From positions 2,880,001 to 2,944,000 of the forward strand of contig NC_011365.1 of assembly GCF_000021325.1 (NCBI RefSeq): DNA of 64,000 bases. The letters are read 5' to 3'. A program made the position numbers and the translations under genes. Below, piece after piece: positions 1-64,000 of this stretch. Positions within the stretch are counted from its first letter, which is position 1; each line of letters starts with the position of its first letter. Under the pieces are notes generated by a model. That model ran no database searches. It was not told where the DNA came from and saw nothing but the letters and a program-made list of their open reading frames with translations. This DNA is from Gluconacetobacter diazotrophicus PA1 5. Lineage in GTDB: Bacteria > Pseudomonadota > Alphaproteobacteria > Acetobacterales > Acetobacteraceae.

Positions 1-567
1 AATCATTGTGTCGGTTGATTCGATATTGTCCCAATCAATACTGTCATGTTTTTCCTGAGTCATGTCAGGATCGGTCGCACATTCGATCTCTTTCCACCAC
101 CAACGAACAATCCTAACATAAACGCTGTAGGTTAAAAGAACATCGTAGAATGTAATTGGCTTCTTGTTATCATCCGCCAAAATCAGAAGCATTTCGTGAC
201 CAACTTCATTTCTTAAGCTATATAAGCGTTCTATCTCAACCAGATCATCTTTACTAATTGCATTAAGACTCTGGATCCAATGAAGCGCCGTGCGAAACAC
301 CTGATTGTTATGTTGACCTGGCAGCCCGCTCCCGTACTTTTTTATAAAATTCTTAAATTCAGATCCGCGTATATATTTTAATGAACCATTTCTTACTTCC
401 ACGTGCGTAGAAAAAAATTCATCGACACGGTCGATCACGTAGGTCTTGAAGCGCTCAAATATGGTGAGCAGCAAGCCTGCATAAATAAATTGTTCGCGTA
501 TCTTCGCCCCGTCTTCATCAAAGATGGCCTTCAGGCGTCCAAATTTCTGATTGCCCTCATTCGTCAT
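1..567 (-). CDS. HEPN-like protein, 3' end beyond window
   Basis: This open frame reads on the minus strand from an ATG at 567 to the window edge without a stop, giving at least 189 residues, so the C-terminus is missing. An AAAGGTG ribosome site lies about 10 bases before the ATG. The product is mostly helical and carries RNEVGH at residues 119-124. That is the R-x4-H motif of HEPN-fold ribonucleases found in toxin-antitoxin and abortive-infection systems. No membrane segment is visible. Composition is much more AT-rich than the neighbouring backbone. It lies 104 bp downstream of a PIN-domain gene on the same strand, so the two may form a nuclease pair. The reading frame is well supported; the HEPN assignment rests on one short motif and overall character. 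Confidence 0.6.
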   Translation of the reverse strand, partial: MTNEGNQKFGRLKAIFDEDGAKIREQFIYAGLLLTIFERFKTYVIDRVDEFFSTHVEVRNGSLKYIRGSEFKNFIKKYGSGLPGQHNNQVFRTALHWIQSLNAISKDDLVEIERLYSLRNEVGHEMLLILADDNKKPITFYDVLLTYSVYVRIVRWWWKEIECATDPDMTQEKHDSIDWDNIESTDTMI

Positions 568-671
568 ATTGCCAATCACCTTTACCGCGATTTGGACCGC
601 TCAAAAATGGCTGGTCGTCCCAGCCTGAATCCCTTCACCTGAACGCTCGTTTCGCGCCGCTTCATGATCGA

Positions 672-2039
672 TCAAATTCGCTTATGCTCCGACCCACCGT
701 TGCGAAACCAAGTGCAATCGTCGGCTTCGTGCTGGTCGGGAAGGACGAACGGCGGCAGCATCTTGAGCGTTGCCCTATCGACGTCGTACGCATCTCCAAA
801 CGGCACCGCGACATGCCTGACGTCGATAAGCAACTGACCGCGCGCATCTCCCTTCATGTTGGACGCGGTCACTATCGCTTCGATCTGCGCCTTTGGCACT
901 GATCCCGCCAACAGCTCGACAGACACCTCAACACTGTGCTTCTTTTCCTGTCGAAACGACGCGCATGAAAGTATCAGGTGATTGCCAGGACCGCGCTCAT
1001 CCCAGTAGAACCTAAAGGGTTTGCGCGGGCGTGGTACTAGGCTATGCGGAATCACCGCCAAGTGCCCATCGTGAAGTATGGAGGTATGCGGCGCTCGTGG
1101 CCCTGCCACCAGTACCGAATAGGGTCGTGAGTGCAGGACCGTGTTACCCGAGCGGATCTCCAAAGACAGGTTCTCGGCAGAGACCGTGCCCTCGTTTTCC
1201 ACCGTAACAAGAACGCGATGCTGCGCAAACAGCTTCGTTAGCCCTGTATGCATAAGCGGAATGTCCTCATGCATTGCCGCCTCCCACGCTTCCATTTCTC
1301 TGTCATATGGAAAAATGAACGCCCCGATCCCGACGTCGAATCGACCGCCTCTTCGCTGTTGCGGAGTGCCCGCCAGTTTTCGCTCGAGGACCGTATGGAT
1401 CTGCTCGTATCTGGCCTCGGCCACTTCGCGGTACTGCCAAGGTTCCGGGGTAGCGACCTCCAGCCTTACGAGGAGCTGAGGCTGGCTAATGCTGAGGAGC
1501 CTGATCTTCCCCTCAAGCTCGTTAATCCGGCGCTGGTCGGGAGATGGCTCCGGCTCTCTCAGCCATGCCTCCGGCAGCTTCTTCGCGCGCAGACCGTGCG
1601 TGTGGGCTGCATCGCGTGGTCGCATGTCATGACTTAACAGTACCAACTTGCTCGGATCGTCGACGAGTGCACTTAGGGCCTGCGCGACGATCCTGTCGTC
1701 GCCGTCTTCATGATCGAGATCACTCAGCGCGTCCCAATCGATCCGCCGGTTTGCAACCGTTGCCACGTCAACTCTCGGCGTCGTCAACACTTGCGCCGGA
1801 ATGCGCGTCTCGATAAAGTTGTCTACCAACTTGTTAAACGCACGGGCACGTTTGCCGAGCCGACCGTCACTTTTCTTACGGTCAATTTCGGTCTGCACCT
1901 GACGGGTGATGAGTAGCAGTACAGCGCCTGAGAATAAGTCGCCCCACGGTAATTGGTCGAGCGGCTTGGCCTCCAAGACAACCTGCGAGTCAATGACCAC
2001 GACGTGGTTATAGTCGACGGTCGCCAAAAGATTCGTCAT
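672..2039 (-). CDS. PIN-domain protein
   Basis: This is a 455-residue protein with a PIN-type nuclease domain in roughly the first 150 residues. Conserved acidic positions visible are D17 in VVVIDSQVVLE, E51 in VQTEIDRKK, D114/D115 in EDGDDRIVAQAL and D138 in LLSHDMRPR. These match the metal-binding acidic residues of PIN ribonucleases. The remaining 300 residues contain a charged linker and a beta-rich C-terminal part that I do not recognise. This layout resembles large PIN proteins of defence islands rather than VapC toxins, which are about 130 residues. The gene is upstream of the HEPN-like gene on the same strand. Its role as an RNase is inferred from the motif. Confidence 0.65.
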   Translation of the reverse strand: MTNLLATVDYNHVVVIDSQVVLEAKPLDQLPWGDLFSGAVLLLITRQVQTEIDRKKSDGRLGKRARAFNKLVDNFIETRIPAQVLTTPRVDVATVANRRIDWDALSDLDHEDGDDRIVAQALSALVDDPSKLVLLSHDMRPRDAAHTHGLRAKKLPEAWLREPEPSPDQRRINELEGKIRLLSISQPQLLVRLEVATPEPWQYREVAEARYEQIHTVLERKLAGTPQQRRGGRFDVGIGAFIFPYDREMEAWEAAMHEDIPLMHTGLTKLFAQHRVLVTVENEGTVSAENLSLEIRSGNTVLHSRPYSVLVAGPRAPHTSILHDGHLAVIPHSLVPRPRKPFRFYWDERGPGNHLILSCASFRQEKKHSVEVSVELLAGSVPKAQIEAIVTASNMKGDARGQLLIDVRHVAVPFGDAYDVDRATLKMLPPFVLPDQHEADDCTWFRNGGSEHKRI

Positions 2040-2517
2040 TGTGGAAGAATGGCAGGTGCTTCGGCCTAGCGCAACCAGCAGTTGGGATCGGTTTGACGTC
2101 TTTGAGTGTTGTGCGCGGGACGTGAACAGGCGCCGCCTCTCTACCTGAATGATCGACAGCTTTTAGGCTCCTGCTAAAATTGCCTTCACGTAGACTTTGG
2201 CGCTCAACTGCCAAGGTAAGTTGACCGTGGAAATACCCATTATCTCACCCCGACCTCCTGATGCAGACCTTCCGCTCTCCCGGTTAACTTAGCCATTCGA
2301 CGAATGCAGACCGATGTCCGCTCACGGGATCGTCTGCCCGTCTAATGGCAGAGTCGGGCGTGAATCCGTTATGTTCGCGACGATATAATCGCCGTTTGGG
2401 GGAGGTCCGCCCGTGTCTGGTGATGTGATCTGGTATCGGGGCCCCTGTAAGGTCTTGTCTTTCCTAAGGGTGTTGTCGTCCGGGATGCAGGGACGGGTCA
2501 TGCAATGTTGTGGCTGG
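2040..2517. other. Intergenic stretch, no gene seen
   Basis: The stretch between the PIN gene and the MocR operator holds only short frames with no ribosome site or family resemblance. It must contain the promoter of the PIN gene, but no clear -35/-10 pair was identified. Composition shifts here from the AT-rich 5' block towards backbone GC. Confidence 0.5.
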
Positions 2518-2537
2518 ATTGTATGTATTGTACGGAG
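2518..2537 (+). promoter_or_regulatory. Putative MocR operator, autoregulatory copy
   Basis: The 20-mer ATTGTATGTATTGTACGGAG lies 46 bases before the start of the MocR-type gene. It contains a direct repeat of ATTGTA at 10-bp spacing, as expected for MocR/GntR dimers. A copy with two mismatches lies at 4141-4160 before the Nit1C operon. The identity of the two sites is seen directly; binding by the adjacent regulator is inferred. Confidence 0.65.
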
Positions 2538-2583
2538 GGCGGCGTAAACAATCCTCGTTCCCTCATGGATATCGGCCGGCCTT

Positions 2584-3987
2584 ATGCTCGACAAGCCTTA
2601 CCTTGCTCACTGGAAGGAGCAGATCGACCATAGTGCGGGGGCGATCTATCTGACGCTGGTCGATGCGCTGGCGCTGTCGATACGGCGGGGGGATCTGCGG
2701 GAGGGGGATCGGCTGCCGCCGCAGCGGGTCATTGCCGATTTTCTGGGGACCAACCTGACGACCGTGACCCGGGCGTTTACCGAGGCGCGGCGGCGGGGGC
2801 TGGTCGATGCTACGGTCGGGCGGGGGACGTTCGTGCGGGTGGGGGCGGGCGAGAGCCACTGGCGGCATACCGGGCCGGCGGTGGTGGACCTGACCATGAA
2901 CCTGCCGCCCGTTCCGCAGGACCCGCCGCTGCAGCGGATGATCCAGGCCGATATCGCGGCGATCCTGAAGCAGCAGGATTTGAACAGCCTGATGTCCTAT
3001 CGGGTGACCGGCGGCACCATGGAGGAGCGCCAGCTTGGCGCGAAATGGATCGCGCCCGCGGTCGGGCCGCGCCGGGTGGATGAAATCCTGGTCTCGCCCG
3101 GGGCGCAGACTGCGCTGGCCGCCATCGTCAGCACGCTGGCCCAGCCGGGCGACGTGATCGTGACCGACCGCATCGCCTATCCCGGCATCCGCACCATCGC
3201 CGCCCAGTTCGGCCTGATCCTGGCGGGGGTGGACAGCGACGGCGAGGGGATGCTGCCCGACCTGCTGGACCGCGCCTGCGCGCAGCATCATCCCCGCTTG
3301 CTCTATTGCATTCCCACCATCCACAATCCCACCACCGCGACCATGTCGCTGCAGCGCCGCCGGGATATCCTGACCGTGGCGCAACGCCACCATTTGCATG
3401 TGGTGGAGGACGACCCGTACAGCCTGCTGATGGACGGCGCGCCGCCGGCGCTGGCGGCGCTGGACCATGCCCGCGTCAGCTACGTCGCGACCCTGGCCAA
3501 GACCCTGAGCCCCGGCCTGCGCACCGCCTATGTCTGCCTGCCCAACGCGGACATGACCCGCCGCGTCACGGCGGCGATCCGCGCCATCGCGCTGACCAAT
3601 GCCGGGCTGCTGGGCGCGCTGACGGCCCGCTGGATGCAGACCGGGCAGGCGGGGCAGATCCTGGACGCCATCAGGCGGGAACTGCGCCTGCGCCAGGCGA
3701 TCGCCCGCACGGTGCTGGGCGAGGGGCACTGCATGAACCCCGAGGGCCCGCATGTGTGGCTGAAACTGCCGGACTGGTGGGGCAGCGCGGATTTCGTGGC
3801 CTATGCCCGCCGCCGGGGGCTGGCGCTGGTGCCCAGCACCGTCTTCACCATCAGCGGGGACCCGCCGCAGCGGGTGCGGATCGCGCTGGGAAGCGCCGCC
3901 GACGCCGGAAGCCTGGAGGAATCGCTGCGCGGGGTCGTGTCCGTGCTTCAGCACAAGCGGTCGCCGGGATTCGCGGATATTGTCTGA
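2584..3987 (+). CDS. MocR-type GntR/aminotransferase regulator
   Basis: This 467-residue protein has an N-terminal GntR winged helix (about residues 15-85, with LREGDRLPPQRVIADFLG) fused to a fold-type I aminotransferase domain. The pyridoxal-phosphate lysine lies in YVATLAKTLSPGLR, and HNPTTATMS and EDDPYSLL are conserved PLP-pocket segments. MocR proteins use PLP or a PLP-amino acid adduct as effector and act as local regulators. The gene lies directly upstream of the Nit1C operon on the same strand with a 250-bp spacer. Matching operators precede both transcription units, so it is the probable regulator of nitrilase-cluster expression and of itself. The start codon lacks a strong ribosome site. 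Other Nit1C clusters use different regulators, so this pairing is of interest. Confidence 0.85.
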   Translation: MLDKPYLAHWKEQIDHSAGAIYLTLVDALALSIRRGDLREGDRLPPQRVIADFLGTNLTTVTRAFTEARRRGLVDATVGRGTFVRVGAGESHWRHTGPAVVDLTMNLPPVPQDPPLQRMIQADIAAILKQQDLNSLMSYRVTGGTMEERQLGAKWIAPAVGPRRVDEILVSPGAQTALAAIVSTLAQPGDVIVTDRIAYPGIRTIAAQFGLILAGVDSDGEGMLPDLLDRACAQHHPRLLYCIPTIHNPTTATMSLQRRRDILTVAQRHHLHVVEDDPYSLLMDGAPPALAALDHARVSYVATLAKTLSPGLRTAYVCLPNADMTRRVTAAIRAIALTNAGLLGALTARWMQTGQAGQILDAIRRELRLRQAIARTVLGEGHCMNPEGPHVWLKLPDWWGSADFVAYARRRGLALVPSTVFTISGDPPQRVRIALGSAADAGSLEESLRGVVSVLQHKRSPGFADIV

Positions 3988-4097
3988 GGCCGGCCTTGCA
4001 GACAGTCCCTGAGGTTCTTCACGAAAGCGTGATAAGTAAACCGTCTTAAAGCAACGGGTTATTCCGTCGTTCGGGGATTGTTTCCCTTGTGATGCGG

Positions 4098-4160
4098 ATT
4101 GTATGGATTTGACTTCATTCTCATGCGGCAGGTCAGGGGTATTGTATCTATTGTATGGAG
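4098..4160 (+). promoter_or_regulatory. Putative MocR operators before Nit1C operon
   Basis: ATTGTATCTATTGTATGGAG at 4141-4160 matches the site before the MocR gene at 18 of 20 positions. An extra half-site, ATTGTATGGA, lies at 4098-4107, about 43 bp upstream. The main site is 77 bases before the first gene of the operon. Two spaced sites could allow activation as well as repression, as is common for MocR regulators, but this is inference. Confidence 0.65.
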
Positions 4161-4237
4161 TGTGATGGCCATACAAGATTTGGCGCCCGTCCCGGTCCCG
4201 TGCCACCACGTCTCTCGTTGCATACGGGAGATCCATC

Positions 4238-4720
4238 ATGCCGAAAGTCGAACAGGCCCCCCACAAGGATGGCGATTGCTTCGTCGATTACGAGAACAAG
4301 GTGTTCGAGGACGTCAAAGCCAATCCGGGTGAAAAGGCGCTGGTTACCTTTCATACCGTCGCCTTCGAGGGGTCCATCGGATTCGTGAATCTGCTTCAGG
4401 CGACACGCCTGATCCGCAAGGGGTTCGAGACGTCCGTCCTGCTGTACGGGCCCGGTGTCACGCTGGGCGTGCAGCGCGGCTTTCCGCGCCTGGGGGACGA
4501 GGCGTTTCCGGGGCATATGAACGGGAACAAGCAGATTGCGAAAATCCTTGAAGAGGGCGGAAAGGTCTATGCCTGCCGGTTCGCGCTGCAGGCGCTGTAC
4601 GGCCATGGCGAGCAGTCGCTGATTCCGGGGATCACGCCCATCAATCCGCAGGATGTGCTGGACCTGGTGCTGCTGCATCGCCGCGACAACGCGTTCATCC
4701 TCGATACCTGGACGCTCTGA
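4238..4720 (+). CDS. nitB: MSMEG_0572/Sll0783 family protein of Nit1C
   Basis: This 160-residue DsrE-fold-like protein opens the Nit1C operon. It matches the conserved first protein of nitrilase-1C clusters (MSMEG_0572/Sll0783 family), with segments such as [30 protein letters not shown] and [13 protein letters not shown]. Its biochemical role is unknown. The mycobacterial and cyanobacterial homologues are named for their nitrogen-starvation response. The start has a GGGAG ribosome site. A 105-bp spacer holding a repeat copy separates it from the nitrilase gene, the only large gap in an otherwise overlapping operon. The protein is cytoplasmic, with no signal or membrane segment. Confidence 0.85.
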
Positions 4721-4723
4721 GAT

Positions 4724-4790
4724 CCTGTTTGAACACGCCGGGCGCGGCCTTCGGGCCGCTCTCGCTCACCAGCCCACATTTTCACACAGG
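4724..4790 (+). repeat. Dispersed intergenic repeat, short copy A
   Basis: This copy shares the core CGGGCGCGGCC, a GC hairpin, then GGGCCGCTCTCGCTCACC with the copy at 25820. Its ends, CCTGTTTGAA and TTCACACAGG, are inverted at 9 of 10 positions. It lies between nitB and the nitrilase gene, inside an operon, so it may influence transcript processing or partial termination. Confidence 0.6.
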
Positions 4791-4825
4791 CTCTGACTGG
4801 AACTGGAACGGGAAGGACCGCCAGC

Positions 4826-5785
4826 ATGTCACGTATCGTTCGCGCCGCCGCCGTCCAGATCAGCCCCGTGCTGGGTGACGATGGACTGGGAACCGCCCGG
4901 AAAGTCTGCCGGACCATCCGCGAGGCCGCCGAAAAGGGCGTGAAGCTGGCGGTGTTTCCCGAAACCTTCGTGCCGTATTATCCCTATTTCTCGTTCATCC
5001 AGCCGGCGTTCCGCTTCGGTGCGGAGCATCTGGCGCTGTATGAGCGGGCGGTGAGCGTTCCCGGCCCCGTCACCGACATGGTGGCCGAGGCCGCGCGCGA
5101 GACCGGCATGGTCGTCGTGCTGGGGGTGAACGAGCGCGACCACGGCACGCTGTACAACGCGCAGGTCATCTTCGACGCCACGGGCGAGATCGTGCTCAAG
5201 CGCCGGAAGATCACCCCGACCTATCACGAGCGGATGGTGTGGGGGCAGGGCGACGGGTCGGGGCTGACGGTGGTGGACAGCGCCGCCGGGCGCATCGGCG
5301 CGCTGGCGTGCTGGGAGCACTACAATCCGCTGGCCCGCTATGCCCTGATGGCGCAGCACGAGGAGATCCATTGCGCGCAGTTCCCGGGCTCGCTGGTCGG
5401 GCAGGTCTTCGCGGACCAGATGGAGGTCACGATCCGGCATCACGCGCTGGAATCGGGCTGTTTCGTCGTCAACGCGACGGGCTGGCTGGACGACGGGCAG
5501 GTCCGGGAGGTCGCGGGCGACCCGGCGCTGGAGGGGCCGCTGCGGGGCGGGTGCTTCACCGCCATCGTCTCGCCCGAGGGGCGGCTGCTGGGCAAGCCGG
5601 TCACGGACGGCGAGGGCATGGTCATTGCCGACCTGGATTTCGCGCTGATCACCAAGCGCAAGCGGATGATGGATTCGGTCGGCCATTACGCGCGCCCCGA
5701 ACTGCTGAGCCTGCTGCTGGACCGGCGTCCGGCCCGCACCGTCCATTATGTGGACGACGCGGCGTGCGAAGGAGGTGCGCCATGA
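4826..5785 (+). CDS. nitC: Nit1 nitrilase of the Nit1C cluster
   Basis: This 319-residue nitrilase-superfamily enzyme hydrolyses nitriles to carboxylate and ammonia. The catalytic triad is visible: E46 in [14 protein letters not shown]128 in [13 protein letters not shown] and C162 in [13 protein letters not shown]. The surrounding motifs are those of true (branch 1) nitrilases. In Pseudomonas strains growing on cyanide, the nitrilase of this conserved cluster is required for cyanide assimilation, probably acting on an organic nitrile formed from cyanide. The 3' end overlaps the radical SAM gene by ATGA (5782-5785), implying translational coupling. Length and triad spacing are normal, so activity is likely. 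The natural substrate is not evident from sequence. Confidence 0.92.
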
Positions 5786-6897
5786 CCGTTCCGGCATCCG
5801 GCACGCTGGCGGGGCGCCAGCTTGTCACCGACCTGCAATCCTTCGGCCTGCAGGTCGACGGGCAGGTCGGCGGGATTGCCCGCAAGGGCGGGGCCGGTCC
5901 GTCGGACCACAGGACGGTCACCATCGCGGGCCAGACCGTGATGGTCCCGGTCTATACGGCGGGTGCGCGGCGGTCGCCGTTCCAGGCCGGGCCGCCGGGC
6001 GCCGACGGGTCCCACGTGCTGGTGCGGGACGGCCGGCCGGTCGGAACCATCCGCTTTCCCGCGCCGCCGCGTTTCTACGGCCTGACGACGGCGGACGGCG
6101 TGCCCTACTGGAAGATCGCGCTGCTGCATGGGCGCGACACGCTGGCCACCACCGTGCACCAGACCTGCATCCGCTATGCCGACCGGCGCACGTCCTGCCA
6201 GTTCTGCGCCATCGGCCAGTCGCTGGAGGCGGGCCGTACGATCGCCTACAAGACGCCGCAGCAGCTTGCCGAGGTCGCGAAGGCGGCGGTGGACCTGGAC
6301 CAGGTCCGCGACATGGTCCTGACCACGGGAACGCCGAATATCGTCGATCGCGGCGCCGCTGTGCTGGCGGAGTCGGCCCGCGCCATCAAGGCGGCGGTCG
6401 ACCTGCCGCTTCAGGTCCAGTGCGAGCCGCCGCGCGACCATGACTGGTTCCAGCGCCTGCGCGATGCGGGGGCCGATACCCTGGGCATGCATCTGGAAGC
6501 CGCGACGCAGCGCGTGCGCGAGCGGATCATGCCCGGCAAGGCCACCGTCAGCGTCGATCGCTACATGGACGCCTTCGCCAGCGCGGTTCCCGTCTTCGGG
6601 CGGGGGCAGGTCAACACCTATATCCTGGCCGGGCTGGGCGATACCGCCGAGGAGATCCTGGCGCTGGCCGGGCGGCTGATCGCGCTGGGCGTCTATCCCT
6701 TCGTGGTGCCGTTCGTACCTATTTCGGGCACCCCGCTGGAAGACCATGCGCCGCCTTCGGCGGAGTTCATGGCGTCGCTCTTCACGCCGCTGGGCAAGAT
6801 GCTGCGCACGGCGGGGATGACATCCAGCGACATCCGCGCCGGGTGCGGGCGGTGCGGGGCGTGTTCCTCGCTCTCGGCCTACGAGGCTGCGGCATGA
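5782..6897 (+). CDS. nitD: Radical SAM protein, MSMEG_0568 family
   Basis: This 371-residue radical SAM protein is the third conserved member of Nit1C. Likely [4Fe-4S] cysteines are C129, C139 and C142 ([14 protein letters not shown]), a C-x9-C-x2-C spacing rather than the classical C-x3-C-x2-C. A second cysteine group, CGRCGAC, lies near the C-terminus and could bind an auxiliary cluster. LLTTGTPN-like and CEPPRDHDW segments support the TIM-barrel fold. The ATG overlaps the nitrilase stop and has GGAGG eight bases upstream, so the longer upstream open frame is not used. Its reaction is unknown. The next gene overlaps its stop. Confidence 0.88.
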
Positions 6898-6911
6898 TGG
6901 CGGAGGGAAGC

Positions 6912-7484
6912 ATGATGCTGGACGGGCTGGACCCGCGTCCGTTCGTGCCCATGGAATATGTCGTGCGCCTGGCGCGCACGCCGTGGGAGGTCACGGGCCA
7001 TCATGCGCTGCGGCGGGATGTCTTCTGCGTGGAACAGGGGATCTTCGCACAGGACGACCGGGATGGGATCGACGCGTCGGCCATTCCCATCGTCGCCGCG
7101 TGCTGCGTGGCGGGCATGCCGGACCGCATCGTGGGCGCCGTGCGCATTCACGAGGCCGAGCCCGGGCTGTGGCGCGGGTCGCGGCTGGCCGTCCATGCCG
7201 ACCACCGCAGGCTGGGGCGGATCGGGGCGGAACTGATCCGCATGGCCGTGTGTACCGCCCACGGGCTGGGCGCGAGCCGCTTCCTGGCGCAGGTGCAGGA
7301 ACAGAACGTGCCGTTCTTCCGCCGCCTGTACTGGAAAAGTCTGGGCGAGATCACGCTGCATGGCCTGGCGCACCATGACATGGAGGCCGACCTGTCGCGC
7401 TATCCGGCCACCGGGCGCGAGCAGACATGGCTGCTGCGCCCGCAGCCCCGGAATTCACAGCCCCGTACCCGGCAGGCGGCGTGA
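6912..7484 (+). CDS. nitE: GNAT N-acetyltransferase of Nit1C (MSMEG_0567 type)
   Basis: This is a 190-residue GCN5-related acetyltransferase. FRRDVFCVEQGIF-like sequence near the N-terminus and the acetyl-CoA loop region VHADHRRLGRIGAELIR are visible. The start is ambiguous: ATG at 6912 has a strong GGAGGG site, while ATG at 6894 overlaps the radical SAM stop as ATGA. I prefer 6912. The C-terminus retains HGLAHHDMEADL, typical of this subfamily. Substrate is unknown. It overlaps the next gene by one base and is part of one polycistron. Confidence 0.83.
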   Translation: MMLDGLDPRPFVPMEYVVRLARTPWEVTGHHALRRDVFCVEQGIFAQDDRDGIDASAIPIVAACCVAGMPDRIVGAVRIHEAEPGLWRGSRLAVHADHRRLGRIGAELIRMAVCTAHGLGASRFLAQVQEQNVPFFRRLYWKSLGEITLHGLAHHDMEADLSRYPATGREQTWLLRPQPRNSQPRTRQAA

Positions 7485-8470
7485 TGACGGGCCCGCTGGC
7501 CGCCCTGCTGCGGGACCTGCGCGACGGTGGTGCACTGTCGGCCAAGCGGGACATCGCCGCCACGGTTGCGGCGCTGGGGGGTGCGGCGCTGGGATATGAT
7601 GGCGGGGACGCCATCCGGCTGGGCGACGATTGCGCGGCCATCCCGGACGGGGACGGGTACCTGCTGTTGGCCGGCGAGGGGTTCCAGGACGGGTTCGTCG
7701 GCGCCATGCCGTGGTTCGCGGGGTATTGCGGCGTCATGGTGAATGTCAGCGACATCGCCGCGATGGGGGGGCGCCCCGTGGCCGTGGTGGATGCGCTGTG
7801 GAGCGAGGGGGCGGAGGCCGCCGCCCCCATCCTGCGGGGCCTGCGGGACGGCGCGCGCACCTATGGCGTGCCGGTCGTCGGCGGCCATACCAGCATGGGC
7901 AGCCTCCATAACTCCCTGTCGGTGGCGATCCTGGGCCGGGCGCGGCGCCTGCTGACCAGCTTCGACGCCCGGCCGGGCGAGGCCGTCATCGCGGCCATCG
8001 ACCTGCGGGGGCGCTGGCACGACCCGCATCCGTTCTGGGACGCCAGTTCCGCGCTGTGCGGGACGGCCAGCGCCGCGCGGCTGCGCGCCGACCTCGACCT
8101 GCTGCCCGCCATCGCGGAGGAGGGGCTGAGCCGGGCGGCCAAGGATATCAGCATGGCGGGCCTGCTGGGGACCGCCCTGATGCTGGCCGAATGCTCCGGC
8201 ATCGGGATGACGGTCACGCTGGACGATGTTCCCCGCCCCGAGGGCGCGCCCCTGGAACGCTGGTTGCGGGCCTTTCCCAGCTATGGCTTCCTGCTGACGG
8301 CGCGGCCCGGGGATGCGGACGCCATCCTGGCGCGCTTCCGGGGGCGGGGCATCGCGGCCGCCGTCATCGGATGCTGCGACGGCACGCGGCGGCTGGATGT
8401 CGTTTCGGGCGGCGACCGCGAAACGTTCTGGGACCTGGCGCAGGCGCCGCTGATGGGATGCGGGCCATGA
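7484..8470 (+). CDS. nitF: AIR synthase-related protein, Sll0787 family
   Basis: This 328-residue protein belongs to the PurM/ThiL/HypE superfamily of ATP-dependent enzymes. N-terminal ATP-binding residues are visible in IRLGDDCAAIPDGDGYLL, followed by MVNVSDIAAMGG and GHTSMGS, the usual AIRS_N and AIRS_C landmarks. It is a fixed member of Nit1C clusters with unknown substrate, perhaps phosphorylating or amidating a small molecule made by the neighbouring enzymes. ATG at 7484 shares its A with the preceding stop; GTG at 7481 is an alternative. The stop overlaps the glycosyltransferase start by ATGA. Confidence 0.86.
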   Translation: MTGPLAALLRDLRDGGALSAKRDIAATVAALGGAALGYDGGDAIRLGDDCAAIPDGDGYLLLAGEGFQDGFVGAMPWFAGYCGVMVNVSDIAAMGGRPVAVVDALWSEGAEAAAPILRGLRDGARTYGVPVVGGHTSMGSLHNSLSVAILGRARRLLTSFDARPGEAVIAAIDLRGRWHDPHPFWDASSALCGTASAARLRADLDLLPAIAEEGLSRAAKDISMAGLLGTALMLAECSGIGMTVTLDDVPRPEGAPLERWLRAFPSYGFLLTARPGDADAILARFRGRGIAAAVIGCCDGTRRLDVVSGGDRETFWDLAQAPLMGCGP

Positions 8471-9642
8471 GCCTGTCGATCGGCATCGTGACCCATTCGA
8501 CCAACCCGCGCGGCGGGGTGGTGCACGGCATGGCGCTGGCCGAGGCACTGTGCGACGCCGGCCACGACGCGACGCTGATCGCGCCGGATGCGACCGGGGC
8601 GGGGTTCTTCCGCGCGCCGCGCTGCGCCGTGCGCTGCATTCCGGTCCGGCCGGAGCGGGACCTGCCCGTTCAGGTCGAACGGCGGATCGGCGAACTGCGC
8701 GAGGCCCTGCGCGGGGCGCCCCATGACGTGCTGCATGCGCAGGACCCCATCGGCGCCAACGCCCTGGCGGACCTGGTGCGGGAGGGCGGGCTGCGCGGCT
8801 TTGCCCGCACGGTGCATCACCTGGATCATTTCTCCCATCCCGGGCTGGCGGCGCGGCAGGCGCGCGGCGTCACGGCGGCGACCGCCCTGTTCACCGTCAG
8901 CACGCTGTGGCAGGGCATCCTGGCCGACGAATACGGGCGCATGGCCCCGGTCGTGGGCAATGGGGTCGATGCGGTGCGGTTCTCGCCGGAACCGGGCCCG
9001 TGCGACGGCACGCTGCGCGCCCGCTATCGCCTGCCGCCGGAGGGGGGGCTGGTCCTGTCGGTGGGCGGCATCGAGCGCCGCAAGAACACGCTGATGCTGC
9101 TGGACGCCTTCCTGGCCCTGCGCCGGGAGCGGCCGGACCTGCACCTGGTCGTCGCCGGGGGCGCGTCGCTGCTGGACCATTCGGAGTATCGCCGGCTGTT
9201 CGACCGGCGGGTGCGGGACAGCGGCTGCGCCGGGGCGGTGACGGTGACCGGACCGGTGGCGGACGGGGACATGCCGTCCTTCTACCGGCAGGCGCTGGTG
9301 CTGGCCTATCCGTCCCGGACCGAGGGGTTCGGCCTGTGCCCGCTGGAGGCCCTGGCCTGCGGCACGCCGGTCATCGTGCCGGATGCCGCGCCCTTTACCG
9401 AACATCTGCACGGGCCCGAGGTGCTGTGGTGCGCGCCGGACCGGCCCGAAACCCTCGTCGCCGCGTTGCGGGACGCCCTCGGCGCCCGCGCGCGCTTTCG
9501 CGCCGGCGGCCCGGCGACGGCGCGGCGCTTCGACTGGCGCGGCGTCGCGGCGCGGCACATGGCCGCCTACCGGCGCCTGGCCGCCCTGCCACACGTCACC
9601 ACGCCGCCTGGGCCGAAACGGGAGTATCGTGACCATGCCTGA
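8467..9642 (+). CDS. Glycosyltransferase family 4, MSMEG_0565 type
   Basis: This is a 391-residue GT-B fold glycosyltransferase. The N-terminal acceptor domain begins GIVTHSTNPRGGVVHG. The C-terminal donor domain has SVGGIERRKNTLMLLDAF and the E-x7-E type motif in SRTEGFGLCPLEALACG, which is typical of GT4 enzymes. This glycosyltransferase occurs in the mycobacterial and cyanobacterial versions of the cluster. Its presence argues that the operon builds a glycosylated small molecule, which is inference. The start at 8467 overlaps the previous stop, and the 3' end overlaps the next gene by eight bases. Confidence 0.86.
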   Translation: MSLSIGIVTHSTNPRGGVVHGMALAEALCDAGHDATLIAPDATGAGFFRAPRCAVRCIPVRPERDLPVQVERRIGELREALRGAPHDVLHAQDPIGANALADLVREGGLRGFARTVHHLDHFSHPGLAARQARGVTAATALFTVSTLWQGILADEYGRMAPVVGNGVDAVRFSPEPGPCDGTLRARYRLPPEGGLVLSVGGIERRKNTLMLLDAFLALRRERPDLHLVVAGGASLLDHSEYRRLFDRRVRDSGCAGAVTVTGPVADGDMPSFYRQALVLAYPSRTEGFGLCPLEALACGTPVIVPDAAPFTEHLHGPEVLWCAPDRPETLVAALRDALGARARFRAGGPATARRFDWRGVAARHMAAYRRLAALPHVTTPPGPKREYRDHA

Positions 9643-9940
9643 AATGATCTTTCGCGTCCGCTGGCCGGATGGTGCGGAAAGCGACTGCTATTCGCCCTCG
9701 CTGGTCGTGCGCGATCACTTCACCCCCGGGACGGATTATCCGGTCGCGGATTTCATGGACAGGGCCGGTGTCGCCCTGACGGAGGCTAGCGAGCGCGTGC
9801 GGGCCCGCTACGGCTTTCCGTGCAGCCGCGCGGCGGGGCAGCTTCGCACCATCCGCCAGATCTGCGCCGGCTTCCTCGACCGGCCGGACGCGCGTGTCCG
9901 CGTCCTCTCCCTTGAATCGCCAGACGGAAAAACCCTATGA
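9635..9940 (+). CDS. MSMEG_0570 family small protein of Nit1C
   Basis: This 101-residue cytoplasmic protein starts MPEMIFRVRWPDG and continues with CYSPSLVVRDHF, the signature of the conserved MSMEG_0570 nitrogen-starvation family found only in Nit1C clusters. Function is unknown. It may correspond to nitG of Pseudomonas, but I am not certain of that name. Both ends overlap neighbours (eight bases at 5', ATGA at 3'), indicating tight translational coupling. Length agrees with the family. Confidence 0.83.
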   Translation: MPEMIFRVRWPDGAESDCYSPSLVVRDHFTPGTDYPVADFMDRAGVALTEASERVRARYGFPCSRAAGQLRTIRQICAGFLDRPDARVRVLSLESPDGKTL

Positions 9941-11184
9941 CACAGAGCGAAAAGACCATTCCCGTCATCATCATCGGCGGCGGGCAGGCCGGCCTGTCGC
10001 TGAGCTGGTACCTCTGCCGCGAACAGGTCGGGCATGTGGTGTTCGAGGCCCGGACGGCCTGCCATTCCTGGGATGACGAGCGCTGGGACAATTTCTGCCT
10101 GGTGACGCCGAACTGGCAGTGTGCGCTGCCCGGCCATCCCTATGCCGGGACCGACCCGCACGGCTTCATGGTGAAGGACGAGATCATCGCGTACGTGAAG
10201 GGTTTCACGGATTCCTTCACCCCGCCCCTGCGCGAGCATACTCGCGTGACCTCCGTCACGCGGCATGAGGGCGGGGGGTATCGCGTCGTCGCCGGGGGCG
10301 AGGCGTGGCATGCGCGGCATGTCGTCATCGCGTCGGGGGCGTATCATGATGCGGTGATTCCCGGTTACGCCGGCGCCATCGATTCGTCGATCATGCAGGT
10401 ACATTCGCAGGCTTACCGGAGCGCCGCGCAGCTTCCCGAGGGGGCGGTCCTGGTCGTGGGCAGTGGCCAGTCGGGGGCGCAGATCGTCGAGGACCTGCAT
10501 CTGGAAGGCCGCAAGGTGCATCTGTGCGTGGGGTCCGCGCCCCGGGTCTCGCGCTTCTATCGCGGCCGCGATGTCGTGGACTGGCTGGCGGACATGAAAT
10601 TCTATGACCTGACGGTGGACGATCATCCGCTGCGCGACGGCGCGCGCGACAAGACCAACCATTACGTCACCGGCCGCCATGGGGGGCACGACCTGGACCT
10701 GCGCCTGTTCGCGAAGCAGGGCGTCGGCCTGCACGGCACGCTGCGGACGATCCGCGACGAGGTGGCGCTGTTCCAGCCGGACCTGAAGGACAATCTGGAC
10801 GATGCGGACCGGACCAATGCCGACATCAAGGCGTCCATCGACGCCTATATCGCGCGCGAGGGGATCAGTGCCCCCGTGGAAGCGCCTTACGTGCCGGTGT
10901 GGGAACCGGACGGGGAGAACGCGCCGCTGGACCTGAAGGCGGCCGGCATCACCTCCATCGTCTGGTGCATCGGGTTCCGCCCCGATTATCGCTGGATCGA
11001 CGTTCCCGTCTTCAACGGCGCCAACAAGCCGGTGTGGAACCGGGGCGTGACCGGGCAGGCCGGATTCTATTTCCTCGGCCTGCCGTGGCTGCACACCTGG
11101 GGGTCCGGGCGGTTCTCGGGCATCTCGCGCGATGCGGCGTGGCTGGCCGGGCAGATCACCGGCAAAGACATTCCCGTCGCCTGA
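9937..11184 (+). CDS. nitH: FAD-dependent oxidoreductase, MSMEG_0569 family
   Basis: This 415-residue flavoprotein has two dinucleotide-binding motifs: GGGQAG at residues 14-19 for FAD, and VVGSGQSGAQIVEDL in the middle for NAD(P)H. It resembles flavin monooxygenases of the BVMO/FMO type. It is the conserved terminal member of Nit1C. A role in oxidising or hydroxylating a cyanide-derived or nitrile metabolite is inferred from context. The ATG overlaps the preceding stop. No signal peptide or membrane segment is seen. Expression should depend on the promoter before nitB. Confidence 0.88.
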   Translation: MTQSEKTIPVIIIGGGQAGLSLSWYLCREQVGHVVFEARTACHSWDDERWDNFCLVTPNWQCALPGHPYAGTDPHGFMVKDEIIAYVKGFTDSFTPPLREHTRVTSVTRHEGGGYRVVAGGEAWHARHVVIASGAYHDAVIPGYAGAIDSSIMQVHSQAYRSAAQLPEGAVLVVGSGQSGAQIVEDLHLEGRKVHLCVGSAPRVSRFYRGRDVVDWLADMKFYDLTVDDHPLRDGARDKTNHYVTGRHGGHDLDLRLFAKQGVGLHGTLRTIRDEVALFQPDLKDNLDDADRTNADIKASIDAYIAREGISAPVEAPYVPVWEPDGENAPLDLKAAGITSIVWCIGFRPDYRWIDVPVFNGANKPVWNRGVTGQAGFYFLGLPWLHTWGSGRFSGISRDAAWLAGQITGKDIPVA

Positions 11185-11199
11185 GCGGAGGCCGATGCC

Positions 11200-12960
11200 A
11201 TGCTGCCGTGGACGACATACCAGGACATGCGCGATGCCGTGTCCGCCGATCCGGACGGGTTCTGGCTGGACGCGGCGCGGCGCATCGCGTGGACGCGGCC
11301 GCCCGCCGCCGGGTGCGTGCCGCGCACGGACGGATGGCACGACTGGTTCCCCGGCGGGTGGCTGAATACCTGCCACAACGCCGTGGACCGGCATGTCGCG
11401 GCGGGGCGGGGCGGGCAGGCGGCGCTGGTCTGGCAGTCCTGCGCGACGAAGGAGGAGCAGATCGTCACCTATGCGGACCTTCAGCGCCGGGTCGCGGGGT
11501 TTGCCGGGGGGCTGCGCGCGCTGGGCGTGGAAAAGGGCGACCGCGTGCTGATCGCGATGCCGACCCTGGTCGAGACCGCGATCGCCATGCTGGCCTGTGC
11601 CCGGCTGGGGGCGGTGCATGTCGTGGTGTTCGCGGGATATGCGGCGCCGGAACTGGCGCGGCGGATCGACGACGTGGCGCCGAAGATCGTCATCATCGCC
11701 AGTTGCAGCTTCCAGGGCAGCGTGCCCGTGTCCTCGTACGACGTGCTGGCCGAGGCGCTGGCCCTGGCCGCGCATGCGCCCGATGCCTGCGTCGTGCTGC
11801 AGCGTCCGGCCTGCCCGGCGCGGCTGGCGCCCGGCGATCATGACTTCCATGGGCTGGAGCGGCACGCGCCGGCGGCGCCCGTTCCGGTGAAATCGGAAGA
11901 TCCGCTTTATATCCTGCATACATCGGGAACGACGGGCGCGTCGAAGGGCATCGTCCGCGACAATGGCGGCCATGCGGTGGCGCTGGCGCTGTCCATGGAG
12001 CTGATCTATGGCTGCCGGGCAGGGGATGTCTTCTTCACGACGTCGGACCTGGGCTGGGTGGTCGGCCATTCCTATGGCGTCTATGCGCCGCTGCTGGGCG
12101 GCTGTACCAGCGTGATCATGGAAGGCGGGGCCTCGGCATCGTCGATCGCGGCGCTGTGTCGTGCGCGGGGCGTGACCTGCCTGTTCACCACGCCCACGCA
12201 GTTGCGTCTGCTCCGCCAGGCGGAGCGGGGGGCGGCGGGGGGCGCGCCGCTGGCATTGGCCCGCGTCTTCGTGGCCGGGGAATATGCCGATCCGACCCTG
12301 CTGGACTGGGCCCGGTCCTATTTCCGCTGCCCCGTCGCCAACCATTGGTGGCAGACGGAAACCGGGTGGAGCATCACGGCGCATTTCCTGGGCCTGCCGG
12401 AAGAGGAAGCCCCGTCGGCCATGAACGATATCGGCCGGCCCGCGCCGGGCTTTAACGCCGCCGTCGGGGCGGGCGACGCGTCCGGCGAGATCCTGCTGGC
12501 GCTGCCGCTTCCGCCGGGCTGCCTGGCGGGCGTGTGGATGGACGGGGGGATTCAGGCGCCGCGTGCCTGCCTGGACGCCACCGGCCGCCATTACCGCACG
12601 TTCGACGAGGGGACGATCGGCGCGGACGGCGCGGTGCACATGCTGGGCCGGTCCGACGACGTCATCAAGGTCGCGGGGCGGCGGATTTCCGGCGTGCAGA
12701 TCGAAGCCATCATCGCGCGCCATCCCGCCGTCCATGCCTGCGCCGTCGTCGCGGTAGCCGACGGGCTGAGGGGCCAGAGGCCGGTCGCCTATGTCGTGCC
12801 CGACGCGTGGCCCGTGCCCCCCGCCCGGGCCGGCGAGATCATCGAGCAGGTCGGGCGCGGCCTGGGACGGTGGGTAGGCATCCGCGATGTCCGGTTCGTC
12901 GCGGCGCTTCCGACGACGCGATCGGGGAAGATCCTGCGCAGGCGGCTGGCCGTCGCCTGA
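11200..12960 (+). CDS. Propionyl/acetyl-CoA synthetase-like AMP ligase
   Basis: This 586-residue member of the acyl-adenylate-forming family is close to PrpE/Acs in its motifs: the P-loop YILHTSGTTGASKG, VRDNGG, NHWWQTETGW, GRSDDVIKVAGRRIS and the C-terminal TTRSGKILRR with the adenylation lysine. Such enzymes activate short acids to CoA thioesters. It begins 15 bp after the flavoprotein gene with a GGAGG ribosome site, so it is probably co-transcribed with Nit1C. It could activate the acid released by the nitrilase, which is inference. It is slightly shorter than typical PrpE (about 630). PrpE is not a universal cluster member. Confidence 0.85.
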   Translation: MLPWTTYQDMRDAVSADPDGFWLDAARRIAWTRPPAAGCVPRTDGWHDWFPGGWLNTCHNAVDRHVAAGRGGQAALVWQSCATKEEQIVTYADLQRRVAGFAGGLRALGVEKGDRVLIAMPTLVETAIAMLACARLGAVHVVVFAGYAAPELARRIDDVAPKIVIIASCSFQGSVPVSSYDVLAEALALAAHAPDACVVLQRPACPARLAPGDHDFHGLERHAPAAPVPVKSEDPLYILHTSGTTGASKGIVRDNGGHAVALALSMELIYGCRAGDVFFTTSDLGWVVGHSYGVYAPLLGGCTSVIMEGGASASSIAALCRARGVTCLFTTPTQLRLLRQAERGAAGGAPLALARVFVAGEYADPTLLDWARSYFRCPVANHWWQTETGWSITAHFLGLPEEEAPSAMNDIGRPAPGFNAAVGAGDASGEILLALPLPPGCLAGVWMDGGIQAPRACLDATGRHYRTFDEGTIGADGAVHMLGRSDDVIKVAGRRISGVQIEAIIARHPAVHACAVVAVADGLRGQRPVAYVVPDAWPVPPARAGEIIEQVGRGLGRWVGIRDVRFVAALPTTRSGKILRRRLAVA

Positions 12961-13080
12961 CGGGCGCCGGACGGGCCATGACGTTCCGGCAGGGCTGCCC
13001 CGGCCTGCGCGTCCGGGCCGGGGGACGGACGAAACGCCATGCCGCGCGTAGGAATACGAGCAATATCATGGAGAGACGAC

Positions 13081-13977
13081 GTGCCCCGTTCATTGCGACG
13101 ATCCTGCCTGCTTCCGGCCCTGCTGACCGTTGCGGTCGCCGCACCGGCGGCCCATGCGCAGTCCGGCGGGTTTCCGCCCCTGACGACGCCCGCGACCGGC
13201 AGCCAGATGCCGGGCAAGATCGTGTTCACGCAGTTGGTCACGCCCAACCTGGCGGCGGCGGAGCGGTTTTACGGCGCGATGTTCGGCTGGACGTTCCAGG
13301 ATGTGCCGGTCCGGCGGCTGCATTATGCCGTGGCGCTGAACGGCGGGCACATCGTCGCCGCGCTGCTGGAACGTCCCTTCACCAATCCCGACCAGCGGCC
13401 GATCTGGCTGCCCTTCATCGCGACCGGCGATGTCGATCACCTGGCGGCGCAGGGCGCGGCGCTGGGCGCGCACGTGATGTTCAAGCCCCGCGACGTTCCC
13501 GGCCTGGGGCGCGAGGCCGTGCTGGCCGATCCGAAGGGGGCGGTGTTCGCCGCCCTGACCTCGTCGAGCGGTGACCCGGCCGACGGCGAGGACCCGGTCG
13601 GCGCGTGGAGTTGGAGCGCGCTGCTGACCAGCGACCCGCAGGGGGCCGCGACGTTCTATGGCACGCTGTTCGGCTACCAGAGCGATGCCGTGGATAGTGG
13701 CCATTTCATCGTCAGTTCGCAGGGCAACGCGCGGGGTACGCTCAACGCGCTGCCGCCCGGCTTTCCGCCGACCGCGATCGCGCGCTGGGTCCGCTTCATC
13801 CGCCTGCCCGGCGTGGGCGCCGCCGCCGAGCAGGTGGCCGCGCTGGGCGGGCATGTCGTGGTGCAGCCGCATCCCGACCGTGACGGCGTGATGGTGGCCC
13901 TGCTGGCCGATCCGTCCGGTGCCGTCTTCGGTGTGATGGAATATCCGGGCGGCACGCCCGCGGGGGACGCGAAATGA
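13081..13977 (+). CDS. Secreted VOC (glyoxalase-fold) protein
   Basis: This is a protein of about 298 residues with a signal peptide ending near APAAHA and two vicinal-oxygen-chelate modules. The first begins FTQLVTPNLAAAERFYGAMFGW; the second has WSALLTSDPQGAATFYGTLFG. VOC proteins bind metals and act as dioxygenases, glyoxalases or binding proteins; the substrate here is unknown. Export is unusual for this fold. GTG at 13081 follows GGAGAGA closely and gives a standard leader, so it is preferred over ATG at 13039. The stop overlaps the downstream lipoprotein gene by ATGA, so the pair is coupled. Confidence 0.78.
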   Translation: MPRSLRRSCLLPALLTVAVAAPAAHAQSGGFPPLTTPATGSQMPGKIVFTQLVTPNLAAAERFYGAMFGWTFQDVPVRRLHYAVALNGGHIVAALLERPFTNPDQRPIWLPFIATGDVDHLAAQGAALGAHVMFKPRDVPGLGREAVLADPKGAVFAALTSSSGDPADGEDPVGAWSWSALLTSDPQGAATFYGTLFGYQSDAVDSGHFIVSSQGNARGTLNALPPGFPPTAIARWVRFIRLPGVGAAAEQVAALGGHVVVQPHPDRDGVMVALLADPSGAVFGVMEYPGGTPAGDAK

Positions 13978-14363
13978 CACGGCAACGATCGGGATGGTGG
14001 GTCGCTTTCGGGTGCGCGGGGGCCATGGTGGCGCTGCTGGGCGGCTGCGTCGGGTATGACGGCTACGACGATTATGGCGGCGGGTATTATTCGACCTATG
14101 GCGGCGGCTGGGGCGGCGGCGGCTGGGGTGGACCCGGCTGGGGCGGCGGCTGGGGCCGGGGCTATGCCGTCGGCCCGCGCTGGCATGGCAGCGGGGGCGG
14201 CGGCTGGCATGGCGGCGGTGGACCCGGCGGTCGTGGCGGCGGTGGCGGCTGGCATGGCGGCGGGCCCGGCGGTGGTGGCCATGGTGGCGGCGGTGGTCCG
14301 GGTGGTGGCGGCCATGGTGGCGGCGGCGGGGGCGGTCACGGGGGCGGCGGCCACGGCCGCTAG
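13974..14363 (+). CDS. Gly/His-rich lipoprotein
   Basis: This is a 129-residue predicted lipoprotein with a lipobox ending in LLGGC at about residue 25. Beyond residue 40 the chain is almost entirely glycine with Trp, Tyr and then His (GGHGGGGG units). This low-complexity repeat could be a surface-exposed flexible or metal-binding tail; histidine spacing favours metal binding, but this is inference. It overlaps the VOC gene by ATGA and is followed by a strong terminator. The GGN-rich coding sequence gives many spurious frames on the other strand. Confidence 0.75.
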   Translation: MTRQRSGWWVAFGCAGAMVALLGGCVGYDGYDDYGGGYYSTYGGGWGGGGWGGPGWGGGWGRGYAVGPRWHGSGGGGWHGGGGPGGRGGGGGWHGGGPGGGGHGGGGGPGGGGHGGGGGGGHGGGGHGR

Positions 14364-14400
14364 GGCAGATCGTGACGTGAAGATGCTCTGAAAGCAAAAA

Positions 14401-14442
14401 CCTTGAGGGCATGATCGGCCTTGCCCAATCATGCCCTCAAGG
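14401..14442. terminator. Bidirectional terminator hairpin
   Basis: There is a perfect 15-bp inverted repeat, CCTTGAGGGCATGAT (14401-14415) and ATCATGCCCTCAAGG (14428-14442), with a 12-base loop. It is preceded by an A-rich run and lies between two convergent genes. It should terminate both, although a U-tract is weak on the plus strand. Confidence 0.75.
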
Positions 14443-14478
14443 CCCGGACCGCTCGCGCACTCTGCCTCGCAGGGTGCG

Positions 14479-15732
14479 TCAGTTATCCATGATCGCGACG
14501 GCGGTGGCGAAGCTGGGGGCCAGGGGCAGCAGCGGGGTCAGCGTGGCCTGCCAGGCGTGGTAGAGATCGGCCTTGCCCTGGTACACCACGGCCGAAGGCT
14601 GGTTGTGGCGGTCGAGTTCCTGGAGCCATCCGCCCTGCCCGCGGTCGATCATGTGAAGGTCGATATAGTCCCAGATGGTCCGGTACCAGTGTTCGTATTG
14701 CCCGTGGCCGGTGCGTTTCAGCAGGGCGGCGGCGGCGGTCATGGCTTCGGCCTGGCACCAGTGGGGGCGGTTATGCACCACGGGTTCCAGGTCCCAGCCC
14801 ACGGTGTAGAGCAGGCCAGGTGCGCCGTCCCGCGCCCATCCGGCGTGCATGCCCGTGCGGAACAGGCCGATGGCGTCGTCCAGCAGCCAGGGCGGTGCGG
14901 AGCCGCCCTCACGCAGCAGCGCGGCCTCCAGCTTCAGCAGCAGGTGCGCCCATTCGACGAAATGGCCCGGCGTCATGCCGTAGGGCCGCAGGTCGTCGGT
15001 CGGCCTGTCGCGGTGGAAGTCCTTCAGAAGAGTCCAGTTGCGATCGTAATGTTCCGGGACCGCGTATCCGGCGCCCCTGGCCAGCGTGTGGATCACGCGT
15101 TCGACGATCCGCAGCGCCCTCGTGCGCCAGATGGCGTTTCCGGTGACGTCCGCGACCGCCATGCATGCTTCCACCGAATGCATGTTCGCGTTGGCGCCGC
15201 GATAGTCCTCCTCGTCCGACCAGTCGGCGGCGAAGCTCTCGCGGAAGATTCCTTCGTCCTCGCTCCAGAAATGCCGGTCCCAGACATCCAGCGCCTCTTT
15301 CAGAAGCTGGTCCGCGCCCGGGACGTGCTGCACGACGGCGGAGGACGCGGCGAGGGCCACGAACGCGTGCAGGTAGGCCTGCTTGCGCCCGCCCGCCTGT
15401 GCCGGGCCTTCGAACCATCCGCCATGCCTGGGATCGCGCAGCGGCCCCAGCAGGCTGGCGACGCCATGGGCCGCCAGCGGCGCGCAGCCGGGCAGGCCGC
15501 GCCCGGCGGCGACCGCGTACACGTGGGTCATCCGCGCCGTCAGGATGCTGTCCGCGCCGCCGTCCTTCATCGGCCGGCCGTCGTCGCCCAGGGCGGTGAA
15601 ACCGTCCGGAATCCGCGCGGGTTTCGAGAAATCGAGCAATCGCTGGCCCTGGAGATCCAGCCAGCGGCGATGGGGCGCCGAGCGCAGCCAGCTTGACGCC
15701 GGCAGCATCAGCGACGGAAGCGCCTCAGCCAT
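14479..15732 (-). CDS. AGE-family epimerase/isomerase
   Basis: This is a 417-residue (alpha/alpha)6-barrel sugar isomerase of the N-acylglucosamine 2-epimerase superfamily. Conserved histidine-bearing helices are seen in NANMHSVEACMAV, TPGHFVEWAHLLLKLE and NRPHWCQAEAM, which are the catalytic-site segments of mannose and YihS-type isomerases. The protein is cytoplasmic. Its start overlaps the end of the upstream SDR gene by eight bases, so the two form one transcription unit, perhaps for converting an unusual hexose or its aldonic derivative. The precise sugar cannot be read from sequence. The strong hairpin at 14401 lies just downstream. Confidence 0.82.
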   Translation of the reverse strand: MAEALPSLMLPASSWLRSAPHRRWLDLQGQRLLDFSKPARIPDGFTALGDDGRPMKDGGADSILTARMTHVYAVAAGRGLPGCAPLAAHGVASLLGPLRDPRHGGWFEGPAQAGGRKQAYLHAFVALAASSAVVQHVPGADQLLKEALDVWDRHFWSEDEGIFRESFAADWSDEEDYRGANANMHSVEACMAVADVTGNAIWRTRALRIVERVIHTLARGAGYAVPEHYDRNWTLLKDFHRDRPTDDLRPYGMTPGHFVEWAHLLLKLEAALLREGGSAPPWLLDDAIGLFRTGMHAGWARDGAPGLLYTVGWDLEPVVHNRPHWCQAEAMTAAAALLKRTGHGQYEHWYRTIWDYIDLHMIDRGQGGWLQELDRHNQPSAVVYQGKADLYHAWQATLTPLLPLAPSFATAVAIMDN

Positions 15733-16586
15733 TGACGATCATGCCGCCATTGACGTGGACGGTCTGGCCGGTGACGTAGGACGCGTCGTCCGATGCCAGA
15801 TAGACGTAGGCCGGCCCCATTTCGCTGGGCTGCCCGATCCGGCCCAACGGCGTGCTCTTGCCCATGTCGGCCACGGCCTGCGGGTCGATCGGCCCCCAGC
15901 TTGCGGGTTGCAGCGGGGTCCAGATCGGGCCGGGGGCCACGGCGTTGACGCGGATGTCCTTCCCGGCAAGCTGCAGCGCCAGGGCGCGGGTGAAGCCCAG
16001 TTCCGCCGCCTTGGTCGTGGAATAGGCGACCAGGGACTTGTTGCCGGCGAAGGCGTTGATCGAGGACGTGTTGATGATCGCGCTGCCCTTGCCCAGGTAG
16101 GGCAGGGCCGCGCGCGTGATGTAGAAATAGCCGTTGACGTTCACGTTCATGTGGCGCTGCCAGACGGCGTCCGTGATGTCGGTCAGGTCGTCGCTGATAT
16201 ACTGGACGCCGGCATTGTTCACCACGATATCCAGGCCGCCGAAGGCCGCGACGGTGCGCGCCACGGCGTCGTCGCAGACCGCGCTGCTGGACACGTCGCC
16301 CTGGATGGCCAGGGCCTTCGTGCCCTCGGCCTCGACCAGGCGTACCGTTTTCCTGGGCGTCGTCCTGTTCTTCCAGGTACAGGATCGCGACATCCGCGCC
16401 CTCTCGCGCGAAATGCAGTGCCACCGCGCGGCCGATGCCGCTGTCGCCGCCCGTGACCAGGGCGCGGCGCCCCGCCAGCTTGCCGCTGCCGCGATAATCC
16501 GGGCGGATATGTTCGGCCGGCGGTTGCAGCAGGCGTTCGACGCCCGGCTGATGGTCCTGACTCTGGGGGGGAATGCTCTGGGCCAT
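15725..16586 (-). pseudogene. SDR oxidoreductase with single-base frameshift
   Basis: This short-chain dehydrogenase of about 286 codons is of the YghA/YhxC type. The first part (from ATG at 16586 after GGAGAA) reads GRRALVTGGDSGIGRAV, the NAD(P) motif. The second part, in another frame, has NNAGVQYISDD, SSINAFAGNKS, the active-site YSTTKAAE and VNGGMIVNG. The frames join at a run of four A on the coding strand (16348-16351). Removing one A restores QETVRLVEAEG exactly. It is either a recent inactivation or a sequencing indel. Everything else is intact, including catalytic Tyr-x3-Lys, so the lesion is young. It is coupled to the AGE gene downstream. Confidence 0.8.
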
Positions 16587-17035
16587 GGGGGTTCTCCGCG
16601 TCGAGGGGCGTGACAGGCCGGCGGCGATCGCGGTGCGGCAGCCGGCAGGTTCCAGAGGGGGAACGCCCCGGGATACGGGCTGTTGCCTAAATTTCCGGTT
16701 AAGGGGCGGTTGCGGAAGTCCTGCTGCTGATGAGTCGCCGCATGGCGGGCCGTACACTGCGGCCGAATCGGACTGTATTTCCACACTGGATCCGGTCGTC
16801 CAGTATCGGGTGCGATGTTGAATTCGAATTACGACACCGCCGCCCGAGGGATATTACGGCCTGCTCGCTCTGCTGGTTCGGCAGGATCATGCCGCTGGAC
16901 ATGGGCGACGTGGATGTCACGACCCGCGATGCCAAGCGCTACCTCTCGCGCCAGGGCGGCAGGCTCGGCTGTCCACCTTCATCCCCGCCACCCATGCGGA
17001 CGTGACGCTGAACTGAAGTGTGGTGGTCCCGCCGG
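16587..17035. other. Intergenic stretch with possible decayed frame
   Basis: No convincing gene is present. A plus-strand segment around 16889-17016 encodes MGDVDVTTRDAKRYLSRQGG and, after a frame change, STFIPATHADVTLN before a stop. It resembles a C-terminal remnant of an unidentified gene. The rest must contain the promoter for the minus-strand SDR gene. Confidence 0.35.
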
Positions 17036-17284
17036 TCAGGTCGTGTCCTCGCCGGCGGGAATGTCGCGGTCGAAATCGGCGATCGCCTTCGCTGCGGGGG
17101 TGGGCAGGATGATCGATTCGCCCTCGATGCGCATGGCCTCGTCCAGCGGGAGGAAATGGTAGGCGCCGTCCTCGCTGGTCAGTTTCAGCCGGGTCTTGCC
17201 TTCCACTTCGTCCGTCACGCCGATCTTGACGCCGTCGGACCCCATGACGGCCATGCCGGGATGGATTGTGTCGCTCGCGATCAT
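17036..17284 (-). CDS. DUF2171 domain protein
   Basis: This small cytoplasmic protein of 82 residues has the DUF2171 pattern: IHPGMAVMGSDGVKIG, VEGKTRLKLT and YHFLPLDEAMRIEG, a PRC-barrel-like beta fold. Such proteins are common in stress-related contexts but have no assigned activity. ATG at 17284 with AAGGAAAA upstream is preferred over the longer open frame to 17368, whose extra residues look non-coding. It is monocistronic and divergent from the extensin-like gene. Confidence 0.75.
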   Translation of the reverse strand: MIASDTIHPGMAVMGSDGVKIGVTDEVEGKTRLKLTSEDGAYHFLPLDEAMRIEGESIILPTPAAKAIADFDRDIPAGEDTT

Positions 17285-17427
17285 GTCGGTTTTCCTTGTG
17301 TCCGGGCGATTGCGGTTTCGGCATGCGGACGTCATCGGGCAGGATGTCCGGCCCGGCCCGCATGCCATACCGAGTCAACGCCCGGGGCTGGCAGAGTTGA
17401 ATCACAGAGGCGCGAGGACCCGACCGC

Positions 17428-18093
17428 ATGAGCGGATACCGTCGCCTGCTGCGCCTGGTGGCGTGGTGCGCGCTTCTGGCCGCGCTGGCCATGGCGCTGG
17501 TGCTGCACCGGGCGTGGCTGCCCGCCGCCTATGACCCCACCCGCCCGCTGGACCTGCGGGCCGAACGCACGTTCATGACGCCGGTCAAGCTGCGGGTCCT
17601 GGACGCGGTGCCGTCCCTGTGCCGCGCGGCGCTGGGGGCCGGCGGGCGCTGCGTCGTGCCGGATGCGGTGCGGGTGGAGGGGGGAGCGGCCCCCGCCATG
17701 CCGGACGGATTCCCGGCCTCGTGCCGGCTGGCGGTGCGGTGGGCGATGTTCCAGACCGACGTGGCCGAACCCGCGGCCCGCGCCGTGTTCGGCCAGGGCG
17801 TACGGGCCATCCGCCAGGCCGGGACCTATGCCTGCCGCGACATCCGCGACCGGCCGGGCGCCGCCAGCAGCCATGCCGGGGCCGATGCGATCGACGTATC
17901 GGGTTTCATCCTGGCGGACGGGCGGGAGGTTTCGGTCGGGGCGTGGAAGGATACGGGCGGCAAGGCGGCGTTCCTGCACCGCGTGCGGGCGGGGGCATGC
18001 CGTCTGTTCGGCATCGTCCTGTCACCCGACTACAATGCGTGGCACGCCGGCCATCTGCATCTGCAGGCCACGGGCGGCGGGTTGTGCGATTGA
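17428..18093 (+). CDS. Extensin-like family protein
   Basis: This 221-residue protein has an N-terminal membrane anchor (about residues 10-30) and the extensin-like C-terminal domain. Landmarks are SCRLAVRWAMFQTDV, CRDIRDRPGAASSHAGADAIDVSGF and NAWHAGHLHLQATGG, with the conserved Ser-His and Asp residues of this peptidase-like bacterial domain. It probably acts in the periplasm on cell-wall material; activity is unproven. Paired cysteines suggest disulfides. It converges with the phosphodiesterase gene and ends 10 bp from it. Confidence 0.8.
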   Translation: MSGYRRLLRLVAWCALLAALAMALVLHRAWLPAAYDPTRPLDLRAERTFMTPVKLRVLDAVPSLCRAALGAGGRCVVPDAVRVEGGAAPAMPDGFPASCRLAVRWAMFQTDVAEPAARAVFGQGVRAIRQAGTYACRDIRDRPGAASSHAGADAIDVSGFILADGREVSVGAWKDTGGKAAFLHRVRAGACRLFGIVLSPDYNAWHAGHLHLQATGGGLCD

Positions 18094-18102
18094 GGCCGCC
18101 CC

Positions 18103-19206
18103 TTAAATCGGGTCGTCCACGGCTTTTCGGCCCAGTGCCGGATCGTCGGTGAAGAAGCCGTCCAGCCCCATGTCGAGATAACGCCGGATTTCGGCGATCG
18201 AGCCTTCCGGATTGCGGGCGTCGTCGCCCGCCGCGTTGCGAAGCTGCCGGGGCAGGAAACGGTTTTCCGGGCGGCAGGTATAGGAATGGACCAGCAGGCC
18301 GGCGCGGTGCGCGTCGTCGATCAGCGTGGTGGGGGCCTGCCACGCGCCGGAGGCGTCGCGGGGGATCAGGTCGGTATTGGACGGGCCGATGACGTCGGCA
18401 TAGGATTTGACCTCCCGCAATCCATCCGGGGTCATCAGGTCGGCGAAGGTGGCGCGGCCGCCCGCCGCCGCGATGTCGGGCACGGCCTGTCCGCGCTCGC
18501 CCATCAGCAGCATCAGGCGGGCCCGGGGGTTGATCGCCTGCACCTTGCCGCGCAGGGCGCGCAGGTTTCCGGTCTCGAAGGACTGGACCTCCAGCGGGGC
18601 CTGGCGGGTGTATTCGTGCGCCGCGATCACGCGCAGGAACGTGTCCTCGGGCGTGTGGCCCAGGGCGTGGAAGTGGGTCGAGTTCTTGATCTCGGGGATC
18701 AGCCCGACCACGCGGCCGCGCGCGGCGGATTCCGCGGCGACGAAATCGATGACCTCCTCGAAGGTCGGGATGTCGAAATGCCCGTCATAGCGGGTGTTCT
18801 GCGGCCGGACCGGGCCCAGCCGTTCGCGCGCCCGCAGGGTCTTGAGTTCCGCCAGCGTGAAATCGGTGGTGAACCAGCCGGTTTCCTGCGTGCCGTCGAT
18901 CGTCAGCGTGCGGCGGCGCGATGCGAATTCCGGCCGGGTTGCGACATCGGTCGTGCCGGCGATGTTGCTTTCATGGCGCGCGACCAGAACGCCGTCGCGC
19001 GTGGGCACCAGGTCGGGTTCGACATAATCCGCGCCGTCCGCGATGGCTTTGGCGTAGGAGGCCAGCGTGTGTTCGGGCCGCAGCGCCGATGCGCCGCGAT
19101 GGCCGATCACCAGCGGGCGCGGCGCCAGCGACGGCGCCGCGCGGGCCGGCCGGGCGAGAGGAAGCGCGGCCAGGAGCCCGAGAGTATGTCGGCGTGTCGG
19201 CATCAT
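18103..19206 (-). CDS. glpQ: Glycerophosphodiester phosphodiesterase, periplasmic
   Basis: This 367-residue GDPD enzyme releases glycerol 3-phosphate from deacylated phospholipids. The N-terminus TRRHTLGLLAALPLARPARA looks like a twin-arginine-type or Sec leader. The TIM-barrel catalytic motif HRGASALRPEHTLASY supplies the essential His-Arg and Glu; DYVEPDLVPTRDG and ARHESNI give the metal ligands and second His. Length matches periplasmic GlpQ. It lies 37 bp downstream of a TonB-dependent receptor on the same strand, so the two are probably co-expressed for scavenging phosphodiesters. Confidence 0.88.
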   Translation of the reverse strand: MMPTRRHTLGLLAALPLARPARAAPSLAPRPLVIGHRGASALRPEHTLASYAKAIADGADYVEPDLVPTRDGVLVARHESNIAGTTDVATRPEFASRRRTLTIDGTQETGWFTTDFTLAELKTLRARERLGPVRPQNTRYDGHFDIPTFEEVIDFVAAESAARGRVVGLIPEIKNSTHFHALGHTPEDTFLRVIAAHEYTRQAPLEVQSFETGNLRALRGKVQAINPRARLMLLMGERGQAVPDIAAAGGRATFADLMTPDGLREVKSYADVIGPSNTDLIPRDASGAWQAPTTLIDDAHRAGLLVHSYTCRPENRFLPRQLRNAAGDDARNPEGSIAEIRRYLDMGLDGFFTDDPALGRKAVDDPI

Positions 19207-19243
19207 GGGAACCTTGGAATCCGGGCTGGGCGCCAGGCCTTTT

Positions 19244-21688
19244 TCAGAACGTGGCGCTGAGGGTCAGGAAGAACATGCGCGGCGCGATGGGGAAGGCGGT
19301 ATATTGGCCCGAGGCGTTGCTGATGTTCAAGGTGGACCAGCCGCGCGTGTCGGTCAGGTTGGTGATGTTCCCCTGCACCTTCAGGCCGCGCACGTGCGGG
19401 ATGCCGTGGATGGTGTAGCCGGCATTGACACTGAACAGCGCGTAGGAACTGGCGGACAGGTCGTTGGTATAGGTGGTGTAGCGCTTGCCGATCACGTCGC
19501 CGATGAACTGGGCGTTGAAATCGCCCCAGTTGGTCGAGGCGACGAATTTCTCGGTCCAGTTCGGCACGCCCGCCACGTTCTTGCCGGCGGTGGGCACGAT
19601 CGTGGTGCCGTTGGCATAGTTATCGTTATAGACCGACTTGTTGTAGGACAGCGCGTTGTAGAACGAGAAATGCGGCCCGAACTGCGTGGTGAACGAGAAA
19701 TCCATGCCGTCGGTCGTGACCGAGCCGACATTGGTCAGGATGGTGGCGCTGCCGACGATCGAGGCCAGGTTGGGCGAGGACGAGACCGCCAGCAGCCGGT
19801 TCGAGAAATGGACGTGGTAATATTCAAGCTGCCCGCTGATATTGGTCAGCGGCCCGAACGACAGGGGGCGGTTGGTGCGCAGGCCGGTTTCATACGTCCA
19901 GTCGGTTTCGGGGTGGCCGTGGTCCTTGAAATCCTGGAACGCCTGCTGGCTGGTCACGCCCCAGGGGGACGCGTTGCCGTAGCCCGTATCCTGGAACGAT
20001 CGCATGTTTTCCTGGATGTTCGCGAACCACTGCTCGTGGCCCGTGATGTTCCACAGCGCGCCGAACGAGGGGAGGAACGGCTTGACCGCCGCGATCGTGC
20101 CGCCCGGTACGGTAACGGCGGTCTTGGGGGACAGCGATCCCGGCAGGCCCGCGACCGGCAGGGTGCCGTTGGTATAGACCAGTTCGGACTTGAAGCCGGC
20201 ATTCAGCGAAAAATTCCGCGACACCTGCCACGTGTCCTGCAGATGCGTGACCCAGGTGTTGGTGTAGAAATAGTTGGTGTACTGGTGGATCAGCGGGTTC
20301 TGCTGCCGGTCGTAGGGCGAGGTCGGGTCGGCGGCGTCGAACGCGTACCAGCGCCGGGCCTGGGTGTTGTTGTTGCGTTCGTACCAGCCGCCCAGTTCGA
20401 TATGGTGATGGCCGAGCTGGTAGCGCAGGGTGGACATCAGGCCGCCGCGATTGTCCCAGTATTCCGTGGTGCGCGTGGCCATGCCCGAGCCGCCGAAGAC
20501 CTGCGAGAGCTGGGGGGCCGAATTGTCGGGGAAATAGGCGCCGAACAGGGCGGGCAGGCCGGCGGCGGTGATCGGACCGGCCACGACGCCCTCGCCCAGG
20601 TCGTGATGGTAGTAGATCTGGTTGTCCCAGTGCAGGTGGGACGAAAAATCATGCGACCACTTGATGTAGGACAGGAAATCCTCGCGCTGGGCGTCGGAAT
20701 AGTAGTTGCGGTAGTTCAGCCCCGCCGCCTTGTAGGCCGCCGAATTGTTGTAATAATTGATGGCCTGCTGAAGGTTCGGATACAGGAAGGGACGCTTGTA
20801 CAGGTCGCCGCCCTGGGGTTCGACGATTCCGTCCTCGTTCGGCTCGACCTTGTCCGACCAGTCGAAGAAGCCCGTGATCCTGTCGTTGTCGCCTTGGTGC
20901 ACGAATTTCGCGTTGACCTGGTTGCCGCCCTGGTGGCCGTCGAAATCCCAGGCCCGCGCGTCCTGCCGCGCCCATGCGACATAGGCGGAATTGCCGTTGC
21001 CGAAATCGCCGGTATCGATCCGCGCGAAGGTGCGGAAGGTCGACCAGCTTCCGAACGTCTGGTCCAACTGGCCGCCCGCGCGGTGCAGCGGGTCCTGCGT
21101 CTGGAATTCCAGCGTGCCGCCCAGGTTGCTGGTCGAGGCGGTGCCCAGCGCGCCGGCGCCGGTCGCGACCGAGGCCATGCCGATCGTCTCGCTGATCGCG
21201 GCGCGCTGCGGGGACAGGCCGTTGAAATTGCCGTACGACTGGTCGCCCAGCGGCACGCCGTCCATGGTGAAGCCAAGCTGGTTCTGGTTGAAGCCGTGGA
21301 TGAACAGCGAGGAGTTCTGTTCGTTGTTGCCCCACGGATCGGCATCCTCGAAGACGACGCCGGGCAGGATTTCCAGCGCCTTCACCGGGTTGATGCCGGG
21401 CAGGATGCGCTGCATCTGCACCTGGCCCACGCTCTGTTCCGACCGGGTGCGGCGGGCGGTGGAAATGATCTGCTCGACCGCCGGGGCGGCGGTACGGCGG
21501 GGGGCGGCGGCGGGCGCCTTGCGGGCCGGGGTGCCCGTCGTGGCCGCCGTGCCGTTCGCGGGCTGGGCGGCCGGGTCGGCATGGGCCGTGGAGAGCGCGA
21601 GGGCCGAGCAGAAGGCGGCCAGGCTGGTGCGAAGAAGGCCGGTCCGGATCGCGGCGGCCTGGAGACGGGAAGGCGTACGGAAGGACAT
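19244..21688 (-). CDS. TonB-dependent outer-membrane receptor
   Basis: This is an 814-residue receptor. A signal peptide ends near ALSTAHA and is followed by an Ala/Pro-rich linker. The plug domain has VKALEILPGVVFEDADPWG, SLFIHGFNQNQLGFTMDGVPLG and LGTASTSNLGG. The rest forms the 22-strand barrel and ends in LTLSATF with terminal Phe. There is no secretin-like signalling domain, so no sigma/anti-sigma link is expected. The downstream glpQ gene, 37 bp away, suggests uptake of glycerophosphodiesters or another phosphate ester rather than a siderophore. The ligand is inferred only from context. Confidence 0.87.
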   Translation of the reverse strand: MSFRTPSRLQAAAIRTGLLRTSLAAFCSALALSTAHADPAAQPANGTAATTGTPARKAPAAAPRRTAAPAVEQIISTARRTRSEQSVGQVQMQRILPGINPVKALEILPGVVFEDADPWGNNEQNSSLFIHGFNQNQLGFTMDGVPLGDQSYGNFNGLSPQRAAISETIGMASVATGAGALGTASTSNLGGTLEFQTQDPLHRAGGQLDQTFGSWSTFRTFARIDTGDFGNGNSAYVAWARQDARAWDFDGHQGGNQVNAKFVHQGDNDRITGFFDWSDKVEPNEDGIVEPQGGDLYKRPFLYPNLQQAINYYNNSAAYKAAGLNYRNYYSDAQREDFLSYIKWSHDFSSHLHWDNQIYYHHDLGEGVVAGPITAAGLPALFGAYFPDNSAPQLSQVFGGSGMATRTTEYWDNRGGLMSTLRYQLGHHHIELGGWYERNNNTQARRWYAFDAADPTSPYDRQQNPLIHQYTNYFYTNTWVTHLQDTWQVSRNFSLNAGFKSELVYTNGTLPVAGLPGSLSPKTAVTVPGGTIAAVKPFLPSFGALWNITGHEQWFANIQENMRSFQDTGYGNASPWGVTSQQAFQDFKDHGHPETDWTYETGLRTNRPLSFGPLTNISGQLEYYHVHFSNRLLAVSSSPNLASIVGSATILTNVGSVTTDGMDFSFTTQFGPHFSFYNALSYNKSVYNDNYANGTTIVPTAGKNVAGVPNWTEKFVASTNWGDFNAQFIGDVIGKRYTTYTNDLSASSYALFSVNAGYTIHGIPHVRGLKVQGNITNLTDTRGWSTLNISNASGQYTAFPIAPRMFFLTLSATF

Positions 21689-21885
21689 GGGTGCGGCAAC
21701 CCTTCGGAAGGTGAAGCTGTGGCCGACCTCCTATCCAATCGCTCCGCTCGCCTGGCAGTGAAGGTTTGATGACGATGCGATCCGAACACAGGGCTTCGGA
21801 AACCGGATCGGAATCGTGAAGAAATGAAGACAGGCGGGCCGGTCGGCACGGCGTTTGCCGACGGAGGGAATTACCCCGGGAATCG

Positions 21886-21913
21886 GTTGCCATGAAACCA
21901 GTTGCCATGGCAA
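21886..21913. promoter_or_regulatory. Putative MarR operator
   Basis: The perfect palindrome TTGCCATGGCAA (21902-21913) is preceded by a further GTTGCCATG copy at 21886, 15 bp upstream. It lies 46 bases before the MarR-family gene. The position fits autoregulation of the efflux operon, and the repeat may also affect the divergent TonB receptor. Binding is inferred. Confidence 0.5.
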
Positions 21914-21959
21914 TTAGTGCCTGGGCCATTATGGGTCCGGCGCCGGAGAAGGAGGAATC

Positions 21960-22466
21960 GTGGATCGGGATGAGGGGGTGGGGCCGCGCGGCTTCCTGAA
22001 TATCGACGAATCCCGGTTCCGGGACATGGCGGTGACCTTTCGCATCATGCGGCTGGGCGCGGTGTGGCGCACCCGGCTGGAACGCGCGCTGAAGCCCACC
22101 GGGCTGAGCGTCGCCGGGTTCCGGCCCATGGCGTACCTGATGATGATGCCGGACGGGACCTCGCAGCGGGACCTGGCGGCGGCGATGAACACCGATACCT
22201 CGGCCCTGGTGCGGGTGCTGGACCTGCTGGAGGCCGCCAGCCTGGTGGAACGCCGGCCCGACGAAGCCGACCGGCGGGCCAACCGGCTGTTCATCACGCC
22301 CGAGGGGCGGAAAAAATGCCGCCAGTTCCACGAGATTTCCGCCCGGCTGGAGCGCGAGATGACGGCGGGCCTGCCGCGTGAGGCCATTCCGGGGCTGGTG
22401 GGCCTGCTGGACCGCATCCTGCTGAATGCCGAGCGCGCGTCGGCCGCCGGCCGGGACGTGCCGTGA
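21960..22466 (+). CDS. MarR-family transcriptional regulator
   Basis: This 168-residue winged-helix repressor has its HTH in SQRDLAAAMNTDTSALVRVLD followed by the wing VERRPDEADRRANRLFITPEG, canonical for MarR. It starts with GTG after AAGGAGG. The stop overlaps the FUSC gene start. MarR proteins of this setting usually respond to phenolic or aromatic acids and repress the adjacent pump. The palindrome upstream is a likely operator. Confidence 0.88.
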   Translation: MDRDEGVGPRGFLNIDESRFRDMAVTFRIMRLGAVWRTRLERALKPTGLSVAGFRPMAYLMMMPDGTSQRDLAAAMNTDTSALVRVLDLLEAASLVERRPDEADRRANRLFITPEGRKKCRQFHEISARLEREMTAGLPREAIPGLVGLLDRILLNAERASAAGRDVP

Positions 22467-24688
22467 CCGGACCGGTCCGGTCGGCCCCGGTGTGGCCGCG
22501 CCTTGTGCCGGCGGTGTTCACCGACTCCGTGCGCTGGCGGGACATGGGGGGCCGCGCGGCGTTCTGCGCGCGCGTGTTCGCGTCGATCGGCCTGGCGCTG
22601 TATTGCGCGTTCACGTTCCAGCTCGAATCCCCCATGAGTTCGGTGACCACGGTGATGATCGTGGCCAACCCCACGGTCGGCGCGCTGATGTCCAAGAGCG
22701 TCTGGCGCATCATCGGCACCGTGCTGGGGGCGGCCGTCAGCGTGGCGCTGATGGCCGGGCTGGCGCAGTCGCCGGTGCTGTATGTCATGGTGCTGGCGGT
22801 GGCGGTGGCCTTCGCCTGCCTGGTCGCGACCTTCCTGCGGCTGTTCCGCGCCTATGCCGCCGTGCTCAGCGGCTATACGATCGTCATCGTCGCGGCACCG
22901 TCCTATGCCGATCCCAACGGGATCTTCCTCAGCGCCATGTCGCGGCTGTCGGCGGTCACGGTGGGCATCGTGGCCACCGCGATCGTGTTCATGGCGACCT
23001 CGCCCCGCCGGCCGCAGCAGGTGCTGACCCAGATCGGGCAGGTGATGCGCGATGTCGTGGCCCACGCGCTGGCCTTTCACGAATTCCACCAGGGCGCGCC
23101 CGTGCGGGGCCAGGCGGTGGCCGAGCCCGGGCTGTCCGGTTTCCGTGCCATGCCGGTGCCGCTGTACGACAGTCGCGGCGCGCTGCTGGCGCGGATCGGC
23201 GGGCTGGGCGCGGCGGTGGAATATGCCGCGACCGACACGTATGAAATCGCCCGCCGGGTCAATGCGCTGCGGGTGGGGCTGAGCGGCCTGGCCGGCATCG
23301 TCGCCACCTATCATCCGCTGTGGCGCGGCATGGATGGCGACGCGCCCGACCTGCGCCGGCTGCACGGGCGTATCGCCGCGCTGATGACGGAATTGCTGGA
23401 CCTGATGGCGCGGCCGGGATGGGTGGACGATCCGGCCCCGGTCCGCGCGCGGATCGGCGCGGCGCTGGACCGGCTGGCGGCGGACGAGCGCGCGGCGGCC
23501 GCCACGGACGGCACGGCGCTGCTGGCGGCCATGGACACGGTGCGCGACATCCTGGCGCAACTGGATACGGTGCTGGGCATCCTGACGGGCGACGCGGTGC
23601 CGCGCCGGGTCCGGCTGCGCTGGTTCCTGGACTGGCCCAGCGCGCTGCGCAACGGCGCGCGCGGCGGGATCATCACGCTCCTGGCCGGGCTGATCTGGTA
23701 TGTGCTGCACTGGCATTCCGGGCCGATGCTGATGCTGTACATCGTCGCGGCGTCCAGCCTGGTCTCGACCACGCCGTCGGCGTCGCGCGCCAGCGTGCTG
23801 ATGGCGGCGGGCACCGCGCTGTCGGTGCCGGCGGGGGTGGCGTGCCACATGCTGGCGCTGCCGCGCATCGACGGTTTTCCGCTGCTGTGGCTCGTGCTGT
23901 GCGCCTTCGTGCTGCCGGGCGCGTGGATCCAGTTCAGCCCGCGCTGGGGCATCGGGGCGTTCGGCTATTCGGTGTTCTTTGCCGCGCAGCTCGATGTCTC
24001 CAACCCCATTCGCTATGACGACATCGCGCTGACCAATACCTGGATGGCGTTCCTGATGGCCAGCGCGCTGCTGGTGCTGGGCTTTCGCGTCATCCTGCCG
24101 CCCGACGACCGGCTGGACGCGGCGCGGCTGGCCGCGTCGATCACCCGTTCGCTGCGCCGGCTGGCGCTGGTGCTGCCCGACGGGCCCGGGACGTGGGTGG
24201 CGTGGGAAGGGCTGCAGGTCCAGAAGACCACCCGCATGGTCCAGCGGCTGGCGCTGTGCATGCCGCCGGCCGAACGGCAGGCCCATATCGACGCCGCGCT
24301 GGCGGCGGTGTCGCTGGGGCGGCTGGTGATCCGGGCGCGGCGCATCGCCGACGGGCCGGCGCTGGCGGCGCGGGACCGCGCGGCCCTGCATGCGGCGCTG
24401 GGTGGCTTCGCGCGCCTGCGCCGCGACCCGGACGGCACCGCGCGCGGGCTGGAGGGCGCGGCGGACGCGATGCGGGCCGGCGCCGACACCGGCACCGACG
24501 CGGGGCTGGCGGCGTGGCGCGTGGCGGCGTGCCTGGACCAGGCGGCCCATATCCTGCGCGCCGTGCCGGGCTTCTTCCACCGGCACGGGCCGCTGCAACT
24601 CGCCCCCGACATGCCGGGCGCACGGCGCACGCTGGCGGCGCCCGTGCCGGCCTATAGCGCGATCCTGGGGCGGGTTGTCCATGGCTGA
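22463..24688 (+). CDS. FUSC/AaeB-type aromatic acid exporter
   Basis: This 741-residue inner-membrane protein has two blocks of membrane helices (about residues 30-190 and 385-545) separated by soluble domains, the pattern of the fusaric acid resistance (FUSC) family. Such pumps form tripartite systems with a membrane-fusion protein and an outer-membrane channel, both encoded downstream. It begins with GTG overlapping the MarR stop. The small DUF1656 subunit often found in these operons is absent here; a repeat copy occupies that gap instead. Substrates are probably aromatic carboxylates, by family. Confidence 0.87.
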   Translation: MTGPVRSAPVWPRLVPAVFTDSVRWRDMGGRAAFCARVFASIGLALYCAFTFQLESPMSSVTTVMIVANPTVGALMSKSVWRIIGTVLGAAVSVALMAGLAQSPVLYVMVLAVAVAFACLVATFLRLFRAYAAVLSGYTIVIVAAPSYADPNGIFLSAMSRLSAVTVGIVATAIVFMATSPRRPQQVLTQIGQVMRDVVAHALAFHEFHQGAPVRGQAVAEPGLSGFRAMPVPLYDSRGALLARIGGLGAAVEYAATDTYEIARRVNALRVGLSGLAGIVATYHPLWRGMDGDAPDLRRLHGRIAALMTELLDLMARPGWVDDPAPVRARIGAALDRLAADERAAAATDGTALLAAMDTVRDILAQLDTVLGILTGDAVPRRVRLRWFLDWPSALRNGARGGIITLLAGLIWYVLHWHSGPMLMLYIVAASSLVSTTPSASRASVLMAAGTALSVPAGVACHMLALPRIDGFPLLWLVLCAFVLPGAWIQFSPRWGIGAFGYSVFFAAQLDVSNPIRYDDIALTNTWMAFLMASALLVLGFRVILPPDDRLDAARLAASITRSLRRLALVLPDGPGTWVAWEGLQVQKTTRMVQRLALCMPPAERQAHIDAALAAVSLGRLVIRARRIADGPALAARDRAALHAALGGFARLRRDPDGTARGLEGAADAMRAGADTGTDAGLAAWRVAACLDQAAHILRAVPGFFHRHGPLQLAPDMPGARRTLAAPVPAYSAILGRVVHG

Positions 24689-24696
24689 TCGCGACG

Positions 24697-24761
24697 GGCC
24701 GCATCGGAGCACAGGAAACGCGCGAAGGACGTGCCGGCAGCGGGACTTTTGAAGCAGCCTC
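24697..24761 (-). repeat. Dispersed intergenic repeat, partial copy D
   Basis: This partial copy lies in inverse orientation. Its GCATCGGAGC, AGGAAACGCGCG, CCGGCAGCGG and CTTTTGAAGCAGCCTC blocks match the complement of 37042-37095 with few changes. It lies in the 217-bp gap between the FUSC and HlyD genes of the efflux operon. Confidence 0.6.
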
Positions 24762-24905
24762 GCGGTCCGCGCGGTGCTGGCATGGCGGGGGGGCATGGGT
24801 GCGCCGCGACATCTCGCGCTGTGCGCGGGGGCGAGGTATGCCTGCGTGCGATGGTTTTCGGTAAGGTCCGTCCGACAAACGAAAAAGAAAAGTTTCGAGA
24901 GCGAT

Positions 24906-25817
24906 ATGCCCCTTCTGCGCACCCTGATCCGCGTGGTCCTGACCCTGAGCGTTGTTGCGCTGGCGATCGTCATGGGCGTGACCCTGTGGGACACGTATAT
25001 GATTGCCCCCTGGACGCGCGACGGTCGCGTGCGGGTGTATGTGGTGGACGTGGCGCCTGAAGTGCCGGGCACGGTGGTGCAGGTTCCGGTGGTGGACAAC
25101 CAGTTCGTGCACAAGGGGGACCCGCTGTTCGTGCTGGACCCGGTGCGCTTCCGGCTGGCGATCCGCGAGGCGCAGGCCCGGCTGGACGGGGCGCTGGAGG
25201 ACCTGAAGCTGAAGCAGAACGACGCGAAGCGCCGCATGGGGCTGGGCGGCATCGTCTCGGCGGAAGAGCAGGAGGTGTTCAACTCGAACGTGGCGACGCA
25301 GATCGCGGCGGTGGATGCGGCGCGGGCGGCGCTGGACCTGGCGAAGCTGAACCTGCAGCGCTCGGTGCTGTATTCGCCGGTCAACGGCTACATCACCAAC
25401 CTGAACCTGCGGGTGGGCGACTACCTGACGGCGGGGCAGCCGCGGCTGGCGGTGATCGACGCCGATTCCTACTGGGTGAACGGCTATTTCGAGGAAACCA
25501 AGATGTGGGGCGTGCATGTCGGTGACGTCGCCCGCGTCAAGCTGATGGGCTACAAGCAGATCATCCCCGGCCATGTCGTGTCCATCGCGCGCGGCATCAA
25601 CGACCAGAACGGCACCCCCGACCGGCTGGGGCTGCAGGACGTCAACCCGATCTTCACCTGGGTGCGGCTGGCGCAGCGCATTCCCGTGCGCGTCCATCTG
25701 GACCATGTGCCCGACAGCATCACCCTGGCGGCCGGCATGACCTGCACCGTCACCGTCGGCCCGCAATCGCGCGGCCAGCGGGGGCGCCTGACCACCTGGC
25801 TGCAAGACCACCTGTAA
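24906..25817 (+). CDS. HlyD/AaeA-type membrane-fusion protein
   Basis: This is a 303-residue periplasmic adaptor. An N-terminal membrane anchor lies at about residues 8-28, followed by IAPWTRDGRVRVYVVDVAPEV, the lipoyl half-motifs and a short coiled-coil hairpin (about 85-160). SVLYSPVNGYITNLNLRVGDY marks the second lipoyl half. It bridges the FUSC pump and the outer-membrane channel. The start at 24906 gives the normal AaeA length; the longer upstream open frame runs through repeat sequence and is not used. The downstream channel gene follows after a MITE-like repeat. Confidence 0.88.
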   Translation: MPLLRTLIRVVLTLSVVALAIVMGVTLWDTYMIAPWTRDGRVRVYVVDVAPEVPGTVVQVPVVDNQFVHKGDPLFVLDPVRFRLAIREAQARLDGALEDLKLKQNDAKRRMGLGGIVSAEEQEVFNSNVATQIAAVDAARAALDLAKLNLQRSVLYSPVNGYITNLNLRVGDYLTAGQPRLAVIDADSYWVNGYFEETKMWGVHVGDVARVKLMGYKQIIPGHVVSIARGINDQNGTPDRLGLQDVNPIFTWVRLAQRIPVRVHLDHVPDSITLAAGMTCTVTVGPQSRGQRGRLTTWLQDHL

Positions 25818-25819
25818 GG

Positions 25820-25983
25820 GATGTGTGCCCGCAGACGCACGCTGGCGGCGATCCGACGCGCATCCGCTGTGCTCCGGTGCTCACGGCCATCAAGGCCGCT
25901 CCGCTCCGGTGCGCGCGGACACACGCCGGGCGCGGCCCTGCGGGCCGCTCTCGCTCACCAGCCCACGTCTGCGGGCACACATC
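25820..25983 (+). repeat. MITE-like repeat, full copy B with 18-bp inverted ends
   Basis: This 164-bp element is bounded by perfect 18-bp inverted repeats, GATGTGTGCCCGCAGACG at 25820-25837 and its complement at 25966-25983. The interior shares GGCGATCCGACGCGC, a variable stem and GGGCCGCTCTCGCTCACC with the copies at 4724 and 37042. It encodes no protein. It sits between two genes of one operon, so it is tolerated in a transcript. Confidence 0.7.
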
Positions 25984-26014
25984 TTTCAAACGGACATCGG
26001 GCCCGAACGTGACC

Positions 26015-27544
26015 ATGAGCGCGAGCATGAAGACGAGACGCACATTCCACCGGGCCGGGCTGATGCTGCTGGCCGCCACGATGCTGGCGGGGTGCACGGT
26101 GGGGCCGCGCTACCAGCCGGACCGGATGAAGCTGCCGCCGGGCTTTGCCGAGGACGAGCATGCCGCGACGCCGGCGGAAATCGCCCGCACCAATGCCGAG
26201 CTGAAGGACTGGTGGCACCGCTTCGGCGACGCCGAGCTGGACCGGCTGGTTGACCGGGCGATCGCGGGCAATTACGACCTGCAGATCGCCGGCCAGCGCA
26301 TCCTGGCCGAGCGCGCGCTGCGCGACGTCCAGGCCTCCGCCTGGTATCCGCAGGTCGATGCCAACACCACCGACGGTGACAGCCGCTATTCCATCAACGT
26401 GGACAACTGGCCGCTGCGCCCGGGCAATCCGGCCAACCGGCCGGGGGCGTCGTACCTGTCCTACGGCGTCAGCGCCAGCTGGCAGATCGACGTGTTCGGC
26501 CGCATCCGCCGCGCGGTCGAGGCCTCGGAACACGCGGTCGAGGAGAATGTCGAGGAACGGCGCGCGGTGCTGATGACCATGCTGTCGTCGCTGGTCAGCG
26601 ACTACATGGTGCTGCGCGACACCCAGCTGCGGCTGGAGATCTCGAACCGCAACATCGGGGTGGCGCAGGAAGCCTACGACCTGACGCGGCGGCTGTATCT
26701 GGAGGGCGTGGGCAACACGCTGCAGATCGCCCAGGCGAAGGCCGAGCTGGACGCCCAGCAGGCGGCGCGCGAGCCGCTGCGCACCCATATCGCGCAGATC
26801 ACCCACGCCATCGACGTGCTGATGGGCCAGGTGCCCGGCACCACCGAGGCCGAGCTGAAGGTGGCGCAGCCGCTGCCCCAGGTGCCGGACTTCCCGGCGA
26901 CGGTGCCCTCGATCGTGCTGGGCAACCGGCCCGACATCCGCCGCGCCGAGCGCGCCTATGCCGAGGCGACGGCGCGGATCGGGGTCGCGGTGGCGCAGAT
27001 GTATCCGAATTTCGCCATTCCGCTGAACTTCAACCCCAACGCGTCGGCGATGTACCAGGTGTTCGAGGCCGGGGCGCTGAGCTGGCAGTTCTTCATGCTG
27101 GCGTCGCTGCCGCTGATGCATGGCGGCAAGCTGACCGGGCAGATCCGCGCCGCCCAGGCGGCGGCGGAAGCCAGCCGCCTGACCTACCGCCAGACGGTGC
27201 TGGGCGCGTTCCGCGAGGTCGAGGACGCGATGGCGGCGTGGCATGACGACGTGGAGCACACCGAACTGCTGCACCGCGCCGCCGAGGACAGCCGGCTGGC
27301 CAGCGACCGGGCGCGCAAGCTGTATGCCGCCGGGCTGGTGGGCTTCCTGGAGGTGCTGACCACCGAGCGCACCGCCCTGGCCGCCGAGAACGCCGAGGCC
27401 GTGGCGCGGCTGGAGCGCCTGCAGGACGCCATCGACCTCTATACCGCCATGGGTGCCGGCTGGCAGGGCGTGGGGGTGACCGCATCCGCCCTGCCGGTGT
27501 CGCTGGAGAAGCAGAACGTCCTGGCGCGGGCGTTCCAGGATTGA
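26015..27544 (+). CDS. NodT-family outer-membrane efflux lipoprotein
   Basis: This TolC-like channel is about 509 residues long. A lipoprotein leader ends in MLAGC and is followed by TVGPRYQPDRM, typical of NodT/OprM proteins. Two OEP repeats follow, with KDWWHRFGDAELDRLVD and WQIDVFGRIRRAVEASE in the first, and RRAERAYAEATARIGVAVAQMYP and LGAFREVEDAMAAW in the second. It completes the tripartite MarR-controlled aromatic acid pump. The start is uncertain between ATG at 26015 and 26027; the longer open frame extends into the repeat and is rejected. An A/T-rich stretch follows the stop. Confidence 0.88.
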   Translation: MSASMKTRRTFHRAGLMLLAATMLAGCTVGPRYQPDRMKLPPGFAEDEHAATPAEIARTNAELKDWWHRFGDAELDRLVDRAIAGNYDLQIAGQRILAERALRDVQASAWYPQVDANTTDGDSRYSINVDNWPLRPGNPANRPGASYLSYGVSASWQIDVFGRIRRAVEASEHAVEENVEERRAVLMTMLSSLVSDYMVLRDTQLRLEISNRNIGVAQEAYDLTRRLYLEGVGNTLQIAQAKAELDAQQAAREPLRTHIAQITHAIDVLMGQVPGTTEAELKVAQPLPQVPDFPATVPSIVLGNRPDIRRAERAYAEATARIGVAVAQMYPNFAIPLNFNPNASAMYQVFEAGALSWQFFMLASLPLMHGGKLTGQIRAAQAAAEASRLTYRQTVLGAFREVEDAMAAWHDDVEHTELLHRAAEDSRLASDRARKLYAAGLVGFLEVLTTERTALAAENAEAVARLERLQDAIDLYTAMGAGWQGVGVTASALPVSLEKQNVLARAFQD

Positions 27545-27736
27545 GGGAAGACGTTTTTTTTGAAAAAAGAACCAGAAAACTTTTGATCTGTTCAGGGATT
27601 TTCTTGCGTTAGGCTACGGCGCGGTTGAAGATTGGTGGGACAGGCTGTCGATGATCATGACGGTCATGTCACCCTGCTCCACGTTTATTGACGATATACC
27701 TGGGATGCGCAGGCGGAAACGCTTCGGGTCATGACA

Positions 27737-29110
27737 TTACCGTGCCACGGCATCCCGGGAAGAGCGGGCAGGTTGCTGGAGGAACACGCAATGCGTCTTT
27801 CGCGTGCCGATACGCTGCGCCCGATAGATCCCGGAATGGCCGGAACACAGATAGGCGACGAAACATCCCACCGCGAGATAGACGATATCCGCGGCACCGA
27901 AGAGTTCGATGCCCATAAGGGTGCAGGCCAGCGGCGTGTTGGCGGCACCGGCGAAGACGGCGACGAAGCCCACGGCGGCCAGCAGGTCCACCGGCGCGTG
28001 CAGCAGCGGCGCCAGCGCGTTGCCCAGGCCGGCACCGATGAAGAACAGCGGCGTGACCTCGCCGCCCTTGAACCCGGTGGCCAGGGCCGCGACGGTGAAG
28101 GCCAGCTTCCACAGCCAGCTCCATGCATAGTGTGCGGGACCGAAGAAATCGAGGATGGACGCGCCCCCCGGTTCGGGCGCCGTGATGCCGAGGCCAAGGT
28201 AATCCCGTGATCCGGCCAGGAAGACCAGCACGATGGTCAGCACGCCGCCGATGGCCGGACGCAGCCAGGCGACGGGGCACAGCGCCCTGAAGACGGCCCC
28301 CAGCCGATGCACCGCCTGGGCGAAGGCCAGGCTGGCCAGCCCGAAGGCGACCCCGGCGGCCGCTACCCTGGCCAGCAGCAGCGGATCGGCATGGAATGCC
28401 GTGCCGCCCGCGTCCGGATAGCCCCGGAATGGCAGCGTGTAGGTAACGTGATGAATCCCCCACGCATGGCAGGTCCAGTCGGCGGCAATGGCGGCGACGG
28501 CGACCGGGACGATGGCCGAATACTCCATCCGCCCGATGGACAGGACCTCCATCGCGAACACCGCGCCCGCGACCGGGGTGCCGAACACCCCACCGAATCC
28601 GGCGGCGATGCCCGCCGTCAGCAGGGTCCGGACCTCGCGCGCCGTCAGGCGGAACAGGCGCGTGAAGCCGCTGGCGATGCTGCCGCCGATCTGCACGGCG
28701 GTGCCTTCGCGCCCGACCGAGGCGCCGAACAGATGGCTGACCACCGTTCCGGCCAGGACCAGGGGCGCCATGCGCAGGGGCACGCCGCCGCCCGGTTCGT
28801 GGATCTGGTCCACGATCAGGTTGTTGCCGCCTTCCGCCTGGCGTCCCAGGACGTGATACGTCAGTCCGACGGCAACCCCGGCCAGGGGCAGGGCGTAGAG
28901 CAGGTCCGGATGATGGAGACGGTCGTCCGTTACCCGGTCGAGCAGCCAGAGGAACAGGGCGCAGAGGCTGCCGACACAGACGGCCATCGGCAGGAGCATG
29001 CACAGCCAACGGGCGGCGGCGCGGGCGGCAAGGATGCAGCCCGTCACGAACCGGGCCATGACGGCCACATACGGATCGCGGCGCGGACGAAACGAAAAAG
29101 GGATGTACAT
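27737..29110 (-). CDS. CLC-family fluoride/proton antiporter (CLC-F-like)
   Basis: This is an integral membrane protein of about 457 residues from the CLC family. It has [13 protein letters not shown] where chloride transporters carry [19 protein letters not shown] where they carry GKEGP, and [19 protein letters not shown]. These are features of the fluoride-exporting CLC-F branch. A fluoride riboswitch immediately upstream supports that assignment. It should expel fluoride from the cytoplasm. The start at 29110 follows an AGGA site with a long 14-base spacer that can be masked by the riboswitch tail. The open frame extends upstream through the riboswitch and is not used. A later Met (MARF) is an alternative start. 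Confidence 0.85.
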
Positions 29111-29121
29111 GGCTGCGAACG

Positions 29122-29161
29122 GATTCCTGCCCTTGTTGCCCGAAGGCGGTGGGTAGGAATC
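29122..29161 (-). promoter_or_regulatory. Riboswitch expression platform masking the ribosome site
   Basis: GATTCCTGCCC (29122-29132) and GGGTAGGAATC (29151-29161) are inverted at 10 of 11 positions. In the transcript, the conserved 3' end of the fluoride aptamer can thus pair with the AGGA ribosome site of the CLC-F-like gene. Fluoride binding would hold the aptamer strand and free the site. The pairing is seen directly; the mechanism is inferred. Confidence 0.65.
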
Positions 29162-29222
29162 ATCAGCCCCCGAAAGAGGCGGTTCGACCCGGACGGTCAG
29201 GCAGAAATCCATTGCCTGCGCC
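29152..29222 (-). ncRNA. Fluoride riboswitch (crcB motif) before CLC-F-like gene
   Basis: Read on the minus strand, the stem AGGCA-ATGGATTTC-TGCCT is followed by AACCGCC and then by GGCTGATGATTCCTAC. These are the hallmark blocks of the crcB-motif aptamer: a first hairpin with AUGG, the ACCGCC/GGC stem and the CUGAUGAnnCCUAC tail. It lies 42 bases upstream of a fluoride-antiporter-like gene. Confidence 0.85.
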
Positions 29223-29492
29223 GACGTTAACCCCGAACCGGATGGCGGCGTCAAGATCGCGCGTGCCGGGCCGCGTGGGTGCGGGCCGGCGTTCCGGCTG
29301 CATATCTGCGCCGCGCATGGATGCTTGCATGGGGGGGAAATTTAGGGTGTGTTTCCCGGAATGTTCCACTTTCGGGGCGATGCGGAACGGCTTCGGGTCC
29401 ATCGTCCCTCAATTCCGGCACCCCGGCTGCCGCGCCGGACCATGCGGTCCCGTCATGGCGTGTCGGCGGCGCCGTCGGTCCGAGGTCCCGTC
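29223..29492. other. Intergenic, divergent promoters only
   Basis: The region between the fluoride riboswitch and the dehydrogenase gene carries no gene. It must hold the promoter of the riboswitch transcript (minus) and of the dehydrogenase (plus). No clear consensus promoter was recognised. Confidence 0.4.
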
Positions 29493-30848
29493 ATGAGGCG
29501 TTCGCGCATCTGGGTACTGGGGGGCGGTGCCGCCCTCGTTCTGCTGCTGCTGGCCGGCTGCTACCGCATGGCGGCGCGGCCGGAACAGGCGACGCTGACC
29601 CTTGCGGCCGGAACGGGCGCGCATCCGCTGCTGCCGCCGCCCAACCCGACGCTGCTGCCCACGGTGAATATCGCCACCCCGGTGGGCTGGGCGGCGGGGG
29701 CCACGCCCCGCGTGGTGCCCGGGCTGGCGGTGGCGGCGTTCGCCACCGGCCTGGACCATCCGCGCTGGCTGTACCGCCTGCCCAACGGCGATATCCTGGT
29801 CGCGGAATCGAATTCGCCCATGACCGATATCACGACGCTGAAGAACCGGATCGCCCGCTTCGTCATGGGGGCGGTCGGGGCGGGGGATAAAAGCCCGGAC
29901 CGGATCATCCTGCTGCGCGACTCGACGGGGCGCGGGGTGGCCGACCAGCGGACGGTGTTCCTGGATCATCTGCGCTCGCCGTTCGGCATGGCGCTGGTGG
30001 GCGATACGCTGTACGTCGCCAATGCCGATTCGCTGGTGCGCTTTCCCTACCAAACGGGCCAGACCCGGATCGATGCGCCGGGGACCAGGGTGATCGACCT
30101 GCCAGCGGGCTATAACCATCACTGGACCAAAAACATCCTGGCCAGCCCGGACGGCAGCGCGCTGTACATCACCGTGGGGTCGAACAGCAATGTGGCCGAG
30201 CACGGCATGGCGGTCGAGGAAGGACGGGCGCGGATCGACCGGTTCGACATCGCCACCGGCACGCTGCGCCCCTTCGCCACCGGCCTGCGCAACCCCAACG
30301 GCCTGGCCTGGAACCCGCAGACCGGCGCGTTGTGGACCGCCGTCAACGAACGCGACGAGATCGGCAGCGACCTGGTGCCCGACTACATCACCGCCGTGCA
30401 GGAGGGCGCGTTCTATGGCTGGCCCTACAGCTATTACGGGCAGCATGTGGACGTGCGCGTGACGCCGCAGCGGCCCGACCTGGTGGCGCAGGCCATTGCA
30501 CCCGACTATGCGCTGGGGCCGCATACAGCGTCGCTGGGGATCGCGTTTTCGCAGGCCAGCACGCTGCCCGAAGCCTGGCGGCACGGGCTGTTCGTGGCGC
30601 AGCACGGATCGTGGAACCGCTGGCCCAAGAGCGGCTATCGCGTGATCTACGTCCCGTTCGTCGACGGTGCCCCGGTGGAAGAGCCGCGCGAGGTGCTGAC
30701 CGGCTTCCTGACCGCCGACGAAAAGCACGTCCACGGCCGCCCCGTTGGCCTGGCGCTGGACGGCACGGGCGCGCTGCTGGTGGCCGACGACGTGGGCAAC
30801 ACCGTCTGGCGCGTGACCGGCGCCCCGGGCATGCCGCAGGGACAATAA
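29493..30848 (+). CDS. L-sorbosone dehydrogenase-like lipoprotein
   Basis: This 451-residue beta-propeller protein belongs to the glucose/sorbosone dehydrogenase family. The lipoprotein leader ends in LLLLAGC. Propeller landmarks are [55 protein letters not shown] and [14 protein letters not shown]. Length and leader resemble the membrane-bound L-sorbosone dehydrogenase of acetic acid bacteria, which oxidises sorbosone to 2-keto-L-gulonate at the periplasmic face, generally with PQQ as cofactor. GAGG lies before the ATG at 29493. The stop shares one base with the next lipoprotein gene. Other aldose or aldehyde substrates are possible. Confidence 0.8.
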
Positions 30849-31264
30849 TGAGGCGTCTGCTTGCCGTCGCCTGCCTGTGCGCCTTTTCCGCCGCGTGCAC
30901 GGACGACCGCGGTACGGGCGCGCTGCATGCGGCGGTGTCGCGATGCCTGGCACGTTATCCGTTCCGGAAAGGCACCGCGTACGACCGGTTCCGCTGCATC
31001 GCCGCGGCCCATTTCCGATATGGTCCGGACGCGATCGGACCCAATTACGACCTGGTGTCGCAGACCGACATGGCTTCGTTACGCATCGGCCTGGACGTTG
31101 ACGCCGGCACCCTGGACGTGCCCGAGGCCGAGACGGCCCTTCGCTGGGCCATGACCAAGGCCCAGAACCAGGCCATCCAGCGGACGAAGGGCCAGGGCAC
31201 CGCCCCGCCGTCGCGGGCAGCGGGCCCCGCGACCGAGGGAGCCGTTACTGGGGCCGGGAAATAA
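30848..31264 (+). CDS. Small lipoprotein coupled to dehydrogenase
   Basis: This is a 138-residue protein with a leader ending in FSAAC. The mature part contains CLARYPFRKGTAYDRFRCIAAAHF and a Gln/Lys-rich helix near the C-terminus, with two further cysteines. I do not recognise the family. The ATG uses the last base of the dehydrogenase stop, so translation is coupled and a role as partner of the dehydrogenase is plausible but unproven. Its 3' end overlaps the converging lipoprotein gene by 20 bp. Confidence 0.65.
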   Translation: MRRLLAVACLCAFSAACTDDRGTGALHAAVSRCLARYPFRKGTAYDRFRCIAAAHFRYGPDAIGPNYDLVSQTDMASLRIGLDVDAGTLDVPEAETALRWAMTKAQNQAIQRTKGQGTAPPSRAAGPATEGAVTGAGK

Positions 31265-31844
31265 CGGCCGAATCCGATGATTTCGGATCGGGATTGAGAA
31301 TGGTTGCGCCGGATTGCGGCGAATACGTATCGGATGTCGACTGATTCGGCGTAACGGGGGGATGGAACGCCGAAACCGGGCCGAACACGCCGCCGTCGGA
31401 CCGCTTCATCGTGCTTTCGGGCTGGCGGGCGCATCCACGGGTGATAATGGAACAGATCCCGTCCGTGCCGACCATTTCGTCGTCGTCACCCGCATAATGC
31501 ACGTCCGACACCCGGTCATGGTCCAGGCGGATTACCGCCGTGCAGGTCGTGCCGCCGCCGCCGCCAAGCTGCAGGATCGTCGTGACGACATCGCCCACCG
31601 GAATGAGTGTCGAACCCCCGTAGGTCGGCTGCGAATGCGTTCCGGTGTAGACGAAGATCTGGGTCGTATCGTTGAGCTGCTTGGTGGAGGTTGGAAGTCC
31701 GGCACACGCCTGCAGGTCGTAGGACGTCATCCCGATCATCGTCACCTGTGCCTTGTGGGCGGCCCGTGAATCGAAATATCCGCAGCCGCCCAGGCCGAGA
31801 GGAAACGAGGAGACGGCAAGCAAGCATAGAATGCGGCGGTTCAT
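31245..31844 (-). CDS. Lipoprotein of unknown function
   Basis: This is a 199-residue predicted lipoprotein with a leader ending in LGLGGC at ATG 31844. TMIGMTSYDLQACAGLPTST and GTDGICSIITRGC contain cysteines that may pair. The N-terminal mature part resembles small BamE-like or SmpA-like outer-membrane lipoproteins (GMTxxDLxxxxGxP), but the match is weak. The C-terminus is rich in Ser, Thr and Pro. It is monocistronic and converges on the previous gene. Confidence 0.6.
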   Translation of the reverse strand: MNRRILCLLAVSSFPLGLGGCGYFDSRAAHKAQVTMIGMTSYDLQACAGLPTSTKQLNDTTQIFVYTGTHSQPTYGGSTLIPVGDVVTTILQLGGGGGTTCTAVIRLDHDRVSDVHYAGDDDEMVGTDGICSIITRGCARQPESTMKRSDGGVFGPVSAFHPPVTPNQSTSDTYSPQSGATILNPDPKSSDSAVISRPQ

Positions 31845-32155
31845 GTCCTGGATTATCCCTCCATCCCGATCCGAACGCGCCCGGCGCGGCACACCCGTTC
31901 GCCAAACCTAGTGCGCTCTTTCCGGTCGGCGCAAGGGCCCAGCGCGGCGTAAAATGTTTCTTCCATGGCGATACACAATGTTGCCGGAATTGTGTCCATA
32001 TTATGTACGGATACTTCGCCATTGCCTTTCTCGTTCCGCACTCTCATCATGGACCATATCGTCAGCAGGGCCACGGCAACGGCTTCTTCGAAGGCCGCTC
32101 CGGCAGGGGCCATCATTCGGAACTGCATCGGAAAACGAAGGAGAATCCGCCGATC
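31845..32155. other. Intergenic with short palindrome
   Basis: A palindrome ACACAAT-N9-ATTGTGT (31973-31995) lies in an AT-richer patch with GTACGGATACTT downstream and could be an operator/promoter for the DUF4142 gene. A minus-strand frame (31853-32128) has no family resemblance and is not called. Confidence 0.35.
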
Positions 32156-32701
32156 ATGTCGCTACCGTCTCGTTGCAAATCGTTTGCCCGGCTCCCTCTC
32201 ATGGCGGTGCTTCTGGCACTGGGGGCCTGCGTCAGCCCCGGACAGCCGCTGCCGCCGCCATTGCCGGCCGTGGCGAAGGCTGCCCCGCTGACGAGCGCGG
32301 ATGCGGATTTCGTGCAGAAGCTCAACGAAATGGACGTGATGCAGATCGCGCTGGCGAAGAGTGCCGAAACCCATGCGGCGCGCAGCGATGTGGCGACCCT
32401 GGGTGCGACCATCGCCAAGGACCTGACGGGAAACCAGGACAAGCTGACGAAGCTGGTGGCGGCGCACGCCATCACCCTGACACCCAAGCCTTCGTCCGAA
32501 AATCAGAAAATTATCGACCGGATGCAGCATTTTCACGGCACCGCGTTCGACCGAAGCTATATCCGGTCCCTGTCACGCAACAGCGCCAGGATGAAACCTG
32601 TCATCGACGCCGAGATCGCCAGCTCGAAAAATCCGGACCTGGTCAAGCTTGCGAACGATACCAAGACCATGCTCGCCGCCTATGAAGCGCAGCTTGCATA
32701 G
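32156..32701 (+). CDS. DUF4142 (ferritin-like) lipoprotein
   Basis: This 181-residue protein has a leader ending in ALGAC, followed by the four-helix DUF4142 domain: SADADFVQKLNEMDVMQIAL, ATLGATIAKDLTGNQDKL and FDRSYIRSLSRNSARM. Members are usually exported and fold like ferritin-type bundles, without a known activity. AAGGAG precedes the ATG at 32156. A strong hairpin follows the stop. Confidence 0.8.
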   Translation: MSLPSRCKSFARLPLMAVLLALGACVSPGQPLPPPLPAVAKAAPLTSADADFVQKLNEMDVMQIALAKSAETHAARSDVATLGATIAKDLTGNQDKLTKLVAAHAITLTPKPSSENQKIIDRMQHFHGTAFDRSYIRSLSRNSARMKPVIDAEIASSKNPDLVKLANDTKTMLAAYEAQLA

Positions 32702-32713
32702 AGAGAAGGCTGT

Positions 32714-32742
32714 TTCCGAAGCCCGGCTGCCGGGCTTCGGAA
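32714..32742. terminator. Terminator hairpin
   Basis: A perfect 13-bp stem TTCCGAAGCCCGG/CCGGGCTTCGGAA with a three-base loop lies just after the DUF4142 gene and just before the 3' end of the converging MutS-like gene. There is no long U-run, but stem strength and location favour termination. Confidence 0.65.
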
Positions 32743-32767
32743 CATGGGCGGGCCCACGGCGTGGCGA

Positions 32768-34294
32768 TCAGGGCGTCTGGCGCGTATCATGGCGGGGCAG
32801 GGCATGCCCGAAAATACGCGCGTAAAGATCCTGCCCGTAGCTTGTCGTCTCCGGCTCTCCGGGGCGGAGCCGGAAGGTACGGGTGCCGTTCTCCAGTCTT
32901 TCGGGCCGCAGGAACAGCGTATCGGCGCGATGGTTCGCGAAGAACCGGTGGGCGAAGCTGTACTGATGCGTCACGAAGAACACCCGGACGCCGACATCCT
33001 GAAGGCTGCTGACGATTTCGTAGGAAATATCGGAACCTTCCCGGTCATTGGTCGAGGCAAACGATTCGTTGAGCAACATGACCGAATGCGGCCGAAGCTG
33101 ATCCACCAGCACGCTCATACGATGCAGCTCCTCATCGAATTTTCCGCTTTCGAGCGCGCGGTCTTCCTCGCGCTTGAAATGCGTGAACACGTTTCCGGCC
33201 GCGCCGGTACGCGGTGACCCGGCTCCGGCGAACAGCCCGCATTGTCCCATCACGAAGGACAGGCCGACGCTGCGCAGGAAGGTCGTTTTCCCCCCCTGGT
33301 TGGCCCCGGTGATGATGACGGTACGGTGCGGGCCCGTGGCGTCGATATCGTTGCCCACGACCTGCCTGTCCGATGTCAGTGCAAGGGCGACGTCATAAAG
33401 TCCGGTCGCCGCGAAATCATGGTCTTCGGAAGACTGGAAGTCCGGAAGGCAGGTCGGCAGCGCCAGTTCCACCAGCCGCGCGTGAAGATTGATCGCGCCG
33501 ACATAGAAAGCCAGCTCGTTCCGAAGCGCGTTCAGGAAGGCAAGCACGTGGTCCTTCCCTTGTCCGAGCGCATCCGCCACGCGATTGAGCGCGCGATCGC
33601 GAATGTCGCTCAGGGCGCGTGCGCCGCTTTCGTCGCGTTCATTCAGCCGGAAGCTGTACCCTTCCGGCTTCCCCGCGAAGGCGCGTGCCAGCCAGTTGCC
33701 TTCCGGCGGCAGCGGCTTGCGCAGCACATGGTCGGTTGCCTTGTTCCCGACGCCCAGCCGGGCGGTAAACAGCATGCGCGGCCGGCTCAGGTCACTGATA
33801 TAGCCGCGAATGCGTTCGAAGAAAGGGTCATCCAGTTCGCGGGAAAGCGTTTCGAACAGCGTCCGCAGGCCGCGCGACGTTGAACGGCCTCGTTCCGCGT
33901 CGCTGATGGCCCGCAGGCGCGTCAGGGTTCCCAGAAGCAGCTTCAGGACCGACACGGATTCGAATACGATGCTGCCGGGACTGCGAAAACCGGCATGAAT
34001 ATAGCTTTTGCGTTCCGCCTCGATCGCGTCCGAGGCCAGGCTGTACAGTTCCCGGACCAGGTCCTCCCGGTCGAGGCTTTCCGATGTGATTTCCTGCCGG
34101 TAGCGGATGTCTTCGGGGTCGGCCAGGGTGTTCAGCATCACGCGTGGGCTGACCCGGGCAATCAGCTCGTCGCCTGCCGCCATGGCGTCGAATATGACGT
34201 TCAGGCGCAAATCGTCGATCAGGGCGTCCGCCTGCGGCGGCAGGGGGGCTTTCGGATCGAGGTCCCGATCGCGAAAGAGCAGGTGGGCTTTCAT
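32768..34294 (-). CDS. MutS-like ATPase, second of pair
   Basis: This 508-residue protein is built from a helical lever/clamp region and the MutS-family ABC ATPase domain, without the mismatch-recognition domain. Walker A is GANQGGKTTF, and the Walker B region is VMLLNESFAST, where Asn replaces the usual Asp before the catalytic Glu. FFVTHQYSFA gives the H-loop. It starts with ATGA overlap to the upstream paralogue, so the pair is co-translated and may form a heterodimer. The transcript begins with a fluoride riboswitch. MutS-like genes are among the genes reported behind fluoride riboswitches. The actual task is unknown. Confidence 0.82.
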   Translation of the reverse strand: MKAHLLFRDRDLDPKAPLPPQADALIDDLRLNVIFDAMAAGDELIARVSPRVMLNTLADPEDIRYRQEITSESLDREDLVRELYSLASDAIEAERKSYIHAGFRSPGSIVFESVSVLKLLLGTLTRLRAISDAERGRSTSRGLRTLFETLSRELDDPFFERIRGYISDLSRPRMLFTARLGVGNKATDHVLRKPLPPEGNWLARAFAGKPEGYSFRLNERDESGARALSDIRDRALNRVADALGQGKDHVLAFLNALRNELAFYVGAINLHARLVELALPTCLPDFQSSEDHDFAATGLYDVALALTSDRQVVGNDIDATGPHRTVIITGANQGGKTTFLRSVGLSFVMGQCGLFAGAGSPRTGAAGNVFTHFKREEDRALESGKFDEELHRMSVLVDQLRPHSVMLLNESFASTNDREGSDISYEIVSSLQDVGVRVFFVTHQYSFAHRFFANHRADTLFLRPERLENGTRTFRLRPGEPETTSYGQDLYARIFGHALPRHDTRQTP

Positions 34295-35865
34295 GGTGCC
34301 TCCGTCAGGCGGCGCCGGATATCGGCGCCCGTGAGGTGATATTTATGGGCCAGGGAGGCAGCATAGACCCGTCCGTCGGAGGGTCGGCGGACGATCCTGA
34401 ATGTCCGTGCGTCGTCGCGGTCCGGATCGACCGTACTGACCATGCTGACGATCGTGTGGGACAATGTCGCGATCTCATCGATGAAGGTCACGCAGACGCA
34501 GATCAGGTCCTGTCCGATGAAGTCCTCCAGAACGGCAGCGGACAGGCTGGCCGCGTCGTCGGCCGTCGTCGCGTTGAAGCTTTCGTTCATGATCACGAGG
34601 CTGCGCGGCGAGACATGCGTGACGATGTCGTGAATCCGCACCAGTTCGTCTTCCAGCTTGCCGCGCAGGTCGGCCGCGTTCTCCTCCCGCTCGAAATGCG
34701 TATGGATCTCGTCGACCAGGAACAGATGCGCTTCGCGTCCGGGAACGGGCAGTCCGAGACGGGCGAGATAGTGCAATTGACCGAATGCCCGGGCGAAGGT
34801 CGTCTTTCCGCCCTGATTGGGGCCGGTGACCATGATGATCCGTTCGGGGCCGGAGAGTTCGAAATCGTTCGTGACGACCGCCTTGCCGTCATCGACCAGC
34901 CGCACGGCCAGGGCGGGATCGAACATGTCGGCTACCCGCTCCGCCTTGTCGGTGTCCGACATGTCCGGGCAACAGAATGGCAGGCCCGCGGCACGCATCG
35001 GCGCGATGAAATCGGCATAGGCGAGGTAGAAATGCAGTTCCCTGTCCAGCCTGATCAGGACCGGATTTTCGTAGGTGGCGAAATCCTCGCAGAATGTCCG
35101 CAGGCGGTCGAACACGTTCGGATTCAGCCGTGCGACGAATGCGAGGATCGTCGCCTCGATATGATCGAGCCCCAGGGTGTCCTGCAGGTCCACGAGGTGG
35201 CTGCGGACGTCGCCCTGCCGGAACCGCGCAAAGGTGTCCTCGATTTCCGCGCTGTAATCGCTTTCGCGTCCGGGATGCTGGACCCGGAAATCCCCTTCGC
35301 CCACGGATACCGCATACACAATGTCCTCCAGGTCTCGCGCGATCGCCTCCCCCTCGTCGGCGAGGCGGCGGAAATGGTCCGATGAGAGATGCGTGTCGAG
35401 CCACCGCGCCAGCATGCCGACGGCGTCGGAGGTCGGTTTCAGCCCGTTCAGGGCCCGGTCGAGGTCCCGGACGGCGGATCCGTACATCCTTGCGGCATCG
35501 AGGAACCAGCGCCGCGCCGACCATTCGTCCTGGCTTTTCCCGACCATCTGCTGTTGAGCGCGGCTGCTCTGGATCTTCCGCGTGAAAGCGCGGCACGCCG
35601 CGCCGATATCCGGCTGCTCGAGATCCTGCCAGAACGCCTGGCGATAGCGGATCGTCCCGAGATCCGGCGCCGGCGTGCAGAATACCCGGTCGAGCCCGAA
35701 CATCTCCCGCCCGGCGGTCATCCGGTCGAGGATCTGATCCAGGCAGAGGTCGTGGAAGCAGCGGGGTTCGGGTGCCGGACGATCGGGCACCGGCTCGGTC
35801 CGGGCCTGCATCGCGGGGTCGGGATTCAGAATGCTTTCGAAACCGATGGCATCGTGCGCCGCCAT
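34291..35865 (-). CDS. MutS-like ATPase, first of pair, under fluoride riboswitch
   Basis: This 524-residue paralogue of the downstream protein has Walker A GPNQGGKTTF, Walker B-like LVIMNESFNATT (again Asn for Asp), and LFLVDEIHTHFEREENAADL. The N-terminal part is helical, with FHDLCLDQILDRMTAG and TIRYRQAFWQDLE segments typical of the MutS core. It lacks the DNA mismatch-binding domain. ATG at 35865 follows GGAAGGA at suitable spacing; ATG at 35886 has none. That ribosome site is buried in a perfect inverted repeat downstream of a fluoride riboswitch. It overlaps the second gene by four bases. Confidence 0.82.
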   Translation of the reverse strand: MAAHDAIGFESILNPDPAMQARTEPVPDRPAPEPRCFHDLCLDQILDRMTAGREMFGLDRVFCTPAPDLGTIRYRQAFWQDLEQPDIGAACRAFTRKIQSSRAQQQMVGKSQDEWSARRWFLDAARMYGSAVRDLDRALNGLKPTSDAVGMLARWLDTHLSSDHFRRLADEGEAIARDLEDIVYAVSVGEGDFRVQHPGRESDYSAEIEDTFARFRQGDVRSHLVDLQDTLGLDHIEATILAFVARLNPNVFDRLRTFCEDFATYENPVLIRLDRELHFYLAYADFIAPMRAAGLPFCCPDMSDTDKAERVADMFDPALAVRLVDDGKAVVTNDFELSGPERIIMVTGPNQGGKTTFARAFGQLHYLARLGLPVPGREAHLFLVDEIHTHFEREENAADLRGKLEDELVRIHDIVTHVSPRSLVIMNESFNATTADDAASLSAAVLEDFIGQDLICVCVTFIDEIATLSHTIVSMVSTVDPDRDDARTFRIVRRPSDGRVYAASLAHKYHLTGADIRRRLTEAP

Positions 35866-35873
35866 GGTGCGGT

Positions 35874-35903
35874 ATCCTTCCGGCATTGCTGTCACGGAAG
35901 GAT
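35874..35903 (-). promoter_or_regulatory. Hairpin sequestering the MutS-like ribosome site
   Basis: ATCCTTCCG (35874-35882) and CGGAAGGAT (35895-35903) form a perfect 9-bp inverted repeat with a 12-base loop. One arm includes the GGAAGGA Shine-Dalgarno sequence of the first MutS-like gene on the minus strand. It lies 33 bases past the fluoride aptamer and is a probable translational expression platform. Confidence 0.65.
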
Positions 35904-35935
35904 GCAAGACGTCCTGCCGCAACACACGGGATGCG

Positions 35936-35990
35936 AGCAGGAGTCATCAGCCCTGGGGGCGGTTATACGGAGGTACTCCATCTCCGACCG
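35936..35990 (-). ncRNA. Fluoride riboswitch (crcB motif) before MutS-like pair
   Basis: On the minus strand the order is GGAG-ATGGAGTAC-CTCC, then AACCGCCCCCAGGGC, then GCTGATGACTCCTGC. The first stem is GGAG/CTCC, the second GCCC/GGGC. The loop segment GGAGT can pair with ACTCC of the tail, forming the pseudoknot known for this aptamer. The final CCTGC departs from the common CCTAC. It is the only recognisable cis-element before the MutS-like operon. Confidence 0.82.
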
Positions 35991-36219
35991 GACGGCGTAA
36001 GCCCTCCGATAGCCACCTCAACGCACGAAACGCCGCCAGGTTGACGGACGGCCGGAAATCGAATCCGCGCCCCCTCGATTTTCAGCCGGATCGGGAACCG
36101 ATCGGGAAAAGGCCGTTTCCTGTTCGCGGGCAGGCGATTATGCTTGCCCGTGACCCGTTCCCTTGGACCCTGTTTTTACCGCTGTTTTCAACTATGTTGT
36201 CCTGGCAGGAGGCGTGAGC

Positions 36220-37038
36220 ATGCGCATTCTCGTCGTTCTCGACCGGCCTGACACCGTGACCTTCACGCTCGAGGTGGCCGGGCAACTGGCGGACCGGTTC
36301 GCGTGCCGGGACATTCGTCTGCTGCATCCCCAACTGGAAGACGATCCCGATTTCAGGGCACCGGACGAGGGCATGCCGACGCGGGAAGACCGCCTGCGTT
36401 TCGCGCGGTCCGTGTCCGACCGTGCGGACCGGCTTCGCGCCGCCTGCGCGGACTGGATCACGGCGTCGGGCCGAACCGCGACCGCCCGCTGGATCGAGAT
36501 AGCGGGGGATGTCCAGAAGATCGTGGCGCGCGAAGCCGCGAACGCCGACCTGACGGTTCTGAGCCGCCCGCGCCCGAAGGACCCCGCATTCGTCGGACAG
36601 GCCTTCACCGGCGCGTTGTACGATGCGCAGTCCACGGTCGTGATCGCGCCCCTTCATCATCACCCGACCGTCGGCGCGCGGCCCGTCATTGCCTGGCGTC
36701 CGTCCCACGCGCTCGAACGCGCGATCGCATCGGCCACCCCCTTGCTGTCCAGGGCGGAGGTGGTCACGTGGGTCATCGGTGAGGGCGGACACGGGACGGT
36801 CGAACTGCCCCCGGTGGCGGCCCAACTGGAATCCAGGGGGGTCAGGACCGTCGTCGATCGGTTCACGCTCGACGATGGCGATCCCGGCGAGCAGATCCGC
36901 GCCCATGCCCTTGCGGCGCAGGCCGACCTCCTGATCATGGGGTCCTACACCCATCCGCGCTTCGTCGAATGGCTCTTCGGCGGGCCGACGCGCGATATCC
37001 TCGCCCATGGTACCCTCCCGATCCTGACCCACCATTGA
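36220..37038 (+). CDS. Tandem-UspA universal stress protein
   Basis: This is a 272-residue cytoplasmic protein with two UspA folds. The first starts MRILVVLDRPDT; the second runs from about residue 150 and ends with ADLLIMGSYTHPRFVEWLFGG and TLPILTHH, near the G-x2-G-x9-G ATP loop seen in the ATP-binding Usp class. AGGAGG precedes the ATG at 36220; the frame opens further upstream without support. It is divergent from the fluoride-controlled MutS-like operon and two genes from crcB. UspA genes are also reported with fluoride riboswitches, but none was found here on the plus strand. Confidence 0.82.
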   Translation: MRILVVLDRPDTVTFTLEVAGQLADRFACRDIRLLHPQLEDDPDFRAPDEGMPTREDRLRFARSVSDRADRLRAACADWITASGRTATARWIEIAGDVQKIVAREAANADLTVLSRPRPKDPAFVGQAFTGALYDAQSTVVIAPLHHHPTVGARPVIAWRPSHALERAIASATPLLSRAEVVTWVIGEGGHGTVELPPVAAQLESRGVRTVVDRFTLDDGDPGEQIRAHALAAQADLLIMGSYTHPRFVEWLFGGPTRDILAHGTLPILTHH

Positions 37039-37041
37039 GAG

Positions 37042-37190
37042 GCTGCTTCAAAAGCTCCGCTGCCGGCGATCCGACGCGCGTTTCCTGCGCTCCGATGCTC
37101 ATGGCCCATAAGGCCACTCCGCTTCGGTGCTCGGAAACGCACGACGGGCACGACCCTTCGGGTCGCTCTCGCTCAGCAGCGCGCCTGTCC
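37042..37190 (+). repeat. Dispersed intergenic repeat, copy C
   Basis: GGCGATCCGACGCGC, TGCGCTCCGATGCTCA, AAGGCCACTCCGCTTCGGTG and CGGGTCGCTCTCGCTCA align in order with the full copy at 25820. It lies between the stress protein and crcB. Clear inverted ends like those of copy B are not visible here. Confidence 0.6.
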
Positions 37191-37232
37191 GGTCAGGCTC
37201 CGAGGCTCCACCCCGACAGGGATTGAACCGAC

Positions 37233-37655
37233 GTGACGAATTTTCTTCCGACGCTCTGGATTGCTCTCGCGGGTGCCGCAGGCACGCTCCTGCGCTACTG
37301 GATCGGGCTGGCGACGCTGCGCTGGAGCCAGTCGCTGCCCTGGGGCACGATCCTGATCAATGCGACCGGCTCGTTCGCCATCGCGTTCTTCGGCAGCCTG
37401 ACCGTCGCGGGCGCGCGCTTCCCGCTGTCCGATACGCAAAGGGTGGTCTTCATGGTCGGGCTGTGCGGCGGATATACGACCTTTTCCTCGTTCAGCCTCC
37501 AGACGCTCGATCTGCTGCGGAATGGCGCGCCGGTCAGGGCTTTTCTCAATGTCGGGTTGTCGGTCGTCCTGTGCATGGCGACCGTCTCGGCCGGTTACCT
37601 CGCCGCCCAGGCCGTCAATCACGCGCACGCGCGCCGGCTTCATCAGGCATCGTGA
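37233..37655 (+). CDS. crcB: CrcB/Fluc fluoride channel
   Basis: This is a 140-residue protein with four membrane helices and the Fluc signature: GAAGTLLRYWIG near the N-terminus, GTILINATGSFAIAF and GLCGGYTTFSSFSLQTLDLL, which contains the phenylalanine-lined pore and central sodium site. Dual-topology dimers conduct fluoride out of the cell. The start is GTG with a weak ribosome site. No fluoride riboswitch precedes it, unlike the CLC-F-like and MutS-like units nearby, so it may be constitutive. Length is normal. Confidence 0.9.
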   Translation: MTNFLPTLWIALAGAAGTLLRYWIGLATLRWSQSLPWGTILINATGSFAIAFFGSLTVAGARFPLSDTQRVVFMVGLCGGYTTFSSFSLQTLDLLRNGAPVRAFLNVGLSVVLCMATVSAGYLAAQAVNHAHARRLHQAS

Positions 37656-37734
37656 AAAAGCCGCCTGACGGGCAGGGCGTGCACCGCCCGGATACCGGGC
37701 GGCCCTGGGGGCCGCCCGCCATGTCCGAGCAGGG

Positions 37735-38340
37735 TCAGACGCGCAGTGCCGCGACCGTTTGGTGGGCGGCTTCGATGGCGGCGGCGCGCTGGTCTTCTCC
37801 ACGGCTGACGCCTTCGGCCACGATGACCTCCGGGGTGGCGATGCCGATGAAGCCCAGCGCGGTGCGCAGGTAGGTTTCCGTGTGTTCCGCCGTGGCGTAG
37901 GGCGTTTCCTGGCCGTAGAAGCTGCCGCGCGACAGCGCCACGATCACGCGCTTTCCTTCCACCAGACCCTTCACGCCCTCGGGGCCGTATTTGAAGGTCC
38001 GGCCCGGGACCAGGACGCGGTCGAGCCAGCTCTTGAGCTGCGTGGGGATGGTGAAATTATACATCGGCGCGCCGATGACCACGATATCGGCGGTCAGGAA
38101 CTCCTCCAGCACGGCCTGGCTCTCGGCGCGCTCGACCTCGTTGCCGGGGACCGAGGCCGGGTGGTCGGGTGGCAGGTTGGCCAGCGTCATGTGCGACAGC
38201 GGGTGGGCCACCAGGTCGCGCCGCGTCACGGTCAGGTCCGGCTGCAAGGCCCGGACATGCGCCACGACGGCGGCGGACAGCGTGCGGCTGACCGAACTGT
38301 CCTCGGGCAGGATGCTGGCGTCGAGATGCAGGAGTTTCAT
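37735..38340 (-). CDS. azoR: FMN-dependent NADH-azoreductase
   Basis: This is a 201-residue flavodoxin-fold quinone/azo reductase. MKLLHLDASILPEDSSVSRTLS is the phosphate-binding start, GAPMYNFTIPTQLKSWLDRV the FMN loop, and SRGSFYG a conserved flavin contact. It reduces quinones and azo compounds using NADH in two-electron steps. The start at 38340 gives the usual AzoR N-terminus. It is divergent from an HxlR-family regulator with a shared 92-bp region that holds repeated sites, a frequent arrangement for quinone- or electrophile-responsive control. Confidence 0.9.
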   Translation of the reverse strand: MKLLHLDASILPEDSSVSRTLSAAVVAHVRALQPDLTVTRRDLVAHPLSHMTLANLPPDHPASVPGNEVERAESQAVLEEFLTADIVVIGAPMYNFTIPTQLKSWLDRVLVPGRTFKYGPEGVKGLVEGKRVIVALSRGSFYGQETPYATAEHTETYLRTALGFIGIATPEVIVAEGVSRGEDQRAAAIEAAHQTVAALRV

Positions 38341-38356
38341 TGCGTCGGTCCTAGGT

Positions 38357-38383
38357 ATATGTTTGTAACCGAGGATATGTTTG
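38357..38383. promoter_or_regulatory. Putative HxlR operator repeats
   Basis: The direct repeat ATATGTTTG occurs at 38357-38365 and 38375-38383, 18 bp apart, in the azoR/HxlR intergenic region. GTAACC follows the first copy and recurs at the regulator start (near 38440). The spacing places both copies on one DNA face, fitting a dimeric regulator. Binding is inferred. Confidence 0.5.
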
Positions 38384-38432
38384 CCACTGTCACCACGGCG
38401 CGCAAGGGGGCACATTCTTGATACGCGGGAAC

Positions 38433-38810
38433 ATGCATGTAACCGGGGAGGCACCCGATCCGGGCCAGGGAAACTGCCGCAAGATCAGTCCGGTCCTGGC
38501 GCGCCTGGGCGACAAATGGAGCGTGCTGATCGTCATGCAACTGGGCAACGGGCCGCGCCGGTTCAATGAAATCCGCCGCATGGTCGACGGCATTTCCCAG
38601 CGCATGCTGACCCTGACCCTGCGCGGGCTGGAGCGCGACGGCATGGTAACGCGCACGGTCTATCCGACCATCCCGCCCCGCGTGGACTACGAACTGACGC
38701 CGCTGGGCCGGTCGCTGCGCGAACCGGTGCAGGCGCTGGGGACCTGGGCGATGGCCAACCTGGACAAGATCGAGATGGCGCAACGGGAATTCGATAGCCG
38801 GAAAGCGTGA
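38433..38810 (+). CDS. HxlR-family transcriptional regulator
   Basis: This is a 125-residue winged-helix protein with the HxlR signature: [52 protein letters not shown] and [10 protein letters not shown]. The conserved cysteine before the first helix is the redox or electrophile sensor in YodB/QorR relatives, so quinone sensing is likely. ATG at 38433 is preferred to TTG at 38418. It is divergent from azoR, its probable target. Confidence 0.87.
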
Positions 38811-39304
38811 GGGATCAGGGCACGCGAACCAAATAGCGTCGTGACGAGGTGCCCGGCGGATGCGTGAATATCGCGGTGAAGGCGGCGGGATGTAAGACTG
38901 GCAGCTTGCGCCCTCATGTCGGGCATACGCGCCTGTGAATAGCTTTCCGCATAGCGGACATAAGCAGCACAATCTCTCGCGGCCGAGTTGGGGCCGTTTT
39001 CTGCCTGTCAGGTTTCAGGCACGACAAATGGGAAGCCGACCTTCGCGCAACAACTCGCTGATGCCGGCAAGCCCCCTCGGACGAATCAGCAGGATGGTCG
39101 CGTTAGTTTACGTCGACATTACGGCCAATCGTGTCGCTGGTTACACGCCCGAGGGTGGTACGACACTCTACGATATAGCGCCACGATAGCGGTTGGTTCG
39201 AGGGGCCCGCTTCAGCGTTGATCGACGCCGATCCGCAGCCAAGCTGAGACTTGTACAATTCGATCGTCCTGGACATTTGCTGCAATACGTGCGATAGCGC
39301 TGCC
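38811..39304. other. Island boundary region without clear gene
   Basis: Backbone composition ends here and AT-richer sequence begins. Short frames with no ribosome sites or family similarity were not called. The region may contain remnants of the integration event and the promoter of the methyltransferase. Confidence 0.4.
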
Positions 39305-40612
39305 ATGATACCATCATGCATCGACCTATTTGCCGGTTGTGGCGGGCTCTCGCTCGGTCTTGGAGCCGCCGGTTTCTCGACCCTGTTCGCGATCGAGGCT
39401 CATGCTGATGCATTCGATACCTACCGAGCCAACTTACTTGACAGTGGCAGGAACCGCCATAGTTGGCCGGCATGGCTCGACAAGCGAGCGTGGCAGGCTC
39501 AGGATGTACTTGTCCATCATGAAACGGAACTTGCCGAGTTACGCGGGAAGGTCGACTTGGTCGCCGGCGGACCACCATGCCAAGGCTTCAGCATGAATGG
39601 CCTCCGGCGGCCTGATGATCCACGCAGCAAAATGGTGGACGTCTATCTCCATTACGTCGAAATCGTCCGTCCACGCCTAATTTTGTTGGAGAATGTGGTT
39701 GGCTTCCGCTCGATGAAGCATCGCACAGGCGGAACTTACAGCGATTATACCAAGCGTAGGCTGGAAGCCTTTGGCTACGACACCTGGATTGAAATCTTAC
39801 GGGCTGCGGACTGGGGCGTTCCGCAGCGCAGGCCGAGGTTTGTACTCATCGCTGCACCAAAGGGCACACTACCCGGCATTGATCCAATGCAACGCTTGCG
39901 CGTCGCCAGGAAAGCATTCCTTGTCGCACGAGGGCTTGGGCCGGATCATACGAGCGCCAGTGCCGCGATCTCAGACCTTGAGGAAAGCGATATGGAACCC
40001 GGACTTGACAGCGAATGGGGCCATCTCGGTTTCCGGGCGCTGAAGCGCTCGCGGGAAGCAGCGACTCCGTACCAGCGACTGATGAGGGTTGACAGCCTTA
40101 ATCAGCCCGGCGACCTCAGGTTGCCTAGGCACAGCACCGCCTCAGTCGGGCGGATGCGGGACATATTGGACAATTGCGAACGCGGGGTTTGTCTGAGGCC
40201 AGTGGACCGGGAACGCCTAGGCATCAAGAAACGCTCAACCACGCCGCTCGCCCCGGACGGGCCCGCTCCTACCATTAGCACGCTACCGGATGACTTCGTG
40301 CACTATTCCAAGCCACGGGCAATGACGGTCCGGGAGCACGCGCGCTTGCAATCCTTCCCAGATTGGTTCTCGTTCAAGGGACCCTACACAACCGGCGGCA
40401 GCCGCCGGCGGGATGCATGCCCGAGGTTCACTCAGGTCGGGAACGCGGTGCCACCGCTTTTGGCCGAGGCACTTGGGGAGATGCTTATGGGCCTCTTAGC
40501 CGTCCAAAAGCGTGACGAGTCGCCTCATCTCGCGGAAAGCCTCAGTATGCTCGGCGAATACCCGACGGATGTCCGCAAAATCGTTGACGGTGATTTCGCC
40601 GCTACCTTGTAG
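39305..40612 (+). CDS. C5-cytosine DNA methyltransferase
   Basis: This is a 435-residue Dcm-type enzyme. Motif I is IDLFAGCGGLSLG (residue 6 on), motif IV is GGPPCQGFS with catalytic C92, motif VI is LLENVVGF, motif VIII is PQRRPRF, and motif X is TQVGNAVPPLLAEALG. The variable target-recognition region lies at about 215-335. It methylates cytosine in an unknown target. ATG at 39305 is used; the frame opens at a TTG at 39251. The C-terminal 40 residues extend past motif X and overlap the converging receiver gene by 117 bp. Codon usage is less GC-rich than the backbone, fitting horizontal transfer with Vsr and the GHKL pair. Confidence 0.9.
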   Translation: MIPSCIDLFAGCGGLSLGLGAAGFSTLFAIEAHADAFDTYRANLLDSGRNRHSWPAWLDKRAWQAQDVLVHHETELAELRGKVDLVAGGPPCQGFSMNGLRRPDDPRSKMVDVYLHYVEIVRPRLILLENVVGFRSMKHRTGGTYSDYTKRRLEAFGYDTWIEILRAADWGVPQRRPRFVLIAAPKGTLPGIDPMQRLRVARKAFLVARGLGPDHTSASAAISDLEESDMEPGLDSEWGHLGFRALKRSREAATPYQRLMRVDSLNQPGDLRLPRHSTASVGRMRDILDNCERGVCLRPVDRERLGIKKRSTTPLAPDGPAPTISTLPDDFVHYSKPRAMTVREHARLQSFPDWFSFKGPYTTGGSRRRDACPRFTQVGNAVPPLLAEALGEMLMGLLAVQKRDESPHLAESLSMLGEYPTDVRKIVDGDFAATL

Positions 40613-41265
40613 TATCCATCCCGCATCTCCCTCGACCTCCACTACATGGCCGAGAAGGTTACGCTTGCGGAGGACCTTCTGGTCATATTGAGCACTGGAC
40701 TTGCGTAACTCGCGCAACCGGTCTGCATCCGCGTCGTTCAGGCCAAAAGTAGCAGGGCTAGCAGCGGCAACCTGTGTCAGCCGGCGAAAATGCTTAAACA
40801 GCTTCATGCTATCGACTGCCCGGGTTTCAATGCGAGCAAGCAGGTCTTTAGCTTTCGACTCCTCATATGCCTGCTTGGCTTCGTCCAAGAACTTCAGGAC
40901 GTCACTATCAAGGCTTTCGATCTTGCCTGCGCAATTCGGATCCCGGGCGCACATCGACAACATTGCAACCTTCATGAGATCATCGCATTCGGCCACTACC
41001 CGCATGGCGAGCCCCCTCATGCCGGATAGCCTGTCAAGTGATCGTGCCGTTTGGTCTATCAACTCGCCAGCACGCTCTGTAAAGCGCCCGCGTGAACAGC
41101 AGTACACGCCTTCGACCGCCTTGCTGGCGATCAAACTGCGAAGCTCCTGCTCCTCGGCGCTGCCCGAATAGAAAAGAATGGTCGTCGAAGGAAATAGCTC
41201 GCGAATGACCTTGCCCCCTGAAATGCCCTCGCATTGAAGTAAGGTCTGTCCACTGGAGACAGACG

Positions 41266-41532
41266 ATGAAGAAAGCGCGATTTACGCAGGACCAGATTAT
41301 CGGGGTCCTGAAAGAGCATCAGGCGGGCGCTACGGCTGCGGATCTGTGCCGCAAGCACGGGATCAGTGACGCGACCTTCTACACCTGGCGGTCGAAATAC
41401 GGCGGGATGGAGGTGTCGGAAGCGCGGCGCCTCAAGGCTCTTGAAGAAGAGAACGCGAAGCTGAAGCGGCTTCTGGCGGAGAGCGTGATGGACGTCTCGA
41501 CGCTGAAGGAACTACTGGCAAAAAACTCGTGA
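41266..41532 (+). CDS. IS3-family OrfA
   Basis: This is an 88-residue DNA-binding protein with an HTH in [24 protein letters not shown] and a leucine-rich helix [20 protein letters not shown]. Near its end lies a correctly phased A-AAA-AAC slippery heptamer (41520-41526). A -1 shift there would fuse OrfA to OrfB and make the active transposase. The stop overlaps the OrfB GTG. Confidence 0.9.
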
Positions 41533-42383
41533 CGCCCGGTTTGCGGCGGGAAGCCGTGACCTGGGCGATCCGGGAGAAAGAGTATTCGCAGCGACGGGCC
41601 TGCCGGCTGATCGGCATGGACCCGAAGACCTGGCGCTATGCGTCACGCCGCCCGGATGATGCCGCAGCGCGCGGGCGGCTGCGCGAACTGGCTGGGGAGC
41701 GACGGCGATTTGGCTACCGGCGACTGCATATCCTGCTCGGCCGGGAAGGAATGACGATGAACCACAAGAAGCTGTTCCGGCTGTATCGCGAAGAGGGGCT
41801 GTCGGTCCGCAAGCGTGGCGGCCGGAAACGGGCGCTGGGCACGCGCTCGCCGATGATGCTGCCCGACGGGCCGAACCAGCGCTGGAGCCTGGATTTCGTC
41901 TCGGATGCATTGAACAACGGACGGCGCTTCCGGGTGCTGACGGTGGTCGACGACTACACGCGCGAATGTCTGGCGCTGGTGGCGGACACCTCGTTATCAG
42001 GCGAACGCCTCGGTCGTGAACTCGACCGGATCGGCGAGCATCGCGGCTGGCCGCTGATGATCGTTAGCGACAATGGCACCGAGATGACATCGAACGCGAT
42101 CCTGGCCTGGCAGCAGAAGCGATCGGTGCTGTGGCACTATATCGCACCGGGCAAGCCGCAGCAGAACGGGTTCGTCGAGAGCTTCAACGGCCGGTTCCGC
42201 GACGAATGCCTCAATGAGCATCTGTTCCGTAACATCGCCCACGCTCGGACGGTCATCGAGGACTGGCGGGCCGACTACAACGCCGTCAGGCCTCACACCA
42301 GCCTCAATGGCATGACGCCAGAGGCTTTCGCTCAACACGCCACCAAGGCATACAACAATACACAGACCCTAACTCAAAACTGA
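41529..42383 (+). CDS. IS3-family OrfB transposase
   Basis: This 284-residue integrase-fold protein carries the DDE triad: [19 protein letters not shown] and [17 protein letters not shown]_21 and rve domains are in the normal order. As its own product it begins GTG at 41529, but it is most probably made as an OrfAB fusion by -1 frameshifting. It is intact and potentially active. Confidence 0.9.
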
Positions 42384-42637
42384 GGGCACGTTCGGGGCAG
42401 GGTCACGAACCCTCGGCGCTAGCTCATCACCTTTCTCGTCGCGCAAGCGGTAGTCCAGCAAGATGAGGTCATACATATGATAGAGTTGGTGCTTACGCGA
42501 GAGGTCATCGATCCCGGTCCCATTTGGAATTGTTTCGATGCGCGCTAGAAAGCCCGCATCTTGCACCCTGCGCTTGAGTGCTTGCTCCTCCTCTGGGCTA
42601 AACGAATCCTCTATCCATAGGATTCCTAGGTCGAGAT

Positions 42638-44953
42638 TCATTGCCGTTCCCCCGGGACAACGATGTCGAAGTCAGCTCGCGTTCCATCTCCTGCAAGCTC
42701 GATGGTGCCGCCCATTCCCTCGACTATCTGGCGAATGCTGTACAAGCCTAGTCCAGTGCCGTTGGCAGAACCGGTATAGCCCCGCTCGAAAATCTTGGAC
42801 GGGTCGACCTTGCGCCTGTCGATACCCAGGCCATCGTCGATGACCCTGATAAGCACGGAGTCCTGCCCCTTGCGCGTGGCCTTGAACTCGATCTTGCTCG
42901 CTTTCGCCTTGCGTGCGTTATCCAGCAGGTTGTCGACGAGAACTGCTACGTCCACGGGGGAGAATTCCCGTTCCAGCGCCAGATTGGCGGCATCAAAGGT
43001 AGCGGCTGGCATGCCAGGAATACCAACAAGGCGAACCTCGAAATACTCGGTGAGAAATTGGAGCAAGTCGCCGTGCACCTTGTCGGTTTCCAAATCGACA
43101 CGGATGTTCGGTGCAAATGACAGAACGGTGCGCAAGCGATCCCCGGATAAGCTTGCGCCGGCGATCGAGACCGATGCACGACGGGCGGACTGGCGGATCG
43201 TGGCGAGCAGATCCTCGACGTCCCCGAGGTCATCGATTTCTTTTGGCATCACGGCCGCAGCCAGAATGTTCCGCACCTCATGCGCCATGTTCTCGATTGC
43301 CGCGCGCACATGCCCGAGGTGTATCGTGGCTTGGTGCATGAGCAACTGGATGCGCTCGACATCGACATCCTGGCTGCTCCCGAGGAACGCTGCCTGCTTC
43401 TCTAGCGCCGCAATCCGCGCATCGGCGGTGGCCCGCTCCGCCATCGCGCGCAGGGCGGCTTGGCGAGCTTCGTCGCGCGACGCCCGCAATTCAGCGATCC
43501 GCCTCCTCGCTTCCTCTACCTGGCCAAGCAAGGAGACATCGCTGCGGCTCTCCGCAACCGCCGACATCGCCTTGAGCGCATCGTCAGTGATCTTGTCGGG
43601 ATCGTCGGCCACGCGGACGAGTTCTGTATCGTAGTACAGGATTTCGACGTCCTTCGATCGCGCAAGCGAACCAACTATACCAAGGACGCGCTCGCGTGCC
43701 CGGTCAGTTTCAAGGCCTTCGGATGTATCACGGTCTTGATCAGGCCTGTCCTGCCAGTTCACGCCGACCACATAACGCTCAAGCCGGAAGATCATATGAC
43801 GGCGGATCGCTTCATACAGCGCGCGACTCCGCGCATCTTCGATCAGGCCCGCGTCCCGGCTCGACACTTCTCGGAACATCTTGGGCGGCGCTGTTACATC
43901 AACCCGCCCGATGATGTCGCGCGTACCAAGGTAGCGGGATTGGCCTTGCTGCTTCCTGCGGTTCAATCCGAGGGTGTCGTCAAACTCATCGCCGATTGGC
44001 GAGACACGGAACCCATTTAGGAAAAGGAAAACGCTCCCGAACTCCACGGGCCGCACGCTCATGCGAGACGTAAAAGTATGCTTAGCTGACCTGTTGAGGA
44101 AGTATACCTGCCCTTCGACGCGGCAGTCAGTAAGTTCGTCATAGGGAGAAGGCTCACGGATTGCATATATTTTCCGACCACGATCGAAAAGCGTCGTGTC
44201 AACACGGCCGTCCGCGACGGTTACCTCGATCCGGCTTGTCTTCTCCCTGAGTATGTCAGCAATGTTATTCCCTACCGGACCATCGACGCCCTCCATCCTC
44301 TCCTCGGACCCATCTACCAGCCAGGTCGAGACGGCGACATGACTGGTCGTACCGAATGGGTCGATGAGCTTAGCAAGATCCCTGCGCAACCGGCGGATGG
44401 CGTTTTCGTTCCACTCCTGCCGAGTGCCCTTAATGACGAGCATCGTTCCATGCTGGGGTGGAGGCTCGGCATTTGCGATCCTGGGAAACGATGGCGCCGT
44501 CCCAAGTTCGACTTCGACTTCCTGAAACTCCTCAGTGCTATCCTGTTCGAAGCGCGTCCAGTCGATTTCAAGCCTTGAGATCCAGTTGCCGCCTTCGGTG
44601 CGGCTATAGAGTTCCAAGCCATCCCCGAGCGTGTCGCATGCGAAGCGGCCAATCCCCTTGCTCCCCGCGAACGCGATCTTGTCACGATAGTTATCTGAAG
44701 CTGAAAGTGCCTTCTCGGAGTAGGCGACGAATAGCCACTTGTCGCGAATATCCGTCGACGTCATCCCCTTGCCATCGTCGACGATGGTGATGGAAGCCTC
44801 ACCCGGATCAAACTCGATGTCGACCCTCGTCGCCCCGGCATCGAATGAGTTCTTCACCAACTCGAAAATCGCCACGAACTCGTTCGTGACCAGATCGCGC
44901 CCGATAATGTCCTTAAGATGCGAGCTGACTCGGAAGGATTCTCGTGTTGTCAT
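42638..44953 (-). CDS. Dual-GHKL ATPase/histidine-kinase-like protein
   Basis: This 771-residue protein has two ATPase modules. The N-terminal one is Hsp90/MutL/MORC-like: FELVKNSFDAGAT (N box), IVDDGKGM (G1), GSKGIGRFACD (G2). A beta-rich middle and a coiled coil (about 450-520, RRRIAELRASRDEARQAAL) follow. The C-terminal one is histidine-kinase-like: an H-box-like AHEVRNIL, VDNLLDNARKAKASK, VIDDGLGI and GLGLYSIRQIVEGMGG. No membrane segment is present. The receiver gene overlaps its stop. With the flanking methyltransferase and Vsr genes, this resembles restriction-modification-linked GHKL systems, but the kinase/receiver half is unusual. Confidence 0.85.
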   Translation of the reverse strand: MTTRESFRVSSHLKDIIGRDLVTNEFVAIFELVKNSFDAGATRVDIEFDPGEASITIVDDGKGMTSTDIRDKWLFVAYSEKALSASDNYRDKIAFAGSKGIGRFACDTLGDGLELYSRTEGGNWISRLEIDWTRFEQDSTEEFQEVEVELGTAPSFPRIANAEPPPQHGTMLVIKGTRQEWNENAIRRLRRDLAKLIDPFGTTSHVAVSTWLVDGSEERMEGVDGPVGNNIADILREKTSRIEVTVADGRVDTTLFDRGRKIYAIREPSPYDELTDCRVEGQVYFLNRSAKHTFTSRMSVRPVEFGSVFLFLNGFRVSPIGDEFDDTLGLNRRKQQGQSRYLGTRDIIGRVDVTAPPKMFREVSSRDAGLIEDARSRALYEAIRRHMIFRLERYVVGVNWQDRPDQDRDTSEGLETDRARERVLGIVGSLARSKDVEILYYDTELVRVADDPDKITDDALKAMSAVAESRSDVSLLGQVEEARRRIAELRASRDEARQAALRAMAERATADARIAALEKQAAFLGSSQDVDVERIQLLMHQATIHLGHVRAAIENMAHEVRNILAAAVMPKEIDDLGDVEDLLATIRQSARRASVSIAGASLSGDRLRTVLSFAPNIRVDLETDKVHGDLLQFLTEYFEVRLVGIPGMPAATFDAANLALEREFSPVDVAVLVDNLLDNARKAKASKIEFKATRKGQDSVLIRVIDDGLGIDRRKVDPSKIFERGYTGSANGTGLGLYSIRQIVEGMGGTIELAGDGTRADFDIVVPGERQ

Positions 44954-45138
44954 GCTGACAACTTAACGTAGTTTGATCCAGCCACAAAACAATGAACCGC
45001 CACGGTTACCCCACCCAGTTGGCCTGATCCGGCTTAAGCCCGTAATGTGGATCGTAAGTTGCCCCGAACAGCCAGCATGGGAAAACTGACTTTCCCTACC
45101 CATCTGTCTCTTTTGCACGGTCGCACGCAGGAGGCAAG

Positions 45139-45600
45139 TTGGCAGACTTCCTTGAGCCTCTGGAACGATCACGCCGCATGGGGCGGATCAGGTCACAGGA
45201 CACGAAGCCAGAGATCGCGCTCCGACGGGCATTGCACCGGCTCGGGTTACGCTTCCGCCTAGGTGGCGCAGGATTGCCCGGGCGCCCTGATATTGTACTA
45301 CCACGCCATCGTGCCGCGGTATTCGTTCACGGTTGCTTCTGGCACCGCCATCCCGGTTGCAAGGTTGCATCGACGCCAAAGTCGAATACTGACTTTTGGG
45401 TTGCAAGATTCGACCGAAATGTTGCCCGCGATGGGAAGGTCATGCGGGAGCTCCAGGAGTTAGGCTGGAACGTTTTTGTAATCTGGGAGTGCGAGCTTTC
45501 CGCTAAGTCGCGCTTGAGCCCAACGGCCACCCAGTTGGCGGCGCAAATACGCGAGAGAACTATCACCAGCATAGCCGGGGTTCTGCCACAGACTGGATGA
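45139..45600 (+). CDS. vsr: Vsr very-short-patch repair endonuclease
   Basis: This 153-residue nicking enzyme acts on T:G mismatches arising by deamination of 5-methylcytosine. The family landmarks are present: RMGRIRSQDTKPEIALRRAL, GLPGRPDIVLPRHRAAVFVH with the catalytic Asp, GCFWHRHPGC zinc-site residues, and NTDFWVARFDRNVARD. The start is TTG at 45139 with AGGAGG; ATG at 45178 would delete part of the first helix. It is divergent from the GHKL gene and functionally paired with the methyltransferase on the same strand 4.5 kb away. Confidence 0.9.
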   Translation: MADFLEPLERSRRMGRIRSQDTKPEIALRRALHRLGLRFRLGGAGLPGRPDIVLPRHRAAVFVHGCFWHRHPGCKVASTPKSNTDFWVARFDRNVARDGKVMRELQELGWNVFVIWECELSAKSRLSPTATQLAAQIRERTITSIAGVLPQTG

Positions 45601-45973
45601 ATGCCAGCATCGACCGCACTCGCCTCCCGCGCGCGCTACCAGACGCCGATCATATAGATGAAGGGTCACAACGAGCGCATCACGATGATCACAAAGTGCT
45701 CTCGCAGGGCGGGGTACACAACGGCGCGACTCCAGCCGGCTGGACGGCTTTTTCCGACGTCAGCGGTTTCGACGATCCCGACGCGGGAACAGAGGAAACT
45801 GGGAATTAAACCGGGGGGCTGCGCGATCCCGGCGAACCGCGCAATAGGTGCGAACAGAACCGTCCGGCAGGAGAACCGGAGCTCAGTACGATAGCCCGCA
45901 TCAAGCCATGCCTAGCATTTTTGATCTTGGGGGCACCACGCCTTGCGCATGTCCGCTTTCGGGGAGCGTCTAG
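45601..45973. other. Intergenic, no gene seen
   Basis: Short frames downstream of vsr show no family features. The next component of the cluster may have been lost where the IS1182-type element inserted at 45974. The CTAG at 45970-45973 is the left target duplication. Confidence 0.4.
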
Positions 45974-47423
45974 CAGGCTGTCGGGTTGGGGTACCTGGCT
46001 CTGGCGATCTGCGGTAAGCTTTCAGGATGAGCAGCTTCATTCCGTTTGATCGATCGCAGCCGTATCTTCTGCCGCCGGATCTGAAGTCATGGCTGCCGTC
46101 GGACGATGTGGCGCATTTCATCGTGGCGGCGGTAGAGCGGGTGCCGTTGAGGGCATTTTCCGTTCCTGTGCGGACTGGCGGCAAGGCGCAGTATCATCCG
46201 CGCCTGATGCTGGCGCTGCTGATTTACGCCTATGCGAACGGCGTGTTCTCATCGCGTCGGATCGAACGGGCGACATATCGTGATATCGGTATGCGCTTTG
46301 TGGCGGCGAACCTGCATCCTGACCATGACACGATCGCGACGTTCCGGCGCGGCAACCGCACGGCGATCGAGGCAGCGTTCATGCATGTACTCCTGCTGGC
46401 ACGCGAGACGGGACTGGTGCGGCTTGGCACGGTGTCGATCGACGGCACGAAGATCGATGCCAATGCCTCGAAATACCGTTCCATTCGTTATGATCGCGCG
46501 AAAGAGCTGCGCGAGAAACTGGCCACCGATATCTCCACCCTGATGGAACGGGCAGAGGCGGCGGATACAACCGATGTGGATCATCAGGCGTTGCCGGAGG
46601 AACTGGCCCGGCGGGAGGCTCTGAAGGCAAAGCTGGATGAAGCCTGTGCGCGACTGGAGGCGGAAGCCCGCGAGCAGGCCAAGACCGCCCGACCAGAATA
46701 TGAGCGCAAGAAGGCAGCTTTTGATGCGAAGCGGGGACGGCGCGGTCGGCCGCCGAAAGAACCGGACGATGAACCGCCACCAGACCGGCAGATCAACCTG
46801 ACCGATCCGGACAGCAAGCTGATGCGCCGCTCCGACGCGCATGAATACCGGCAAGCCTACAATGCCCAGGCCGTGGTTTGTGCCGAGGGCAGCCAGTTGA
46901 TCTTGGAAAATGGCGTCGTTGCGACGACGGCGGACGCGCCCAGCTTCGCCGCCACCATCCTGGGTATGGAGGAGAGGATCGGCCTGCCACGAACCGTCCT
47001 CGCCGACACGGGTTTCGCCAGCGGCAAAGCCGTCGAAACGTTGCAGGCCAGCGGCGTGGACCCGCTGGTCGCCATCGGACGCCCTGTGAATCGGCGCCCT
47101 TATGACTTCCGGCCAGAACCGCCACCCAGGGAGCCGCGCCGGATCACCGAGCCCTGGCGCCTGGAAATGAAGGCCAGGCTGCAACAGAACCCGGCAAAAG
47201 CCCTTTACGCCTTACGCAAGCAGACCGTCGAACCGGTCTTCGGTATCATCAAGAGCGCCATGGGCTTCACCCGTTTCCATCTCCGTGGCCTCCCCAACGT
47301 CGCAACAGAATGGACGCTCGTCGCCCTCGCATATAATTGCCGTAGGATCACGCGACTGACGGCCGCATAAACGCCGTCGTCGCCGTCACTCATCACTACG
47401 GCAGCGCCCAATCCGACAGCCTG
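45974..47423 (+). mobile_element. IS1182-family insertion sequence
   Basis: This is a 1450-bp element with inverted ends CAGGCTGTCGGGTTGGG and CCCAATCCGACAGCCTG (one mismatch). It is flanked by the palindromic tetranucleotide CTAG at 45970-45973 and 47424-47427, the usual target of this family. One intact transposase gene is carried on the plus strand. Confidence 0.85.
46027..47370 (+). CDS. IS1182-family transposase
   Basis: This is a 447-residue DDE transposase. The N-terminal DUF772-like region is PFDRSQPYLLPPDLKSWLP with ERATYRDIGMRFVAAN. Catalytic Asp is in VSIDGTKIDANASKYR, a second in LADTGFASGKAVE, and Glu in VEPVFGIIKSAMGF. A charged insertion (about 150-260) separates the first two, as usual in this family. 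It is intact. Confidence 0.9.
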   Translation: MSSFIPFDRSQPYLLPPDLKSWLPSDDVAHFIVAAVERVPLRAFSVPVRTGGKAQYHPRLMLALLIYAYANGVFSSRRIERATYRDIGMRFVAANLHPDHDTIATFRRGNRTAIEAAFMHVLLLARETGLVRLGTVSIDGTKIDANASKYRSIRYDRAKELREKLATDISTLMERAEAADTTDVDHQALPEELARREALKAKLDEACARLEAEAREQAKTARPEYERKKAAFDAKRGRRGRPPKEPDDEPPPDRQINLTDPDSKLMRRSDAHEYRQAYNAQAVVCAEGSQLILENGVVATTADAPSFAATILGMEERIGLPRTVLADTGFASGKAVETLQASGVDPLVAIGRPVNRRPYDFRPEPPPREPRRITEPWRLEMKARLQQNPAKALYALRKQTVEPVFGIIKSAMGFTRFHLRGLPNVATEWTLVALAYNCRRITRLTAA

Positions 47424-47600
47424 CTAGACAATCTTAGACGACCGGCATTGGGACGCACAGCGACTGTCACACGCAGCTGACTGAACGGCAGGATACATAG
47501 TTTGGGCGCTCCAAAGCGGACAGGCCGAATCCCCCCCCTTTCGGACCTACGTCCCGCCAAGTCGGACTTACGCGCTGTCCAAGCTGACGTCCGCTTCTGA

Positions 47601-48530
47601 GAGCCCGATCCGAAAGTTTTTGAACAATACCAGCCTGTTGTGATTCATCCGTCTTTGCGAAGAGATGGAGTGAATGGTGACATGGACTGGTATTGCCCGA
47701 CGTGAACATAGCCGGGAAGGGTTGCGATATCCATCGGATATGACGGACGGGGAGTGGGCTTTGATCATGCCATTTGTACCCCCGGCGAAACGGGGCGGTC
47801 GCCCCCGCACTACGGATATGCGCGAGGTGGTCAACGCGATGCTCTACATAGCCTCGGCCGGGTGTGCGTGGCGCCTGCTGCCGAAATGCTTTCCGCCGGT
47901 CTCGACCGTCAGGCGCTATTTTTACGCCTGGCGTGGTGCCGGAGTGTTCGAAGTCATGAATACGGTGCTGGTCATGAGCCTGCGCGAGATCGAGGGGCGT
48001 GAAGCCTCTCCGAGCGCGGGCGTGATTGACAGCCAGTCGGTGAAAACCACGGAAAGTGGCGGGCTTTCGGGCTATGACGCGGGGAAGAAGGTCAAGGGCC
48101 GCAAGCGCCATATTGTGACGGATACCTGCGGCTTCCTGATCTTTCTCCTCGTTCATGCCGCCGACATCCAGGACCGTGATGGGGCTGTTGATGTCCTGGC
48201 AGCGATACGCAGGCGCTTTCCCTGGCTGCGCCACATCTTCGCTGATGGCGGCTATGCTGGCGACAAATTGCGATCCGCGCTCGCCTCCATGGGAAAATGG
48301 ACCCTTGAAATCATCAGGCGGTCCGATACGGCGAAGGGCTTTCAGATCCTGCCGCGCCGCTGGGTGGTTGAACGGACATTCGCATGGCTGGGACGGTGCA
48401 GGCGGCTCGCCAAAGACTGGGAACAATCCATTGCTTCCTCAACCGCATGGACATTGATCGCCTCGATCCGAATGCTCACACGACGGACAGCAAGGCATTG
48501 TCACGGTTGAAGAACTTTCGGATCGGGCTC
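47601..48530 (+). mobile_element. IS5-family, IS1031-like insertion sequence
   Basis: This is a 930-bp element with ends GAGCCCGATCCGAAAGTT and, inverted, AACTTTCGGATCGGGCTC. The 3-bp direct repeat TGA flanks it (47598-47600, 48531-48533), fitting the TNA target of the IS1031 group, which is common in acetic acid bacteria. It encodes one transposase. Confidence 0.88.
47674..48510 (+). CDS. IS5-family (IS1031 group) transposase
   Basis: This is a 278-residue DDE transposase: AGVIDSQSVKTTESGG gives the first Asp, IFADGGYAGDKL the second, and RRWVVERTFAWLGRCRRLAKDWE the Glu with the Y-R-K(E) signature. A single uninterrupted frame is seen, as in IS1031-group members. It is probably functional. 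Confidence 0.9.
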   Translation: MVTWTGIARREHSREGLRYPSDMTDGEWALIMPFVPPAKRGGRPRTTDMREVVNAMLYIASAGCAWRLLPKCFPPVSTVRRYFYAWRGAGVFEVMNTVLVMSLREIEGREASPSAGVIDSQSVKTTESGGLSGYDAGKKVKGRKRHIVTDTCGFLIFLLVHAADIQDRDGAVDVLAAIRRRFPWLRHIFADGGYAGDKLRSALASMGKWTLEIIRRSDTAKGFQILPRRWVVERTFAWLGRCRRLAKDWEQSIASSTAWTLIASIRMLTRRTARHCHG

Positions 48531-48674
48531 TGAGGCGTGGCCGAGCCCTCAAATTCGCACACCTGGCGCCACGCCATTGCGATGGTGAATATAAATGGGA
48601 ATGGAACTGGCGTTGAGATCCCGGTCGCGCCAGTCGGGGGCCTGCTTCCTGATCGTATCGGCCGGCGGAGACGG

Positions 48675-49103
48675 TCAGGCGGGGTTCGCCAATAGCCGGA
48701 GGGTTGCTTCGTCCTTGTGGCCTTTGAACCAGCGATCGAGCATTGTCTGGAATGGTGCGTCGGCGCCGGCTTCGATGAACAGGGTGAGCGACGAGCGGAG
48801 CTTGGCGGCGTCGATGTTGCCGAATACGGTTTCGGCGGTGGTGGGGGGCAGGTCGTGGAGTGCGGCCACGCATTGCCGCAGGCGCGTGCCCAGGACCGGG
48901 TGGTCGAGATAGGCGCGTGCCTCGTCGAGCGAGCGGATGGCGTAGGTCCGCGCCATCGTGCTGGTGCCGAGCCCGGCGATCTGCGGGAAGATGAACCACA
49001 TCCAGTGGCTGCGCTTGGCGCCGTGCCGGATTTCGGCCAGCGCCGTGTCGAAGCTGTCGGTCTGGGCGGTGACGAAGCGTTCGAGATGGAAAGGGTCGGT
49101 CAT
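48675..49103 (-). CDS. DUF1810 family protein
   Basis: This is a 142-residue cytoplasmic protein with the DUF1810 pattern: DPFHLERFVTAQTDSFDTALAEIR, KRSHWMWFIFPQIAGLG and LRQCVAALHDLP. Function is unknown; the fold is helical and calpastatin-like in some database names. It is the first backbone gene after the island, reading back towards it. Composition has returned to high GC. Confidence 0.83.
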   Translation of the reverse strand: MTDPFHLERFVTAQTDSFDTALAEIRHGAKRSHWMWFIFPQIAGLGTSTMARTYAIRSLDEARAYLDHPVLGTRLRQCVAALHDLPPTTAETVFGNIDAAKLRSSLTLFIEAGADAPFQTMLDRWFKGHKDEATLRLLANPA

Positions 49104-49172
49104 GGGCTGAATCCCCGTTCACTGTCGGGACGGACGCTGCACGCGATGTCCGCCGGCAGTCAAATCATTCGG

Positions 49173-50075
49173 TCACGCCTGAAGATGCGGTGCCAGCAGG
49201 TCGGCCAGCCAGTCGATGAAGGCGCGGACCCGGTGTGCGACGTGCTTGCGGTGCGGATACAGCACGCTCATCGGCAGCGGGGCGGCGCGCCAGTCGGGCA
49301 GCACTTCGACCAGCGTGCCCGCGTCCAGGTGCGGGCGGACGTCGTAGGCCGGGACCTGGATCAGGCCCAGCCCGGCCAGGCAGCAGGCGATCTGGGCCTC
49401 GGCGCTGTTCACCGTCACGCGGCCGGGCAGGGCCAGGGTGCGGGGCGTGTCGTCCTCGGTCCACTCCCAGTCCTCGATGCGGCCGGTTGTGGGCGAGGCG
49501 TAGCGCACGGCGCAATGGCCCGGCAGGTCGGCGGGGGCCAGCGGGACACCGTGCCGCGCCAGGTAGGCGGGGCTGGCGACGTTGATCAGCCGCAGGGTGC
49601 CCAGCCGGCGCGCGATCAGCGCGGAATCATGCAGCGGGCCGACGCGCAGCGCGCAGTCGATCCCGTCCTCGACCAGGTTCACCGCCCGGTCGGTCACGCC
49701 CAGTTCGACGTCGATGGCGGGATAGCGTGCCAGGAAGTCGGGCAAGGCCGGGGCGACGATCAGCCGGCCGATGCGCCCGGGCATGTCCGCCCGCAGCACG
49801 CCGCGCGGCCCGGCGGCGTCGCGGCGGAAGAGGTTTTCCGCATCCTCGACGTCCGCGATCAGGCGGACGCACTGCTCGTAGAACGCCGAGCCGTCCGGTG
49901 TGGGGGCGACAATGCGTGTAGTGCGGGACAGCAGGCGCGTGCCGACCCGGGCCTCGAGATCGCGGATCGCAGTGGACACCGATGAGCGCGGCATGCCCAG
50001 CGTGTCGGCCGCGCGGGTGAAGCTGGCGGTTTCCACCACCCGGGCGAAGATGCGGAACAGGTCGATCCGGTCCAA
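49173..50075 (-). CDS. LysR-family transcriptional regulator
   Basis: This 300-residue LTTR begins with TTG at 50075 (DRIDLFRIFARVVETASFTRAAD), which aligns with normal starts of this subfamily and has CCGGAG upstream. The HTH region includes MPRSSVSTAIRDLEARVG. The effector domain covers residues 90-295. The frame remains open upstream to 50492 but there overlaps the divergent SDR gene, so that part is excluded. It probably regulates the SDR gene, which is divergent across a 182-bp spacer. Confidence 0.85.
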   Translation of the reverse strand: MDRIDLFRIFARVVETASFTRAADTLGMPRSSVSTAIRDLEARVGTRLLSRTTRIVAPTPDGSAFYEQCVRLIADVEDAENLFRRDAAGPRGVLRADMPGRIGRLIVAPALPDFLARYPAIDVELGVTDRAVNLVEDGIDCALRVGPLHDSALIARRLGTLRLINVASPAYLARHGVPLAPADLPGHCAVRYASPTTGRIEDWEWTEDDTPRTLALPGRVTVNSAEAQIACCLAGLGLIQVPAYDVRPHLDAGTLVEVLPDWRAAPLPMSVLYPHRKHVAHRVRAFIDWLADLLAPHLQA

Positions 50076-50257
50076 GGCGTGCTCCGGGGAAAGCGTGCTG
50101 CGGGGAAGGGTGTCCCCTTCCTGCCAGCATGTCCGGTTTGTTCGGATTCCGCGACAGGTGTTGTTTGGAATGGCGCGTTTATCGCCGATTTCGGGATGAT
50201 ACTGTCCCCCTGACGGGAGCCTGCGGTCCAGCGGGCGCCGGGAGAGGGAGGCATGAC

Positions 50258-51031
50258 ATGGCCGATCACGGTATAACCGGAAAGACGGTGCTGATCGCCG
50301 GCGGGGCGAAGAACCTGGGCGGGCTGATCGCGCGCGACCTGGCGGCGCAGGGCGCGCGGGCGATCGCGATCCACTACAACAGCGACGCCACCCGGCCCGA
50401 GGCCGAGCGGACGCTGGCCGACATCCGGGCAGCCGGGGCGCAGGCGGTGGCGTTCCAGGCCGACCTGACGCAGGCCGGGGCCAATGCGGCACTGTTCGCG
50501 GACACCATCGCCGCGATCGGGCGGCCGGACATCGCGATCAACACCGTCGGCCGGGTGCTGAAGAAGCCGATCCTGGAGACCAGCGAGGCCGAATTCGACA
50601 GCATGGTCGCGATCAACACCAGGGCCGCCTATTTCTTCATCAAGGAAGCCGGCCTGCACCTGAACGACAACGGCAAGCTGGTGACGCTGGTGACGTCGCT
50701 GCTGGGGGCGTACACCCCGTTCTATTCCACCTATGCCGGCACCAAGGCGGCGGTGGAGCATTTCACGCGCGCGGCGTCGAAGGAATTCGGCGCGCGGGGC
50801 ATTTCGGTCAACGCGGTGGGGCCGGGCCCGATGGATACGCCGTTCTTCTACGGGCAGGAAGCGCCGGAGGCCGTGTCCTATCACAGGCAGGCGGCGGCGC
50901 TGTCGGCCTTCAGCCCCACCGGGCTGACGGATATCGCGGACGTGGCCCCCTTCATCCGCTTCCTGGTGTCCGACGGGTGGTGGATCACCGGCCAGACGGT
51001 GCTGATCAACGGCGGCTACACCACCAGGTAA
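50258..51031 (+). CDS. SDR-family oxidoreductase
   Basis: This is a 257-residue short-chain dehydrogenase. The cofactor loop is LIAGGAKNLGGLIARDL, an SDR variant of the G-x3-G-x-G motif. NTVGRVLKKPIL corresponds to the NAG region, TSLLGAYTPFYSTYAGTKAAVEH has catalytic Ser, Tyr and Lys, and VNAVGPGPMDTPFF follows. The HYNSDATRPEAE segment after strand 2 suggests NADP(H) preference. It has a GGAGAGGGAGG ribosome site and is divergent from a LysR regulator that is likely its controller. Substrate is unknown. Confidence 0.87.
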   Translation: MADHGITGKTVLIAGGAKNLGGLIARDLAAQGARAIAIHYNSDATRPEAERTLADIRAAGAQAVAFQADLTQAGANAALFADTIAAIGRPDIAINTVGRVLKKPILETSEAEFDSMVAINTRAAYFFIKEAGLHLNDNGKLVTLVTSLLGAYTPFYSTYAGTKAAVEHFTRAASKEFGARGISVNAVGPGPMDTPFFYGQEAPEAVSYHRQAAALSAFSPTGLTDIADVAPFIRFLVSDGWWITGQTVLINGGYTTR

Positions 51032-51098
51032 CCCGACCCGGCCGGGACGCGCGCGCCGGCGCCCGTGGGCCGCTTTGTCGGATCCGCGGGCCGTGTCT

Positions 51099-52508
51099 AT
51101 GGTGCGCGTGGTTCGGGCGGCGCAACGATGTGGGGGCCCGGCGAGTCAAGGGAGCGGGTTCTTGGGTCTGAAGCAGCGCCATATCCTGTTCATGGCATTG
51201 GGCGGGTCGGTCGGGGCGGGGTTGTTCCTGGGTTCGGGCGGGGCGATCCATCAGGCGGGGTCGTCCGTGCTGGTGGCCTATGTGCTGTGCGGCATCATCG
51301 TGTTCTTCATCGGGCGGGCGGCGGCGGAACTGGCGCTGAGCGATCCGGGGGGGCGGACGCTGAACGCGTTCGTCGGGCGCTATCTGGGCCCGCGCATGGA
51401 ATTCCTGACCGGCTGGAGCTACTGGCTGATCTGGACGCTGGTGTGCATTTCGGAAATCACCGCCGCCGGGATCTTCGTGCGCTACTGGTTTCCCGCCGTG
51501 CCGCAATGGTCGGTCGCCGCCGTGCTGGGCGGGGTGCTGCTGGCCGTGGGGTCGCGCGCCGTCGCCACGTTCGGCGAGATGGAATTCTGGCTGGCCATCA
51601 TCAAGATCTGGGCCATCGTGGCGCTGATCCTGTGCGGGCTGGCCACGATCGTCCTGCATGTGGGGCTGGCGGGGCCGGGCGCATCCTTCGCCCATATCTG
51701 GCAGGCGGGCACGATGCTGCCGCACGGGGCGGCGGGCTTCGCCGCCATCCTGCCGATGGCGCTGTTCGCCTTCGGCGGCACCGAGGTCGTGGCCCTGACG
51801 GCGGCGGAAACCGAGGACGCCGTGCGCGTGCTGCCGCGCGCGGTCAACGGCATCGTGGGGCGCATCGTCGTGTTCTATGTCGGCAGCCTGGCGATCATCA
51901 TGGCCATCGTGCCGTGGGGCGAGGCCGACGCGACGCACAGCCCGTTCGTGCTGGCGTTCACGCATATGGGCCTGCCGACGGCGGCCGCGTCCATCAACGC
52001 GGTCATGGCGCTGGCGGCGCTGTCATCGTGCAATACCGGGCTGTATGCCACCAGCCGGACCCTGGCGTCGCTGGCCGAGGGCGGCATGGCCTCGGCCCGG
52101 CTGCGCGACCGGGCCGCGAACGGCGTGCCGGCCCTGGCGTTCGCGGCCTCGTTCGTTACCGTGCTGGCGGGGGTGGTGCTGAACTACTTCCTGCCCGACC
52201 GGCTGTTCGGCTACGCGATCCAGGGCGTGTCCTTCCTGCTGATCTTCGTCTGGGTCACGATCATGGCGGCGCACCTGGCCTATCGGCGCGGCGCCGACGG
52301 TGGGGCGGGGGCGGGCGCGGGCACGCGCCGGGTGGCGGCGCTGCCGTGGGCGCCGGCCAGCAACCTGGTCGCCATCGCCTTCCTGCTGGCCATCGGGCTG
52401 GACATCGTGTGGGTCGGGCGGCTGTACGTGCCCTTCGCGCTGGACGCCGTGTGGCTGGGCGGCCTGCTGCTGGCGCGGGAGCGTCTATTCCGCGTTCAGC
52501 GCCCGTGA
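51099..52508 (+). CDS. APC-family amino acid permease
   Basis: This 12-helix transporter starts its family homology at [21 protein letters not shown], whose GSVGAGLF loop is the substrate-amine binding segment. [19 protein letters not shown] and [23 protein letters not shown] are typical of GabP/AroP-like permeases. The start is unsettled: ATG at 51099 gives 469 residues, while TTG at 51162 has a better AAGGGAG site and gives 448. Likely substrates are amino acids or GABA-like compounds. The 3' end overlaps converging panB by 24 bp. Confidence 0.87.
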
Positions 52509-53315
52509 CAGTTCGTCGGGCTTCATCCTGCTGCTCTGCGCCTCGGTCGGGAAGGTTCCGGACTGGACTTCACTGACGTAGGCGCGCAGCGCGTCCTCGA
52601 TCGCGGTGCCGATTTCCGCGAAGCGTTTGGCGTGGCGGGGCGACTTGCCGGGGAACAGGCCCAGTATGTCGTGCCAGACCTGCACCTGCCCGTCGCAGCC
52701 CGCGCCGGCGCCGATGCCGATGACGGGGATCTGCAGCCGCCGGGTCACGGCCTGGGCCAGTTCGGTGGGCACCAGTTCCAGCACGATGGCGAACGCGCCG
52801 GCATCCTGCAGGGCCAGGGCGTCGTCCAGCAGGCGCCGGGCCTCGGCGGCCTGTCTGGCCTGCACGCGCAGGCCCAGCGTGTGCTGGGATTGCGGCGTCA
52901 GGCCCAGATGGCCCATCACCGGCACGCCCAGTTCGGTCAGGCGGCGGACGGTGGGCGCGATCGTGGCGCCGCCCTCCAGCTTCAGGGCCTGGACCCCGGC
53001 TTCCTGCATCACGCGGCGGGCGGAGGCGATGGCGTCGGCTTCGGTCGCGTAGGTCAGGAACGGCAGGTCGGCCACCACCAGGGCGCGGCTGGTGCCCCGC
53101 ACCACGGCCCGGGCGTGGCGGATCATGTCGTCCAGCGTCACCGGCAGGGTGGTGTCGAAGCCGTGGACCGCCATGCCCAGCGAATCGCCCACCAGCAGCA
53201 TCGGCACGCCCGCGCGTTCGGCCAGCACGGCCGAGGGGTGGTCGTAAGCCGTCAGCATGGCGATCCGCTGGCCGGCGGGCTTCATGGCCTGCACGTCGAA
53301 GAGGGTGATGCGCAT
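52485..53315 (-). CDS. panB: 3-methyl-2-oxobutanoate hydroxymethyltransferase
   Basis: This 276-residue enzyme makes ketopantoate from alpha-ketoisovalerate and methylene-tetrahydrofolate, the first committed step of pantothenate synthesis. PanB landmarks are present: [57 protein letters not shown] and [24 protein letters not shown]. Metal-binding Asp and catalytic Glu fall in these motifs. Length is normal. No other pan gene is adjacent. Confidence 0.95.
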
Positions 53316-53357
53316 CGGGGGCTCCGCGAAAGATCGGACGCGTCGGGGGCGTCGGGG

Positions 53358-53936
53358 TTAGCTGTTTGGAAGGATCTGCCGCATGGCGCAACTTGGAAGG
53401 GTGCGCCGCATGGCGCAACGCCGGGCGGGGGGCAGGCCGTGCGCTGCCTCCTGCTTCAGGATGGCGCGCAGGCGCGGGGTCAGCGCCGCGTCGGCCAGCA
53501 GGTCATAGCCCGTGCGGGCGTAGAACGGGCCGTTCCAGGGTACGTCGCGGAACGTGGTCAGGGTCAGGGACGCGAACGCATGGCGGGCGGCGTGGGCGGC
53601 GGCGTGGTCCAGCAGCCGGCGGCCCAGCCCGCGCCTCTGCCGGCCCGGCGCCACCGCCATCTGCCAGACATGCAGCACCGGGCGGCCGGAGTCCGGGCCG
53701 GTCCCGTCCTCGACGGCCGCGCGGGCGGTCAGGAAGCCGGCAATGCCGGTGGCGTCGGCCGCGACCCAGCAGGTGCCGTCCCGGATTGCGGCCAGGTGGG
53801 CCTCGGCGGGCATGACGTCGTCATCCGCGATCCATGCCAGGTCGGGGATGCCGCGGAACACCTCGCCCGATGTCCGCTCCAGTTCCGGCAGGGCGGCGGC
53901 ATCGGCGTCGCACGCCGGGCGGATAATGTCAGTCAT
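53358..53936 (-). CDS. GNAT-family acetyltransferase
   Basis: This 192-residue GNAT protein starts with IIRPACDADAAALPELERTSGEVF and has the acetyl-CoA loop VAPGRQRRGLGRRLLDHA. It resembles acyltransferases acting on small amines or peptides. The last 15 residues derive from a tandem DNA repeat (GCCGCATGGCGCAAC twice, 53379-53415), so the C-terminus is probably recently extended. It follows the AsmA gene by 38 bp on the same strand. Confidence 0.8.
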   Translation of the reverse strand: MTDIIRPACDADAAALPELERTSGEVFRGIPDLAWIADDDVMPAEAHLAAIRDGTCWVAADATGIAGFLTARAAVEDGTGPDSGRPVLHVWQMAVAPGRQRRGLGRRLLDHAAAHAARHAFASLTLTTFRDVPWNGPFYARTGYDLLADAALTPRLRAILKQEAAHGLPPARRCAMRRTLPSCAMRQILPNS

Positions 53937-53974
53937 ACGAGGTCCCTGAACGAATCGAAGTCTTCTGCTTCCTT

Positions 53975-55999
53975 TTATCTCCTCCTTTTCCGGGGATGGC
54001 TCAACGCCCCCGGCGCGATCCCGGCGGCGGGGTTGGCATTGGCCTCCTGCACCGCGCGGGCGCAGACCGAGCCCTCGCCGACGCCGAACTGGATGGTCGG
54101 CAGCAGCGCCAGGGGCGGCATGACGACGCCCAGCCCGGCGGCGGCGGCGGCGCGGCCGATGACCTCGGCGCCGGGCAGGACGGTCGGGTCCTTCAGCGGG
54201 CCGGTGATGTGGAACGCGCCGGGCAGCGAGGCGACGGTGAAGTGCAGCGACCGGGTGGTCAGCGCGTAGTCGATCGCGTTGCGGCGCAGGTCGATGGTGC
54301 CGCTGCCCAGGGTGCGGGTGGAACCGGTCTGCAACAGCAGGGTACGGGTCTGGACGATGCCCTCGTTCAGCGGCAGGTCGGCGATGAAGCACTGCACGTC
54401 GGTCTTCTGCGGCAGGCCCAGTGCCGACAGCACGGCATTGCCCAGGCGCAGGCCCAGCATGTCGGGCAGCAGGGCGGACAGGTCGCCGCCCTGGTCCAGC
54501 ACCAGCGTCAGGCCGCCGGTGCCGTGGGCCAGCAGGCTGGCCAGCGAATTGCCGGTGGCCGCCAGGGTGGCGTGGCCGCCGATGATGCCGCGCGCGCCGG
54601 TCCCGGTCGTGGCCTGCATGATGCGCGACAGGTCGATATGCGCGAAGTCCAGGCGGGCCCTGGCGGCGAATCCGCCGGCCGCCGGCGTCAGGGTGACGAC
54701 GCTGGCCAGCGTGCCGTTGCCCACCGCGAAATTCAGGCGCCTGACGTCGATCGTGCCGCTGTCGATGCGGATGTCGGCGTCGATATTGTCCAGCGGCACG
54801 CGGCGGTTTTCGATATGGTCGCCGTGATAGACCATGTGCGCGTTGATCGCGCGCAGCTTGGGGATGTTGACCGGGGTGTCGGGCAGCACGTTGGGGTCCT
54901 TGGCTTCCGCCGCCTGCTCCGCCGGGGTTTTCGCGCCCTTGCGCCGGGCGCCGATGAAGCCGCCCAGATCGACCAGGTCGACCCGGTGCGAATGCAGGGT
55001 GGCGTCCACGAAGGGGACCGCCTGGTGCGGATCGACGCTGATCGCGCCCCCGATATCGCTGGAGCCCAGGCGGCCGCGCAGGTCGGTGAAGCGGATCATG
55101 CGCCGGCTGTAGTCCAGCCGTCCGGTCAGGTCGTAGGCCGGGGTCACGGGGATGGGGATTCCGGTCAGCGGATAGAGCAGCGACATGTCCGGCCCGTTGA
55201 AATGCAGCGTCAGCCGGGCGCCGGCGAAATGGAACGGGTCGTCGATGGTGCCGGCCAGCGCGGCGGTGGTGGGTCCGTTGCGCACCGTCACGTCCAGCGG
55301 GTACGGGTGGGCCGGGTCCATCAGGCCCAGCAGCGCGCCGCCGACGGCATGCAGGGTCATCGGCTGGGCGGCATAGCGGCCGGTGGCGTCCACCACGATG
55401 CGGCCGCGATCGCCTTCGGCGGGGTTGGGGGGCGTGGTGTGCAGGGTGGCCGCCATTTCGGCGCGCAGCGGGGCGTCGGCCACGCGCAGGGCGCCGTCGG
55501 TGATGCGCAACTCGCCGATCGTCGGCCATTTCGTGGCGGGCGCGCCGGGCTGGGCGGGCGGCCCCATGGTGGTGTTGCTGGTCGTGGCGTTGCCGGGGCC
55601 GTCCTTGCGGCGGACGATATCCGCGCGCGGGCCGTCCAGCGCGATCAGGGGCAGCGACAGCGTGCCGTGGCGCAGCCAGTCCCAGGCGTCGATGGCGACG
55701 GTGGCGTGACGGGCGGTGGCGAAGGGCTGCTTTTCATCCTCGAAGCCCGCCGGCTGGTCGATCGTCAAATCGTCGGCGGTGACGGTCACGATGCGGCCCA
55801 GCCGCACATGCAGGTGCGCGATGGTGGTGCGGCGGTGCAGTGCCGCGCTGGCGCGCGAATCGACCAGCGGGATGAACCAGTCCCACGACCAGACCAGGAT
55901 CAGCACGACGATCAGGGCGACCAGGCTGCCCAGCCCGATCAGCCAGGGCCGGAGGCCGCGGCGCGGGCCGGTGGGGCGGCTGGACGGGGCTTTGCTCAT
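53975..55999 (-). CDS. AsmA-family envelope protein
   Basis: This 674-residue protein has an N-terminal membrane anchor (LIGLGSLVALIVVLILVWSW) and a long periplasmic beta-rich AsmA region, the bridge-like lipid transfer family that supports outer-membrane assembly. The AsmA-like C-terminal domain has LRLGNAVLSALGL, VQCFIADLPLNEGI and TRTLGSGTIDLRRNAIDY. ATG at 55999 after GAAAGG is used. It is 11 bp downstream of the MscS gene, so the two are probably co-transcribed. Confidence 0.84.
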   Translation of the reverse strand: MSKAPSSRPTGPRRGLRPWLIGLGSLVALIVVLILVWSWDWFIPLVDSRASAALHRRTTIAHLHVRLGRIVTVTADDLTIDQPAGFEDEKQPFATARHATVAIDAWDWLRHGTLSLPLIALDGPRADIVRRKDGPGNATTSNTTMGPPAQPGAPATKWPTIGELRITDGALRVADAPLRAEMAATLHTTPPNPAEGDRGRIVVDATGRYAAQPMTLHAVGGALLGLMDPAHPYPLDVTVRNGPTTAALAGTIDDPFHFAGARLTLHFNGPDMSLLYPLTGIPIPVTPAYDLTGRLDYSRRMIRFTDLRGRLGSSDIGGAISVDPHQAVPFVDATLHSHRVDLVDLGGFIGARRKGAKTPAEQAAEAKDPNVLPDTPVNIPKLRAINAHMVYHGDHIENRRVPLDNIDADIRIDSGTIDVRRLNFAVGNGTLASVVTLTPAAGGFAARARLDFAHIDLSRIMQATTGTGARGIIGGHATLAATGNSLASLLAHGTGGLTLVLDQGGDLSALLPDMLGLRLGNAVLSALGLPQKTDVQCFIADLPLNEGIVQTRTLLLQTGSTRTLGSGTIDLRRNAIDYALTTRSLHFTVASLPGAFHITGPLKDPTVLPGAEVIGRAAAAAGLGVVMPPLALLPTIQFGVGEGSVCARAVQEANANPAAGIAPGALSHPRKRRR

Positions 56000-56009
56000 G
56001 GGGTGCCTT

Positions 56010-58745
56010 TCATGCCGGACGCCGTGTCGGCGGGAGGGTGGCGGAGGTATCAGGGCCGGAGGCATCGGCGTCGGAGGTATCCGGCGCGGGGAGGGCCGGG
56101 GGCGGGACCAGGTCCACCTGCTGCACCGGGCGGGCCATGCGGATGCCTTCCTGCGCGAAGCGGAGCGCCAGCAGGCGGTTGAACGCGCGCTGGACCGGCC
56201 AGCGCGCGGCGTCGGTGCACACGATCTGGCCCAGCAGGGTGACGGCTTGGGAGGAAACGGCGTTCACGCCCCAGTATTGCAGGTCGCTGAGCATGCCCGG
56301 GCCCAGGTCCGGGTCGCCGCGCATGTCGTGCACGATGTCGGTCAGCACGGACGCGGCGTGGTCGATGTCCTGCCCGGGCGCGATGTCGACCGAGACCGAG
56401 GCGTTGCCCAGGCCGCGATTGGTGTTGGTGACGGTGGAAACCGCGCTGAAGGGGATGATGTGCACCGACCCGTCCGAGGCGCGCAGGCGCAGGGTGCGGA
56501 TCGACAGGGTCTCGACCGTGCCCGACAGGCCGCCGGCGGTGACCGTGTCCCCGACCTCCATGGCGTTTTCCAGCAGCAGGAAGATGCCGGTGATGAAGTC
56601 CTGCACCAGCTTCTGCGACCCGAAGCCGACCGCGACGCCGATGATCCCGGCGCCGGCCAGCAGCGGGGCGATGTTCAGCCCGATCTCGCTGAGCACCGTC
56701 ATGGCCACCACGACGATCAGGCAGACCATCAGCATCGTCCGCAGGATGGGCGACAGGGTGCGCAGCCGCATGGCGCGGATGGGTTGCGCGCTGCTGGTAT
56801 AGCGGGTGATCTGCCGGTCCAGCACCGTGTTGACCCATTCCCAGATCACGATGCCGATCGCCAGCGCCACCAGGATGGTGGCGGCCGCCGAGATCAGCCG
56901 CCGGCCGATCTGCCCGGTGCCGAACCAGCCGAAGGCCGGCAGCCCCCAGGCCTGCAGCAATGCCACGGTGCCGGCGATGGCCAGCATCCAGGACAGGGTC
57001 CGCCGCACATAGGGGTAATAGCGCGCGCCGCGCCGCGACAGGTCGGACAGGGGCTGCTCCGCGTCCTCCGGCGCGCGGAACAGGCGGTCCAGCAGCCCGA
57101 ACAGCAGCGACGCCACGATGCGGAAGGCGATCAGGACGCCCGCGGCGATGGCGAACAGGCGCCAGATCCGCACATAGCCGCCGGGGATTTCCGCCGCCCA
57201 GACCAGCCACAGCGCGAAGTCGAGGATCAGCGCCACGATCCACCACCGCTCGGCCAGCCCGTCGAACAGGCTGCCGGTAAAGCGCGACCGCAGGCGGCGC
57301 GACGGTTGCAGCATGCGGGCGATCGGGACGCGGACCTGAAGGATCAGCCCGGCCAGCAGCAGGTGTTCCGCCAGCAGGATCACGCGGCCGATCGCGTCCT
57401 GGCCGGGTTCGGGCAGGTCCAGCATGTCGCCGATATCGATCAGGCATAGGGCGGTGACCGGCACCGCCACCAGCCCGGTCGCCCACCACAGCAGCACCCG
57501 CGCCGTGTCGTTGCGCAGCGGCAGCGGGCGCAGGTGGGGCAGGCCGGGCGACAGCAGCACCCCCAGCACCAGGGCCGCCAGCCGGCCGATGGCATAGGCG
57601 TTGATCACGACCAGCATGATCGCCAGCAGCCGGGGCCCGTCGGCCAGGCCGGCGGTCAGGCTGTTCGCCACCAGGCTGGCCACGCCGAAGAAGGCGGCGG
57701 GCGGCAGGATGTCCAGCCCCAGGCGCAGGGCGATCCAGGGCAGCAGCCGCAGCAGCCGCAGCGCGCGGCGCCGGGACTGGGCGTCGGCGGCGCGGGCGGC
57801 CTCGATGTCCGAGGCGGGCGGCGGGCCGGCCTCGGCCAGGTCGGGTTCCGGCCCGTCGCGGTTGGCATCGGCATCCGTGCCGCGTTCCGCAAGGTCGGGG
57901 GCGGGGGCATCCGACGGCTCGGGCAAGGCGGGTTCGGGCGGCGCGGTGGAGATGGGGGGCAGGCGCGTGGCCAGGTACGCGTCCATGCGGGCGACGCGCC
58001 GGTCCAGCGGGACGGCCAGCAGGCGTTCGACGACCAGTCCGGCCAGGATGGCCAGGCCCAGCCGCCAGGACAGCGCGGCCAGCAGCGTGCGGGCCGCCCC
58101 GGGGGTCGTGATGTGCCGTATCCAGACGCCCACGATGTGCAGGTCGGCGAACAGGGCGCCGAAGCGGCTCAGGCGCTGGCCCAGCGTGCCGGCGGCCAGG
58201 GTCAGGCCGTGGAGGGTCTGCGCGCCCAGGCTGCCGGGTGCCAGGGCGATCTTCTGCTGCGCCGGTGGGGCGGCCGGGGCCGCCGGGGCCGGCGTGGCGG
58301 GGGCGGGCGCTGCCGGGGCGGTCCGGGCCGCCGGTGCCGGGGCCCGGGCGGGGGCCGCCGCTGGCGCCGGGGCGGGCGCCGAGACGGGTGCAGGGGCGAC
58401 CGGGACCCCCATGGCGGGGGCGGCGCCCGGCGGCAGGGTGGCCAGGGTGCGCAGGTCCTGCACGAAGGCGGCGCGGCGCTCCGGGTCGTCCAGCGTGCGC
58501 AGCAGGTGGCGCAGTTGCGCCTGGTCCGGCAGGGGCCGCGATTCGGCCGGCAGGGAGGATGGTGGGGGGGCGGCCGGGCGCGTGGCCGGCGGCGCGGTGT
58601 CCTGCGCGCGGGCCGGGGACGTCAGGCCCGGGCCGCCCGCGATGCCGGCCAGCAGGAGGGTGGCCGCCGCCAGGATCGCAGCCGGCTTTCGGAAGGGAAT
58701 GATGGAAGAATCAGGGCGTTGCCAGGCGCATGCGTCGGCAGGCAT
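56010..58745 (-). CDS. Large MscS-type mechanosensitive channel
   Basis: This 911-residue protein has a signal peptide ending near SPARA, then an Ala/Pro-rich periplasmic linker (about 100-170). Several membrane helices follow, and finally the MscS domain: LLAGAGIIGVAVGFGSQKLVQDF forms the pore helix, LLLENAMEVGDTV the beta domain entry, and IIPFSAVSTVTNTNRG the C-terminal beta part. It is an MscK/YbdG-like long channel for osmotic downshock. The length exceeds that of MscS (about 286) because of extra helices. It begins a minus-strand unit with the AsmA and GNAT genes. Confidence 0.87.
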   Translation of the reverse strand: MPADACAWQRPDSSIIPFRKPAAILAAATLLLAGIAGGPGLTSPARAQDTAPPATRPAAPPPSSLPAESRPLPDQAQLRHLLRTLDDPERRAAFVQDLRTLATLPPGAAPAMGVPVAPAPVSAPAPAPAAAPARAPAPAARTAPAAPAPATPAPAAPAAPPAQQKIALAPGSLGAQTLHGLTLAAGTLGQRLSRFGALFADLHIVGVWIRHITTPGAARTLLAALSWRLGLAILAGLVVERLLAVPLDRRVARMDAYLATRLPPISTAPPEPALPEPSDAPAPDLAERGTDADANRDGPEPDLAEAGPPPASDIEAARAADAQSRRRALRLLRLLPWIALRLGLDILPPAAFFGVASLVANSLTAGLADGPRLLAIMLVVINAYAIGRLAALVLGVLLSPGLPHLRPLPLRNDTARVLLWWATGLVAVPVTALCLIDIGDMLDLPEPGQDAIGRVILLAEHLLLAGLILQVRVPIARMLQPSRRLRSRFTGSLFDGLAERWWIVALILDFALWLVWAAEIPGGYVRIWRLFAIAAGVLIAFRIVASLLFGLLDRLFRAPEDAEQPLSDLSRRGARYYPYVRRTLSWMLAIAGTVALLQAWGLPAFGWFGTGQIGRRLISAAATILVALAIGIVIWEWVNTVLDRQITRYTSSAQPIRAMRLRTLSPILRTMLMVCLIVVVAMTVLSEIGLNIAPLLAGAGIIGVAVGFGSQKLVQDFITGIFLLLENAMEVGDTVTAGGLSGTVETLSIRTLRLRASDGSVHIIPFSAVSTVTNTNRGLGNASVSVDIAPGQDIDHAASVLTDIVHDMRGDPDLGPGMLSDLQYWGVNAVSSQAVTLLGQIVCTDAARWPVQRAFNRLLALRFAQEGIRMARPVQQVDLVPPPALPAPDTSDADASGPDTSATLPPTRRPA

Positions 58746-58884
58746 GGAACCTCCATGGGATGGGCGGGCGGTGGCCCGCGATCGCGGGCAGATGTGGTGG
58801 AAAACGTGCCGCGCGCCGTGAAGGTTGCCCGTTGGGGTGGTCGCGGGCCGGACCGCCCACCCGCGCGCCTGCGCAACCAGGCTG

Positions 58885-59793
58885 TCAGGAGCCGGTGCGG
58901 CGTGCCGCTATGGCGCGGGTGAATTCCGCGCCCAGCAGGAAGATCTGTGCCGAATAATAGATCCAGAGCATGACGACGATCAGCGCCCCGGCCGCGCCGT
59001 AGGACGTGGCCGAGACCAGGTTGCCGATATACAGGCCGATCAGGGTCTCGCCGATCATGAACAGCAGCGCGGTGATGGCGGCCCCGGTCCAGATGTCGCG
59101 CCAGGCCAGTTCGTGGTCCGGCAGCAGGTGGAAGGTCGCGGCGAACAGCGTCATCACCAGGCCGAACGACAGGCTCAGGTTCAGCGCCTGGACCAGGCGC
59201 ACCTGGCCTGGAAAGTTCCAGTGTATATGGCCCAGCAGGGTCGCAAGCGCGGTGTTCACCGTCAGCGACACCAGCAGCAGGCCGGCCAGGGCGGCGATCA
59301 GCCCCAGCGCCAGTACGCGCTGGTACAGCAGGGCCGTCATCCAGGGTGTGGCAGGCGGGGGAGTCGCGGGCGGGGGCGTATCGGGCGGGGGGGCGGCCGC
59401 GGGCCGGGCGGCGATGCCGTCCGCCGTGTCATGCCGCCAGACGACGTTCAGGGCGGTCTGCAATTCCCCGAAGACGCCGGTGGCCGTGACCAGCAGCATG
59501 GCCACGGTGGCGATCCGCGCGGGCAGGCTGGCCGGGCTGCGGTGGGATGCGATCAGCATGTCCTGCAATGCCCCGGCGTTGTCCGGCCCCATCACGGCGC
59601 GGATCTGGTCGAACACCGCGCCGCGCGTCGCCTCCGCGCCATAGAGGACGCCCACGACGTCCACGATGATCGCCAGCACCGGCACGATGGAAAACATCGT
59701 GTAGAACGCGATCGCGGCGCCCCGGCTCAGTCCCTCGTCATCGATGAAGTTCGCGATCGACTGGCGGATGACCGCCCAGGCCGTCCCGATCAT
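58885..59793 (-). CDS. YihY/BrkB-family membrane protein
   Basis: This is a 302-residue inner-membrane protein with about six helices. Family landmarks are DEGLSRGAAIAFYTMFSIVPVLAII, ATGVFGELQTALNVVW and YGAAGALIVVMLWIYYSAQIFLLGAEFTR. A Pro/Thr-rich loop (about 135-150) is a local expansion. The family was once called ribonuclease BN, but it is not an RNase; its role is unclear. It lies 30 bp after a small hypothetical gene on the same strand. Confidence 0.87.
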   Translation of the reverse strand: MIGTAWAVIRQSIANFIDDEGLSRGAAIAFYTMFSIVPVLAIIVDVVGVLYGAEATRGAVFDQIRAVMGPDNAGALQDMLIASHRSPASLPARIATVAMLLVTATGVFGELQTALNVVWRHDTADGIAARPAAAPPPDTPPPATPPPATPWMTALLYQRVLALGLIAALAGLLLVSLTVNTALATLLGHIHWNFPGQVRLVQALNLSLSFGLVMTLFAATFHLLPDHELAWRDIWTGAAITALLFMIGETLIGLYIGNLVSATSYGAAGALIVVMLWIYYSAQIFLLGAEFTRAIAARRTGS

Positions 59794-59823
59794 GGCGATG
59801 CTCGCGGATGCCGGGCGGGGTGC

Positions 59824-60006
59824 TCAGGCGTTCCAGTCCGATGTCAGGCGCAACCGGATGATGTCGCCCACCGCGTTCAGTTCGGCCTGCACGCCGGGCA
59901 TGATGTCGCGGATCGCGACCGTGGCGCAGGGGCGTGAGACAAGGGTGATCACGGCGCTGTCGGGCAGGGCGCCTTCCGGCGCCGGTCGGGGGGCGGTTAT
60001 CGTCAT
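59824..60006 (-). CDS. Small hypothetical protein
   Basis: This is a 60-residue protein (MTITAPRPAPEGALPDSAV...DIIRLRLTSDWNA) with a GAGG site before ATG at 60006. A longer frame opens to 60252 but its extra residues look non-coding. I do not recognise it. It is co-directional with the BrkB gene and may be its small partner. Confidence 0.5.
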   Translation of the reverse strand: MTITAPRPAPEGALPDSAVITLVSRPCATVAIRDIMPGVQAELNAVGDIIRLRLTSDWNA

Positions 60007-60288
60007 GGGGGGCCTCGCCATCCGATCGGGTTGCAGGCGGGACGCCGTGCCGCCGCTGGGTCGGCGAGCGGCGGCGCATGCGTCGCGCCCGCAGATCGAA
60101 ACAGGTGGCGGCAGGGGCGGTTCCGTCCCGCCCATGCGATTACGAAAGCGTGATGGTGGGGCGGCGCGACCAGGCGGCAGCCCGGAAAAACCGGAACCCG
60201 AGGGCCCCGGTTTCCCACATGATCTGGAGTGCAGGAAGCGCTCCGCCGCCATGATGCTGCGTATGGCGTGGCGAAACGTTGATCCAGA

Positions 60289-60969
60289 TCAAGCCGTGAC
60301 GTGTGGGTGCGGCTCGGGGACAGGTGGCCCCTTGCCGGTCTGGAACGTGTTCAGGAACATGCGCGTCACCGCCCGGGCGATCAGGGCGATGTGGTCGGGG
60401 TCGGAATCGACGGGCAGTTGCATCCGCTTCCGCCCGGTGATGCGGGTCTGGCACAGCGTATAGAACAGTTCCGCCGCCAGGACCGGGTCGGGCACTGTCA
60501 GCGTGCCCTCGCGCGTGCGGGCGGTCAGCCAGTCGGCCAGGATGCCGATCGCCTTCTGCGGCCCGACCTGCCAGAAGGTTTCCGCCAGGTGCGGAAAGGT
60601 CGCGGCCTCGGACACGATGATGCGGTTCAGCATCAGCGACAGGGGCGAGGTGGTCAGGTGGATCATCGCGGTGGCGATGCCGACCAGCGTGTCCTCGGGC
60701 GTGCGTTCCTCGCCGATCGTCTCGAACAGCCTGGGCAGCTTCTCGCACGCGCATTGCTGGATGAAGGCGGCGAACAGGGTCGCCTTGCTGTCGAAGTAAT
60801 TATACAGCGTTCCCTTCGACACGCCGGCACCCCGCGCGATCTGCGACATGCTGGCGCCCTCGTATCCATGCGCCGCGAAGATTCGCCCGGCGCCTTCCAG
60901 GATCTGCTGCCGCTTGGCGGCCGATGCCCCCGGCAGGTCCGGCGCGGTGGGGGGCGGGGCGGCTGGCAT
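60289..60969 (-). CDS. TetR-family repressor
   Basis: This 226-residue regulator has the TetR HTH in ASMSQIARGAGVSKGTLYNYFDSKATLF. The C-terminal half is a helical ligand domain of the AcrR/TetR_C type. It is divergent from an outer-membrane efflux gene, and a perfect 7-bp palindrome lies between the two (61056-61074). The normal role would be repression of the efflux gene until a toxic ligand binds. Confidence 0.88.
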   Translation of the reverse strand: MPAAPPPTAPDLPGASAAKRQQILEGAGRIFAAHGYEGASMSQIARGAGVSKGTLYNYFDSKATLFAAFIQQCACEKLPRLFETIGEERTPEDTLVGIATAMIHLTTSPLSLMLNRIIVSEAATFPHLAETFWQVGPQKAIGILADWLTARTREGTLTVPDPVLAAELFYTLCQTRITGRKRMQLPVDSDPDHIALIARAVTRMFLNTFQTGKGPPVPEPHPHVTA

Positions 60970-61055
60970 GTGCGTGGTCTCTCCGGTGGTCGGTGCGTTG
61001 CTTTCCCGGTCCGGACGGATTGACCCGCCGAGGAAAGCCGATAGGGTGGCGGTAA

Positions 61056-61074
61056 TGACCGAACGGGTCGGTCA
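61056..61074. promoter_or_regulatory. TetR-type operator
   Basis: TGACCGA-ACGGG-TCGGTCA, a perfect palindrome with 7-bp arms and a 5-bp centre, lies in the intergenic region between the divergent TetR and OMF genes. The form matches AcrR/TtgR-like operators. Its location would control both promoters. Confidence 0.7.
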
Positions 61075-61155
61075 GTTTTGGTGGATGATGTCATACCGCC
61101 TCCTGTCCTGTCGATAGGGCGATGGCGGGATCGAAGCGTAACAGGGGGCCGTCTG

Positions 61156-62754
61156 GTGCATAGGGGACATTCTTGGCGGGCGGCGATCGTCGGGCTGTCG
61201 GTCCTTGCGACCGGATGCGCGGTCGGGCCGGACTTCCACAAGCCCGTGGCCTGGGCGCCGCCGCACTGGGCGGGCCAGCATTGGGTGGGTTCAGCCCCCG
61301 GGTCGACCTCTGGGGCATCCAGGCCGCCTGTCAGCAGCGATATCTCGGATGCCGCCCCCGACCCCGCATGGTGGGACGTGTTCCATGATCCCGAACTGTC
61401 GGCGCTGGAACGCCGGGTGGCCGGGCAGAACCTGTCCGTCGCCATCGCCACCGCCCGTCTGGCGCAGAGCCGGTCGCAACTGCGGATTGCCGGGGCCGAG
61501 CGTTATCCGGGGCTGAGCGCCGCGGGGTCGTACACCCGGTCGCAATACAGCACCAAGGAATTGCAGCGGATCGTCAGCGATGTCGGCAAGTCCGGCAACC
61601 TGCCGCTGGGCGGGGTCAACCTGGCGGACCAGTCCGGGCAGTTCACCATTCCGCTGCTGGACCAGTGGCGCGACAGCATCGACGCGACGTGGGAGGTCGA
61701 CCTGTGGGGCCGCGTGCGCCGGCAGTACGAGGCGGCGGGCGCCGACCTGCAGGCCTCGGTCGAGGAACGGCGCGGCGTGCTGACCGCGCAGATGGCCGAA
61801 CTGGCCCGCGATTACGTGGCCCTGCGCGAGGCCCAGGCGCAACTGCGCATCCTGCTGGACAATCGCGACACCGCGTCCCGCTCGCTGGACCTCAGCCGCC
61901 AGCGCAACCAGGCGGGCCTGGTCAGCGAACTGGACGTGCAGAGCGCGCAGTCGCAACTGGATTCCGTCACCGCGCGCATTCCGCAGATGGAACAGCAGAT
62001 CGCGCTGCAGGTGAACGCGCTGAGCCTGCTGCTGGGGGCGCCGCCGTCCGCCCTGGCCGGCGAACTGCTGACCGACCGTGACATTCCGCCCGTGCCGCCG
62101 CGCGTGCCGGCCGGCGTGCCGTCCGAACTGGCCCGCCGCCGCCCAGACATCCGCCAGGCCGAGGCGCAGCTTCATGCCGCCACCGCGCAGGTGGGCGAGG
62201 CAGTGGCCGAGTTCTATCCCCGCGTGACCATCGACGCCGGATTCGGCTTCCAGTCGCTGTCCTTCCGCGATTTCGGATTCTGGAATGCCCGGGCGTGGAA
62301 TGTCGGCCCGTCGATCAGCCTGCCGATCTTCCAGGGCGGGCGGCTGCGCGGGCAGCTTGAGTTGCGCCACGCGGCGGAGCAGGAGGCCGCGATCACCTAT
62401 CGCCGGACCGTGCTGGGCGCCTGGCACGAGGTCGACAACGCCCTGACCGCGTATCGTGACGAACAGATGCGCCATGACAGCCTGGCGCGGCAGGTGGCCG
62501 ACGACCAGCGGTCGCTGGACCTGGCCCGCGACCAGTATCGCCACGGCATGGTGACGTTCCTGACGGTGCTGGATGCCGAACGCCGGGTGCTGGGGTCGCA
62601 GACCGACCTGACCAGCAGCACGGCCAGCCTGTCGACCGATCTGGTGCAGCTCTATTCCGCGCTGGGCGGCGGGTGGGAAAATACCTTCCCGGTCCAGATG
62701 GCGGCCCCGGCCCGCCTGGCCGGTGCCGCGCCCGGCGCGGCCCCCCCGGCATGA
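61156..62754 (+). CDS. NodT-family outer-membrane efflux lipoprotein
   Basis: This TolC/OprM-like channel is about 532 residues long. A lipoprotein leader ends in VLATGC and is followed by AVGPDFHKP. OEP repeats are seen in PAWWDVFHDPELSALERRVA, TWEVDLWGRVRRQYEAAGADLQ and RRPDIRQAEAQLHAATAQVGEAV. GTG at 61156 after AGGGGG is preferred; the longer open frame crosses the operator region. No pump or adaptor gene accompanies it, so it must serve a system encoded elsewhere. A divergent TetR repressor controls it. Confidence 0.86.
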   Translation: MHRGHSWRAAIVGLSVLATGCAVGPDFHKPVAWAPPHWAGQHWVGSAPGSTSGASRPPVSSDISDAAPDPAWWDVFHDPELSALERRVAGQNLSVAIATARLAQSRSQLRIAGAERYPGLSAAGSYTRSQYSTKELQRIVSDVGKSGNLPLGGVNLADQSGQFTIPLLDQWRDSIDATWEVDLWGRVRRQYEAAGADLQASVEERRGVLTAQMAELARDYVALREAQAQLRILLDNRDTASRSLDLSRQRNQAGLVSELDVQSAQSQLDSVTARIPQMEQQIALQVNALSLLLGAPPSALAGELLTDRDIPPVPPRVPAGVPSELARRRPDIRQAEAQLHAATAQVGEAVAEFYPRVTIDAGFGFQSLSFRDFGFWNARAWNVGPSISLPIFQGGRLRGQLELRHAAEQEAAITYRRTVLGAWHEVDNALTAYRDEQMRHDSLARQVADDQRSLDLARDQYRHGMVTFLTVLDAERRVLGSQTDLTSSTASLSTDLVQLYSALGGGWENTFPVQMAAPARLAGAAPGAAPPA

Positions 62755-62929
62755 GGCCGATTCGGGCCGGACGCGGCGTGCGGGGATGGTCCGGGCCGTT
62801 TTGCAAGTCTTCGGGCTTGGCGGATGGCGGTCGGCAGCGTATAAGCCGCCCGTTTCGCGGCGGGCCCCGGTCCGGCGAGGCCTCGCCGGCCGAGGTCCTG
62901 CCCGGGGGCGAAAGTCAAGGACGCGTATC

Positions 62930-63343
62930 ATGATCACATTGCCTCCCGATTACCGCCCCTCGGAAGACGAGGAATTCATGAATCCGCTACAGGTGGAATA
63001 TTTCCGCCAGAAGCTGCTGAAGTGGCGGGCGGATCTGCTAAAGGAAGCGGATGAGACCCTGGCGAGCCTGTCCGAAGGCGGGATTCACGAGGCCGACATT
63101 ACCGACCGCGCCAGTGTCGAGACCGACCGCGCGCTGGAACTGCGCACCCGCGACCGTGCGCGCAAGCTGATCTCCAAGATCAACCAGGCGCTGCTGCGGG
63201 TCGAGAACGGGTCCTACGGCTTCTGCGAGGAAACGGGCGAGCCGATCGGCCTGAAGCGGCTGGAAGCGCGCCCCATCGCCACCCTGTCGATCGAGGCGCA
63301 GGAGCGGCACGAGCGGATGGAAAAGATCCACCGCGACGATTGA
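62930..63343 (+). CDS. dksA: DksA/TraR-family RNA polymerase regulator
   Basis: This 137-residue secondary-channel factor works with ppGpp. FMNPLQVEYFRQKLLKWRADLLKEADETLA is the first coiled-coil arm and DRASVETDRALELRTRDRARKLI the second, with the tip between. The zinc finger is degenerate: FCEETGEPIGLKRLEARPIATLSIEAQ keeps only one of the four cysteines seen in E. coli DksA, a variation known among alphaproteobacteria. ATG at 62930 gives normal length. It is single, with a tRNA gene downstream. Confidence 0.9.
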   Translation: MITLPPDYRPSEDEEFMNPLQVEYFRQKLLKWRADLLKEADETLASLSEGGIHEADITDRASVETDRALELRTRDRARKLISKINQALLRVENGSYGFCEETGEPIGLKRLEARPIATLSIEAQERHERMEKIHRDD

Positions 63344-63428
63344 CCACCCCCGGGCCGGGTCCGTCGCCTTTTCTCGCCGAGGGGGGTTGCAACCCACCGG
63401 CAGAGGCGGTAGGAACCCGTCCCACGCT

Positions 63429-63503
<75 letters not shown>

Positions 63504-63520
63504 TGATTTTCCTACATTTC

Positions 63521-64000
63521 CTAAAATGTAGTGCCTGCAATTTCCTCGGCCAGACGAACGGGGAAACGTGGCCCTTGTTCCCCCATCCGTGCGATTCTGA
63601 TCGCGCTACGGTCATGCAAGGCAAACGCGGGTTGGGCTGGGGATTGACCCCAGACGCGCAGGCGGATTGGCGATGCCACTGAGCCGTTCACGCGGACAGT
63701 CGCCGACGAACCCGGCCGCAGCGACAGTTTCGCCGGCGTTAGGCCCACGGCCGCCTCGATCAGCGGGATGATCTGCTCGGCCGTCGCGATGTAGCCGGCT
63801 ACGGACGGGTCCAGGGCCGACGCCACAGTTCCCGCGATCGTCAGCACCGTCTGGAACTCGGTCGCCAGGGACGATGCCCAGCCCTTGCCGGTGTTGATGT
63901 CGATCGAGCCCGACGTGGACGCGTGATGGTCTTGATCCGGGTCAGGGCCGCATTGACCTGAGCGACCTGGTCCGCGCTCAGGTGCGAGGACAGCGTGGGG
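63521..64000 (-). pseudogene. Phage-like gene with frameshift, 5' end beyond window
   Basis: Minus-strand reading from the window edge gives LSSHLSADQVAQVNAALTRI in one frame and, after a one-base change near 63925-63930, STSGSIDINTGKGWASSLAT continuing into EFQTVLTIAGTVASALDP and QIIPLIEAAVGLTPAKL. Restoring one G in ATCACGCG makes a single frame. The style suggests a small structural or holin-associated phage protein, but I do not recognise a family. The last 60 residues before the stop near tRNA-Thr look non-native, so the gene may be truncated at the junction. Confidence 0.55.

Follow-up and report, generated by a model that had tools for sequence, protein, structure and literature searches.

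A C5-methyltransferase-linked kinase and receiver cassette with a predicted HEPN-type effector domain, and its IS3-interrupted copy in Gluconacetobacter diazotrophicus

In the 64 000-nt stretch of the Gluconacetobacter diazotrophicus PA1 5 genome analysed here (the window), genes for a C5-cytosine DNA methyltransferase and a Vsr mismatch endonuclease stand together with genes for a two-ATPase kinase and a receiver protein. What would be the effector of such a locus? The initial annotation described the four genes as a group of foreign composition, and the base composition agrees, with a GC content of 0.595 at positions 39201–48600 against 0.681 in the rest of the window. The methyltransferase (39305..40612, plus strand; 435 aa) matches PF00145 (E = 2.5e-48) and TIGR00675, and Vsr (45139..45600, plus strand), an accessory gene, matches PF03852 (E = 1.9e-27) and TIGR00632 (E = 9.3e-41); both had been named correctly. 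Past Vsr there are IS1182 and IS5 transposase genes.

The kinase gene (42638..44953, minus strand) encodes a protein of 771 aa with an N-terminal MutL/MORC-type GHKL ATPase (HATPase_c_3, PF13589, residues 26–139), an H-box in the middle and a C-terminal histidine-kinase ATPase (HATPase_c, PF02518, residues 669–764), confirming the two-ATPase layout first proposed; PF13589 and PF02518 are matched by all 56 kinase homologues. The H-box had been placed at AHEVRN. The histidine of this motif (H558; kinase residues are numbered as in the window protein) was rejected as phosphoacceptor, being His in only 11 of 83 aligned kinases, whereas all 83 have His at the position of H540, in LLMHQ. His540 is the probable phosphoacceptor (codon 43334..43336, minus strand), and in distant plasmid relatives the same column is the H-box histidine in 10 of 11. 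Residues N675, N679, G708, G732, G734 and G736 of the kinase ATPase are present in 83/83 proteins and D706 in 81/83. With an invariant H-box histidine and intact N and G boxes of HATPase_c, the protein has the features of a histidine kinase, although the residue beside H540 makes the pair HQ, not HE (Q in 58 of 83). Searches of phage records with the kinase gave just two matches, both partial and N-terminal.

The receiver start is coupled to the kinase by ATGA (42638–42641), as had been noted, but the receiver gene is not intact. An IS3-family insertion sequence of 1.2 kb (41206..42405, plus strand) separates its 5′ part from its 3′ part. The 5′ part (42406..42641, minus strand) has 78 whole codons, including that of the phosphoacceptor Asp63 (42453–42455, minus strand), and PF00072 matches the ORF fragment 42369–42641 with E = 0.0011. 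The 3′ part (40496..41205, minus strand; 236 codons) was delimited by reading its frame separately from the 5′ part and from intact homologues; it carries the end of the receiver domain and a HEPN-like domain, in which RNLLGH (40646..40663, minus strand) corresponds to the HEPN R-x4-H motif. The element contains orfA (41266–41532) and orfB (41529–42383), the latter matching an NCBIfam IS3 transposase (E = 6.6e-70), and has near-identical inverted ends with a 4-bp repeat in the flanks; the ends were set by comparing six copies. Ten copies in the genome, that in the receiver gene counted, are identical across 1151 bp, and the insertion is recent. Because the element cuts the receiver gene in two, the window copy of the cassette is probably dead; it would be a methyltransferase and kinase remnant whose effector was lost through the split. 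For this local copy only, it is highly probable that the island is decaying and holds nothing functional, save perhaps for a solitary methyltransferase and Vsr that are still active. Both the recent insertion and the transposase genes past Vsr point in that direction, whereas a TTG-started frame from 41134, with its start after the element, might still give the HEPN part. Decay here is compatible with the function that we favour for the cassette and has no bearing on the family elsewhere.

Is the grouping itself accidental? The 83 nearest loci that we examined span many phyla. In 79 of them phmmer (E < 1e-40) places a C5-methyltransferase no more than 2.5 kb from the kinase, and 362 kb of sequence from these loci, lying more than 6 kb away, contain none; the linkage exceeds chance. 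A cognate DNA methyltransferase, a trait of type II restriction-modification systems, is thus present in the window (PF00145) and in 79/83 relatives. Vsr lies within 4.5 kb of the kinase in 20 of 83 loci, and in 15 of the 55 loci whose flanks reach 4.5 kb or more on each side. The recurrent linkage on which the initial annotation had made its grouping depend was therefore observed for the methyltransferase and only partly for Vsr. A fourth obligatory gene was ruled out: when 698 neighbours were clustered, the leading group among the 22 largest clusters, Vsr, came from only 15 loci, followed by methyltransferase-like proteins (11 loci), integrases (7 loci) and others (at most 6 loci).

These neighbourhoods also bear on whether we are looking at an ordinary type II restriction-modification and repair cluster, with a Vsr-centred or other nuclease as effector and the kinase and receiver as accessories. 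The kinase N-terminus does resemble the BbrUII/HgiDII restriction enzymes (NCBIfam NF050001, residues 16–203, E = 3.7e-25), two PADLOC REase_II models match 39/56 and 31/56 kinases, and nuclease genes do occur near the cassettes, Vsr as counted above and an HNH_2-type family within 6.5 kb of 5/83. The likeness to BbrUII/HgiDII is that of a related N-terminal GHKL ATPase; the match stops at residue 203 with a score of 88.5 against a cut-off of 550, and the C-terminus holds a kinase ATPase. Vsr is absent within 4.5 kb in 40 of the 55 loci with full flanks, and the only other nuclease group recognised among the 22 largest neighbour clusters, for which some representatives were scanned, is the HNH_2 family (5 loci); rare or divergent restriction enzymes may be present beyond these. 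We regard an ordinary cluster as very unlikely.

The gene that does accompany the kinase is its partner. In the 79 loci with a recognised partner, the start of this gene falls in the interval from 50 bp upstream to 15 bp downstream of the kinase stop, and kinase and receiver distances are correlated (r = 0.87, 72 loci). Full-length receivers make up 76 of the 83 partners. Each of the 76 has a helical domain at its C-terminal end, and in it an R-x4-H that never varies and stands where HEPN ribonucleases have theirs. Asp63, Arg259 and His264 (R259 and H264 are numbered as in the receiver of locus L014) are invariant in 76/76; N260 is found in 73/76, as is the strict pattern RNx[LMF][AG]H, which is absent from neighbouring proteins of 250–400 aa (0/164). 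The available text of PMC3710099 defines the HEPN motif as R-x4-6-H, in which R is as a rule followed by a polar residue (N, D, H). The domain around it is largely helical, and the motif closes helix-3, ahead of the loop that leads into helix-4. R259 and H264 agree with this definition in 76/76 receivers. In the AlphaFold model of the intact L014 receiver (pLDDT 92), helix 251–264 ends with the motif and is followed by a beta-hairpin (266–277) and the last helix (284–312), which is the site described for HEPN.

Profile comparisons by hhalign against three known HEPN families gave E = 2.4e-4, 2.3e-3 and 2.1e-3 (probabilities 12–44%), with nine control profiles all at 0.13 or above; the three families were picked after weak matches to them, and so this test was not blind. 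Single-sequence HEPN matches of the receivers in Pfam are weak. The families most often matched by 58 C-terminal pieces were Abi_2 (4), HEPN_MAE_28990 (3) and HEPN_Swt1 (3), while HEPN_RiboL-PSP, matched by 2/58 (best 3e-4), took fourth place in a tie with Ferritin and Spore_III_AB. PADLOC models run on 58 receivers gave PDC-M60B four times (best 3.9e-4) and single weak matches that included Csm6 (8.7e-4) and Csx1 (0.021). When PDB chains were searched with a sequence profile of the C-terminal domain, no HEPN chain came up, the ten listed at E ≤ 10 being unrelated in name, and the VIA-align fold comparison of the receiver model was filled by receiver-domain chains and so covers the receiver domain only. 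One query with the receiver-HEPN protein found no match on plasmids at E 1e-5. Since the invariant R-x4-H, the profile comparisons and the AlphaFold model agree, the receiver protein is probably a phosphorylation-gated HEPN RNase, i.e. the effector. The suggestion that the kinase and receiver pair might be the effector or its sensor is supported in this respect, the receiver carrying the predicted HEPN-type domain.

Would the switch be phosphotransfer? The partner has a receiver fold with the phosphoacceptor Asp, as a two-component protein should, and its PF00072 matches range from scores just under the cut-off of 30.2 bits (29.0 for L011, 26.6 for L014) or well under it (16.5 for L012) to E = 3.6e-11 for the best of 58. 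One acidic receiver residue is Asn in 14/76 proteins, and after strand 5 the usual Lys is replaced by Arg in 69/76. This replacement, together with the prevalence of HQ over HE in the kinase, would suit an RNase that works without phosphotransfer, with a nucleotide or the kinase itself as the ligand of the receiver and the state of the GHKL ATPase alone acting as the gate; receivers of conflict systems have been proposed to be kinase-free nucleotide-responsive switches (available text of PMC8195603 and PMC11229360). The invariance of His540, Asp63 and the kinase ATPase residues, and the tight spacing of kinase stop and partner start, speak for a phosphorelay instead, and we consider gating without phosphate transfer unlikely.

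The arrangement of the genes invites another reading. In the window the methyltransferase and receiver genes are convergent, their 3′ ends overlapping by 117 bp, and in 36 of 37 loci of convergent arrangement the ends overlap by 4–165 bp, so that the two mRNAs would be complementary. The pair could accordingly serve regulation, as a two-component system by which the methyltransferase or genes nearby are tuned, with HEPN cutting or binding specific mRNAs (e.g. that of the convergent methyltransferase) and no defensive killing; indeed, the related HEF_HK pair first drew attention in an expression study (PMC8011034, available text), as genes that become active on potato tubers. In 37 of the 79 linked loci, however, the methyltransferase is upstream and in the same direction. 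The effector slot is also filled differently in distant relatives whose kinases share this architecture, by HNH or metallo-beta-lactamase-fold proteins, and such swaps fit effectors better than mRNA regulators. We would give pure regulation a low probability, similar to that of gating without phosphate.

Caspase-like proteins are further candidates for the effector slot. Three of the 83 nearest loci (L075, L082 and L093) pair the kinase with a shorter protein that lacks the HEPN motif; in the second protein of these loci a His-Gly and a Cys are common to 3/3 aligned, and by eye to L149. Pfam matched Peptidase_C25 in one of the four candidates (E = 0.12), support so slight that we treat the caspase-like reading as a lead only.

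The combination of genes had been thought unfamiliar. A related GHKL kinase and receiver pair, HEF_HK/Response_reg_2, was in fact published with C5-methyltransferases and Vsr by Bellieny-Rabelo et al. in 2021, the available text naming no effector and reporting no other known domain in Response_reg_2 receivers (PMC8011034); the receiver-HEPN pairing described here was not found in the open-licence literature searched. HEF_HK kinases likewise have an N-terminal HATPase_c_3, a C-terminal HATPase_c and an adjoining receiver gene. They are homologous to the present kinases (N-terminal ATPase profile, iE 1.4e-16 to 2e-25, 7/7), with a methyltransferase match at 7/7 loci and Vsr at 3/7, and C5-methyltransferase linkage is a trait that the two share (79/83 loci here). 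They differ in length and H-box, measuring 990–1078 aa and carrying HEF or HEL at 7 loci, while the present kinases are ∼770 aa and mostly HQ; Response_reg_2 receivers lie in open frames of 547–817 aa (10 loci), and the present ones are ∼310 aa. PF19191 matched none of the four kinases tabulated in full (the window kinase at E ≤ 1, three others at E ≤ 0.1), and it is not among the families listed (25 of 45) for 56 kinases, so at most 1/56 matches. PF19192 matched 6/58 receivers at E ≤ 0.1 (best 1.7e-4), the listed scores being 18.6 bits for L014 and 12.5 for the window fragment against 27. No R[NDH]x3H was found in the C-terminal part of 6 of 10 Response_reg_2 proteins, those with the frame read. 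Direct membership in HEF_HK/Response_reg_2 was rejected on these Pfam models, and on kinase homology we keep the present kinases as a putative sister family of HEF_HK.

The best-described effector of another family, Detocs, is a PNP that destroys ATP, and we know of no methyltransferase linkage for it. Detocs, compared here by description only, is a three-gene antiphage family that joins two-component logic to an effector (PMC11249213, available text). The HATPase_c_3 N-terminal ATPase, a trait of paraMORC/MORC-type GHKL proteins, is matched (PF13589) by 56/56 kinases, and MORC/paraMORC systems also place a MutL-like GHKL ATPase beside methylases and Vsr (Iyer et al. 2008; PMC2292703, available text); those systems have helicases and nucleases, while the present ATPase is fused to a histidine-kinase module and comes with a receiver. 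A HEPN RNase at a restriction-modification locus is known from PrrC, RloC and Ymh-paraMORC, including a HEPN-paraMORC ATPase fusion (Anantharaman et al. 2013; PMC3710099). Here, by contrast, the fusion partner of HEPN is a receiver domain, in a protein of its own with a putative phosphorelay switch, a combination absent from the available text of that paper. The open-licence literature searched, preprints aside, yielded no receiver-HEPN protein that has a GHKL kinase as its partner; the legend of Figure 6F in PMC13092281 (available text) lists HATPase and REC with other domains for predicted systems, whose identity with the present family is uncertain. Linkage of a related kinase and receiver pair to C5-methyltransferases has been known since 2021, and what appears to be new is the predicted receiver-HEPN effector paired with a GHKL kinase.

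On balance, we favour a role of the cassette in defence or addiction, along the lines of restriction-modification but with a phosphorelay plus an RNase substituting for the restriction enzyme. The C5-methyltransferase would mark host DNA, and Vsr, if present, would repair 5mC-deamination mismatches. The MutL/MORC-type GHKL ATPase of the kinase may sense foreign or unmethylated DNA, a link to activation suggested by gene linkage. The C-terminal ATPase would then phosphorylate His540, from which the phosphate would pass to receiver Asp63, as the invariant residues and the gene pairing suggest. Phosphorylation may release or dimerise the C-terminal HEPN domain, which would cut RNA and lead to a growth stop or cell death. 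From these features we infer an antiviral self-or-die role.

More tentatively, at a little under even chances, the cassette may exemplify a class of ‘two-component restriction-modification’ systems made of a GHKL kinase, a receiver-like partner, a C5 or N6 methyltransferase and a swappable effector (HEPN RNase, HNH DNase, metallo-beta-lactamase-fold hydrolase or caspase-like protease). In this class the reading of self or non-self DNA would become a phosphate signal that fires the effector, replacing direct DNA cleavage.

If the proposal is true, it supplies the effector so far lacking for a widespread and functionally unexplained kinase, receiver and methyltransferase cassette, in which methylation status would be read via a phosphorelay and a ribonuclease and not by a restriction cut. 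It would predict three catalytic residues, toxicity when the methyltransferase is lost and swap-able effectors, and it would offer a route to asking what MORC-like GHKL ATPases sense on DNA.

In Gluconacetobacter diazotrophicus the cassette comprises a C5-methyltransferase gene (39305-40612, + strand), a receiver gene (42641 down to 40496, − strand), a gene for a kinase of 771 aa (44953 down to 42638, − strand) and a Vsr gene (45139-45600, + strand). All of them lie inside a low-GC stretch (0.595 across 39201-48600 versus 0.681 in the remaining window), which bears out the foreign composition noted in the initial annotation, and the ATGA coupling described there was found as well, the kinase stop overlapping the receiver start. 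The island is an insertion-sequence landing place, with IS1182-family and IS5-family transposase genes past Vsr (46027-48510).

The receiver, initially read as one gene, proved to be interrupted by an IS3-family element (41206-42405; transposase E=6.6e-70), and the ORF first assigned to it runs into transposon sequence. The ends of the element were set by comparison of six copies, and its flanks contain a 4-bp repeat. On one side are 78 whole receiver codons, including that of the phosphoacceptor Asp63; on the other are 236 codons for the receiver-domain end and the HEPN-like C-terminal domain. Intact receiver homologues occur in other genomes. Judged from its sequence, the module is broken in the source genome and, since the receiver is split in two, this copy is probably inactive. 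The 3.9-Mb genome has ten copies of the element, the window's included, identical across 1151 compared bases (partial matches occur besides); the insertion is therefore probably recent, and the element appears to have been recently active. A second naturally shortened receiver was seen in another relative (L013:17037-17492), with a stop just inside the start of the C-terminal domain and with methyltransferase and kinase open; this shortening fits loss of a costly effector. Elsewhere in the G. diazotrophicus genome, ∼43 kb ahead of the window, a 141-aa open frame has a HEPN_RiboL-PSP match (E=1.7e-9; G000:C1:2837127-2837438).

A class-level search of 385 genomes gave four homologues at E<=1e-30 besides the window's own. 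When one genome per species was scanned using an alignment of five sequences, 329 relatives emerged; the best 80 were used, so the counts describe the nearest relatives rather than all. The 83 loci examined (these 80 plus the four class-level homologues, less L053, the same locus as L012) span, by record-title names, Alpha-, Beta- and Gammaproteobacteria, Bacteroidota, Planctomycetota, Acidobacteria, Verrucomicrobia/Lentisphaerae, Bacillota, Campylobacterota, Patescibacteria, Calditrichaceae, a methanogenic archaeon and others.

Recurrent linkage of the kinase/receiver pair to methyltransferase and Vsr genes had been proposed as the test of the grouping. A C5-methyltransferase (phmmer E<1e-40) lies <=2.5 kb from the kinase in 79 of the 83 nearest loci, with none in 362 kb of far flank (>6 kb away); 37 are downstream in opposite orientation, 37 upstream in the same direction, three upstream opposite and two downstream same. 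As for the exceptions, the methyltransferase is at 3.8 kb in L046; in L078 the available sequence reaches just 163 bp beyond the kinase on its upstream side, and two weaker methyltransferase matches lie downstream; L016 and L039 have Vsr and no methyltransferase at E<1e-40 in reach. Linkage to Vsr holds in part: Vsr occurs <=4.5 kb away in 20/83 loci (15/55 where both flanks reach >=4.5 kb) compared with two in all of the far flank (362 kb), but most loci have none within 4.5 kb. A partner was recognised <=300 bp from the kinase end in 79 loci, its start falling from 50 bp before to 15 bp after that end, with a 4-bp ATGA-type overlap in 52. Correlations of sequence distance (72 loci) were r=0.87 for kinase-receiver, 0.61 for kinase-methyltransferase and 0.65 for receiver-methyltransferase. 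Among 37 convergent loci, 36 have methyltransferase and receiver genes whose coding tails overlap; the shared stretch is 4-165 bp long and measures 117 bp in the window (40496-40612), so that transcripts of the two genes would be complementary.

Residues 26-139 of the window kinase match a MutL/MORC-type ATPase (HATPase_c_3) and residues 669-764 a histidine-kinase ATPase (HATPase_c); both models are matched by 56/56 kinases scanned. Likeness to the BbrUII/HgiDII restriction enzymes is confined to residues 1-200 and lies under the cut-off (E=3.7e-25; 88.5 bits versus 550). In an alignment of 83 kinases (82 relatives and the window's, L010 and L053 excluded) the proposed H-box AHEVRN did not hold up, since H558 is His in only 11/83 whereas His540 is invariant. 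E31, N35, D59, G61 and G63 of the N-terminal ATPase are kept in 82/83; in the C-terminal ATPase N675, N679, G708, G732, G734 and G736 are present in 83/83 and D706 in 81.

According to passages of PMC8011034, HEF_HK kinases (PF19191) adjoin Response_reg_2 receivers (PF19192), with C5-methyltransferases and Vsr, and are related to paraMORCs; the proteins in which Response_reg_2 domains were seen are said there to carry no other known domain. None of four kinases with complete match tables hit PF19191, and the model does not appear in the 25 families listed, of 45, for the 56 kinases, so at most one of these could match. PF19192 scored above cut-off in 10/398 genomes; the open frames concerned are 547-817 aa long. 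All seven loci fetched from these ten have a homologue of the window family's kinase, 990-1078 aa in length, and a C5-methyltransferase match, and three have Vsr. The two groups thus share a homologous kinase, methyltransferase linkage and, at some loci, Vsr, but the window family has smaller proteins with a recognisable effector; R[NDH]x3H is absent from the C-terminal part of the six Response_reg_2 proteins read (of ten). By these sequence comparisons the window family is a sister family of HEF_HK/Response_reg_2. By eye, a C-terminal segment around CD[SLTM], a candidate output domain, is common to six Response_reg_2 proteins (L094, L096, L097, L099, L100, L102) and to the Enterobacter and Devosia plasmid partners L155 and L158.

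Eleven plasmid kinases were hand-picked from 91 records matching the window kinase, and their neighbours were read by record annotation and Pfam. Against the kinase profile they score E=1.7e-41 to 2.1e-94, over stretches covering both ATPase regions. The H540 column is His in 10/11, in H-boxes such as AHELK, SHELR and VHEIK; the eleventh (Enterobacter) has another residue there and a VLHEGR segment close by. Deinococcus gobiensis and Bacteroides finegoldii have a short partner (weak receiver match) with HNH and an Eco57I-type or N6 methyltransferase; Burkholderia aenigmatica and Hymenobacter volaticus have a short partner, a metallo-beta-lactamase-fold protein and an adenine-type methyltransferase. 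On the Pseudanabaena plasmid, with no annotated methyltransferase within 5 kb, a short partner and an annotated metallo-hydrolase follow the kinase; an IS982 transposase gene interrupts this hydrolase gene (L156:7818-9771), which makes it another effector-position gene disrupted by an insertion sequence, and the longer hydrolase piece has no Pfam match. In Stenotrophomonas rhizophila (L149) a C5-methyltransferase is accompanied by a short receiver-like protein and, behind it, a small protein (7770-8450) with a caspase-like pattern: a His-Gly and, further on, a Cys, both set in hydrophobic strands. Proteins with this pattern, likewise small and encoded behind a short receiver-like partner, were seen at L075:12070-12708, L082:4802-5440 and L093:11953-12684; all four are caspase-like protease candidates with almost no Pfam support. 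No output domain was recognised in the partners of the remaining five kinases (Halomicrobium, Enterobacter, Clavibacter, Devosia, Hymenobacter sp.).

An integrase family occurs in seven loci, and TnsE/TnsD genes (L011:14213-17351) and a TnsA gene (L149:9196-10035) adjoin two cassettes that are probable cargo of Tn7-like transposons. Such mobility fits a defence module, of which swappable effectors behind one sensor are also expected.

The best-supported reading of the cassette, built on the observed linkage, conserved residues and domain similarity, is a methyltransferase-linked phosphorelay firing a predicted RNase: the kinase would sense DNA, phosphotransfer between kinase and receiver would follow, and the fired RNase would cleave RNA, with an outcome that may be defensive. 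As a bolder extension, the family may represent a two-component form of restriction-modification with swappable effectors.
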